Below are positions 1 through 33,660 of a stretch of DNA of 33,660 nt, piece after piece (position 1 is the stretch's first letter; each line of letters opens with the position of its first letter). The position numbers were made by a program, and so were the translations under genes. The stretch spans positions 1 to 33,660 of the forward strand of contig JAMPGQ010000019.1 in assembly GCA_023663825.1 (NCBI GenBank). Reading direction: 5' to 3'. This stretch comes from Anaeroplasma bactoclasticum (GTDB taxonomy: Bacteria; Bacillota_I; Bacilli_A; Acholeplasmatales; Anaeroplasmataceae). The notes below the pieces were generated by a model that was not told the DNA's origin, did no database searches, and saw only the letters and a list, made by a program, of their open reading frames with translations.

Positions 1-524
1 TAGATACTGCAATTACAGCAAATATCACCATTGTAGCACAGTGGGAAGAAAAGCAGGTAACTCCACCAACAAAAGAATACTTTACAGTAACAATTGATTT
101 AAATGATGGTTCTACCCCTACAACAAAACAAGTAGAAAAGGGAAAGAAGCTAACAGGAGTTACTGAGCCAACAAGAGAAGGGTATAACTTTACTGGATGG
201 AAAGCAAATGATGCTATATGGACAATAGATACTGCAATTACAGCAAATATCACCATTGTAGCACAGTGGGAAGAAAAACAGGTAACACCACCAGCAAAAG
301 AATACTTTACAGTTACAATTGATTTAAATGACGGTTCAACTCCTACAACAAAAGAAGTAGAAAAGGGAGAGAAACTAACAGGAGTTTCAGAACCAACAAG
401 AGAAGGGTATAACTTTACTGGATGGAAAGCAAATGATGCTACTTGGACAATAGATGAAGCAATTACAGCAAACATTACTATCGTTGCACAATGGGAAGAA
501 AAGCAGGTAACACCACCAACTATT
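1..524 (+). repeat. 225-bp in-frame tandem repeats in the pectate lyase gene
   Basis: Two full copies (about 75-299 and 300-524) and the tail of an earlier one (1-74) repeat with an exact period of 225 bp (75 residues). The anchor GATACTGCAATTACAGCAAA occurs at 3 and 228, and its diverged form starts at 453. By eye the two full copies are about 89% identical, with many differences at third positions. Each unit ends in WEEKQVTPP, which also ends the next, diverged repeat. The array continues beyond the left edge, so the copy number is unknown. Confidence 0.9.
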
Positions 525-2945
525 AAGAAGTATAGTATAATCTATGATGTTCAAGGACATGGTACAGTGCCACAAGCAGTATCAAATGTAGTAGCATTAC
601 CTACAGAATTACCAAATTTAACAGCAGAAGGTTATACCTTTGAGGGTTGGTATTTAGATAAAGCTTGTACACAAAAGGCAGTAGCTGGTACTACTATTAC
701 AGCAGATACAACACTTTATGCTAAATGGGAAGAAAAACAAGTAACTCCTCCAGTTATAGAAAAATTTAGTATCAGTTATAATACAAATGGCAAAGGGGAA
801 CAACCTACAAATGTTAAAGAAGCTTTAGCACTTCCAGAAGAATTACCTATTCTTACAGAAAGCGAATATGTTTTTGCTGGCTGGTATCTTGATACTGCCT
901 TCAATACTAAGGCAACTCCAGGTATGGTATTAATTGAGGATGTTACTTTGTATGCAAAATGGGTGGCTCAAAATGCCTTTATGATGAATAAAGCAGAGGG
1001 TTATTTGGAAGGAGCATATTTAGAGTGGAAGACATTTGCAGATTGTACAGAATATAATGTTTATTATAAAAAAGTAGGTGAAAATGATTCTTCATATAAG
1101 CAAATTGATCAACAGTTGATTCGTGAATATCCTAATAAGTATCGTGCTGATATTTTAGGATTGGCAGCTGGTAATTATGTAGTGAAGGTAGTTCCTGTAC
1201 ATAATAATGAAGAACTTAAAACTGCAGCAACAGAAAATGTGGCTGTTGTAGCTCATGAAAGAAGTGGATTTGCTTTTTCTCAAAATTCTAAATTTAAAAC
1301 TGCTTCTGGAGCCTATAATGATGATGGAACATTAAAGAGTGATGCAGTAGTTGTTTATGTAACAGCAAATAATGCAAAGACAGTTACTTGTAATTTAAAT
1401 ATAGATGGTGTTTCTACAAAATTAACTGGAATTCAAGGTATTTTAGATGGAAAGCAAAAAGCAAATTCAACACAACCTTTATGTATTCGCTTTTTAGGAT
1501 TAATTAAAGCTTCTGATTTAGATGCGATGGGAAGCTCATCTGAGGGACTTCAGATTAAAGGAAAAGCAGCCTTCTCTGAATTAAATATAACAATTGAGGG
1601 CGTAGGAGAGGATACAACGTTATTTGGTTTTGGATTTTTAGCCCGTAATTGTGGAAATGTGGAATTTAGAAATTTTGCAGTTATGAATCAAATGGATGAT
1701 GGTATCTCTATTGATACAGACAATTGTAATATATGGGTTCATAATTTAGATATTTATTATGGTAAGAAAGGATCAGGAGATAAAGCTAAGGGAGATGGTT
1801 CTGTAGATACTAAGGTTTCTACAAATGTCACAATTTCTTATAATCATTTTTGGGATTCTGGGAAATGTAACTTACAAGGAATGAAGGCAGAAAAAGAAGA
1901 TAATTATATTACTTATCATCATAATTGGTATGACCATTCAGATTCAAGACATCCAAGAATACGTACTTGTACAGTTCATATTTATAATAATTATTTTGAT
2001 GGAAATGCAAAATATGGTGTAGGTGTTACAACTTCTGCATCAGCATTTGTAGAGAATAATTACTTTAGAAATTGTAAAAACCCGATGATGAGTGCAGCCC
2101 AAGGAACAGATGCTTTAGGAGAAGGTACATTCAGTGGAGAAACAGGTGGTATCATTAAAGCATATGGAAACTATATTGAGGGCGGTTCTGATTGCAAAGT
2201 TATTTCTTATCAAGAAAATTCTACAAGCTTTGATGCTTATGTTGCTACTTCAAGAGATGAGCTAGTATCTAGTTCTGTTAAAGCTTTATCAGGAGGCTCA
2301 ACATATAATAACTTTGATACCAATGCAAATCTTATGTATACATATAGTGTAGATACACCAGAAGTAGCAAGAGAAAAGGTTATGAAATATGCAGGTAGAG
2401 TAAATGGTGGAGATTTAAAATGGACTTTTGATAATGCTACTCAAGATAGAAATTATGAAATTATTCCAGAATTAAGTAGTTCGATTCTATCATATAAAAA
2501 TTCATTGATTCGTGTATTAGGAATTGAGGGGACTTTAAATGGTGGTACTTCTGGTGGAGAGACAGGGGGAGATGTTCCACCAGCACCAGAACCACCTGTG
2601 ATTACGGATAGTATTTCACATAACTTTACAACAGACGGGAAAGATAGTAGTGTATTTACAATCACTGGTAATCTTTCAACTTCTAAAGGAAGTATCACTT
2701 ATAAAGGATTGAATCTTACTCAATGCTTAAAAATGGAATCCTCTACAGAAATTACATTTAATACAACGGAGGCAATGACTTTAGTTTTAGTTTTTGAAAA
2801 TACTTCTGCAACTATAAAAGTAGATGGAACAAAACATACTGCAAGCAATGGAATTATTACAGTTACCTTAAATTCAGGGGCTCACACTATTAAAAAAGCA
2901 GATAAAGCTAATCTGTTCTATATAGAATTAAGTAAATCGGCATAA
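1..2945 (+). CDS. Secreted multidomain pectate lyase (PL1), 5' end outside the window
   Basis: The frame is open from the left edge (first full codon at position 3) to the TAA at 2943-2945, so the start and any signal peptide lie upstream. Order of parts: 75-residue tandem repeats with an FTVTIDLNDG core to about 524; two InlB/Flg_new-type repeats ending LYAKW to about 965; a linker; then a right-handed beta-helix of family PL1. PL1 hallmarks are visible: NIWVHNLDIYYG near 1726-1761, VTISYNHFWD near 1828-1857, and YHHNWYDHSDSRHPRIR near 1914-1964, which holds the conserved HHN and the catalytic-type arginine. After a GGTSGGETGG linker near 2541-2570 comes a roughly 115-residue C-terminal module that resembles the pectin-binding CBM77 type (from memory, not searched). 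There is no LPXTG or C-terminal membrane segment, so attachment, if any, depends on the unseen N-terminus. Likely role: extracellular cleavage of polygalacturonate by beta-elimination. Confidence 0.88.
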   Translation, partial: DTAITANITIVAQWEEKQVTPPTKEYFTVTIDLNDGSTPTTKQVEKGKKLTGVTEPTREGYNFTGWKANDAIWTIDTAITANITIVAQWEEKQVTPPAKEYFTVTIDLNDGSTPTTKEVEKGEKLTGVSEPTREGYNFTGWKANDATWTIDEAITANITIVAQWEEKQVTPPTIKKYSIIYDVQGHGTVPQAVSNVVALPTELPNLTAEGYTFEGWYLDKACTQKAVAGTTITADTTLYAKWEEKQVTPPVIEKFSISYNTNGKGEQPTNVKEALALPEELPILTESEYVFAGWYLDTAFNTKATPGMVLIEDVTLYAKWVAQNAFMMNKAEGYLEGAYLEWKTFADCTEYNVYYKKVGENDSSYKQIDQQLIREYPNKYRADILGLAAGNYVVKVVPVHNNEELKTAATENVAVVAHERSGFAFSQNSKFKTASGAYNDDGTLKSDAVVVYVTANNAKTVTCNLNIDGVSTKLTGIQGILDGKQKANSTQPLCIRFLGLIKASDLDAMGSSSEGLQIKGKAAFSELNITIEGVGEDTTLFGFGFLARNCGNVEFRNFAVMNQMDDGISIDTDNCNIWVHNLDIYYGKKGSGDKAKGDGSVDTKVSTNVTISYNHFWDSGKCNLQGMKAEKEDNYITYHHNWYDHSDSRHPRIRTCTVHIYNNYFDGNAKYGVGVTTSASAFVENNYFRNCKNPMMSAAQGTDALGEGTFSGETGGIIKAYGNYIEGGSDCKVISYQENSTSFDAYVATSRDELVSSSVKALSGGSTYNNFDTNANLMYTYSVDTPEVAREKVMKYAGRVNGGDLKWTFDNATQDRNYEIIPELSSSILSYKNSLIRVLGIEGTLNGGTSGGETGGDVPPAPEPPVITDSISHNFTTDGKDSSVFTITGNLSTSKGSITYKGLNLTQCLKMESSTEITFNTTEAMTLVLVFENTSATIKVDGTKHTASNGIITVTLNSGAHTIKKADKANLFYIELSKSA

Positions 2946-2951
2946 TCATAT

Positions 2952-2982
2952 AAAATGGAGGTTGTTTTCAACTTCCATTTTG
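2952..2982 (+). terminator. Intrinsic terminator after the pectate lyase gene
   Basis: AAAATGGAGGTTG (2952-2964) pairs with CAACTTCCATTTT (2969-2981) with one G-T wobble around a TTTT loop, 6 bases after the stop codon. The uridine run is part of the 3' arm. The A-rich 5' arm means it could also work on the other strand. Confidence 0.65.
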
Positions 2983-3015
2983 TTGGAATTTTAAAATAAA
3001 AAAATTCAAATTGTC

Positions 3016-3044
3016 TTGAAGAATATAAAAAGGTGTGCTATAAT
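3016..3044 (+). promoter_or_regulatory. Sigma-A-type promoter of rpsF-ssb-rpsR
   Basis: TTGAAG at 3016-3021, a 17-nt spacer and a perfect TATAAT at 3039-3044. Transcription would start near 3051, leaving a leader of about 70 nt before rpsF. Confidence 0.8.
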
Positions 3045-3070
3045 TATCACGCATTTTTGAAGAAGTGCCC

Positions 3071-3095
3071 TTGCCTAGAAACTATGCTAGGCCAA
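3071..3095 (+). promoter_or_regulatory. Leader hairpin upstream of rpsF
   Basis: GCCTAG (3073-3078) and CTAGGC (3087-3092) form a perfect 6-bp stem with an 8-nt loop, and TT/AA can extend it past one bulged C. In many bacteria the S6:S18 complex represses its own operon through a leader RNA of this operon. The position fits that role, but I do not see the CCG bulge I associate with that motif, so function is inferred from context only. Confidence 0.4.
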
Positions 3096-3120
3096 AAGTC
3101 CATAAGGAGGTTGAAAAATT

Positions 3121-3408
3121 ATGAAAAAGTATGAAGTTATGTATATTCTTCGTGCGAATTTAGACCAAGAGTCAATCAAAGCCGAGGTTGCAAATGTAAG
3201 TAACATTTTTACAAACAATCAATCTAAGGTTTTAGAATGTAAGGAATGGGGTTTAAGAGAATTAGCTTATGAAATCGAACATTCTCGTAAGGGATATTAT
3301 GTTTGGATGCTAGTAGAAGCTACTCCTAAAGCTCTTACCGAATTTGATCGTATCGCAGGTTATAATGAAAACATTATTCGTCATATCGTAGTTGTTGACG
3401 GTGAATAA
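3121..3408 (+). CDS. rpsF: 30S ribosomal protein bS6
   Basis: A 95-residue protein starting MKKYEVMYILR, the usual bS6 opening, of normal family length. It contains the conserved stretch ending in the GYYVWMLVEA strand. bS6 forms a heterodimer with bS18 on the platform of the small subunit, next to helix 23 of 16S rRNA. The start has AAGGAGG at 3104-3110, 10 nt ahead. It is the first gene of rpsF-ssb-rpsR, an order conserved across Firmicutes, with ssb starting 14 nt after its stop. It lacks the acidic or glutamate-rich C-terminal tail of the enterobacterial form. Confidence 0.97.
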   Translation: MKKYEVMYILRANLDQESIKAEVANVSNIFTNNQSKVLECKEWGLRELAYEIEHSRKGYYVWMLVEATPKALTEFDRIAGYNENIIRHIVVVDGE

Positions 3409-3422
3409 GACAGGAGTTAACT

Positions 3423-3956
3423 ATGAATAAAGTATTATTAATTGGTAGAATCACCAAAGATCCTGAAATCCGTTATACACAATCAGGTATGTCAAATTTG
3501 AGATTTACAGTTGCTGTTGATCGTGTTGGTAGTAGAGATGCAAATGGTAATAGACAAGCTGATTTTATTGGATGTGTTGCCTTTGGACAACAAGCTGATT
3601 TTATATCTCGTTTTATTAGAAAAGGATACTTACTTTCTGTAGAAGGTAGAATTCAAACTGGTTCTTATCAAGGACAAGATAATCAAGTAAGATATACAAC
3701 AGATGTAATTGTTGAGCGTGTTGAAAATCTTCAACCTAGAGATCCTAATGCTCAAGCCCCATCTTATCAGCCTAATCAAAATCAAGGTTATCAGCAACCA
3801 GCACAAAATTATCAACAACCAAATAATAATTATCAAGGGTATAACAACCCTAGCTATGGTAGTGCTTATAATGCAGGCACTCCAGCATCTCAGCCAGAAC
3901 CAGAAGCTCCTCAAAGCTTCAATGTTGATGTAGCTGATGATGATTTGCCATTCTAA
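3423..3956 (+). CDS. ssb: Single-stranded DNA-binding protein
   Basis: A 177-residue protein with an N-terminal OB-fold (about residues 1-105; opening MNKVLLIGRITKDPEIRYT) that coats single-stranded DNA in replication, recombination and repair. A Gln/Asn/Pro/Tyr-rich flexible linker (about 108-160) leads to the acidic tail DVADDDLPF. That tail is the conserved tip that docks partner proteins such as RecO, RecG and the replisome. AGGAG at 3412-3416 supports the start. Placement between rpsF and rpsR is the classic Firmicutes arrangement and puts the main housekeeping SSB under ribosomal protein control. The repetitive linker produces long shadow frames on both strands, which are not genes. Confidence 0.97.
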   Translation: MNKVLLIGRITKDPEIRYTQSGMSNLRFTVAVDRVGSRDANGNRQADFIGCVAFGQQADFISRFIRKGYLLSVEGRIQTGSYQGQDNQVRYTTDVIVERVENLQPRDPNAQAPSYQPNQNQGYQQPAQNYQQPNNNYQGYNNPSYGSAYNAGTPASQPEPEAPQSFNVDVADDDLPF

Positions 3957-3977
3957 AACTAAAAGGAGGAATTGATT

Positions 3978-4223
3978 ATGCAACAAAATCGTAAACCAGA
4001 TCGCAATGAACGTCGTGGTCGTAAAAAGGTTTGTTATTTTACACAAAACCATATTGAGCATATTGATTTTAAAGATGTAGATTTATTAAAAAAGTTTGTA
4101 ACAGATAGAGGCAAAATTTTACCTCGTCGTATTACTGGTACATCTGCTAAATATCAAAGAAAGCTTGCTATTGCTATTAAGCGTGCTCGCCATATGGCTT
4201 TATTACCATTCGTAAAAGACTAG
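3978..4223 (+). CDS. rpsR: 30S ribosomal protein bS18
   Basis: An 81-residue protein. The ATG at 3978 is preferred over the in-frame TTG at 3972 because AGGAGG at 3964-3969 then sits 8 nt away, and the product [17 protein letters not shown] looks like a normal basic bS18 N-terminus. The signature KVCYFT...DVDLLKKF...[20 protein letters not shown] is intact. Only one cysteine of the ancestral C-x-x-C pair remains (CYFT), as in Bacillus, so no zinc site is expected. bS18 partners bS6 on the 30S platform. It is the last gene of the operon, followed at once by a strong terminator. Confidence 0.97.
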
Positions 4224-4230
4224 TAAAATG

Positions 4231-4258
4231 GACTATTGAGAAATCAATAGTCTTTTTT
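4231..4258 (+). terminator. Terminator of rpsF-ssb-rpsR
   Basis: GACTATTGA (4231-4239) and TCAATAGTC (4244-4252) form a perfect 9-bp stem closed by a GAAA tetraloop and followed by six T's (4253-4258). It starts 8 nt after the rpsR stop. Confidence 0.92.
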
Positions 4259-4267
4259 GATATGAAG

Positions 4268-4298
4268 AATCCTGTAAAATAGTTTACTTTACAGGATT
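4268..4298. terminator. Second hairpin between convergent rpsR and spoIIE
   Basis: AATCCTGTAAA (4268-4278) and TTTACAGGATT (4288-4298) form a perfect 11-bp stem with a 9-nt loop. On neither strand is it directly followed by a long T run, since the T's on the minus strand come before it. It probably helps separate the two convergent units, but its efficiency as a terminator is uncertain. Confidence 0.5.
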
Positions 4299-4308
4299 AA
4301 AAATATAT

Positions 4309-6273
4309 CTAGGATATAGCTTTAATTACGATTAAAGAAAGATCGTCTTTTAATCTGCCTTTTTCTTTCTTTTTTAAATAATTTACTATAGAATAACAGG
4401 CTTCCTCAGCCGTTTGATCTGGATTTACCAAGGCTTCAAATTCTTTGTTGCTGATAAAATCACCAATACCATCGGATAGTAAAAATATAAAATCACCACT
4501 AAATACATCTAGTTCATAAGCAGAATTTACATCATCAAGTTTAAGAGGAAGTGCTTGATTTTCATAAGTTAAAAGCTTTTGATTATGTAAAATGTAAGTA
4601 GTAGAAGAGCCCATTTTATATAAATTCATTTTGCGATTGGCAGGATTGATACTTAAAAAATCTAATGTGGCATATCGATCATAATTGCTTCTAAGCTCGT
4701 AAATATCCTCTAGTAGCTTTAAAATTGTTTTTGTTCGAAAATGGTAACTAGAAAGAGTGGATATTGTTTTTAATGCATCAATAGATTCGGTATAGGCAGT
4801 ATATCCACTTCCCATACCATCACTTAACGCAAATACATAGGAATTATTGAAGTCCTTTTTAATATAGTAATTATCCCCACTCATCAGATTTCCTTCTTTA
4901 GCCAAAATGGTATGTGCGTAAGTAATCTTTAATTGAGGCTTTTTGAAAAAATAGACTTGCTCTTTATTTTGTTTCATTTCTAAACGTTCTCCAAAAGCTT
5001 TGTATGCACATCTTAAAAATAGAGATTCTATAATTGGTTTATTTGTATCTAGCTGAATAGAAAAATAAAGAGAAGAGGAAGCTAAATTAATGTCTAATGC
5101 ATTTATTGGATATCCATATCCGTATAATAAAGATATGAATTTTTCATATTCTTTTTTTAAGGATAAGCTTTGATTATATAAATAGCTTAGTTCAAAGGAT
5201 AAGGATTTCATAGCACTATATTCAAAGCTTTTATTTATGTTCTCTGTATTTGCATCTAGAACAAAACGATTATAGTAAGGACAATTATAAACATTTTGCC
5301 TAAATCCAAGCATTGCTGCAGATAAGAAGCTATATCTTTTTTCTAACTTTGTTCGGCACAATGAATTTTTATTGCAGTTTGCACAATAGGTTTTACTAAT
5401 CTCAGCAAATTTCTTTTCTTTTAATTCTTTGATTTTTACATTTTTATTATATTCTGTATTGAGGTTAGAGATATACTTGTTGAAATCATCAAATAATGTA
5501 TTAATATAATTTTGTTCTATGGTAAGTTTTTTATCAGTAAACGGAAGTATTGTTATTAAAATACTATACAGCATGCCAAATACCCAAATTATATTTTTAT
5601 AAGTAAAAGTAAAAACGATGGTGATTGGCATATAGGATATGGCTGTTGGAAGGAGTATAATCGATAATTGAGTATAATCTTTTATTGCTAATAGCAAAGC
5701 GTAAAGAAAAATAAATACTAAATTATATTTAAAATCTCGTATTAAGAATAATTGCATAAACAAGAAATACATTATATATGTATTCTCGCAATAATAAAAG
5801 ATAATAAAGAAGTATCCAAGTAGAATGGTTAAATCAATTAATTTCTGTTGATAAGGAATAATCGTGTTCTTATGTTCTATTTTTTGAAATACATGAAGAG
5901 CGTTAATGATTCCATAAATAACAAATAAGTAAAGCATTATTTTTAATGTATCTGCTTGAAAGCCTTGAAGAATATATAAAACAGTAAAAGTGGTTAAGCT
6001 ACTTAATCCGAATACCCCTAATGCATAGTATCTGTTCTTTTTAATAAAAGGATAAAGTAATACATGATAAGTAAGTACAGCAATTAGGATATACGTGTGG
6101 CTTAATGGTAGATAGAAAGCAATACTTAATGGTAAAATTGTAAACCATATATTTTCTAGTGCTAGAATAGATATTAAAAACCCTGCAGTAAAGATAGAGA
6201 TATCTTTCGGAAGGAATAATAAAGATGCAATATAAAAACAATAGTGTAAGGCAAACAAAGCATATTTTCTCAT
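4309..6273 (-). CDS. spoIIE: Stage II sporulation protein E (SpoIIE), PP2C-type phosphatase
   Basis: A 654-residue protein. Residues 1 to about 245 are a polytopic membrane region of roughly ten hydrophobic segments. A linker follows with a cysteine cluster at C297, C300 and C306, then CP near 331; I recall a similar cluster in clostridial members. The C-terminal SpoIIE/PP2C phosphatase domain (about 440-654) has its metal-binding acidic motifs: DGMGSG at D485, LSDGIGD at D601 and KDDLSLIV at D643/D644. In the known pathway SpoIIE sits at the polar septum and dephosphorylates SpoIIAA, which frees sigma-F in the forespore. At 654 residues it is well short of the roughly 830-residue Bacillus protein; most of the difference is in the membrane and central regions. 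The start has AGGTGA 7 nt ahead on the minus strand. It is transcribed alone, convergent to rpsR. It indicates sporulation capacity or recent descent from spore formers. Confidence 0.93.
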   Translation of the reverse strand: MRKYALFALHYCFYIASLLFLPKDISIFTAGFLISILALENIWFTILPLSIAFYLPLSHTYILIAVLTYHVLLYPFIKKNRYYALGVFGLSSLTTFTVLYILQGFQADTLKIMLYLFVIYGIINALHVFQKIEHKNTIIPYQQKLIDLTILLGYFFIIFYYCENTYIMYFLFMQLFLIRDFKYNLVFIFLYALLLAIKDYTQLSIILLPTAISYMPITIVFTFTYKNIIWVFGMLYSILITILPFTDKKLTIEQNYINTLFDDFNKYISNLNTEYNKNVKIKELKEKKFAEISKTYCANCNKNSLCRTKLEKRYSFLSAAMLGFRQNVYNCPYYNRFVLDANTENINKSFEYSAMKSLSFELSYLYNQSLSLKKEYEKFISLLYGYGYPINALDINLASSSLYFSIQLDTNKPIIESLFLRCAYKAFGERLEMKQNKEQVYFFKKPQLKITYAHTILAKEGNLMSGDNYYIKKDFNNSYVFALSDGMGSGYTAYTESIDALKTISTLSSYHFRTKTILKLLEDIYELRSNYDRYATLDFLSINPANRKMNLYKMGSSTTYILHNQKLLTYENQALPLKLDDVNSAYELDVFSGDFIFLLSDGIGDFISNKEFEALVNPDQTAEEACYSIVNYLKKKEKGRLKDDLSLIVIKAIS

Positions 6274-6292
6274 AGCATATCACCTAAGGTGT

Positions 6293-6326
6293 ATTATAAG
6301 GAATACTATATAAAAAGTTTGTCGTT
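6293..6326 (-). promoter_or_regulatory. Candidate Spo0A-activated promoter of spoIIE
   Basis: On the minus strand a perfect TATAAT (6298-6293) lies just upstream of the spoIIE ribosome-binding site. At the 17-nt position there is only CAAACT. A 0A-box-like AACGACA (complement of TGTCGTT, 6320-6326; one mismatch to TTCGACA) lies 21 nt upstream of the -10. Bacillus spoIIE-type promoters are sigma-A promoters with about 21-nt spacing and Spo0A bound over the -35. The match is suggestive, not proven. Confidence 0.45.
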
Positions 6327-6449
6327 GTGAGGACATTGTTTCGCTATTATAGATATTTGCATAAAATTTTTATATAAGATAAAAAGTATAAAATTTATTT
6401 TCATTTAGAGGACCTCTATATAATTATACGAGGAGAATTATTAGGAATA

Positions 6450-6578
6450 ATGACATTTAGAATTAGAGGTAATGAGATATATATTCCAGGGATAAGCTTT
6501 ACAATACTAACAAAGATTATAAAAGACACTAATAGTATTTTTATATTTCTTAAACACCTTGCAGAAGATTACAACTAA
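6450..6578 (+). CDS. Possible 42-residue ORF of unknown function
   Basis: The 324-nt stretch between spoIIE and maf (6292-6615) holds the spoIIE promoter, a dyad AGAGG-A-CCTCT (6407-6417), a TATAAT (6419-6424) on the plus strand, and this ORF. It starts MTFRIRGNEIYIPG and ends HLAEDYN. AGGAG at 6431-6435 is 14 nt away and AGGA at 6443-6446 is only 3 nt away, so initiation is not convincing. I recognise no family. It would be co-transcribed with maf, whose start is 37 nt downstream. It may be a real small protein, a remnant, or chance. Confidence 0.25.
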   Translation: MTFRIRGNEIYIPGISFTILTKIIKDTNSIFIFLKHLAEDYN

Positions 6579-6615
6579 TGATAAAATTATATTGTTTATG
6601 AATGGAGTTGTATAT

Positions 6616-7185
6616 ATGAAGCCAATTATTTTAAGAAGTGGTTCTCCAAGAAGAAAAGAACTATTAGAACGCGAGCACTATACATTTGAAATTGTTGTCT
6701 CTGATATTGATGAAACAATGGATAAAATGAAAACCCCTTTTGAAAATGTCAAGCTTTTAGGTTTGAAAAAGGCTTCCTATGAACAAGAGAAGTACTATGG
6801 TAGTATATTAATAGGCTGTGATACAATTGTCGTTTTGGATGGGGTAATCTATGGAAAACCTAAGGATGAGTTAGATGCTTTTCAAATGCTTAAGAATCTA
6901 TCCAATCGTACACATCAGGTTATGAGTGGAGTAGGAATTATCTATAAGGAAAAGGTATATAATTTTGTTTGTGTTTCTTATGTAACCTTTAAGGATTTAT
7001 CTAGTGAAGATATTTCAGATTATATTAAAACGAAAGAATGCTTTGGCAAGGCAGGAAGCTATGCTATACAAGGAATAGGAAGAAACTTGATACAATCCTA
7101 TGAGGGATCTTTGGATAATATCATTGGGCTTCCTGTAGCTGAAATTAAGAAAGTGTTGGATGAGATTTATGCAATGGAAGATTAG
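6616..7185 (+). CDS. maf: Maf-family nucleoside triphosphate pyrophosphatase
   Basis: A 189-residue protein. The ATG at 6616 is chosen because GGAG lies at 6604-6607 and the product opens MKPIILRSGSPRRKELL, the Maf signature (S-x-SPRR at residues 8-13). The CDTIVVLDG segment and the later GKAGSYAIQG and SLDNIIGLPV motifs are also present, and the length is typical. Members hydrolyse dTTP, UTP or modified pyrimidine nucleotides to monophosphates and have been linked to septum control. It overlaps dusB by 17 nt if the preferred dusB start is right, so the two are probably translationally coupled. A longer upstream start at 6559 would add residues unlike the family. Confidence 0.92.
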   Translation: MKPIILRSGSPRRKELLEREHYTFEIVVSDIDETMDKMKTPFENVKLLGLKKASYEQEKYYGSILIGCDTIVVLDGVIYGKPKDELDAFQMLKNLSNRTHQVMSGVGIIYKEKVYNFVCVSYVTFKDLSSEDISDYIKTKECFGKAGSYAIQGIGRNLIQSYEGSLDNIIGLPVAEIKKVLDEIYAMED

Positions 7186-8143
7186 AGATATAACTATTCC
7201 TAACCAATTGGTTTTAGCTCCGATGGCTGGAATCACAAATGAAGCATTTCGTATTTTATGTAAAGAAATGGGCTGTGGGTTAGTCGTTGCAGAAATGGTT
7301 AGTGATAAGGCAATTGGGTTTCAAAATGAGCGAACCTTAAAAATGACAAAAGTAAATCCAATAGAACATCCGATTAGTATGCAGATATTTGGTGGAGATG
7401 TAGAGAGTTTAGTTCAAGCTGCAAGGTATATCGATGTTTATAGTGATGCTGATATTATTGATATCAATATGGGATGTCCTGTCAATAAGGTTGCTAAGAA
7501 GTCACATGCTGGTGCTGCATTGTTAACAGATCCAAATTTAATTTTTGAGATTGTTTCAAATGTGGTTGAAAATGTTTCTAAGCCTGTTACAGTAAAAATA
7601 CGTATTGGTTGGGATCTGGATAGCATTAATGCAGTAGAGGTTGCCAAGAAAATAGAGGCGGCAGGAGCTAGCGCTATTACAGTTCATGGAAGAACAAGAA
7701 GTCAGTTTTACTCTGGCAAAGCCGATTTAGAATGGATAAAGAAAGTAAAGGAAGCTGTTTCTATACCTGTGATTGGGAATGGAGATATTGTTAATATAGC
7801 CTCAGCTAAACATATGCTAGAATATACTGGGGTAGATGCCATTGCGATTGGAAGAGGAGCATTAGGAAATCCTTTTATATTTAGAGAGTTATATAATTAT
7901 TTTAAAGAAGGCTTGATAGTTGATAAGCCTAGCAATAAAGAGATTCTTGACACAATAAAAAAACATCACCAGTTATTACTAGAATTAAAAGGCGAAAAGC
8001 TTGCTCTATTAGAGATGCGAGGTCATGTGGCTTGGTATTTAAAAGGAAAGCCTGGAAGTGCGAAAATCAAAGATTTATGTAATAAGCAAACTTCCTTTTC
8101 AGAAGTTTTGACAATTTTAGAGAGTTATTTTAATGGAATTTAG
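7169..8143 (+). CDS. dusB: tRNA-dihydrouridine synthase
   Basis: A 324-residue FMN-dependent TIM-barrel enzyme that reduces uridines in the D-loop of tRNA. Visible motifs: APMAGITNEAF near the N-terminus (flavin binding); NMGCPVNKVAKKSHAGAAL with the catalytic cysteine; VKIRIGWD; VHGRTRSQFYSGKADLEWI; and GNGDI with AIAIGRGALGNPF (phosphate binding). The C-terminal helical tRNA-binding extension is present. I chose ATG 7169 (MQWKIRDITIP) over 7160 because GGATGA lies 8 nt ahead of it. DusB is the closest subfamily from the motifs, but Dus subfamily and target position cannot be settled by eye. Confidence 0.92.
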   Translation: MQWKIRDITIPNQLVLAPMAGITNEAFRILCKEMGCGLVVAEMVSDKAIGFQNERTLKMTKVNPIEHPISMQIFGGDVESLVQAARYIDVYSDADIIDINMGCPVNKVAKKSHAGAALLTDPNLIFEIVSNVVENVSKPVTVKIRIGWDLDSINAVEVAKKIEAAGASAITVHGRTRSQFYSGKADLEWIKKVKEAVSIPVIGNGDIVNIASAKHMLEYTGVDAIAIGRGALGNPFIFRELYNYFKEGLIVDKPSNKEILDTIKKHHQLLLELKGEKLALLEMRGHVAWYLKGKPGSAKIKDLCNKQTSFSEVLTILESYFNGI

Positions 8144-8193
8144 GAGTTTCTTTTTTATGATAACCCTTTCATATTTTTTAAGGGATTTGCTTG

Positions 8194-8202
8194 TGTTATA
8201 AT
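8194..8202 (+). promoter_or_regulatory. Extended -10 promoter of prs-pth
   Basis: TGTTATAAT at 8194-8202 is an extended -10 with a perfect TATAAT. No good -35 is visible 16-18 nt upstream, where the sequence is T-rich. A weak CCCTT/AAGGG dyad (8164-8168/8180-8184) precedes it. The leader would be about 30 nt. Confidence 0.6.
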
Positions 8203-8238
8203 AAAGATGAAGAAAATGAGAATCGGAGGATATTTCTC

Positions 8239-9222
8239 GTGGCAATCTTATTAGGAAAAAAAGTAAAAATATTTAGCTTATCTGCAAATAGACCTCTAGC
8301 CGAGGAAATTGCAGATTCTATTGGCGTTCCATTATCTAGCTGTGATATTATGCATTTCGCTGATGGAGAGATTAATGTTCAGATCAATGAAACTGTTCGA
8401 GGACATCACGTATTTATTATTCAACCAACCTCAAAACCAGTAAATGATCATTTGATGGAACTATTAATTATGTGTGATGCTTTAAAGCGTGCATCTGCAA
8501 AAACGATTAATCTAGTTATTCCATATTATGGCTATAGTAGACAGGATCGTAAGACAAGAAGTCGTCAGCCTATTACTGCAAAGCTTGTGGCAGATTTATT
8601 ACAAAAAGCAGGAGCAAATCGTGTAATTTGTATGGATATTCATGCAGCACAAATTCAAGGCTTCTTTGATATTCCTGTGGACAACTTTATGGGACTTCCA
8701 ATTTTAGCCAATTATTTAATTGATAAAAATTTAAAGGATGTTGTTGTCGTATCTCCAGATCATGGTGGAACGACTCGTGCTAGAGAGTTAGCTAAGGTTT
8801 TAGATACAACAATAGCTATCATTGATAAACGTAGACCAGAACCAAATAAGGCTGAGATTATGAATATCATTGGTAATATAGAAGGTAAAAATTGCATTTT
8901 GATTGATGATATGTGTGATACTGCTGGAACTCTTACTGCAGGTGCAGAAGCTTTAAATAAAGCAGGTGCTAAATCTGTATATGCAGTTTGTACACATGGA
9001 GTTCTTTCTGGTAATGCAATTGAACGTATTCAAAATTCTTGTTTAAAGGAAATGATTATTACTAACACGATTCATTTAGATGAGGATAAGAAAATTGATA
9101 AGATTAAGGTTTTATCTGTAGGAACATTACTAGGACATGGTATCCTAAGAATATTATCTGATGAGCCCCTATCCGGTTTATTTACCTATTCCTACGATAA
9201 ATCCAAAAGAGAATTACTATAA
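8239..9222 (+). CDS. prs: Ribose-phosphate pyrophosphokinase (PRPP synthase)
   Basis: A 327-residue protein from a GTG start at 8239, supported by CGGAGGA at 8224-8230, 8 nt ahead. Earlier in-frame codons overlap the promoter and do not look like protein. It makes 5-phosphoribosyl 1-diphosphate from ribose 5-phosphate and ATP for purine, pyrimidine, histidine, tryptophan and NAD synthesis. Motifs: [11 protein letters not shown] near the N-terminus, [25 protein letters not shown] (ATP loop), [16 protein letters not shown], and the PRPP-binding loop [10 protein letters not shown]. Its stop overlaps the pth start by one base (TAATG). The prs-pth neighbourhood followed later by spoVT echoes the Bacillus prs-ctc-pth-fin-mfd-spoVT order with genes replaced. 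Confidence 0.96.
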
Positions 9223-9788
9223 TGAAACTAATTGTGGGATTAGGAAATCCTGGTGCGCAATATGAACAAACAAGACACAATGTTGGTTTTATGGCAATAG
9301 ATGCCTTTGCCGAACAGCATAATGCAACCTTTCGTTTAGAACCAAAGCTAAAGGGAATGCTTGCAAGCCTCACTATAGATGGGAATAAAGCATTTTTGTT
9401 AAAACCCATGACCTTTATGAATCTTTCTGGAGAAAGTGTAAGGGCTGTAAAGGAGTATTACAAGATTGCTGTTGAAGATATTTTAATCATCTCTGATGAT
9501 TTAGATTCTCATAATGGACGAGTACGCTTACGTGCTGATGGTAGTGCTGGTGGACATAATGGTCATAAAGATATTATTGCACATTTAGGAACAGAAGAGT
9601 ATAAAAGAATTAAAATAGGAATTGGTAGAAGTGAAGTAATTCCAGTCATTGATTGGGTATTACAAAAATTTAGCAAAGATGAATTGCCAGAAATTAACGC
9701 TGCTATAGAAAAGGCAAATCTTGCTATACAGGATTTTATATCAGGAGTAGCATTTAATAAAATATCCTCACTATATTCCAGTAAATAA
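9222..9788 (+). CDS. pth: Peptidyl-tRNA hydrolase
   Basis: A 188-residue protein of normal length that recycles tRNA from peptidyl-tRNAs dropped by ribosomes. Catalytic and binding motifs are intact: GLGNPG with N9, TRHNVGF with the catalytic H19, the MTFMNLSG segment, the ISDDLD acidic motif, and GGHNGHKDI. Translation is coupled to prs by the one-base overlap. A good terminator follows directly, so prs and pth form a two-gene unit. Confidence 0.96.
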   Translation: MKLIVGLGNPGAQYEQTRHNVGFMAIDAFAEQHNATFRLEPKLKGMLASLTIDGNKAFLLKPMTFMNLSGESVRAVKEYYKIAVEDILIISDDLDSHNGRVRLRADGSAGGHNGHKDIIAHLGTEEYKRIKIGIGRSEVIPVIDWVLQKFSKDELPEINAAIEKANLAIQDFISGVAFNKISSLYSSK

Positions 9789-9795
9789 AATAGGA

Positions 9796-9823
9796 GTCAT
9801 ATCAAAATTTGATATGGCTTTTT
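9796..9823 (+). terminator. Terminator of prs-pth
   Basis: GTCATATCA (9796-9804) pairs with TGATATGGC (9810-9818) with one T-G wobble around a 5-nt loop, followed by five T's (9819-9823). It begins 8 nt after the pth stop. Confidence 0.88.
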
Positions 9824-9886
9824 ATGTTTTTAGAAAAAATCATAGAAATCTTTATCAATTAAAGAATTTAAAATAAACGTGTATTA

Positions 9887-9895
9887 TGGTATAAT
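9887..9895 (+). promoter_or_regulatory. Extended -10 promoter of the PHP/phosphoesterase/EI-like operon
   Basis: TGGTATAAT at 9887-9895 is an extended -10 with a perfect TATAAT. There is no clear -35. The AGGGGGTG ribosome-binding site at 9911-9918 follows. The next three genes overlap or nearly abut, so this is probably their main promoter. Confidence 0.6.
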
Positions 9896-9925
9896 GGGTT
9901 AGTAAATGAAAGGGGGTGTAACTAT

Positions 9926-10750
9926 ATGATACATGCAAACTACCATAGTCATTTGGTTTATTGTAATCATGCCAAAGGTCATGCAGAAGATTATATAAAA
10001 ATTGCATTAAAGCATAATTTTATAGAACTTGGCATTTCCGATCATGCCCCGCTTTTACCATGCTTTATGAGTAGCTTTGAATTTGAACGCTTCGGACGTA
10101 ATTATCATACTATGACCTTAGACACTGCTTTAACAAAATATTTGCCAGAGGTAGAAGAAGCAAAAAGAAAGTATGAAGGACAAATTAAGATTTTGTCTGC
10201 CTTTGAGATTGAATATTTTTCAACCAGTGAATTTTTTGCAAGATATTTAAGAAAGAAAGTGGATTATTTAAATTTGGGAGTTCACATGTTTGAGTATAAA
10301 GATCAAATCTTAAATAGTTATTATCAAGTAGACACAACTACAATTTATGCTTATATGGATGCTGCAATTAAAGGAATGAAGACAGGACTATTTAATGTGC
10401 TTGTACACCCTGATTTGTTTATGTATGCGTATAAGGATAAAAATAGGGAACGCAAGTTTGATGAGCATTGTGCGTATGTTTCAAAAAAAATTATTGAAAC
10501 TGCGATTGAATGCAATGTATATTTAGAACTCAATGCTAACGGAATAAATAATTCGAGATTTTCTCCTGAATGGCTATATCCATGTAGAGAGTTTTGGGAA
10601 ATCGCAAAGGAGTATCCAGATTTAAAAATTATTATAGGAGCGGATGCTCATGACCCAGAGGCACTAGTTTGTGATTATATTCGTCAGGCAGAAGAGTTTG
10701 CAAAGGAGTTGGGCTTGAAGGTTGAAGATACAATGGAGGTAAATCATTGA
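9926..10750 (+). CDS. PHP-domain phosphatase (histidinol-phosphatase-like)
   Basis: A 274-residue PHP-domain metal-dependent phosphoesterase. The metal-binding motifs occur in the expected order: HSH near the N-terminus, SDHAP, FEIEYF, LGVHMF, VLVHPD and GADAHDP. Overall it matches the HisK/HisJ-type histidinol-phosphatase layout. No other his genes are nearby, so a role in histidine synthesis is not supported by context, and these proteins are often generic phosphatases. AGGGGGTG at 9911-9918 sets the start. The stop overlaps the next gene by one base (TGATG), indicating translational coupling with a second phosphoesterase. Confidence 0.8.
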   Translation: MIHANYHSHLVYCNHAKGHAEDYIKIALKHNFIELGISDHAPLLPCFMSSFEFERFGRNYHTMTLDTALTKYLPEVEEAKRKYEGQIKILSAFEIEYFSTSEFFARYLRKKVDYLNLGVHMFEYKDQILNSYYQVDTTTIYAYMDAAIKGMKTGLFNVLVHPDLFMYAYKDKNRERKFDEHCAYVSKKIIETAIECNVYLELNANGINNSRFSPEWLYPCREFWEIAKEYPDLKIIIGADAHDPEALVCDYIRQAEEFAKELGLKVEDTMEVNH

Positions 10751-12075
10751 TGCAAAAAACAATTATCAAAGAAAACTATGAATATTGGTATTTTGATCAA
10801 CAAAAAGAGTATTTTGATATGGTTGATCAAATGTTAAATGATGGATATCAGATTACAGATTCCATTCATCTATGTGTAGAGTTAACAAAAGAGGATAAGA
10901 GTTATTTATTGTCTTTTATTCTTATAGAAGTAGTAGATGAAAATATTAAGGAAACACTTCGTCATCTTGATAAAGAATACAAGCTAGTATATCCAAACTA
11001 TGATCATTGTATATTAAATACGATTTCCTCTATCCGCAAGCAATTTAATGGTAAACCAAATTATGCATTAGATGAGCATATGGAAGTCATTTTCAAAGAA
11101 AAGAGATACAAGAATGTTATTGTTATGTTATTAGATGGAATGGGAGAGAATATATTAGAAAATAATTTAGAGCCAGATTCTTTTTTAAGATGTCACCATC
11201 TTTATACAAACACTGCGATATATCCCTCCACTACTGCAGCATCTACAACAGCTACAATATCAGGCTTATCTCCAATTAGAACAGGCTGGTTAGGATGGCA
11301 GAATTACTTTAAAGAAATTAAAAAAAATATTATTCTATTTAGTGGAAAGGATTATTTTACTAATGAACCAACAGGCTTTAGTGGTTATAAGGCTTTACAC
11401 TATGAACCATTTTATGCAGACCTAAAGGTAAATGGCTCTATGCATCACCCTAACTTTAAGAAGCATAAAAAGAATTTCAAAAAGGTTTTAAAGAATAGTT
11501 TAAGAGCTATCAAAAAGAAAAAACAAAATGTACAATATGTTTATTTCACCGATCCAGATGGTATGATGCATGAGCTTGGAACCTTTGATGAGAGAGTTGT
11601 TGCTAAATTAAAGGAAATGGACGATACTTTAACTTGGTATGCCCAAAAACTTCCTAAGGATACACTTTTAGTGATTAGTGCTGACCATGGACATACAAAT
11701 ATAAAAAACATTGAATTTTATAATTGTACGCCTCTTTTAAAAATGTTAAATCGTCGGCCCTCTAATGATTCTAGATGTATTACCTTTAGTGTTAAGAAAG
11801 AATATAGAACCGTTTTTCCTAAATTATTTAAAGATTTGTTTGGATATGCTTATGACATTATGCCTTCTAGTGAGGCAATACACTTAGAATTTTTCGGTAA
11901 AAAAGAAGAAATTCCCCATACAAGAGTTTATGATTTTTTAGCAGATTATGTGGCAATTGCCAAGAATGAGTATTGTTTTAACTATAAAGGAGAAGAACCC
12001 ATTGAATTTAAAAGTCATCATGCAGGTATAACTGCAGATGAAATGTTAGTACCTGTAGTTGTATATAGGAAGTGA
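10750..12075 (+). CDS. Alkaline-phosphatase-superfamily phosphodiesterase/pyrophosphatase
   Basis: A 441-residue protein with a roughly 110-residue N-terminal part I do not recognise, then a type I phosphodiesterase/nucleotide pyrophosphatase fold. Visible site motifs: VMLLDGMG with metal ligand D129; YPSTTAASTTA with the candidate nucleophile Thr161/162; FTDPDGMMHELG; SADHGH; and HHAG near the C-terminus. There is no signal peptide, so it is probably cytosolic. The ATG at 10750 shares a base with the upstream stop. A TTG at 10747 is closer to the ideal distance from GGAGG (10735-10739) and cannot be excluded. It sits between a PHP phosphatase and an Enzyme I-like protein. The substrate is unknown. 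Confidence 0.8.
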   Translation: MQKTIIKENYEYWYFDQQKEYFDMVDQMLNDGYQITDSIHLCVELTKEDKSYLLSFILIEVVDENIKETLRHLDKEYKLVYPNYDHCILNTISSIRKQFNGKPNYALDEHMEVIFKEKRYKNVIVMLLDGMGENILENNLEPDSFLRCHHLYTNTAIYPSTTAASTTATISGLSPIRTGWLGWQNYFKEIKKNIILFSGKDYFTNEPTGFSGYKALHYEPFYADLKVNGSMHHPNFKKHKKNFKKVLKNSLRAIKKKKQNVQYVYFTDPDGMMHELGTFDERVVAKLKEMDDTLTWYAQKLPKDTLLVISADHGHTNIKNIEFYNCTPLLKMLNRRPSNDSRCITFSVKKEYRTVFPKLFKDLFGYAYDIMPSSEAIHLEFFGKKEEIPHTRVYDFLADYVAIAKNEYCFNYKGEEPIEFKSHHAGITADEMLVPVVVYRK

Positions 12076-12079
12076 TGAA

Positions 12080-13576
12080 ATGAGTAGTTATTCAGGGAAG
12101 GTATTATCTGAGGGAGTGGCTATTGGAAAAGCACTCACCTTTAGTTATCGGTTTTTAAAACAAAAAACCACCCAACCTACAGAGGAAAAAGAAAAACTAA
12201 AAAAAGCACTTGAGGATTCTATAAAAGAATTAGAAAATTTAAAAAATGCTCACAAAGAAAACGAAGAGTACATTTCTATGCAAATTCTTTTACTTAGTGA
12301 CCCTACACTATTAACTAATGCAAACAAAGAAATTGATAAGAATCTTTCTGCAGAACAAAGTGTCTCTAATGTGCTACAGGAAATTATGAATTCATTGATG
12401 GATTCTACTAGCAGCTATTTGAAAGAACGTGTCATGGATTTTTCAGATATTAAGGAACGTATATTGAGAAATCTTATAGGAACACAACACTTAAGTATAC
12501 AGTCAGATTTTATATTAGTTGCAGAAGAATTATACCCTTCTTTTTTAATTCAGCATAAAAACAACATTTTAGGAATTATCACGCTTAATGGTGGATATAG
12601 CTCCCATGGGGCAATTCTTTGTCGTCAATTTAATATTCCCTATATGATTTCTGATGTGGAAGTTAAAGAAGGGGAAACCATAATCTTAGATACCAGAAAA
12701 CAACAAATTATTACTTCTCCTCAAGAAGCAGAAATCCTCTATTATCAAGAGGTCATACAAAAATTATCTGAAGAAAGCTTTGAGGCTGTTGAGCATCGCC
12801 CATATCAATTTTTAGCAAATCTATCTGATAACAGTGAATTAGGAAAAGTAAAAGAATATGGTTTTGATGGCATAGGATTATATCGAACAGAAATGATATT
12901 TATGAATAGTGATCGCCCCTATACATTAGAAGAACAATATGAGATTTATAGTGAAGCTGTTGAAACTATGCAAAATAAAAGTATTTGCTTTAGAACATTT
13001 GATATAGGAGATGATAAGCAACTATCTTATATTAAAGCTTCTAAAAAGGGTGTCGATAACTATATTCTTAACCCAAGTATATTTGAAACACAAATTAAAG
13101 CAATTATAAAATCAAATCATTATAATACAGTTAAAATTATGTTTCCTATGATTTACACATCAAGTGAATTTAAATTTTTAAAAAAATGGGTACTTCAAAT
13201 TCAAAGAAAAATGAAGGATACTTCACATATGGAATTTGGAATCATGCTAGAAACAGAAGAAGCATTGCGTTCTATCGAAACCTTTAAAGATGTGGATTTT
13301 ATTTCTATTGGTACAAATGATTTGGTGCTTTCTATCTATCATATTAGAAGAGATGTTCAAACTGCAGATATGCAAGAATATTTAAAAGATTTAATTGCCA
13401 AATTAAAACGGGTTGTAAATTTCACTAAAGAGAATAATATTACTTTATCTATTTGTGGAGAACTCGCAGCCATAGAACCAGCATTGAAAGAATTTATGTG
13501 TATAGGCATCACAAACTATTCTGTTGCAGCACCAGCAATTAAGGTATTAAATCATGTTTATAAAGAATTTTTTTAA
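12080..13576 (+). CDS. Divergent PTS Enzyme I-like protein (PEP-protein phosphotransferase family)
   Basis: A 498-residue protein starting 4 nt after the previous stop (AGGA at 12067-12070). It has the domain order of Enzyme I: an N-terminal HPr-binding and phosphohistidine region, then a PEP-binding TIM barrel. Retained: GGYSSHGAILCR with phospho-accepting H176, GIGLYRTEMIF (R269), RTFDIGDDK (R305), IMFPMI, GIMLETEEA (E391), SIGTNDL (N413, D414) and CGELAA (C459). Typical EI is about 570 residues. Here the NPFLGxRxxR segment that supplies a PEP-phosphate-binding arginine is missing: DNYILNPSIFETQ stands in its place. Other barrel motifs are also off consensus. There is no HPr or PTS permease gene nearby. 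It may be a regulatory or specialised paralogue, or a degenerate EI, so I withhold the symbol ptsI. Confidence 0.82.
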   Translation: MSSYSGKVLSEGVAIGKALTFSYRFLKQKTTQPTEEKEKLKKALEDSIKELENLKNAHKENEEYISMQILLLSDPTLLTNANKEIDKNLSAEQSVSNVLQEIMNSLMDSTSSYLKERVMDFSDIKERILRNLIGTQHLSIQSDFILVAEELYPSFLIQHKNNILGIITLNGGYSSHGAILCRQFNIPYMISDVEVKEGETIILDTRKQQIITSPQEAEILYYQEVIQKLSEESFEAVEHRPYQFLANLSDNSELGKVKEYGFDGIGLYRTEMIFMNSDRPYTLEEQYEIYSEAVETMQNKSICFRTFDIGDDKQLSYIKASKKGVDNYILNPSIFETQIKAIIKSNHYNTVKIMFPMIYTSSEFKFLKKWVLQIQRKMKDTSHMEFGIMLETEEALRSIETFKDVDFISIGTNDLVLSIYHIRRDVQTADMQEYLKDLIAKLKRVVNFTKENNITLSICGELAAIEPALKEFMCIGITNYSVAAPAIKVLNHVYKEFF

Positions 13577-13629
13577 AAATGTTTAAATTTGTAAGTTTTT
13601 GTAAATACTACCTAATGGATGTGATATTT

Positions 13630-14145
13630 ATGAGAACTATGGGCATCGTTAGAAGAATCGATGAACTTGGTAGAATTGTAATTCCTAAGGAGGTACGTAA
13701 AAGACTTCGTATGGATAGTGGAGATTTAGTAGACATTAGTGTTGAAGAGGATAATGTTGTATTATCTAAGTTTCATCCATTAAATCATGATCAAGAAATG
13801 GTTGCATCATTTTGTGATTCTTTAAAGGAAAGCTATCAGATAGATCTTATCATTACTAACCTACAAAAAGTCATTTATTCCACATTAGATGATGACATAA
13901 ATGATGAGGAATTAGATTCGGAATTTTTAAAACGAATTCATTCCTATATTGAAAAAGAAATATCAGCTTTAAATAAATTAATTTTAACTAAAAACTATAC
14001 TATAGATAAAGATTGTATCTGTTATGAAATTCATATAGAAAATGAATTGTTTGGATATTTAATTTTATTAGATAGTATGATTAGTAAAAAACAAAAGGAT
14101 ATAGCTGGTTTCGTTTTAAATTATTTTGATAAAATATTTAAATAA
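13630..14145 (+). CDS. spoVT: AbrB-family sporulation regulator SpoVT
   Basis: A 171-residue protein. The ATG at 13630 (MRTMGIVRRIDELGRIVIPKEVR) is chosen for GGATG at 13617-13621, 8 nt ahead. An earlier in-frame ATG at 13579 adds residues unlike the family. Residues 1-50 are a swapped-hairpin AbrB DNA-binding domain; the rest fits the degenerate GAF-like C-terminal domain of SpoVT, which is 178 residues in Bacillus. In the known system SpoVT is a forespore regulator that tunes sigma-G genes and germination. Its position downstream of prs-pth resembles the Bacillus order, which supports SpoVT over AbrB or Abh. With spoIIE it is the second sporulation marker in the window. Confidence 0.88.
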   Translation: MRTMGIVRRIDELGRIVIPKEVRKRLRMDSGDLVDISVEEDNVVLSKFHPLNHDQEMVASFCDSLKESYQIDLIITNLQKVIYSTLDDDINDEELDSEFLKRIHSYIEKEISALNKLILTKNYTIDKDCICYEIHIENELFGYLILLDSMISKKQKDIAGFVLNYFDKIFK

Positions 14146-14355
14146 TTAAAGAGGAGACTCTATAAAATATATTTTAACTAGATTTAAAGGAAAGAATAAT
14201 CCATCTTCCTATATCGCAACTCAATTTCAAGAGTCTTAGATGTTAAATTAAAAATAGAGGTAAAATAAAGATAAAAGATTTTTATAGCATAAATGATTTA
14301 GTTATGATAAAATTACGTTATGCACTTGTTTGGACTTTTAAAGAAAGGATAAAAA
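14146..14355 (+). other. Intergenic stretch with a possible gene remnant
   Basis: 210 nt without a convincing gene. A Shine-Dalgarno-like AGAGGAG near 14149 precedes an open frame that reads ILTRFKGKNNPSSYIATQFQES and ends at the TAG at 14237-14239, but there is no ATG, GTG or TTG in a fitting position. It looks like a broken N-terminus or a chance frame. AGACTCT near 14155 and AGAGTCT near 14230 form a distant inverted repeat. A TG-A-TAAAAT (14305-14313) could be an extended -10 for the transporter gene. Confidence 0.35.
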
Positions 14356-15600
14356 TTGGCTAGTTCTAATTTGGGTATTGAGATGGTTAACATATTAAGA
14401 AAGCTTTTTATCAAGAATTACCAAAATACAGCTGAAGAAAAGGTGAGAGTGGCTCATGGTAAGCTGGCTAGTGTATTTGGGATTTTATCAAATTTAGTTC
14501 TATTTATTATCAAGCTTTTTGCGGGTATTCTTTCTACAAGCATTTCTATTATTGCGGATAGTATAAACAATCTTTCTGATATGGGCTCATCCTTAATCAC
14601 TTTAGTTGGATTTAAATTAGCTAGTGCTCCAGCAGATGAAGAACATCCCTATGGACATCAACGTATTGAATATATTACAGGTTTAGTTGTCTCTATTATA
14701 ATTTTATTTGTCGGTGGAAGTTTATTAAAAACATCCATTGAAAAAATGATTAATTATACACCATCTACAATAGATCATATAATACTCTATATTTCGATAG
14801 GAATATTGACTGTCTCCATATTGATTAAATTATGGCAAGCTTATTTTAATTATAAGATGGGAAAAATTATAAATTCAATTGCTTTAAAAGCGACAAGCAA
14901 GGATAGCTTAAATGATTGTATCTCTACATCTGCACTTTTAATAGGTAATATTATATTATTATTTGTCCACAATATTCCTTTTAGTTTAGATGGTCTGTTA
15001 GGTATTTTGGTTTCATTATTTATACTTGTTTCGGGTATTAAACTTATCAAAGAAACGATTGATCCGTTGATTGGTGTTTCTACAAATGAGGAATTTATTC
15101 AAAAGATTCTTAACGTTATTAAAGAGGAACCACTAGTATTAGGATATCATGACTTGGTATGTCATATGTATGGGCCGACAAAATGCTTTATGACTTTACA
15201 TGTTGAGGTTGATGGAAATCTAAAAATGATGGTAGTACATGAGGCAATAGATGATTTAGAGCGTAAGATAGGTGAACATTTTGGAGTAGAACTTACTATT
15301 CATATGGATCCAATTGAAATTGATAACGAGGTTACAAATGAATTAAGAAGAAGAGTAAAGGAAGCAATTCAAGAAATTCACTCAAGTCTTTCTATGCATG
15401 ACTTTAGAGTTGTAATGGGAGATGAACATATAAATCTTATATTTGATTTAGTTCGTCCATATAAATTTAAAATAACTGATGAGCAAATTCTAAGAAGTTT
15501 ACAAGAAAAATTTAGTAATGAAGCAAAAAAATATCATTTTATTATTGATTTTGATTACTCCTTTTATGATGACAAAAACAATGAGGAATATGAAGAATAG
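14356..15600 (+). CDS. Cation diffusion facilitator, manganese-type candidate
   Basis: A 414-residue inner-membrane metal/proton antiporter of the CDF family. The TTG start is supported by AAAGGA at 14344-14349, 6 nt ahead; an ATG at 14383 is the alternative. About six membrane segments lie between residues 35 and 235, with the family motif HPYGHQRIEY between TM2 and TM3. The transport site reads N71-x-x-x-D75 in TM2 and D183-x-x-x-D187 in TM5. Aligned by eye to FieF, the TM5 histidine typical of zinc and iron CDFs is an aspartate, which points to manganese. After the usual cytosolic dimer domain there are about 100 extra residues with a second ferredoxin-like look (RRRVKEAIQEI ... IIDFDYSFYDD), and many CDFs lack this. 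No yybP-ykoY manganese riboswitch is evident upstream. It is a single-gene unit. Confidence 0.88.
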   Translation: MASSNLGIEMVNILRKLFIKNYQNTAEEKVRVAHGKLASVFGILSNLVLFIIKLFAGILSTSISIIADSINNLSDMGSSLITLVGFKLASAPADEEHPYGHQRIEYITGLVVSIIILFVGGSLLKTSIEKMINYTPSTIDHIILYISIGILTVSILIKLWQAYFNYKMGKIINSIALKATSKDSLNDCISTSALLIGNIILLFVHNIPFSLDGLLGILVSLFILVSGIKLIKETIDPLIGVSTNEEFIQKILNVIKEEPLVLGYHDLVCHMYGPTKCFMTLHVEVDGNLKMMVVHEAIDDLERKIGEHFGVELTIHMDPIEIDNEVTNELRRRVKEAIQEIHSSLSMHDFRVVMGDEHINLIFDLVRPYKFKITDEQILRSLQEKFSNEAKKYHFIIDFDYSFYDDKNNEEYEE

Positions 15601-15610
15601 TAGAAATTGA

Positions 15611-15642
15611 AAAACTAGGATAACAGTAGAATCCTGGTTTTT
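15611..15642 (+). terminator. Terminator after the CDF gene
   Basis: AAAACTAGGAT (15611-15621) pairs with ATCCTGGTTTT (15631-15641) with one T-G wobble, 9-nt loop, ending in TTTTT (15638-15642). Confidence 0.85.
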
Positions 15643-15653
15643 ATTATGAGATA

Positions 15654-15692
15654 AAAAAACTAAAATATTTTAGTGTGGCTCATTTTTTAGTT
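15654..15692. repeat. Nested inverted repeats upstream of the propeller gene
   Basis: A perfect 16-bp palindrome ACTAAAATATTTTAGT lies at 15659-15674. AAAAAACTAAAA (15654-15665) can instead pair with TTTTTTAGTTT (15682-15692). The site lies 15 bp upstream of the -35 of the next gene, so it could be an operator, or a back-up terminator for the transporter gene. Confidence 0.45.
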
Positions 15693-15706
15693 TGTTATAT
15701 AGCCAT

Positions 15707-15735
15707 TTGTTAATTATTCGCTTTTATTATATAAT
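15707..15735 (+). promoter_or_regulatory. Promoter of the surface propeller gene
   Basis: TTGTTA at 15707-15712, a 17-nt spacer and a perfect TATAAT at 15730-15735. Start of transcription near 15742. Confidence 0.7.
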
Positions 15736-15800
15736 AAAAAAACATATAAATTATATTTTTTAAAGAAGTAATTTTAAGACAAAAAGGAATGAGATATAAA

Positions 15801-18308
15801 ATGAGAGTTTTAAGAATAAAGATACTTACTACTATAATTATGATTTTAAATTGTGTATTAATCATCGACAAAATATTCAATATACCAATTCATGCAGAAG
15901 ATATGAATACTAATGAAGTAAATGAAATATCTTCTTCGCTAAAAGCTACAACACTGGGAATAGGTGGGGGAGGAATGCTCTTTGATCCATCCATAAGCCC
16001 GTTTGACGAAAATACTATGATAGTTCTACCAGATATGGGTGGAATGTATGTATCCCATAATGCAGGAGTAAATTGGAAAAGAAATAATGTACGAGGAATT
16101 ATACAAAAAGCATATTTTGATTCTAATAATGAAAAAGTAGTATATGCAGGTGGTTCAGGATTATATAGAAGTACGGATAATGGAGATACCTTTAATTTAA
16201 TATTTCCAAGAGAAGAGGAAATCATTGAAAGAAGAAATTGTGATGAAACAACAATGCATTATTTATTTACAAAAGGAAATTATCCGACCGATAAATTGGT
16301 AAAAGATATATTAGTGAATCCAAATGATTCTAATAACATTTTTGTATTAATGTATTATGGAAAGGATGGAGTTGTATTTGAAAGTAAAAACAATGGAGAT
16401 AGCTTTGAAGAAATATTCACATATTCAAAGAAAATTTTCTATGGTGTTTGGAGTGGTTATAATAAGTTATTATATCAAAAGGAAACAAATACATTATATT
16501 ACTCTATAGAAGATGGTGTTTTTAAATATGATAGAGAACAAGGGAAATGTACCCAAGTATATAATAGTGAATTAGGAATAGTAAATATGGCTTATTTTCA
16601 GGAAAATGGAAAGACTTATTTCACGATTATAGAAAAAACAACTCAACTCGAAAAATTTGATACAAAAGTTTTTTATACAACAGATTTTTCTCCAAAAACC
16701 ACAATAGATATAAGTAGAAAAATAGTAACCAGATTGCAAGATACCTTTGATGCAAGTGGATATACAGGTGTTACATACAACTGGAAATTTGAATATATAG
16801 TAGCAGATTCATTAAATAACATTTATGTCACTCAAAATTCTTTTTCAAATAATTCGGCTTATCCATATACCATAGCAGGAATTATACGTTTTAATGGAGA
16901 AGGTAGTACTTGGTTATACGGCAATCCATATAAAAATCATGCAACAAGTGCGTTAGCTGAAAAAGGTTGGAATGATGGGAACGTAGCAGCTTATGGAATT
17001 GCATTAAGTAAAAAAAATAAAGGAGCTATATTATATACAACCTTATGTGGAGTTTACTATTCCCCAGACAGTGAGCATTTTTATCAAAGATATTGTCATG
17101 TGATAAAAGAAGGAAATAGTACAAGCTATGTTACAAATGGAATTGATGAGCAAACCACATATGGAGTAAGAATAAATCCATTTAACAAAGAAAATATACT
17201 ATTATTAAACACAGATTTAGGACTAATAAGAAGTGAAGATAATGGAGTATCATGGACAAGAGCAATATCAGGAATTAAATCCACATGGGTTAATACTGTT
17301 TATGATGCTGCATTTGATAAACGAAAAGAAAATGTTGTGTATTCTCTTTGGTCCGGAAGACATGATATGCCATATGAGCCGGGTAATGAGACAGATGGTG
17401 CAAACAAAAGAGGCGGATTTGCAATATCCAATGATGCAGGAAAAACATGGAATTGTGAATATTCTAAAGGGTTACCAGAAACTGCAATACCTGTGAAAAT
17501 GAGTATAGTTTATCCACAAAAAAATGAAGACGAATTAACTATATATGTTGCAACTATGAATCATGGATTTTTTGTAAGCTATGATGGTGGAAAAACATTT
17601 ACAGAAATAAATGATGGAATAGAAAGAGTCAGTTATAAAGAAGGAACACAATACCAATATATTTTAGCAGAAGATATAGAAGCCAAAGATGGTAGGGTGT
17701 TTGGATGTACAGCAAAAAGTAATTATAACGGTCAAGTACAATCAGGAGAAGTATTTGAACTAAAAAATAACAGATGGGAAAAAATCGAATTACCTAGTGA
17801 TGTACAAATCCCAAGAGATATATATTATAATAATGGAACATTATACATATCAGCAACAGTAGTAAGAACATGGGATTCTAAGGATGGAGTAGCCTATGGA
17901 AGTGTAGGTGGAGGACTTTATGTATACAAAGATGGCGAAATAAATCAAATTTTCGATAAAAATATTTCTGTTACAGGAGTCCAAATGGATTCTAAAGGTG
18001 TAATGTATGTGAGTGATACTAATGGGAATATCTACCGCAAAACAGAAACTAGTGGTTATGTAAAAATTTATGATGGCTATCATAGCATTAGTAAAGGTGT
18101 ACAATTAGAAAATGATAATGAACTTTATTTGCCAACTTTAGGTGGTGGATTGTTAAAATTAGAAGGACTAGAAAGCCTTAGTGAAAGCAAAGCAGGATTG
18201 AGCCAAATACAATTCAGTATAATTTATGGTATAGTTGGAGTGGCAGTATTCTTATTGTTGGGAATAAGTATTGTTTTTATTATTCGAGTTAAAAAGAAAT
18301 CAAAATAA
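15801..18308 (+). CDS. Membrane-anchored Asp-box beta-propeller protein (GH74/sortilin-like)
   Basis: An 835-residue exported protein. I prefer ATG 15801 because AAGGA (15784-15788) abuts the ATG at 15789 with no spacing. It opens with a signal or anchor segment (MRVLRIKILTTIIMILN ...), ends its ectodomain near LSQIQFS, and finishes with one membrane segment and the basic tail RVKKKSK. The ectodomain opens GIGGGGMLFDP with LPDMGGM (D78), close to the N-terminus of GH74 xyloglucanase-like propellers. At least six Asp-box turns are visible: SHNAGVNW, STDNGDTF, SKNNGDSF, SEDNGVSW, SNDAGKTW and SYDGGKTF. GH74 enzymes cleave beta-glucans such as xyloglucan. Whether this one is catalytic or only a binding or sensing propeller cannot be told; the second catalytic Asp was not located. 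It is a single-gene unit with its own promoter. Confidence 0.75.
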   Translation: MRVLRIKILTTIIMILNCVLIIDKIFNIPIHAEDMNTNEVNEISSSLKATTLGIGGGGMLFDPSISPFDENTMIVLPDMGGMYVSHNAGVNWKRNNVRGIIQKAYFDSNNEKVVYAGGSGLYRSTDNGDTFNLIFPREEEIIERRNCDETTMHYLFTKGNYPTDKLVKDILVNPNDSNNIFVLMYYGKDGVVFESKNNGDSFEEIFTYSKKIFYGVWSGYNKLLYQKETNTLYYSIEDGVFKYDREQGKCTQVYNSELGIVNMAYFQENGKTYFTIIEKTTQLEKFDTKVFYTTDFSPKTTIDISRKIVTRLQDTFDASGYTGVTYNWKFEYIVADSLNNIYVTQNSFSNNSAYPYTIAGIIRFNGEGSTWLYGNPYKNHATSALAEKGWNDGNVAAYGIALSKKNKGAILYTTLCGVYYSPDSEHFYQRYCHVIKEGNSTSYVTNGIDEQTTYGVRINPFNKENILLLNTDLGLIRSEDNGVSWTRAISGIKSTWVNTVYDAAFDKRKENVVYSLWSGRHDMPYEPGNETDGANKRGGFAISNDAGKTWNCEYSKGLPETAIPVKMSIVYPQKNEDELTIYVATMNHGFFVSYDGGKTFTEINDGIERVSYKEGTQYQYILAEDIEAKDGRVFGCTAKSNYNGQVQSGEVFELKNNRWEKIELPSDVQIPRDIYYNNGTLYISATVVRTWDSKDGVAYGSVGGGLYVYKDGEINQIFDKNISVTGVQMDSKGVMYVSDTNGNIYRKTETSGYVKIYDGYHSISKGVQLENDNELYLPTLGGGLLKLEGLESLSESKAGLSQIQFSIIYGIVGVAVFLLLGISIVFIIRVKKKSK

Positions 18309-18319
18309 GAAGAAGATGC

Positions 18320-18374
18320 TGTGAAATCTTAAGTTTTTAAAATTTTTTCAATTTTTTAATTTTAGCATTTCACA
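18320..18374 (+). terminator. Candidate terminator after the propeller gene
   Basis: TGTGAAAT (18320-18327) can pair with ATTTCACA (18367-18374) around a long A/T-rich loop, followed by TAAATTTTT. The stem is short for the loop size, so this is weak. Confidence 0.35.
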
Positions 18375-18436
18375 TAAATTTTTATCAAAAATAAGAGGGT
18401 TTTAAATTGGATTATAATAGCTGACTTGAGAAATGG

Positions 18437-18464
18437 TTTTAGCATTAGGAAAAAAGTGCTAAAA
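18437..18464. repeat. Perfect 8-bp inverted repeat upstream of the small-RNA locus
   Basis: TTTTAGCA (18437-18444) and TGCTAAAA (18457-18464) with a 12-nt loop, 17 bp upstream of the -35 at 18481. It may be an operator or a weak terminator. TTTTAGCATT also occurs as a direct repeat at 18360-18369. Confidence 0.35.
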
Positions 18465-18480
18465 TAGAAATTCCCCTCAT

Positions 18481-18509
18481 TTGCAAGCATAAAAAAAGTG
18501 TGCTATGAT
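18481..18509 (+). promoter_or_regulatory. Promoter of the sense transcript of the convergent small-RNA locus
   Basis: TTGCAA at 18481-18486, a 17-nt spacer and TATGAT at 18504-18509. Start near 18516. The sequence around the -10 (GTGTGCTATRATTA) resembles that of the rpsF promoter. Confidence 0.72.
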
Positions 18510-18542
18510 TACTATGGCACATAGTGCTGCTTAGGAGGTTCT

Positions 18543-18599
18543 ATGAACAAAGCACACGCTTCAAAGGAAACGATGAACGTGTATATGGAGGTTGACTAG
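18543..18599 (+). CDS. 18-residue leader peptide
   Basis: MNKAHASKETMNVYMEVD, with AGGAGG at 18533-18538, 4 nt before the ATG. Its TAG (18597-18599) directly abuts the ATG of the next micro-ORF and lies inside the hairpin that holds that start codon. Ribosomes that translate it would melt the hairpin and could reinitiate, so it probably serves as a coupling leader. No known peptide is recognised. Confidence 0.5.
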   Translation: MNKAHASKETMNVYMEVD

Positions 18600-18613
18600 A
18601 TGGAGTATCTAGT
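18595..18613 (+). promoter_or_regulatory. Hairpin sequestering the start codon of the hydrophobic peptide
   Basis: ACTAGAT (18595-18601) and ATCTAGT (18607-18613) form a perfect 7-bp stem with loop GGAGT. The ATG at 18600-18602 spans the stem-loop junction. The leader stop codon lies in the 5' arm, so leader translation would control access. Confidence 0.65.
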
Positions 18614-18680
18614 GGTACTGGTCATTATAATAGTTTTGCTATTTTTAATGATTTGTATCTTAACTGGTAAGCGGAAGTGA
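18600..18680 (+). CDS. 26-residue hydrophobic single-pass peptide, candidate type I toxin
   Basis: Starts MEYLVVLVII, continues as an uninterrupted hydrophobic run through residue 21, and ends TGKRK. This gives one membrane segment with a basic tail, the general form of type I toxins such as Ibs, TisB or Fst, though not a recognisable member of any of them. GGAGG at 18587-18591 is 8 nt from the ATG, an ideal distance. The start codon sits in the hairpin 18595-18613. The short length means a chance ORF must be considered. The strong ribosome-binding site, promoter, terminator and antisense promoter around it argue against chance. Confidence 0.6.
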   Translation: MEYLVVLVIIIVLLFLMICILTGKRK

Positions 18681-18741
18681 ATCAGTGAACCTCAGTAGGC
18701 TGCTAAGCCTATGATAGTAGTACGTTCGTAGTTTCCTTGTA

Positions 18742-18798
18742 AGCGAAAAGGGTAGGTCGCCACCTACCCTTTTCATTTTAATATAGTAATACGTTCAC
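18742..18798 (-). ncRNA. Antisense RNA (about 55-60 nt), candidate type I antitoxin
   Basis: From the minus-strand promoter at 18833-18805, transcription would start near 18798 and end at the shared terminator. The 5' end GUGAACGUAUUACUAU is single-stranded by inspection. It can pair along all 16 positions with 18714-18729 of the sense RNA (13 Watson-Crick, 3 G-U), in addition to full complementarity over the terminator. It contains no ORF of note. Ends are predictions. Confidence 0.55.
18746..18773. terminator. Bidirectional terminator shared by the convergent small RNAs
   Basis: AAAAGGGTAGGT (18746-18757) and ACCTACCCTTTT (18762-18773) form a perfect 12-bp stem with a CGCC loop. Both strands end in TTTTC, so it can stop transcription in either direction. 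It is the strongest hairpin of this intergenic region. Confidence 0.88.
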
Positions 18799-18804
18799 AA
18801 CTAT

Positions 18805-18833
18805 ATTGTAATCTATATTTATATATTTTGCAA
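18805..18833 (-). promoter_or_regulatory. Minus-strand promoter of the antisense RNA
   Basis: On the minus strand: TTGCAA (18833-18828), exactly 17 nt, TACAAT (18810-18805). It is back to back with the S10 promoter, whose -35 starts 37 bp away on the plus strand. Confidence 0.65.
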
Positions 18834-18869
18834 TACCTAAAAATAATTTTTTAAAACGGAAATTAGTGC

Positions 18870-18898
18870 TTGCAATTATATAAAATTTGCGTTATAAT
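18870..18898 (+). promoter_or_regulatory. Main promoter of the S10-spc-alpha operon
   Basis: TTGCAA at 18870-18875, a 17-nt spacer and a perfect TATAAT at 18893-18898. Start near 18905. No other promoter of this quality was seen within the operon. Confidence 0.85.
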
Positions 18899-18904
18899 AA
18901 TAAA

Positions 18905-19020
18905 GCTTATCGAATAAGCGCACTAGCTGTGAAGTGGGAGGTTGCCGACACACTGAAGAGCGTTGTCATTGCAATGTATCGGGTTTTCCCATGGAGCAAG
19001 TCTATACAAAGATTATAGGC
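18905..19020 (+). promoter_or_regulatory. Structured leader RNA of the S10 operon
   Basis: A leader of about 130 nt precedes rpsJ. It opens with stem GCTTAT (18905-18910)/ATAAGC (18914-18919). A larger domain is closed by TGGGA (18935-18939)/TCCCA (18987-18991) with inner CCGA (18945-18948)/TCGG (18979-18982), and encloses the palindrome CATTGCAATG (18967-18976). The phrases GGAGGTTG, GACACAC and ATGGAGCAAGT resemble, from memory, leaders found before rpsJ in other Firmicutes, so it is probably an autoregulatory ribosomal-protein site. Which protein binds (L4 is a candidate) is not shown. No uridine-tract attenuator is visible. Confidence 0.65.
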
Positions 19021-19037
19021 GAAAGGAGTTTAAAAAA

Positions 19038-19343
19038 ATGGCAAAATCAAAAATTAGAATTCGTTTAAAATCTTATGATCACAGATTGTTAGATTTATCA
19101 GCAAAGAAGATTGTTGATAGCGTAAAGAAGACTGGTTCAAAGGTTAATGGTCCTGTACCTCTTCCGACAGAAAAGGAAATCTTTACAATCTTACGTTCAC
19201 CTCACGTTAACAAGGATTCTCGTGAACAATTTGAACGTAGAACTCACAAGAGATTAATCGAAATTGTGGATCCAACTCCACAAACAATTGATGCTTTAAT
19301 GCATATTGATTTACCTTCTGGTATTGATATCGTATTAAAGTAA
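19038..19343 (+). CDS. rpsJ: 30S ribosomal protein uS10 (NusE)
   Basis: A 101-residue protein starting [19 protein letters not shown], the standard uS10 opening. AAAGGAG at 19022-19028 fixes the ATG at 19038. An upstream in-frame ATG at 18963 lies within the leader RNA and is rejected. uS10 sits in the 30S head and also pairs with NusB in transcription antitermination. The motifs PLPTEK and [16 protein letters not shown] are intact. It is the first gene of the 30-gene run. Confidence 0.98.
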
Positions 19344-19379
19344 TAAAAAATAATAAGAAAGAAAAGAGGAAAAATTTCA

Positions 19380-20021
19380 ATGGCTAAGGGAATCTTAGGT
19401 AGAAAATTGGGCATGACTCAAATTTTCGATGCAGCTGGAAATTTAATTCCAGTGACTATCATTGATGCAACTGCAAATGTTGTTCTTCAACAAAAGACAG
19501 TAGAAAATGATGGATATGTAGCTGTTCAAGTTGGTTTCTTAGATAAGAGAGAGAAGCTATCAAACAAACCTGAACAGGGCCACGTTGCAAAGGCTAACAC
19601 TGCTCCTAAGCGCTTCATAAGAGAATTCCGTTTCTCAGAAGCACAAGGAAATGAGTTACTATCTTACAATGTAGGCCAAGAAATTAAGTGTGATATATTT
19701 GCTGCAGGTGATGTAGTAGACGTAACTGGTACTTCAAAGGGTAAAGGCTTTGCTGGTACGATTAAGCGTTATAATCATGCTCGTTTAAGAATGAGCCATG
19801 GTACATCTGCATGTCATCGTATCGTTGGTTCAATGGGTCCAATCAAAGGTAATATGAAGGGTAAGAAAATGCCTGGTCATATGGGACATGAAACCGTAAC
19901 ATTACAAAATTTAGTAATTGCTGCTGTAGATACAGAAAGAGACTTAATCTTAGTTCGTGGTAATGTACCAGGACCTAAGAAAGGTTTAGTAATGATCAAG
20001 ACAGCTGTAAAAGCGAATTAG
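19380..20021 (+). CDS. rplC: 50S ribosomal protein uL3
   Basis: A 213-residue protein opening [16 protein letters not shown], the conserved uL3 start. Its long extension with [21 protein letters not shown] and the [20 protein letters not shown] loop reaches toward the peptidyl transferase centre, where mutations give linezolid and tiamulin resistance. GAGGA at 19366-19370 lies 9 nt before the ATG. uL3 is an early assembly protein of the large subunit. Gap to rplD is 14 nt. Confidence 0.98.
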
Positions 20022-20035
20022 AAAGGAGATTTACT

Positions 20036-20665
20036 ATGCCAACTATAGCATTATTAAATCAATCTGGAGAAAAGATTAAAAATTTAAAGTTAAGTGATGA
20101 AATCTTCGGAATTGAGCCTAATCGTCAGGTTGTCTATGATGTAGTAAACTGCCAAAGAGCAGCTATGCGTCAAGGAACTCATGACACTAAGGGCCGTAGC
20201 GAAGTTCGTGGTGGCGGACGTAAGCCTTGGAGACAAAAGGGAACTGGACGTGCTCGTCAAGGATCTATCCGTGCTCCTCAATGGCGTGGCGGTGGTACAG
20301 TATTTGGACCAACACCAAGAAGCTATGCATTCAAGTTGAATAAGAAGGTTAAACAATTAGGTTTAAAATCAGTTTTATCTTATAAGGTAAAAGAAACTAA
20401 ATTTGTTGCAGTAGATGCAATCAAATTTGAAGAAGCAAAAACTAAGAATTTCTTAAAGTTCTTAAGTGATATTAAGGTAGAGGGCAAAGCAATCGTAGTT
20501 TGCACTCGTGATGAATTAACAGAACAAGCTATTTTATCTGCTAGAAATGTTCCAGGTGTATTCCTTACACCAGTAGATAACGCAAGCGTTTATGAAATCT
20601 TATGCTATGATAAGATGGTCGTAACTGCTGGTGCGGTAGCTTACTATGAGGAGGAATTGAAGTAA
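20036..20665 (+). CDS. rplD: 50S ribosomal protein uL4
   Basis: A 209-residue protein. The basic loop [19 protein letters not shown], which lines the peptide exit tunnel, and the [10 protein letters not shown] stretch are intact. In E. coli uL4 represses the S10 operon by binding its leader, and Bacillus is thought to do the same. That makes uL4 the first candidate ligand of the leader at 18905-19020. AAAGGAG at 20022-20028 precedes the start. rplW begins one base after its stop. Confidence 0.97.
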
Positions 20666-20666
20666 T

Positions 20667-20954
20667 ATGACTAAAGTATTTGATATTATTCAAGGTCCAA
20701 TCATTACTGAAAAGACAATGCAATTAAAGGAAAAATTCAATAAGTATACTTTCAAGGTTGCTAAAAGCGCAAATAAAATTGAAATTAAAAATGCTGTTGA
20801 AGAAATATTCAAAGTAAAGGTTGAAAGCGTAAATACAATCAATGTATTACCTAAGCGTAAGAAGGTTGGTAAGTATGAAGGATTTGCTCCTGCATACAAG
20901 AAAGCCATCTGCAAATTAGCTAAGGATGACAAGATTGACGCCTTCGAAATCTAA
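20667..20954 (+). CDS. rplW: 50S ribosomal protein uL23
   Basis: A 95-residue protein ([18 protein letters not shown]) with the uL23 signature ITEK and [18 protein letters not shown]. It sits at the tunnel exit, where it is the docking site for trigger factor and contacts SRP. The ribosome-binding site GAGGAG lies inside the end of rplD, implying coupled translation. Length is normal. Confidence 0.97.
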
Positions 20955-20973
20955 TTAGGAGGAAATTATTAAC

Positions 20974-21807
20974 ATGGCAGTTAGAAAATATAAGCCAACA
21001 TCAAATGGTAGACGCAATATGTCTGTATTAACATTTGATGAAATTACAACAGATACTCCTGAAAAGTCACTATTGGCACCTAAGCATAAGAAGGGTGGAC
21101 GTAATAATTCAGGAAAGATTACAGTTCGTCATCATGGTGGCGGAAATAAACAAAAATATCGTATTATTGATTTTAAGAGAAATAAGGATGGAATTCCAGC
21201 AAAGGTTAAATCCATTGAATATGACCCAAATAGAAGTGCAAATATCGCATTATTAGTTTATGCAGATGGTGAAAAAAGATATATCTTAGCCCCTAAAGGC
21301 TTGCAGGTTGGTGATACTTTACAATCTGGAAGTGGTGTAGATATTAAGCCAGGTAACGCATTAGTTATCAATGAAATTCCAGTAGGTAGCTTAATTCATA
21401 ATGTTGAATTACATCCTGGTAAGGGTGGACAGCTAGCTCGTAGTGCTGGTGTTTCTGCACAAATTTTAGGTCGTGTAGAAAATTATGTATTAGTTCGTCT
21501 TGGAAGTGGTGAGGTTCGTAAAATCTTAGCTACTTGTAAGGCTACAATCGGTGAGGTTGGAAATGAATCTCATGAATTAGTTAGAATCGGTAAAGCAGGT
21601 AAGGCTCGTCATATGGGAATGCGTCCTAAGGTACGTGGTTCAGTTATGAATCCTAACGATCACCCACATGGTGGTGGTGAAGGTAAGTGTCCAATTGGCC
21701 GACCTTCTCCAGTTACTCCATGGGGTAAGCCAGCACTTGGTTTAAAGACTCGTAATACGAAAAAGGCTTCTACAAAACTTATCGTACGTAGAAGAAACGA
21801 CAAATAA
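20974..21807 (+). CDS. rplB: 50S ribosomal protein uL2
   Basis: A 277-residue protein opening [18 protein letters not shown]. Conserved [17 protein letters not shown] and the C-terminal [24 protein letters not shown], which holds the histidine important for peptidyl transfer. It binds 23S rRNA and bridge B7b. TTAGGAGGAAA precedes the start. The C-terminal basic tail [10 protein letters not shown] is normal. Confidence 0.98.
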
Positions 21808-21825
21808 TAAGGAGGAAATATTATT

Positions 21826-22104
21826 ATGGCTCGTTCAATTAAGAAAGGACCTTTTTGCGACGATCATCTAATGAAGAAGATTGAAGCACAAAAGGATAAC
21901 CATGAGAAAAAAGTAATTCAAACTTGGTCTCGTAGATCAACAATATTCCCTGCATTTATCGGTTTTACCATTGCAGTTTATAACGGACGTGAGCATGTTC
22001 CTGTTTATGTTACAGAAGATATGGTAGGTCACAAATTAGGTGAATTCGCTCCTACAAGAACTTACCGCGGACATGGCGCTGATGATAAGAAAGCAAAGAA
22101 ATAG
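21826..22104 (+). CDS. rpsS: 30S ribosomal protein uS19
   Basis: A 92-residue protein ([20 protein letters not shown]) of the 30S head, where it partners uS13 and touches the A-site finger of 23S r[42 protein letters not shown] is unmistakable in the translation (22-100 region). AAGGAGGAAA precedes the start. Confidence 0.97.
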
Positions 22105-22124
22105 TCTAAAGGAGAAAGATGAAA

Positions 22125-22466
22125 ATGGAAGCAAAAGCAGTTGCTAGTACAATTCGTATCACTCCACGTAAGGCTCGTCTAGTTGTAGATTTAATCCGTA
22201 ATAAGGATGTAGCTGAAGCAAAGGCTATCTTAAAGCTAACGAATAAGCAAGCTTGTGAAGTGGTATTAAAAGTTTTAAATTCTGCATGTGCTAATGCAGA
22301 ACACAATTACAATATGGATTCTAGTAATCTATATGTTAAAACAGCATACGTTAATGACGGTATCCGTATGAAAAGAATGTTACCTCGTGCTAAAGGTAGA
22401 GGCGATGTTATCATTAAAAGAACTTGTCATATTACAGTTATCGTAGCTGAAAAAGAAAGCAAGTAA
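22125..22466 (+). CDS. rplV: 50S ribosomal protein uL22
   Basis: A 113-residue protein ([20 protein letters not shown]) with the [15 protein letters not shown] signature. Its hairpin ([10 protein letters not shown]) lines the exit tunnel, a site of macrolide resistance changes. Two ATGs are possible. AAAGGAG at 22108-22114 is 10 nt from 22125 and 4 nt from 22119; I prefer 22125 because the product then has the usual N-terminus. The only difference is two residues. Confidence 0.95.
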
Positions 22467-22478
22467 GGAGGAAATTAC

Positions 22479-23222
22479 ATGGGTCAAAAAGTAAGTCCTA
22501 CGGGTTTACGTGTTGGTATTAATCGTGATTGGGATGCCGCATGGTATGCTGGAAAGAATGATGTTGCAGATCTTTTAATTGAAGATTTAAAGATTCGTGA
22601 CTATTTAAATAAGGTATATAAGAAGGCTGCAATCTCACGTGTTATTATTGAGCGTTTAAAGGGAACAAATAAAGATCGTGTTAAGATTACACTATATACA
22701 GGTAAGCCTGGTGTTGTTATTGGTCATGAGGCTGAAACTAAGAACAAGGTTGTTAAAGAATTAGTATTCATGACAAAGAAAGAAATTATTTTAAATGTTG
22801 TAGAAATCAAAAAGCCTGAATTAGATGCAACATTAGTAGCAAAGTCAATTGCTGAGCAGCTAGAGGCACGTGCTTCATTCCGTCGTGTTCAAAAGGTTGC
22901 AATTCAAAGAGCTTTAAAGGCTGGTGCTAAAGGTGCTAAGACATTGATTTCTGGTCGTTTAGGTGGCGCAGAAATGGCACGTAGTGAAGGATATAATGAA
23001 GGACAGGTTCCTCTACAAACCTTACGTGCAGATGTAGATTACGCTGTAGCTGAGGCTCATACTACCTATGGTAAGTTGGGTATTAAGGTTTGGATTTATA
23101 AGGGTGAAATTTTCGAGATGGCTCCAAGAAGTTTAAATGAAAAGAGACCTGTTCGTCCAAATAAGCCAGTGAAGAAACCAGCAAATAAGGAAGTAAAAGA
23201 AAGCTCTAAAGGAGGTAAATAA
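22479..23222 (+). CDS. rpsC: 30S ribosomal protein uS3
   Basis: A 247-residue protein ([20 protein letters not shown]). It has an N-terminal KH domain with the [11 protein letters not shown] loop and a C-terminal domain with the [31 protein letters not shown] signature, seen near 22950-23043. uS3 forms the mRNA entry site and has helicase-related basic residues. The last 35 residues are Lys/Pro-rich and variable ([12 protein letters not shown]). In the usual order between rplV and rplP. Confidence 0.97.
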
Positions 23223-23224
23223 TT

Positions 23225-23647
23225 ATGTTAATACCTAAGAGAGTAAAATATCGTCGTCCTCATAGAGTTTATTATAAGGGTAGAAAAGCAAAGGGTGGTA
23301 CTGAAATCGCATTTGGTGAGTATGGTTTGCTTGCAACAGAGGGTTGTTGGTTAACTAATCATCAAATTGAGGCAGCCCGTGTTGCTATCACTCGTCATAT
23401 GAACCGTCAAGGACAGGTATGGATTAAAGTATTCCCTCATCTATCTAAGACTAAGAAGCCTCTAGCCGTACGTATGGGTTCTGGTAAGGGTGCTCCTGAA
23501 ACTTGGGTAGCTGTAGTTAAAGAAGGATTAATTTTATTTGAGGTTGCAGGTGTTCCTGAGGAAGTTGCACGTGAAGCTTTACGTTTAGCATCTCATAAAT
23601 TACCTTGTTCAACTAAAATTGTAAAAAAAGTAGGTGACGAGCAATAA
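23225..23647 (+). CDS. rplP: 50S ribosomal protein uL16
   Basis: A 140-residue protein ([14 protein letters not shown]) of the large subunit near the A-site tRNA elbow. [15 protein letters not shown] and [16 protein letters not shown] are the family signatures. GGAGGT at the end of rpsC serves as its ribosome-binding site, and its stop shares a base with the rpmC start (TAATGA), so the three genes are tightly coupled. Confidence 0.97.
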
Positions 23648-23913
23648 TGAAAGCACAAGATATTCGTAAATTAACAAAGACTCAAATTGAAAAGAAAATT
23701 GTAGAGTTAAAAGAAGAATTATTTAATCTTAAGTTTCAAGCTGCTCTAGGTAATCTACAAAAGCCTGCTCGTATGGGTGAAGTAAAAAGAGATATTGCTA
23801 GATTAAAGACAATCTTAACAGAAGGCTCTTATAATCTTGAGGAGGAAGCTCCTAAGAAGAAGACTCGTGCTAAGACTAAGAAAGCTTCTGAAGCTAGCAA
23901 TGGAGCAGAATAG
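23647..23913 (+). CDS. rpmC: 50S ribosomal protein uL29 with extended tail
   Basis: An 88-residue protein. The first 65 residues are a normal uL29 coiled hairpin ([18 protein letters not shown], then [11 protein letters not shown]). About 23 further residues form a Glu/Lys/Ala-rich tail ([20 protein letters not shown]) beyond the usual 60-70. uL29 lies beside uL23 at the tunnel exit, so the tail would project near nascent-chain factors. Start overlaps the rplP stop. Confidence 0.95.
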
Positions 23914-23924
23914 GAGGATACAGC

Positions 23925-24185
23925 ATGGAACGTAATAGTCGTAAATTTTTTACAGGAACTGTAGTTTCTGATAAAATGAATAAAACAATCGTTGTAACTG
24001 TTGATACTTTTGGTGTAGCAAAGCTTTATAAGAAGCGTGTAAAGAAGTCACATAAGTTTCATGTACATGATGAAAACAACACTGCTAAGGTTGGAGATGT
24101 TGTAAGATTTATGGAAACTAGACCACTATCAAAAACTGTATGTTATACATTAGTTGAGATAGTTAAGGCTAAGGAAACTATTTAA
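23925..24185 (+). CDS. rpsQ: 30S ribosomal protein uS17
   Basis: An 86-residue OB-fold protein ([24 protein letters not shown]), an early-binding 5'-domain protein of 16S rRNA. The motif [25 protein letters not shown] is intact near the C-terminus (24090-24164). TAGGAGGAT precedes the start, and length is normal. Confidence 0.97.
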
Positions 24186-24212
24186 TATCGGGTCCTGAAA
24201 GGAGGTACTAAC

Positions 24213-24581
24213 ATGGTTCAACAAGAAACTAGATTAGCGGTTGCTGATAATAGCGGCGCTCGTGAATTATTAATTATTAAAGTATTAGGTGGAGCATTAC
24301 ATCGTTATGCAAATGTTGGTGACATTGTTGTTTGCTCTGTTAAGTCAGCAGCTCCAAATGGTGCTGTTAAAAAAGGTGATGTTGTTAAGGCAGTTATTGT
24401 ACGTACAAAGGCTGGCTTAAGAAGAAAAGATGGCTCATATATCAAATTTGATGAAAATGCAGCTGTTATTATTCGTGAGGATAAGACCCCACGTGGAACT
24501 CGTATTTTCGGACCAGTTGCTAGAGAATTACGTGATAAAGATTATATGAAAATCATTTCTTTAGCACCCGAAGTATTATAA
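24213..24581 (+). CDS. rplN: 50S ribosomal protein uL14
   Basis: A 122-residue protein ([20 protein letters not shown]). The uL14 signature near [12 protein letters not shown] and the C-terminal FGPVARELR are intact. It forms inter-subunit bridges and is the docking site of the silencing factor RsfS. AAAGGAGG lies about 10 nt before the ATG. Confidence 0.98.
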
Positions 24582-24596
24582 GGAGGTGCACATTAA

Positions 24597-24938
24597 ATGC
24601 AAATTAAAACTGGAGACACAGTAGTTGTCATTGCTGGTAAAGATAAATTTACAAAAGACAAGAAGGGTAACTTAGTTCCTACTACTGGTAAGGTATTAAG
24701 GGTTTATCCAAAAACTAACCGTGTAGTTGTTGAGGGCGTTAATAAAATAACGAAACATCAAAAGCCAACTCAAACAAATCAAAGTGGTAGTAAAATTGAG
24801 AAGGAAGCACCTATTGATGCATCTAATGTTATGCTATTAGATCCAAAGGTAAACAAGCCTACACGTGTTAGCATCAAGATTGATGAAAATGGAAAGAAGA
24901 TCAGAGTTTCTAAGAAATCTGATTATGAATTTAAGTAG
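24597..24938 (+). CDS. rplX: 50S ribosomal protein uL24
   Basis: A 113-residue KOW-domain protein ([17 protein letters not shown]), an assembly initiator of the 50S subunit at the 5' end of 23S rRNA. Compared with the usual 100-105 residues it has a slightly longer first loop ([18 protein letters not shown]). AAGGAGG precedes the start. Its TAG overlaps the ribosome-binding site of rplE. Confidence 0.96.
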
Positions 24939-24951
24939 GAGGGAAGAAGAG

Positions 24952-25491
24952 ATGAATCGTTTACAAGAAAAATACCTAAAATCTGTAAAACCAGAGCTAG
25001 CAAAAAAATTCTCATACAAGTCTTCTATGCAAATTCCTAAGGTTGAAAAAATCGTTATCAATATGGGTGTTGGTGATGCAGTTGCAAATTCTAAAGTATT
25101 AGATGATGCGGTTGAAGAATTAACACAAATTTCTGGACAAAAGCCAGTTGTTACTAAGGCTAAGCACTCTATCGCTAACTTCAAGTTACGTGAAGGTATG
25201 CCAATTGGCTGCAAGGTTACTCTAAGAGGCGAAAGAATGTATCAATTTTTAGATAAGCTAGTATCCATTGCGTTACCTCGTGTACGTGATTTCCATGGAG
25301 TAAGCGGTAATAGTTTTGATGGCCGTGGAAATTATACACTTGGCGTTAAGGAACAATTAATTTTCCCAGAAATTAATTTTGATAAGGTTAAGAAGGTTCG
25401 TGGTATGGATATCGTTATCGTTACTACAGCTAACACAGATGAGGAAGGTCGTACTTTATTACAATTAATGGGTATGCCTTTTAGAAAGTAA
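24952..25491 (+). CDS. rplE: 50S ribosomal protein uL5
   Basis: A 179-residue protein, with the ATG at 24952 set by GGAGGGA at 24938-24944 and the typical opening [16 protein letters not shown]. An earlier frame start at 24865 only runs back through rplX and is rejected. uL5 binds 5S rRNA and contacts P-site tRNA. Signatures [35 protein letters not shown] and RVRDFHG are intact. Confidence 0.97.
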
Positions 25492-25509
25492 GAGAGGATA
25501 TAATAAACT

Positions 25510-25695
25510 ATGGCAAAAACATCAATGGTTGTTAAAAATCATAGAAAAGCTAAGTATAGTTCACGTGCATATACACGTTGCGAGCGTTGTGGTCGTCCAC
25601 ATGCCGTAATCAGCAAGTTTAAGCTTTGTCGTATTTGTTTCCGTGAATTAGCATACAAGGGACAAATTCCAGGCGTTAAAAAAGCAAGCTGGTAA
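25510..25695 (+). CDS. rpsZ: 30S ribosomal protein uS14, zinc-binding type Z
   Basis: A 61-residue short uS14 with two C-x-x-C pairs at C24/C27 and C40/C43 that bind one zinc ion. This is the C+ type typical of Firmicutes. It sits in the head of the small subunit. Many low-GC bacteria also keep a zinc-free rpsN elsewhere for zinc starvation; none is in the window. Confidence 0.97.
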
Positions 25696-25720
25696 TTTAT
25701 TATAAGGAGGATTAATTCAT

Positions 25721-26113
25721 ATGATGACAGATCCAATTGCGGATATGCTAACCCGCATCAGGAATGCAAATGCAATGCGTTATGAAACAGTAGAATTGCC
25801 ATCTTCTAAAACTAAAACAGCTATGTTAACTGTTTTAAAAAATGAAGGCTATATTGCAGATTTCAAAGTTTCAAAAGACGTTAAGAGTGTTACAACTGTA
25901 ACATTAAAATACACAGAGGATCACCAACGAGTTATTCGTGGTTTAAAGAGAATTTCAAAACCAAGTCTTCCTGTTTATACTACAGCTGAAGATTTACCAA
26001 GGGTATTAAACGGATTAGGTGTTGCAATTATCTCAACCTCAAAGGGTATTATGACAGATAAAGAAGCTCGTAAGCAAAAAATCGGTGGAGAAGTTTTAGC
26101 TTACGTTTGGTAA
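25721..26113 (+). CDS. rpsH: 30S ribosomal protein uS8
   Basis: A 130-residue protein ([17 protein letters not shown]). AAGGAGG at 25704-25710 is 10 nt from the first ATG, so 25721 is preferred over 25724. uS8 binds helix 21 of 16S rRNA, and in E. coli it represses the spc operon. The C-terminal [26 protein letters not shown] is the family signature (26032-26110). Confidence 0.97.
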
Positions 26114-26148
26114 AAATTAAAAATTAAAAAAATATGGAGGTGTTTTAA

Positions 26149-26691
26149 ATGTCTCGTATTGGTAATAAGGCTATCACATTACCTGCCGGCGTTACCGTTA
26201 ATGTTGCTGAAGGCAATTTTGTTAACGTTAAAGGCCCTAAGGGTGAGTTAAGCTTTCAATTCAATAGTGAGCTAGAAATTGCTACAGAAGGTAGCGAATG
26301 TGTAGTTAAGCGTCCAAACGATACCAAGACTATGAAGATGATGCATGGTACGACTCGTGCATTATTACATAACATGGTTGTTGGAGTATCTGAAGGATTC
26401 AAAAAAGTGTTAGAAATCAACGGTGTTGGTTATCGTGCTGTAAAGCAAGGAAATAAGGTTGTTGTTTCTGCTGGTTATTCTCATCCAGTTGAGTTAGAAA
26501 TTCCAAAAGGATTAGAAGTAGAATTACCAAAGAATACTCAAATCATTATTTCTGGTATTGATAAACAATTAGTAGGACAATTTGCGGCTGAAATTCGTGA
26601 GGTACGTAAGCCAGAGCCTTATAAGGGTAAAGGTATTAAGTATGCTGATGAACATATTCGTCGTAAGGAAGGTAAAACTGCTAAGAAGTAG
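26149..26691 (+). CDS. rplF: 50S ribosomal protein uL6
   Basis: A 180-residue protein ([19 protein letters not shown]) made of two repeated folds. It lies next to the sarcin-ricin loop and the factor-binding site. The C-terminal [18 protein letters not shown] is conserved. GGAGGTG precedes the start by 7-8 nt. Confidence 0.98.
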
Positions 26692-26710
26692 TAGAAAGGA
26701 GTGCTAGTAT

Positions 26711-27073
26711 ATGATTAATAAAGTATCTAAAAATGCAAGTCGTCAAAAAAGACACTTACGTTTACGTCAAACATTATCTGGAACAACTGCAAAGCCAAGA
26801 TTAAATGTTTTCCGTTCAAATAAGCAAATTTATGCACAGGTTATCGATGATACTAAGGGAATTACGTTATGCTGTGCTTCTTCTCTAGATAAAGAAGCAG
26901 GAGTTAAAAATGGTTCCAATGTAGATGCTGCAACTAAGGTTGGTACTTTAATTGCTAAGCGTGCATTAGATTTAAAGATTGAGGCTGTAGTTTTTGACCG
27001 TGGTGGTTATTTATATCATGGACGTGTTAAGGCTTTAGCTGATGCAGCAAGAGCTGCAGGATTAAAATTCTAA
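26711..27073 (+). CDS. rplR: 50S ribosomal protein uL18
   Basis: A 120-residue protein with a basic N-terminus ([20 protein letters not shown]) and the signature [22 protein letters not shown] at the C-terminus (26986-27054). It binds 5S rRNA with uL5. GAAAGGAGTG precedes the start. Length and order are normal. Confidence 0.97.
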
Positions 27074-27088
27074 GGAGGATAAATTCTT

Positions 27089-27604
27089 ATGCGTCAAGAT
27101 CATAAAGAACGTAAAGAAGTTGAACAACCAGAGTTTGAAGAGCGTGTTGTTACAATTAACCGTGTAACAAAGGTTGTTAAAGGCGGTAGACGTTTCCGTT
27201 TCGCTGCATTAGTTGTAATCGGTGATAAGAAGGGTCGAGTTGGCTTTGGTACTGGTAAATCACAGGAAGTACCTGAGGCAATAAAGAAAGCCGTTGAAAG
27301 TGCAAAAAAGAATATGATTACTGTTGCCACTGTAAAAACTACTATTCCTCATGAAGTAACTGGTGTTTATGGAGCAGGTCGTGTTGTTTTAAGACCAGCT
27401 AGTGAAGGTACTGGAGTTATCGCTGGTGGTCCAGTTCGTGCTGTTGTAGAATTAGCCGGCATCAGTGATATCTTGTCAAAATCATTGGGTTCTGCTACAC
27501 CTATTAATGTAGTAAGAGCTACAATAGAAGGGTTAAAGAGTTTAGAGACTGTTGAGCAAGTTGCTTTAAGACGTGGTAAAACAGTTGAAGAAATTCTAAG
27601 GTAA
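27089..27604 (+). CDS. rpsE: 30S ribosomal protein uS5
   Basis: A 171-residue protein. Double-stranded RNA-binding-like N-terminal domain with the [14 protein letters not shown]-type loop (here [18 protein letters not shown]), where spectinomycin resistance arises. The [20 protein letters not shown] signature follows. It affects decoding accuracy and lines the mRNA entry. TAAGGAGGATAA precedes the start. Confidence 0.98.
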
Positions 27605-27610
27605 TCAAGC

Positions 27611-27784
27611 ATGTATAAAATAACTTTAGTAAAAAGCTTAATTGGTCGTAAGCCTAATCAACGTGCAACAGCAAAGGCTTTAGGCTTAACTAGAATTGGG
27701 CAAACAGTTATAAAAGAGGAAAATGATGCAATTCGCGGTATGATCGTTACCATAGCTCATATGGTAAAGGTTGTCCAGGAATAG
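27611..27784 (+). CDS. rpmD: 50S ribosomal protein uL30
   Basis: A 57-residue protein beginning MYKITLVKSLIGRKPNQRAT, with LGLTRIGQTV in the middle and AHMVKVVQE at the end. It is typical of the short bacterial uL30 and in its expected place between rpsE and rplO. The ribosome-binding site is weak (AAGG at 27598-27601, overlapping the rpsE stop), so translation probably depends on coupling to rpsE. The stop TAG overlaps the rplO ribosome-binding site. Confidence 0.96.
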   Translation: MYKITLVKSLIGRKPNQRATAKALGLTRIGQTVIKEENDAIRGMIVTIAHMVKVVQE

Positions 27785-27796
27785 GAGGTGCCAGAC

Positions 27797-28234
27797 ATGT
27801 TAAATGAATTAAAGCCAAATGCAGGCGCAAGACATGCTAAAAAGCGTGTAGGTCGTGGTATTGGTAGCGGTCTTGGTAAAACAGCAGGTAGAGGCTCCAA
27901 AGGTCAAAATGCTCGTTCAGGTGGTGGCGTTCGCCCAGGCTTTGAAGGTGGACAATTACCTTTATTCCAACGTTTACCTAAGATTGGCTTCCATAGCCAT
28001 TCACACAAATTCTATGCAATTGTAAACATAGAAAAATTAAATTGCTTTGAGGATGGAGCTACAGTTGATGCTGAAAGCTTAATCAAGGCAGGGTTAATTA
28101 AAGAAACCTTAGATGGTGTTAAAGTATTAGGTCAAGGAGAATTAACAAAGAAGTTAACTGTTAAGGTTAATAAAATTTCTAAATCAGCACAATCAGCCAT
28201 TGAAAATGCTGGTGGTACTGTTGAGGTGATTTAA
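27797..28234 (+). CDS. rplO: 50S ribosomal protein uL15
   Basis: A 145-residue protein. ATG 27797 is chosen because AGGAGG at 27783-27788 is 8 nt ahead; the in-frame GTG at 27788 overlaps that site. The Gly/Arg-rich N-terminus ([20 protein letters not shown]) threads into 23S rRNA, and [15 protein letters not shown] is the signature. A late assembly protein near the tunnel. secY starts directly after its stop. Confidence 0.97.
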
Positions 28235-29545
28235 TTGTTAGAGAAGCTAAAGAAGATTTTAAGTAATAAGGAAATATTACAAAAAATCATATTTACATTT
28301 GCAATTCTTTTAGTATTTAAAATCGGAACCTATATTCCAATTCCTCTAATTTCTACGACAAGTATTAAAGGAATTATTTCAGGTAACGATTTCTTAACCG
28401 TGTTAAATGCCTTTTCAGGAGGAGGATTATCTAACTTCTCTATCCTAGCTTTAGGTATTTCCCCTTATATTACTTCATCCATTATTGTTCAAATGCTTCA
28501 GCTTTTAATTCCAAAGTTAAAAGAATGGAGTGAGCAAGGAGAAGTAGGTAAGGTAAAGATTGGACGTGTAACACGTTATGTAACTATTGTTCTAGCTATG
28601 GTTCAAGCCTTGGTATTAATTTTTGGACTTGGAGCTCAGCCAGAAAATGTGTTAATTGATTCCTTGATTCAGTATAAAAGTTATTATTGGGCCTTCTATA
28701 TTTATATGGCTATTGTAATTACAGCAGGATCTGCATTTACAATGTGGTTAGCTGATTTAATTACACGTCATGGTGTAGGTAATGGTTCATCAATGATTAT
28801 TTCTGCAGGTATTATTTCATCCATTCCAGCGATGTTTAGTACTTTAGGAAATAAATACCTTGGAGCAAATGCAACAGGATTAAATATCTTCTTATATATT
28901 TTAATTATCGTATTATATATAGCAATGATTTTAGCTGTTGTTTATTTTGAAGGTGCAGTAAGAAAGATTCCAGTACAATATGCAAACCGTCAAGCTTCTC
29001 AAGGATCTGACATTCCTGTCAAGCTGAATAGTGCAAATGTAATTCCTGTTATTTTTGCATCTACGATTATGAGTATTCCTTTGACTGTTGTAGGTATTAT
29101 GGGTTTATCCACATCTACCTCTACAGGTGCATTCTGGGTAAATGAGGTATTCTCTAACTCTAAGCCTATTGGTTGTACACTTTATATTTTACTAATTGTA
29201 TTTTTCAGTTTCTTCTATTCTTTTATGACGGTAGATCCAGATCAGATTAGTGATAATCTAGATAAACAGGGAGCATTTATCCCAGGATATCGTCCAGGAG
29301 AAGATACTAAGATACAGTTATCTAGAATGCTATTTAGAATCACATTAATAGGTGCTACTTATTTAGTATTTGTTGCATTAGTACCAATTGTTGTATCAGC
29401 TGCTTTTGGATTCACATCAAGCGAAGCAAGCACGATTACAATTGGTGGTACATCATTAATCATTGTTGTTGGTGTTGCGATTGAGACATTCCGTCAAATT
29501 GAAACAGCATCTGAAACAAAGGATTATAAGGGTTTCTTGGATTAA
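28235..29545 (+). CDS. secY: Preprotein translocase subunit SecY
   Basis: A 436-residue membrane protein with ten predicted membrane segments, the protein-conducting channel of the Sec system. It starts with TTG at 28235, immediately after the rplO TAA, with GAGGTGA at 28223-28229. That is a less efficient start, likely coupled to rplO and suited to a lower output than the ribosomal proteins. Signatures: the plug region after TYIPIPLIS, GISPYITSSIIVQML, RHGVGNGSSMIISAG and PGYRPGEDT. Needed to export the window's own surface proteins. Confidence 0.97.
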   Translation: MLEKLKKILSNKEILQKIIFTFAILLVFKIGTYIPIPLISTTSIKGIISGNDFLTVLNAFSGGGLSNFSILALGISPYITSSIIVQMLQLLIPKLKEWSEQGEVGKVKIGRVTRYVTIVLAMVQALVLIFGLGAQPENVLIDSLIQYKSYYWAFYIYMAIVITAGSAFTMWLADLITRHGVGNGSSMIISAGIISSIPAMFSTLGNKYLGANATGLNIFLYILIIVLYIAMILAVVYFEGAVRKIPVQYANRQASQGSDIPVKLNSANVIPVIFASTIMSIPLTVVGIMGLSTSTSTGAFWVNEVFSNSKPIGCTLYILLIVFFSFFYSFMTVDPDQISDNLDKQGAFIPGYRPGEDTKIQLSRMLFRITLIGATYLVFVALVPIVVSAAFGFTSSEASTITIGGTSLIIVVGVAIETFRQIETASETKDYKGFLD

Positions 29546-29565
29546 TTAAAAGGAGAATAGCACTT

Positions 29566-30210
29566 ATGAAATTATTAATTATGGGTAGACCGGGTGCCGG
29601 AAAAGGTACGCAAGCTGCTAATATAAAGAAATATTATAAGATTCCTCATATTTCTACGGGGGATATGTTTCGTGAAGCTCAAAAGAATGAAACGCCACTC
29701 GGGTTAATAGTTAAGAGTTATTTGGATAAGGGTCTATTGGTTCCTGATGAGGTAACCATTAGAGTTGTAAAGGAAAGATTATTAGAGGATGATTGTAAGG
29801 AAGGCTTCCTATTAGATGGATTTCCTCGTACAATCGCTCAAGCAGAGGCTTTAGACAGCCTTTTAAAAGAAAATGAGATTGTCTTAGATGCAGTATTAGA
29901 TGTAAATGTTCCTGCTGAAATTTTAATAAAGAGAATCGTTGGTAGACGTATTTGTGATAATTGCAAAGCCACCTATCATATTGAATTTAATCCGCCTAAA
30001 AAAGAGGGCATTTGTAATGTGTGTGGTACACCTCTTACTCAAAGAAAAGATGATAATTTGGAAGCAATCCAAAATCGTTTAAATGATTATGATACTCAAA
30101 CAAAGCCTTTATTAGAATTTTATGCAAAGAAGAATCTATTAAAAGAAGTAAATGGCAATCAAACACCAGAAAAGGTTTTTGAGGATATAAAAGCTGTATT
30201 AGGTGCTTAA
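29566..30210 (+). CDS. adk: Adenylate kinase, zinc-LID type
   Basis: A 214-residue enzyme that converts ATP plus AMP to two ADP. P-loop GRPGAGKGTQ at residues 7-16, AMP-site TGDMFR and DGFPRT, and a long LID domain with four cysteines (C130, C133, C150, C153). This is the structural zinc site of Gram-positive long-form enzymes. Position between secY and map is standard in Firmicutes. AAAGGAGAA precedes the start. Confidence 0.98.
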   Translation: MKLLIMGRPGAGKGTQAANIKKYYKIPHISTGDMFREAQKNETPLGLIVKSYLDKGLLVPDEVTIRVVKERLLEDDCKEGFLLDGFPRTIAQAEALDSLLKENEIVLDAVLDVNVPAEILIKRIVGRRICDNCKATYHIEFNPPKKEGICNVCGTPLTQRKDDNLEAIQNRLNDYDTQTKPLLEFYAKKNLLKEVNGNQTPEKVFEDIKAVLGA

Positions 30211-30213
30211 TAT

Positions 30214-30963
30214 ATGATTGAAATCAAAAGCGAACGTGAAATAGCGTTATTAAAAGAGGCGGGACGCATCGTTGCGTTATGTCATGAGGAGATGGCTAAA
30301 CAGGTAAGACCTGGAATTTCTACACAGGAGCTCAGTGATATCTGTGAAAAAATCATTTTAGAGCATAATGCAACACCATCCTTTAAAGGATATGGTGGCT
30401 TCCCCTCTGCTGTTTGTGCATCTGTGAACGAAGTAGTCGTTCATGGTATTCCAAGTAAGAAGCAAATTCTTAAGGAAGGCGATATTATAGCCTTAGATAT
30501 TGGAGCCTGTTATAAGGGCTATCACGGAGATTCTGCGTGGAGTTATGCAGTAGGCAATATCAGCTCTAAGGATCAGCTTTTAATGCAAGTGACTCACGAT
30601 TCCTTGTTTAAGGGATTAGAACAGGTACGTGAGGGAGCACACTTAGGTGATGTTAGTGCAGCAATTGGTAACTACGTAGCATCTTATGGCTTTGGTGTGG
30701 TTGAAGAATTTACAGGACATGGTGTAGGAAGAAATCTGCATGAGGATCCAGCAATATTCAACTTTGGAGAACCAGGAACTGGTCCTATATTAAAGGAAGG
30801 TATGGTTCTAGCAATTGAGCCAATGATTAATGCAGGTACAAAAAAGGTTAGAATCTTAAGTGATGGTTGGACAACTATTACTAAAGATAAATCCAAAAGT
30901 GCACACTTTGAACACACCATTGTAGTGCGTAAAAATGGTTATGAAATCTTAACTACACTATAA
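30214..30963 (+). CDS. map: Type I methionine aminopeptidase
   Basis: A 249-residue enzyme that removes the initiator methionine co-translationally. It has the pita-bread fold with the five metal ligands in order: two Asp in [17 protein letters not shown], His in [12 protein letters not shown], Glu in VLAIEPMI and Glu in FEHTIVV. It starts 4 nt after adk with no strong Shine-Dalgarno of its own, suggesting coupling. Lacks the N-terminal zinc-finger extension of other types. Confidence 0.97.
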
Positions 30964-30977
30964 AGGAGAATTATAGA

Positions 30978-31199
30978 ATGGCAAAAAAAGACGACGTTAT
31001 TGAAATGGAAGGTAAAGTACTTGAGGTACTACCTAATACACAATTTATTGTTAAACTTGAAAATGATCATCAAGTCTTAGCTCACGTTTCTGGTAAAATC
31101 CGCATGAATAACATACGCATTTTACCAGGGGACAAAGTTACGATTGAATTATCAACGTATGACTTAACACGTGGCAGAATAACTTACAGACATAAATAA
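30978..31199 (+). CDS. infA: Translation initiation factor IF-1
   Basis: A 73-residue OB-fold protein ([20 protein letters not shown]) that binds the 30S A site during initiation. [23 protein letters not shown] and the C-terminal [12 protein letters not shown] are diagnostic (31086-31196). AAAGGAGAA precedes it. No KOW-domain ybxF-type gene is inserted between map and infA. Confidence 0.98.
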
Positions 31200-31217
31200 T
31201 ATTGGAGGTATTTAAAG

Positions 31218-31331
31218 ATGAAAGTAAGACCATCAGTAAAACCAATTTGTGACAAATGCAAGGTTATTAAACGCAAGGGCCGTGTTATGGTTATTTGCGA
31301 AAACCCAAAGCATAAACAAAGACAAGGATAA
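31218..31331 (+). CDS. rpmJ: 50S ribosomal protein bL36, zinc-binding type
   Basis: A 37-residue protein that begins [20 protein letters not shown] and ends [10 protein letters not shown]11, C14, C27 and H32 are the zinc ligands of the C+ form. TTGGAGG lies about 9 nt before the ATG. It stabilises the base of the L7/L12 stalk region of 23S rRNA. Position between infA and rpsM is canonical. Confidence 0.97.
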
Positions 31332-31350
31332 GAGTAGGAGGAACTAAAAT

Positions 31351-31716
31351 ATGGCACGTATTGCAGGAGTAGATATTCCAAGCGAAAAGCGTATAGTTAT
31401 ATCATTACAATACATTTATGGTATTGGTGAACCTACATCTAAAAAGATTTTAGCAGATGCAGGTGTATCTGAGGATATCCGTACAAAGGATTTAACAGAA
31501 GAGCAATTACAAGCTATTCGTACTCAGGTTGCAAAAGTAAAAGTAGAGGGTGACTTACGTAGAGAAGTTGCACTTAATATTAAGCGTTTAATGGAAATTG
31601 GATGCTATAGAGGTATTCGTCATAGAAAGAATTTACCTGTTCGTGGACAAAATACAAGAAATAATGCACGTACTCGTAAAGGCCCTAGACATACTATCGC
31701 TAATAAGAAGAAATAA
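31351..31716 (+). CDS. rpsM: 30S ribosomal protein uS13
   Basis: A 121-residue protein ([20 protein letters not shown]) with the helix-hairpin-helix core [13 protein letters not shown] and the basic tail [24 protein letters not shown] (31643-31713). That tail contacts P-site tRNA. It forms inter-subunit bridges B1a/B1b. GTAGGAGGAAC precedes the start. Confidence 0.98.
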
Positions 31717-31734
31717 AAAAGGAGGAAATAAATT

Positions 31735-32118
31735 ATGGCACGTAAAGTTACAAAACGTCGTGTGAAGAGAAATTGCCCTACTGGCGTTGCTCATATTCAT
31801 TCGACTTTCAATAATACTATCGTTACAATCACTGATCCAGATGGAAATGTAATTTCTTGGAGCAGTGCAGGTGCATTAGGCTTTAAGGGTAGTCGTAAAT
31901 CAACTCCTTTTGCCGCACAAATGTGTAGTGAAGCAGCTGCAAAGGCTGCAGTAGATGCAGGTGTATCTAAAGTTGAGGTTTCAGTAAAGGGTCCAGGCCA
32001 AGGACGTGAGGCAGCAATTCGTTCACTTACTGTTGCAGGATTAGAGATTACAGCAATTACCGATGTAACTCCAGTTCCTCATAATGGTTGCCGCCCACCA
32101 AAGCGTCCAAGAGGATAA
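31735..32118 (+). CDS. rpsK: 30S ribosomal protein uS11
   Basis: A 127-residue protein with [15 protein letters not shown], the central [19 protein letters not shown] and the C-terminal [16 protein letters not shown]. It is a platform protein at the E site next to the anti-Shine-Dalgarno. GGAGG precedes the start. A 52-nt gap to rpoA follows; it contains a weak TATTTTTA/TAAAAATA dyad. Confidence 0.98.
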
Positions 32119-32170
32119 AATTTTAGAAGTATTTTTAAATGTTGTATAAAAATATATAGGAGGCCCATTA

Positions 32171-33130
32171 ATGAAAGATTTAAAATTCGAAAAACCTAGA
32201 ACAAGCATTGAAGAAATTGCTGATCAAGGGAATTATGGTAAGTTCGTTGTATCCCCTTTAGAAAGAGGTTTTGGTATTACTTTAGGTAATGCCTTAAGAA
32301 GAACATTATTATCTTCTTTACCAGGTGCAGCTTTCGTTAACGTAAAAATTGAAGGTGCAGAGCATGAATTTCAAAATGTTGATGGAGTGGTAGAGGATGT
32401 TATCACTATTATCTTAAATTTAAAGCGTGTTGTTTTATCTGTAGATAGTGATGATCCTAACTTTGAAGCTGTCGTTGAAATTCATAGAGGAGAAGGCGAA
32501 GTTACTGCAGGTGATATCATTCACGGAAATGATGTGGTTGTTGTTAATCCAGAACAACACATTGCTACTGTTTCTGCTGGTGGAGACCTACACATGTTCT
32601 TAACTGTTCGCAAGGGAGTTGGTTATGTAAGCTCTGCTGTGAACAAGGAATATAACCAATCTGTTGGAGTAATCTCTATTGATTCCATTTATACGCCTAT
32701 TGTCAATGTTGCATTTAACGTTGAAAAAACTCGTGTAGAAAATGTAAATGTAGCTTCATTTGATAAGCTTGAAATAGAGGTACAAACGAATGGTTCTATT
32801 ACAGCTAAAGAAGCATTGGCTATTGCTTCTAAGATGATGATGGAACATCTTCAGGTTATAATTGAATTGAGTGAAAAGGCATCAGTGACAGACTATATGA
32901 CTGAAACTGAGGACGACACTCAAAATCGTAAACTTGAAATGACTATAGATGAATTAGATTTATCTGTACGTTCTTACAACTGCTTAAAGCGCGCAAGCTT
33001 AAATACAGTTGCAGAATTAGCAGCTAAGTCAGAAGAGGATATGATGAAGGTTCGTAATCTTGGTCGAAAGTCATTGAAAGAAATTAAAGAAAAGTTAGAA
33101 GCCTTAGGATTAGGCTTTAAGAAAGATTAA
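32171..33130 (+). CDS. rpoA: DNA-directed RNA polymerase subunit alpha
   Basis: A 319-residue protein. The N-terminal domain (about 1-230; GKFVVSPLERGFGITLGNALRRTLLSS near 32237-32317) dimerises and nucleates beta and beta' assembly. An acidic linker (ETEDDTQNRK) leads to the C-terminal domain (about 250-315; LDLSVRSYNCLKRASLNTVAEL), which binds UP elements and activators. TAGGAGG lies about 7 nt before the ATG. It stands between rpsK and rplQ as in most bacteria. Confidence 0.98.
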   Translation: MKDLKFEKPRTSIEEIADQGNYGKFVVSPLERGFGITLGNALRRTLLSSLPGAAFVNVKIEGAEHEFQNVDGVVEDVITIILNLKRVVLSVDSDDPNFEAVVEIHRGEGEVTAGDIIHGNDVVVVNPEQHIATVSAGGDLHMFLTVRKGVGYVSSAVNKEYNQSVGVISIDSIYTPIVNVAFNVEKTRVENVNVASFDKLEIEVQTNGSITAKEALAIASKMMMEHLQVIIELSEKASVTDYMTETEDDTQNRKLEMTIDELDLSVRSYNCLKRASLNTVAELAAKSEEDMMKVRNLGRKSLKEIKEKLEALGLGFKKD

Positions 33131-33150
33131 TCATAAGGAGGATATGAAAT

Positions 33151-33510
33151 ATGGCATATAGTAGATTACGTCGTAGTTCAGACCAAAGAAAAGCATTACT
33201 TCGTGACTTAGTTACGGATTTAATACTTAATGGTCGTATTGAAACTACCGAAGCCAAGGCTAAGGAATTAAAAAGATTAGCTGATAAAATGGTAACTTTA
33301 GGAAAGACCAATACACTTCACTCCCGTCGTCAAGCTGCTACACTCGTACGTTTTGAGAAGGCTGAGGATGGACAATATGCTATTCAAAAGCTATTTAGTG
33401 AAATTGCCCCAAAATTTGCTAGCCGTAATGGAGGATACACTCGTGTAATTAAAACGGGTTTCCGTCGTGGAGACTCAGCTCCTATGGCTATTATTGAATG
33501 GGTTGAATAA
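33151..33510 (+). CDS. rplQ: 50S ribosomal protein bL17
   Basis: A 119-residue protein ([20 protein letters not shown]) with [29 protein letters not shown] and the C-terminal [25 protein letters not shown] (33436-33507). It packs near the tunnel exit. Last gene of the operon, followed by a strong terminator. The genes that often follow in Firmicutes (ECF transporter ATPases) are not reached in this window. Confidence 0.97.
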
Positions 33511-33519
33511 TGAAAAAGA

Positions 33520-33558
33520 GCGCACAGGATAAAAATGAATCTTGTGTGCTTTTCTTTT
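33520..33558 (+). terminator. Terminator of the S10-spc-alpha operon
   Basis: GCGCACAGGAT (33520-33530) pairs with ATCTTGTGTGC (33539-33549) over 11 positions with two G-T wobbles around an 8-nt loop, followed by TTTTCTTTT (33550-33558). Confidence 0.9.
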
Positions 33559-33563
33559 AAAAA

Positions 33564-33591
33564 ATTTATCATAATATAATTATGGTAAAAT
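33564..33591 (+). promoter_or_regulatory. Possible promoter for the next unit
   Basis: TTTATC (33564-33569), 16 nt, and an extended -10 TGGTAAAAT (33583-33591); a TATAAT also lies at 33575-33580. An ATG at 33654 is too close to the right edge to judge. Nothing else is seen in the last 100 bases. Confidence 0.35.
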
Positions 33592-33660
33592 AAATTTAAA
33601 AAAATATTTGAGTTTCCCCAAAATTAAATAAGGGTATAAAAAGGCAAAAATCCATGAGGT

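Follow-up and report, generated by a model that had tools for sequence, protein, structure and literature searches.

A shortened enzyme I without the NPFLGxRxxR loop and its possible place in a transport-free PEP relay

The 33,660-nucleotide stretch of DNA analysed here (the window) encodes a shortened enzyme I (EI) that has lost the NPFLGxRxxR segment and keeps the phosphorylated histidine and catalytic residues of the enzyme. On sequence grounds, the account that we favour, with slightly better than an even chance of being right, is that of a vertically inherited, shortened EI heading a transport-free relay, PEP -> EI -> HPr, which would probably be slow and would report the glycolytic state. 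The short EI would thus probably read out the state of sugar breakdown rather than drive import. The window is contig C10 of genome G000 (2.06 Mb, 96% complete), which belongs to family f1 and genus g1. Two other families of the order, f3 and f5, were used for comparison, f5 being a second family with short EIs. Genome G073 (f3, genus g14) we take to be Acholeplasma laidlawii, hence "A. laidlawii-type" for g14, and G068 is presumably A. brassicae. The gene and the codons of its main residues are as follows.

12080..13576, + strand: short enzyme I homologue, 498 aa (translation, Pfam, family model)
12605..12607, + strand: codon of H176 (E. coli H189, the phosphorylated His of EI), invariant in 52/52 short EIs
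12884..12886, + strand: codon of R269 (E. coli R296), 52/52
12992..12994, + strand: codon of R305 (E. coli R332), 52/52
13034..13051, + strand: residues 319-324 (KASKKG) of the beta3-alpha3 loop, where the 8-residue gap falls, with K323 filling the R358 column (alignment)
13250..13252, + strand: codon of E391 (E. coli E431), 52/52
13316..13321, + strand: codons of N413-D414 (E. coli N454-D455); Q458-Y459 come next in 39/39 canonical rows and are replaced here (alignment)
13349..13351, + strand: codon of R424 (E. coli R465), 52/52
13454..13456, + strand: codon of C459 (E. coli C502), 52/52

The ATG at 12080 is preceded by an AGGAAG-like ribosome site; the ORF list begins instead at a TTG at 12059. 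As judged by Pfam, all three EI domains (PF05524, PF00391 and PF02896) were present in order in the 498-aa product, and a GAF domain was absent at the N-terminus. The end-to-end match to TIGR01417 reached 312.7 bits, under the curated cut-off of 341.7, and we counted this shortfall against reading the protein as a working EI in a relay. An AlphaFold2 model (mean pLDDT 85.6), made with 31 short EIs, was aligned with crystallised EI 2wqd over 496 residues (Z 32.8, rmsd 3.8), which corresponds to the full-length EI fold. With Foldseek and VIA-align, nothing ranked above EI, and PPDK and PEP synthase followed. The original prediction, that the protein is about 70 residues shorter than normal EI and lacks the NPFLGxRxxR segment, was borne out: the product has 498 aa against 575 in E. 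coli, and 8 columns are missing inside that stretch relative to E. coli EI (L090). The structure prediction gave an EI fold over the whole length, and the alignment the loop gap. The loss of length is spread over the N-terminal domain, the NPFLGxRxxR loop and about 35 C-terminal residues.

Our alignment held 52 short EI rows (43 from f1 and 9 from f5), with E. coli EI (L090) and the canonical EIs of the order as references. The f1 rows were 43 of the 50 full-length EIs, those of G007, G010, G014, G016, G019, G022 and G023 being left out, and a broken f5 copy (L183) stayed in the counts of 52. The canonical set comprised 45 rows with duplicates and fragments, or 39 rows after removal of four duplicates and two fragments. 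An identical 8-column gap in the NPFLGxRxxR stretch was found in 52/52 short EIs of the two families. A chance gap or frame artefact was rejected, since the gap is common to 52 aligned rows from different genomes. The equivalents of H189, R296, R332, E431, N454, D455, R465 and C502 were kept in all 52, and H176, R269, R305, E391, N413, D414 and C459, which had been named as retained in this protein, were invariant in a 31-row alignment of relatives. Arg stood at 358 and 361 in 45/45 canonical rows (duplicates and fragments included). The R358 column of the short EIs held Lys in 42/52, Arg in 6/52 and another residue in 4/52, R361 was mostly lost, and most f1 rows had Gly and Asn-Tyr after the R358-column residue (KGxxNY). 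Judging from the alignment, the phosphate-contacting charge may be kept by Lys in the R358 column. An arginine supplied from a shifted position had been named as an outcome that would overturn the prediction; this holds in part, through the conserved Lys or Arg of the R358 column, which is K323 in the window's protein.

According to the available part of PMC5537066, the beta3-alpha3 loop of E. coli EI helps to form the dimer interface, and through its Arg358 it touches the PEP phosphoryl group. The same part of that paper describes G356S, a change inside the segment missing here, as leaving about 4% of the autophosphorylation Vmax and weakening the dimer, while the C-terminal domain binds PEP with unaltered intrinsic affinity. 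Because the lost residues lie in this loop, with its PEP-contacting Arg and dimer contacts, and because G356S retains only about 4% of Vmax, a very slow sensor fits best among the roles first proposed for the protein, the rate being predicted. Another of those roles, phosphorylation of a non-PTS partner, does not have to be invoked, as the genome itself encodes HPr and HPr kinase.

Further conserved positions were changed outside the gap. Q458-Y459 were lost in most short EIs and kept in 39/39 canonical rows. The F73, A75 and H76 columns, which canonical EIs conserve in the helical domain at the N-terminus, were changed in most f1 members; HPr docking may therefore be altered or gone, and we counted this against the relay. 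A preferential loss of the dimer loops was considered and rejected: beyond the deletion itself there was no clear excess of changed columns, the conserved canonical columns kept by most f1 rows being 7/16 in beta3-alpha3, 5/11 in beta6-alpha6, 32/53 in the rest of the C-terminal domain and 24/34 in the N-terminal domain. Model confidence was also set aside as evidence on the beta3-alpha3 loop, which was about equally uncertain in a canonical control (72-84 vs 75-88). The beta6-alpha6 loop, which carries Q458-Y459, was the only loop modelled worse (mean pLDDT 51-67 vs 80-91 in the canonical control).

To place the short EI, 55 f1 genomes were searched with the window's protein (P0001). Matches were obtained in 53, including 31/31 good genomes, and a full-length short EI in 50/55; G042 and G006 held contig-edge pieces, G018 gave a dikinase-like match alone, and G011 and G040 (63-64% complete) gave no P0001 match. 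The short EI was the only EI found in G000, where the next match was an 886-aa dikinase-like frame. A second, canonical ptsI together with HPr had been considered for this genome; no second EI was found, and HPr is present elsewhere in it. Across 160 genomes of the order, a family-model search found full-length-type EIs in f3 and short EIs in f1 and f5. Among the matches listed from 395 sampled genomes of the class, those of about 500 aa and above 450 bits came from f1 and f5 only, a search that weak short forms would escape.

A phylogeny of the short form had been proposed earlier as a check. In a maximum-likelihood tree of 87 EIs (quick method, gap columns removed, root placed on E. coli EI, and 10 rows omitted as duplicates, fragments, near-copies or fused, the last being L089), the short EIs of f1 and f5 formed a single group with SH-aLRT 100, within which f1 received 99 and f5 98. 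This clade was nested among the canonical EIs of the order, nearest to L191 and the A. laidlawii type (support 89 and 97); on this quick tree, rooted on E. coli EI, the short EI descends from within EI. The stem of the clade measured 1.07 changes per column; the protein is fast-evolving. The gene order ROK kinase, short EI, S10 ribosomal operon was found in 9/9 f5 loci and likewise in f1 genome G054, and in the window and three other f1 loci (L074, L075 and L077) other genes separate the short EI from an S10 operon on the same contig stretch. This position agrees with the tree and the shared gap, and a single deletion in a common ancestor, then passed on vertically, is the simplest account.

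Selection was gauged by dN/dS, which was 0.079-0.156 over 15 pairs from six species of genus g1, a rough ratio because dS was near saturation. L183 (G064, f5) has an in-frame stop in its short EI. A decaying paralogue had been suggested as one possibility, and the data do not support it: the protein is the only EI in G000, is near-universal in f1, keeps its catalytic residues in 52/52 and shows low dN/dS. Judged by its sequence, the gene is not decaying, one f5 copy (L183) excepted. At L089 (G020) the short EI is fused to about 490 extra residues, SGNH/GDSL-type esterase-like by eye, which is either a real fusion or a misread stop.

We then turn to the transport side of the system. EIIC was searched for with PF02378 and EIIA with PF00359 and PF03610, a set that lies apart from the galactitol/ascorbate EIIC, EIIA-Glc and EIIA-Lac models; of the 14 known genomes used as controls, 5 to 7 gave matches. 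PTS_EIIC exceeded its cut-off in 2/55 f1 genomes (G035 and G015) and matched weakly in G012; among the 31 good genomes it was found in G035 only. PTS_EIIA_2 (PF00359) and EIIA-man (PF03610) were each found in 0/55. Presence as the sole EI alongside working permeases had been named as a contrary outcome; the short EI is the only one found in G000, but these three models detected neither a PTS permease nor an EIIA there. G035 carries, beside its short EI, a canonical 542-aa EI (NPALGYRAVR) with an adjoining HPr and EIIC in the same cluster, an arrangement suggesting that the short EI is unable to serve transport or is not used for it. In f5, EIIC was found in two genomes, G154 and G156, and each additionally has a canonical EI (in pieces in G156) on the same contig. 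G015 (78% complete) is the exception, having an EIIC piece of 64.6 bits at a contig start and a short EI only, with no canonical EI found, and we counted it against a transport-free relay. Eight g14 genomes of f3 gave no EIIC match (PF02378), yet their EIs lie over the family cut-off, and the four of these EIs that were read (L154, L184, L185 and L188) keep the full loop. Hence a lack of permeases allows the deletion without compelling it, and does not explain it alone.

The HPr census covered 71/72 matches (G029:C44 was left out) from 41 genomes, 25 of them of f1. The order has two main types, HPr-A with a GIHARPA-type motif and HPr-B with a GLHASLA-type motif, the latter beside pgk and tpiA. 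The single detectable HPr of G000 is an HPr-B between pgk and tpiA (both enzymes named by eye), with Ser-Leu instead of Arg17-Pro18 and with His15 and Ser46 kept. His15 and Ser46 were present in 35/35 HPr-B proteins, Arg17 was replaced in 35/35 (by Ser, Thr, Ala or Gln) and Leu18 was found in 35/35; the HPr-B of the L070 locus (9892-10140) has relatives across the order. HPr-B is identical in five species (G000, G042, G044, G047 and G051), the EIs of which are down to 62% identical. His15 was present in 29/32 HPr-A proteins. Within genus g1, HPr-A has His15 in G043, G049 and G050, lacks it in G047 and G042 (Cys; L123, L125) and in G048 (Tyr; L129), where Ser46 is kept, and was not detected by the HPr searches in G000, G044, G045, G046 and G051. 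These His15 changes resemble a Crh-like loss of the PEP-dependent site. G003, G009, G020 and G023 (g2) gave one weak, HPr-A-like match each. A His15-bearing HPr was found in every f1 genome whose HPr set was read, including the incomplete G040.

According to the accessible portion of PMC8509676, few HPr residues make as many contacts with EI as Arg17. Its loss from HPr-B was therefore counted against the relay; the helical domain of EI is changed too, and the two together may be a matched change on both sides or a contact that was lost. HPr kinase/phosphorylase was found in 52/55 f1 genomes; the G000 protein scored 346.7 bits with TIGR00679 against an equivalog cut-off of 240 and has a Walker A-like GKSGIGKSE. 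CcpA-like matches occurred in 54/55 f1 genomes, G000 among them, with 0/55 over the curated cut-off, which we counted against the relay. As far as the consulted part of PMC5138195 goes, the CcpA homologue of A. laidlawii has a carbohydrate regulon of three operons, and CcpA and HPr kinase are reported for Acholeplasmatales.

The neighbours of the short EI in the window are as follows.

9926..10750, + strand: PHP-domain (HisJ-like) phosphoesterase, with a 4-base overlap with the next gene (PF02811); near the short EI in 13/22 longer-flank f1 loci
10747..12075, + strand: type I phosphodiesterase/nucleotide pyrophosphatase-like protein, stopping 4 bases before the EI ATG (PF01663; no NCBIfam match)
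13579..14145, + strand: SpoVT/AbrB-type regulator (PF04014; TIGR02851 below cut-off)
18963..22466, + strand: S10 ribosomal protein operon, its first part (rpsJ, rplC, rplD ... rplB); used as a positional marker and adjoining the short EI in 9/9 f5 loci (gene order)

The two phosphoesterases and spoVT first noted beside the short EI are thus the PHP protein, the type I phosphodiesterase and the SpoVT/AbrB-type regulator. The accompanying claim of no HPr or permease holds for the immediate surroundings, but HPr lies elsewhere in G000. The order PHP-phosphodiesterase-EI-SpoVT was seen in genus g1; the PHP and phosphodiesterase neighbours were not found in genus g4 loci or f5, where a membrane protein or ROK kinase lies upstream. 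A ROK-family kinase stands directly upstream of the short EI in 9/9 f5 loci; these kinases were recognised by their similarity to the one at L175, which itself satisfies the ROK glucokinase model. This upstream kinase of glucokinase type and the pgk-HPr-tpiA arrangement fit a glycolytic gauge. Elsewhere in the window, a pectate lyase with CBM77 and Listeria-Bacteroides repeats is encoded at 567-2945, and an 839-aa Sortilin/BNR-repeat protein at 15789-18308, after the EI cluster and before the S10 operon.

For catalysis, rate, direction and output, we infer the following course. H176 would take phosphate from PEP slowly, the trimmed PEP-binding/dimer loop limiting the rate, and His15 of HPr-B would accept it from the short EI. 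With no EIIs, the phosphate would pass back to pyruvate or be lost, so that the level of His-phosphorylated HPr would track PEP:pyruvate. HPr kinase/phosphorylase would act on Ser46, and the CcpA-like repressor would read the result. In Firmicutes, what HPr kinase does at Ser46 reflects the energy state and the glycolytic intermediates. A bolder version, which we put forward tentatively and hold to be rather doubtful, is that EI and HPr were reshaped together as a glycolysis gauge: slow reversible PEP/pyruvate exchange would replace dimer-driven speed, the HPr without Arg17 sits in the pgk-tpiA operon with no EIIA or permease, and the His-phosphate itself would be the signal, gating phosphorylation of Ser46 by HPr kinase. 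If this is true, the PTS would here be reduced to a pure two-protein PEP sensor.

Other readings have to be weighed against the slow relay. It is unlikely, though the idea deserves some weight, that the short EI is a dead scaffold or ligand sensor that binds PEP or pyruvate and HPr and acts by binding, with no self-phosphorylation. The missing R358- and G356-bearing loop, the loss of Q458-Y459 in most short EIs and the low pLDDT in the loop that carried them all agree with such a protein; however, a scaffold does not need eight catalytic residues invariant in 52/52, and Lys or Arg occupies the R358 column in 48/52. We consider it improbable that a partner other than HPr is phosphorylated, such as a protein connected with the neighbouring PHP and phosphodiesterase proteins. 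The frequent PHP neighbour (13/22), the conserved order in g1 and the changed columns of the N-terminal domain point that way, but neither neighbour was found in g4 loci or f5, and a His15-bearing HPr was found in each f1 genome whose HPr set was read.

Decay of a former transport PTS, leaving the short EI as its remnant, is very improbable. Near-universal retention in f1, dN/dS of 0.08-0.16 with an invariant active site, and HPr-B unchanged between species argue against it, although the missing permease, the long clade stem, the broken L183 and the second HPr paralogue of g1, without His15 in three genomes and not found in five, are what decay would leave. The slimmest chance is given to a conventional EI role in PTS sugar import, through a permease that was missed or is of another type. 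The EIIC piece of G015, with a short EI only, would suit it, and so would the 96% completeness of G000 and a search outside of which lie the galactitol/ascorbate EIIC and glucose/lactose EIIA models. On the other hand, EIIC exceeded its cut-off in 2/55, EIIA_2 and EIIA-man in 0/55 with positive controls, and the only EIIC among the 31 good genomes, in G035, comes with its own canonical EI.

Transport-free PTS chains are already known, and the present system is known in kind: EI and HPr are present and permeases (PF02378) absent in G000, as in a transport-free regulatory PTS, but a regulatory EIIA output (PF00359, PF03610) was not found. The EI-R group, in the part of Comas et al. 2008 (PMC2405797) available to us, likewise combines EI, HPr and often HPr kinase without PTS transporters; its systems are described there from Proteobacteria and allied phyla, whereas here the lineage belongs to the Bacilli and the EI itself is shortened. 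The regulatory PTS of Brucella has EIIA proteins (PMC2937029, in part), in contrast to 0/55 genomes with EIIA_2 or EIIA-man here, and B. sphaericus has ptsHI without hexose use, as stated in an excerpt of PMC3724859. PTS-Ntr (EINtr-NPr-EIIANtr) is also regulatory and has no membrane permease, but the short EI has no GAF domain, no EIIA was found, and HPr kinase is present. Canonical PtsI (TIGR01417; PDB 2wqd, 2hwg) shares the three-domain order, the whole-length fold, the phospho-His and the PEP/Mg residues; the short EI differs in lacking NPFLGxRxxR, about 35 C-terminal residues and Q458-Y459, in its score below the cut-off and in having no permease found to serve. By these features it belongs to an EI-derived subfamily, not filed as canonical EI, that probably works like a slow EI. 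The A. laidlawii-type EI (f3 g14), among its nearest canonical relatives in the tree, likewise occurs without an EIIC match but keeps NPFLGxRxxR and the C-terminal helices that the short EI lacks. Crh of Bacillus is an HPr paralogue with Ser46 and an altered active-site neighbourhood, like HPr-B. Crh lacks His15, whereas HPr-B keeps it and changes Arg17-Pro18.

Our search of openly licensed papers returned no description of a short EI, of an EI clade without the NPFLGxRxxR loop, of an Anaeroplasmataceae PTS, or of an HPr without Arg17 in a pgk-tpiA operon. A whole gut-bacterial family keeps EI, HPr and HPr kinase while the searched transporters and EIIA are absent, with rare exceptions, and a regulatory role would here be split from transport. 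Moreover, the natural deletion removes a loop that couples PEP binding to dimerisation, and offers a direct test of whether this loop sets the speed of EI.

Some minor observations concern the HPr loci. A third HPr type, with a GLHAKKC/GLHSKKC motif, was found in G030 and G041 (L127, L128). Directly upstream of HPr-A, in 31/32 loci, lies a small one-helix membrane protein (by eye), and these proteins align as one family (L032-L052, L054, L056, L060, L098, L106, L110 and L123-L126). One member gave weak glucose EIIB matches (PF00367 5.5e-5, TIGR02002 2.4e-9) and has no phospho-cysteine of the usual EIIB kind, which sits in a DNCATRLR motif. This upstream protein is a possible membrane dock for HPr-A.

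What the first reader, a model, noticed from the sequence alone, without database searches (positions are those of the whole stretch)
18714..18811. Direct repeat lets the antisense RNA compete with an internal fold of the sense RNA
The predicted antisense 5' end (complement of 18783-18798) can pair over all 16 positions with 18714-18729 of the sense RNA, 13 Watson-Crick and 3 G-U. The same segment (18720-18729) can also pair inside the sense RNA with 18573-18582, just ahead of the ribosome-binding site of the hydrophobic peptide (7 Watson-Crick, 3 G-U). The two pairings exclude each other. This suggests a switch: the 3' segment folds back on the translation start region unless the antisense RNA holds it, or degradation follows the RNA-RNA contact.
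Basis: partly seen in the sequence, partly recalled or inferred. Interest (0 to 1): 0.65.

Follow-up and report, generated by a model that had tools for sequence, protein, structure and literature searches.

The report
Antisense RNA mimics toxin-messenger leader
A gut bacterium related to Anaeroplasma carries a family of tiny toxin-like genes in which the end of the messenger RNA can fold back on its own start, and a small antisense RNA copies that start sequence and competes for the same folding partner; base changes in about 60 related loci show that these competing pairings are kept by selection.

Summary
18480-18833 is a convergent locus that looks like a type I toxin-antitoxin module. RNA I (about 18516-18779) carries a short leader ORF and a 26-residue hydrophobic peptide. 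RNA II (about 18798-18741, minus strand) shares a bidirectional terminator with RNA I. The 3' UTR segment B (18714-18744) pairs 16/16 with the RNA II 5' end (0/5000 shuffles). B also pairs with two leader sites: A0, the leader ORF's ribosome-binding site and start, and A, just before the peptide's ribosome-binding site. All three footprints overlap on B. In 52 homologous loci (30 clusters, Anaeroplasmataceae), swapping B between loci weakens each pairing (z about -11, -10, -22). It does so again in 12 loci of a second family. RNA II therefore behaves as a copy of the leader. Best reading: B locks the leader shut, as the 3' fold-back does in hok mRNA. RNA II pairs with B and the terminator loop, as in par/Fst, but cannot reach a translation start. 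Masking B is predicted to free the ribosome-binding sites, so repression most likely comes from decay of the paired RNAs. That step, the transcripts and the toxicity are untested. No Rfam, Pfam or NCBIfam family covers the locus.

The parts
18481..18509 (+). RNA I promoter: TTGCAA (18481-18486), 17 bp, TATGAT (18504-18509); start near 18516
   Evidence: Sequence; a comparable promoter found in nearly all homologues tested
18516..18779 (+). Predicted RNA I (leader ORF, peptide ORF, 3' UTR, terminator)
   Evidence: Promoter and terminator positions; not observed experimentally
18516..18528 (+). 5'-terminal hairpin
   Evidence: Partner arms co-vary, swapped-arm z = -9.9
18529..18548 (+). A0: leader ORF Shine-Dalgarno (18533-18538) and start codon (18543) region, alternative partner of B
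   Evidence: Cognate -17.9 vs swapped -11.7 kcal/mol, z = -11.1; core helix 95.1% paired with 3 of 8 pairs changed on both sides
18543..18599 (+). Leader ORF, MNKAHASKETMNVYMEVD, ending at the toxin start
   Evidence: 43 of 52 loci have a leader ORF whose stop lies between 30 nt before and 4 nt after the toxin start by script; typical length 11-18 codons
18566..18581 (+).
   Evidence: Cognate -22.3 vs swapped -14.9, z = -10.3; 89.3% paired
18587..18591 (+). Toxin Shine-Dalgarno GGAGG
   Evidence: Sequence
18596..18612 (+). Start-codon hairpin CUAGAU/AUCUAG enclosing the toxin AUG
   Evidence: Swapped-arm z = -9.5; 3 of 6 pairs changed on both sides
18600..18680 (+). Hydrophobic peptide ORF, MEYLVVLVIIIVLLFLMICILTGKRK (putative toxin)
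   Evidence: Profile finds relatives in 33 of 55 genomes of the family at E<=0.1; no Pfam or NCBIfam family above cut-off
18695..18712 (+). 3' UTR hairpin
   Evidence: Predicted fold
18714..18744 (+). B: 3' UTR hub that pairs with A0, A or the RNA II 5' end; 18714-18729 is the first copy of the direct repeat
18745..18774 (.). Bidirectional terminator hairpin
   Evidence: Sequence; swapped-arm z = -16.4
18741..18798 (-). Predicted RNA II (antisense, about 58 nt)
   Evidence: Promoter and terminator; not observed experimentally
18783..18798 (-). RNA II 5' end, complement of the second repeat copy; resembles A and A0
   Evidence: Cognate with B -22.0 vs swapped -9.4, z = -22.3
18805..18833 (-). 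RNA II promoter: TTGCAA (18833-18828), 17 bp, TACAAT (18810-18805)

Best explanation
This is a member of a so far undescribed family of type I toxin-antitoxin-like loci of Anaeroplasmataceae and a neighbouring family. Supported by sequence and covariation: RNA I has a 5' hairpin, a leader ORF, a hairpin over the toxin start codon, and a 3' UTR hub B that pairs with the leader at two sites (A0 and A). RNA II has a 5' tail that pairs with the same part of B, and a terminator hairpin complementary to that of RNA I. Inferred: (1) in free full-length RNA I, B folds back on the leader and blocks ribosome entry at the leader ORF and the toxin; (2) toxin translation depends on ribosomes from the leader ORF opening the start-codon hairpin; (3) RNA II meets RNA I through the terminator loops and the B helix, and the complex is cut by RNase III and decays; (4) because RNA II copies the leader, it must displace the fold-back to bind B, which sets a near-balanced competition, and divergence of the repeat lets tandem copies recognise mainly their own partner; (5) the peptide damages the membrane when RNA II is lacking.
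For: Two promoters and a shared terminator in nearly all loci. Direct repeat across the terminator, with 11-14 of 14 identical positions in all but one locus; the exception (L083) was excluded. Swapped-partner tests: A0:B, A:B and RNA II:B all co-vary, while the controls A0:RNA II and A:RNA II do not. Repeated in 12 loci of a second family, 0/3000 for each. Overlapping footprints on B in 50-52 of 52 loci. Compensatory changes on an alignment of 18 loci. Leader ORF conserved. Masking B raises predicted access to the toxin and leader Shine-Dalgarnos. RNA II:B state within about 3 kcal/mol of the separate RNAs. Paralogues in one genome are largely insulated, -21.8 vs -12.1 kcal/mol. RNase III gene present. 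Precedents: txpA/RatA decay (PMC3531473), 3' fold-back in aapA3 and hok (PMC6733600), hok/mok coupling (PMC4147584).
Against: No RNA or toxicity data exist; the named records of true loci are metagenome assemblies. Nested folding cannot model the loop-loop contact. In free co-folding A:B stays paired and the terminators zip, so RNA II need not displace the fold-back. The predicted effect of masking B varies between loci. Three loci have leader ORFs that run into the toxin, so coupling may not be universal.
Confidence: 0.6

Rival explanations
1. RNA II represses by translation control, not decay: pairing of B with A (or A0) is needed for, or permits, translation (as the pseudoknot does in timP), or RNA II binding refolds the leader so that a ribosome-binding site is hidden (as SR4 does to bsrG).
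For: Precedents PMC11228461 and BsrG/SR4 in PMC4147584. RNA II competes for exactly the paired segment. The toxin start codon sits in a conserved hairpin whether or not B is bound.
Against: Predicted access to the toxin and leader Shine-Dalgarnos rises, on average, when B is masked (0.33 to 0.51 and 0.42 to 0.54), the opposite of what this needs. Bound RNA II was modelled only as an unpaired mask.
Confidence: 0.25
2. RNA II is an activator or balancer: by capturing B it opens the leader, so the antisense RNA turns the small membrane peptide on; the locus is a regulator, not a toxin-antitoxin pair.
For: RNA II copies the leader and competes for its partner; masking B opens the leader in prediction; no toxicity is shown.
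Against: Architecture (convergent, bidirectional terminator, short hydrophobic peptide with charged end, tandem copies in several genomes) is that of type I toxin-antitoxin loci, where the antisense RNA represses.
Confidence: 0.1
3. The repeat and the pairings are by-products of a duplicated sequence or of chance, without function.
For: A 10-bp helix alone is common in AT-rich RNA (general knowledge; no test made for the short helix alone).
Against: 0/5000 shuffles; z of -10 to -22 in swapped-partner tests; the same result in a second family; compensatory pairs.
Confidence: 0.02

Closest known systems
par/Fst (pAD1; Fst/Ldr superfamily)
   Same: Convergent promoters, short antisense RNA, shared bidirectional terminator, direct repeats transcribed in opposite directions, 5' structure on the toxin RNA, short hydrophobic peptide (PMC7472228).
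   Different: In par and Fst-Sm the repeats in the toxin mRNA overlap its translation start (PMC7472228, PMC3543317). Here the RNA I copy lies in the 3' UTR, RNA II does not target the start regions, a leader ORF is present, and the peptide matches no Fst model.
hok/sok
   Same: Leader ORF before the toxin, and a 3' segment of the mRNA that folds back on the leader; mok-hok coupling is the model for the coupling proposed here (PMC4147584; hok 3' processing in PMC6733600; details of the fold-back from general knowledge).
   Different: Sok targets the leader region; here RNA II targets the 3' fold-back segment itself and copies the leader. Overlap at the 3' ends of convergent transcripts; unrelated peptide.
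txpA/RatA, bsrG/SR4 (Bacillus subtilis)
   Same: Antisense RNA meets the toxin mRNA at its 3' end; RNase III decay, and for SR4 a remote structural effect on the ribosome-binding site (PMC3531473, PMC4147584).
   Different: Those overlaps are about 120 nt; here the contact is a terminator hairpin plus a 16-nt repeat. No leader ORF or direct repeat is described there in what I read.
aapA/IsoA (Helicobacter pylori)
   Same: Full-length toxin mRNA silenced by a 5'-3' long-distance interaction (PMC6733600).
   Different: No leader ORF or repeat-based competition is described for it in what I read; unrelated host.
timP/TimR
   Same: Mutually exclusive mRNA conformations that the antitoxin acts on, without processing (PMC11228461).
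   Different: There the pseudoknot is the active form; here prediction says the fold-back is the inactive form.

Membership tests
Type I toxin-antitoxin (general) | Small hydrophobic peptide gene with an antisense RNA from its own promoter | tested here: met
   ORF 18600-18680 and two opposed promoters, in nearly all homologues; by sequence only, transcripts not observed
Type I toxin-antitoxin (general) | Peptide toxic, antisense RNA protects | not testable with these tools
   Needs expression experiments
par/Fst | Convergent transcripts with bidirectional terminator and direct repeats | tested here: met
   (by sequence)
par/Fst | Repeats of the toxin mRNA overlap its translation start, so the antisense RNA pairs there | tested here: not met
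   Repeat copy lies 3' of the ORF; RNA II against leader sites shows no favourable cognate preference
par/Fst | Fst-type peptide (PXXXG motif, family model) | tested here: not met
   No Fst model hit in Pfam or NCBIfam for 17 relatives; those peptides contain no proline. Peptides this short can escape a profile.
hok/sok | Leader ORF upstream of the toxin | tested here: met
hok/sok | 3' end folds back on the leader ORF start | tested here: met
   A0:B co-variation and predicted fold
hok/sok | Antisense RNA pairs with the leader ORF start | tested here: not met
   control: A0:RNA II cognate -5.8 vs swapped -6.7
hok/sok | Activation by 3' processing | not testable with these tools
   Needs RNA mapping
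txpA/RatA class | Antisense pairs only with the toxin mRNA 3' region | tested here: met
txpA/RatA class | RNase III-dependent decay of the pair | not testable with these tools
   RNase III gene is present; decay not measured

The most novel reading that the evidence does not exclude
The antisense RNA works as a molecular copy of the mRNA leader: it regulates by strand exchange with the leader for one 3' hub, not by masking a start site. The outcome (silence, decay or release) is set by which of three near-equal pairings wins, and this exchange principle is a third mode of type I control besides start-site masking and long-duplex decay.
Probability: 0.3. Interest if true: 0.85.

Novelty: new variant of a known kind. 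Interest (0 to 1): 0.66.

Why it matters
It joins two textbook designs in one locus: the leader-ORF and 3' fold-back logic of hok, and the convergent repeat-and-terminator logic of par/Fst. The antitoxin target is the fold-back element itself. About 60 natural variants, with several largely insulated copies per genome, form a ready-made mutational series for asking how an antisense RNA and an intramolecular helix compete. The literature searches made here (an open-licence library only) found no report of a type I system in Anaeroplasma relatives.

Tried and rejected
Rfam at gathering and at permissive thresholds: only the S10 leader next door reached its cut-off. Pfam and NCBIfam for the peptide: nothing above cut-off; the weak hits look like ordinary membrane-helix similarity. 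Phage and plasmid collections: no real match. The class-level hit G317 (L228) lacks the architecture. I first took A as B's main partner; the minimum-energy fold and the A0 test showed that the leader ORF start is an equal partner. I considered RNA II-induced hiding of the toxin Shine-Dalgarno and found the opposite trend. I tested whether A and RNA II choose the same base where B allows wobble: a weak association, not corrected for ancestry, so not used. A forced structure with both the B helix and a fully zipped terminator is not nested, so its energy is not meaningful. Searching papers by hok fold-back terms returned only unrelated papers.

Full report
What was checked. The RNA II 5' end (complement of 18783-18798) pairs at 16 of 16 positions with 18714-18729, 13 Watson-Crick and 3 G-U, and no shuffle of RNA I reached 16 in 5000 trials. 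18573-18582 pairs with 18720-18729, 7 Watson-Crick and 3 G-U. The second helix is longer than stated: GGAAAC.AUGAACGU (18566-18581) faces 18721-18736 with one mismatch.

Anatomy. RNA I has a TTGCAA-17-TATGAT promoter with a start near 18516, a 5' hairpin, a leader ORF (18543-18599) with its own Shine-Dalgarno, a second Shine-Dalgarno, a 26-residue hydrophobic ORF ending in charged residues (18600-18680), a 3' hairpin, segment B and a terminator (18745-18774). RNA II runs from a TTGCAA-17-TACAAT promoter on the minus strand through the second repeat copy and the same terminator. The locus lies between a BNR/sortilin-like protein gene and the S10 ribosomal protein operon with its leader RNA.

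Homologues. A DNA search found related loci in the genus. A profile of 17 peptides matched 33 of 55 genomes of the family at E<=0.1. A wider profile matched 34 of 160 genomes of the order at E<=0.001, including three genomes of a second family. In a sample of 296 genomes of the class, the only match outside the family (G317) lacks the architecture. Named records of the same loci show the family to be Anaeroplasmataceae. 55 loci of the family and 12 of the second family were curated. They share promoters, 5' hairpin, leader ORF, peptide, bidirectional terminator and a direct repeat flanking the terminator, with few exceptions. The leader ORF stops within 30 nt before the toxin start, or at it, in 43 of 52 loci by script. 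By eye, most of the others also have such an ORF that the script missed; two loci have leader ORFs of 41 codons and one of 30 that run into the toxin. Several genomes carry copies in tandem.

Covariation. The key test asks whether each locus pairs better with its own B than with the B of a different cluster. Over 52 loci in 30 clusters, the leader ORF start (A0) gives -17.9 against -11.7 kcal/mol (z = -11.1), the segment before the toxin Shine-Dalgarno (A) gives -22.3 against -14.9 (z = -10.3), and the RNA II 5' end gives -22.0 against -9.4 (z = -22.3). The controls A0 with RNA II and A with RNA II show no favourable cognate preference worth the name (z = +2.6 and -0.9). In the second family, where the core sequence is different (GCAAUGA types), the three tests again hold, each 0 of 3000 permutations, although three of its twelve terminators were mis-placed by the script. 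On an alignment of 18 close loci, the A0:B core is 95.1% paired with three of eight pairs changed on both sides, and A:B is 89.3% paired with two of fifteen; for the whole structures, sliding the partner by one to three columns destroys the pairing. The start-codon hairpin, 5' hairpin and terminator also co-vary. The permutation tests keep the real sequences but do not model the tree, so the z values should not be read as exact probabilities.

Three partners for one hub. Footprints on B, counted from the terminator, centre on about -31 to -12 for RNA II, -30 to -7 for A and -22 to -1 for A0. At least five positions are shared between RNA II and A in 52 of 52 loci and between RNA II and A0 in 50 of 52. 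RNA II therefore resembles the leader. Examples of A0, A and RNA II sites facing one B core: L116, AAUGAACAAG, AAUGAACGGA, GAUGAACAGA; L056, GAGACAAUGG, GAGACAAUGA, GAGACAAUGA. The outer parts differ: RNA II reaches further 5' on B, A0 further 3', the layout expected for strand exchange (inference).

Energetics in the window. RNA I with A0:B is at -103.2 and with A:B at -100.7 kcal/mol. With the RNA II tail on B and both terminators folded the complex is at -129.1, against -125.8 for the separate RNAs. So the intramolecular and intermolecular states are nearly balanced before any loop-loop contact is counted. Full zipping of the terminators is more stable (-150.2) and leaves A:B in place; because the repeats are direct, the tail helix and a zipped terminator cannot form together as a nested structure. 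Whether the tail displaces the fold-back is therefore a kinetic question that computation here does not settle.

Direction of the switch. With B and the terminator masked, the mean unpaired fraction of the toxin Shine-Dalgarno rises from 0.33 to 0.51 and that of the leader Shine-Dalgarno from 0.42 to 0.54; nascent RNA without the 3' UTR gives 0.55 and 0.57. The accessibility of the toxin start codon hardly changes between the states (means 0.31 to 0.33). B is thus predicted to silence the leader. If RNA II is an antitoxin, its binding must be followed by something else, most simply RNase III decay as shown for txpA/RatA (PMC3531473). The genome encodes RNase III. In the second reading (rival 1) translation is controlled directly, as for timP or bsrG.

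Specificity. Among genomes with several copies, RNA II pairs with its own B at -21.8 against -12.1 kcal/mol for other copies; the own partner is strictly best in 24 of 33, and most exceptions are near-identical duplicates.

Comparison with known systems. In par/Fst the repeats of the toxin mRNA overlap its translation start (PMC7472228, PMC3543317); here they do not, and the peptide fits no Fst model. In hok the antitoxin targets the leader (PMC4147584); here it copies the leader and targets the fold-back. The locus works like parts of both and is a member of neither by the tests made. [quoted passage not shown] toxicity is untested.

Status of each step. Shown by sequence and covariation: the locus, its conservation, the three competing pairings, the leader ORF, the start-codon hairpin. 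Inferred: transcript ends, silencing by B, leader-toxin coupling, decay after RNA II binding, toxicity.

Noticed in passing
window 18921-19022: S10-Clostridia ribosomal protein leader (RF03136, 41.9 bits) directly downstream, before the S10 operon.
   Followed up: no
window 4309-6273 (-) and 13579-14145 (+): A SpoIIE-type phosphatase domain protein with a hydrophobic N-terminal part and an AbrB/MazE-fold regulator resembling SpoVT (the SpoVT likeness from memory), in a lineage counted with the Mollicutes; possible remnants or working parts of sporulation.
   Followed up: partly
L036, L044, L072, L110: Tandem copies of the locus (two or more within a few kb), mostly with diverged repeats so that each antisense RNA fits its own messenger best.
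   Followed up: yes
L047 (G002), L113 (G037): Copies that keep the peptide ORF but lack a recognisable terminator-repeat-antisense half; possibly decayed or orphan loci.
   Followed up: no
many loci, e.g. L014, L024, L077 (post-terminator region): RNA II of many homologues begins with a small 5' hairpin (GUCGNNAGAC type) before the leader-like stretch; the window's RNA II lacks it.
   Followed up: no
window 567-2945: Pectate lyase with Listeria-Bacteroides repeats and a CBM77 module.
   Followed up: no
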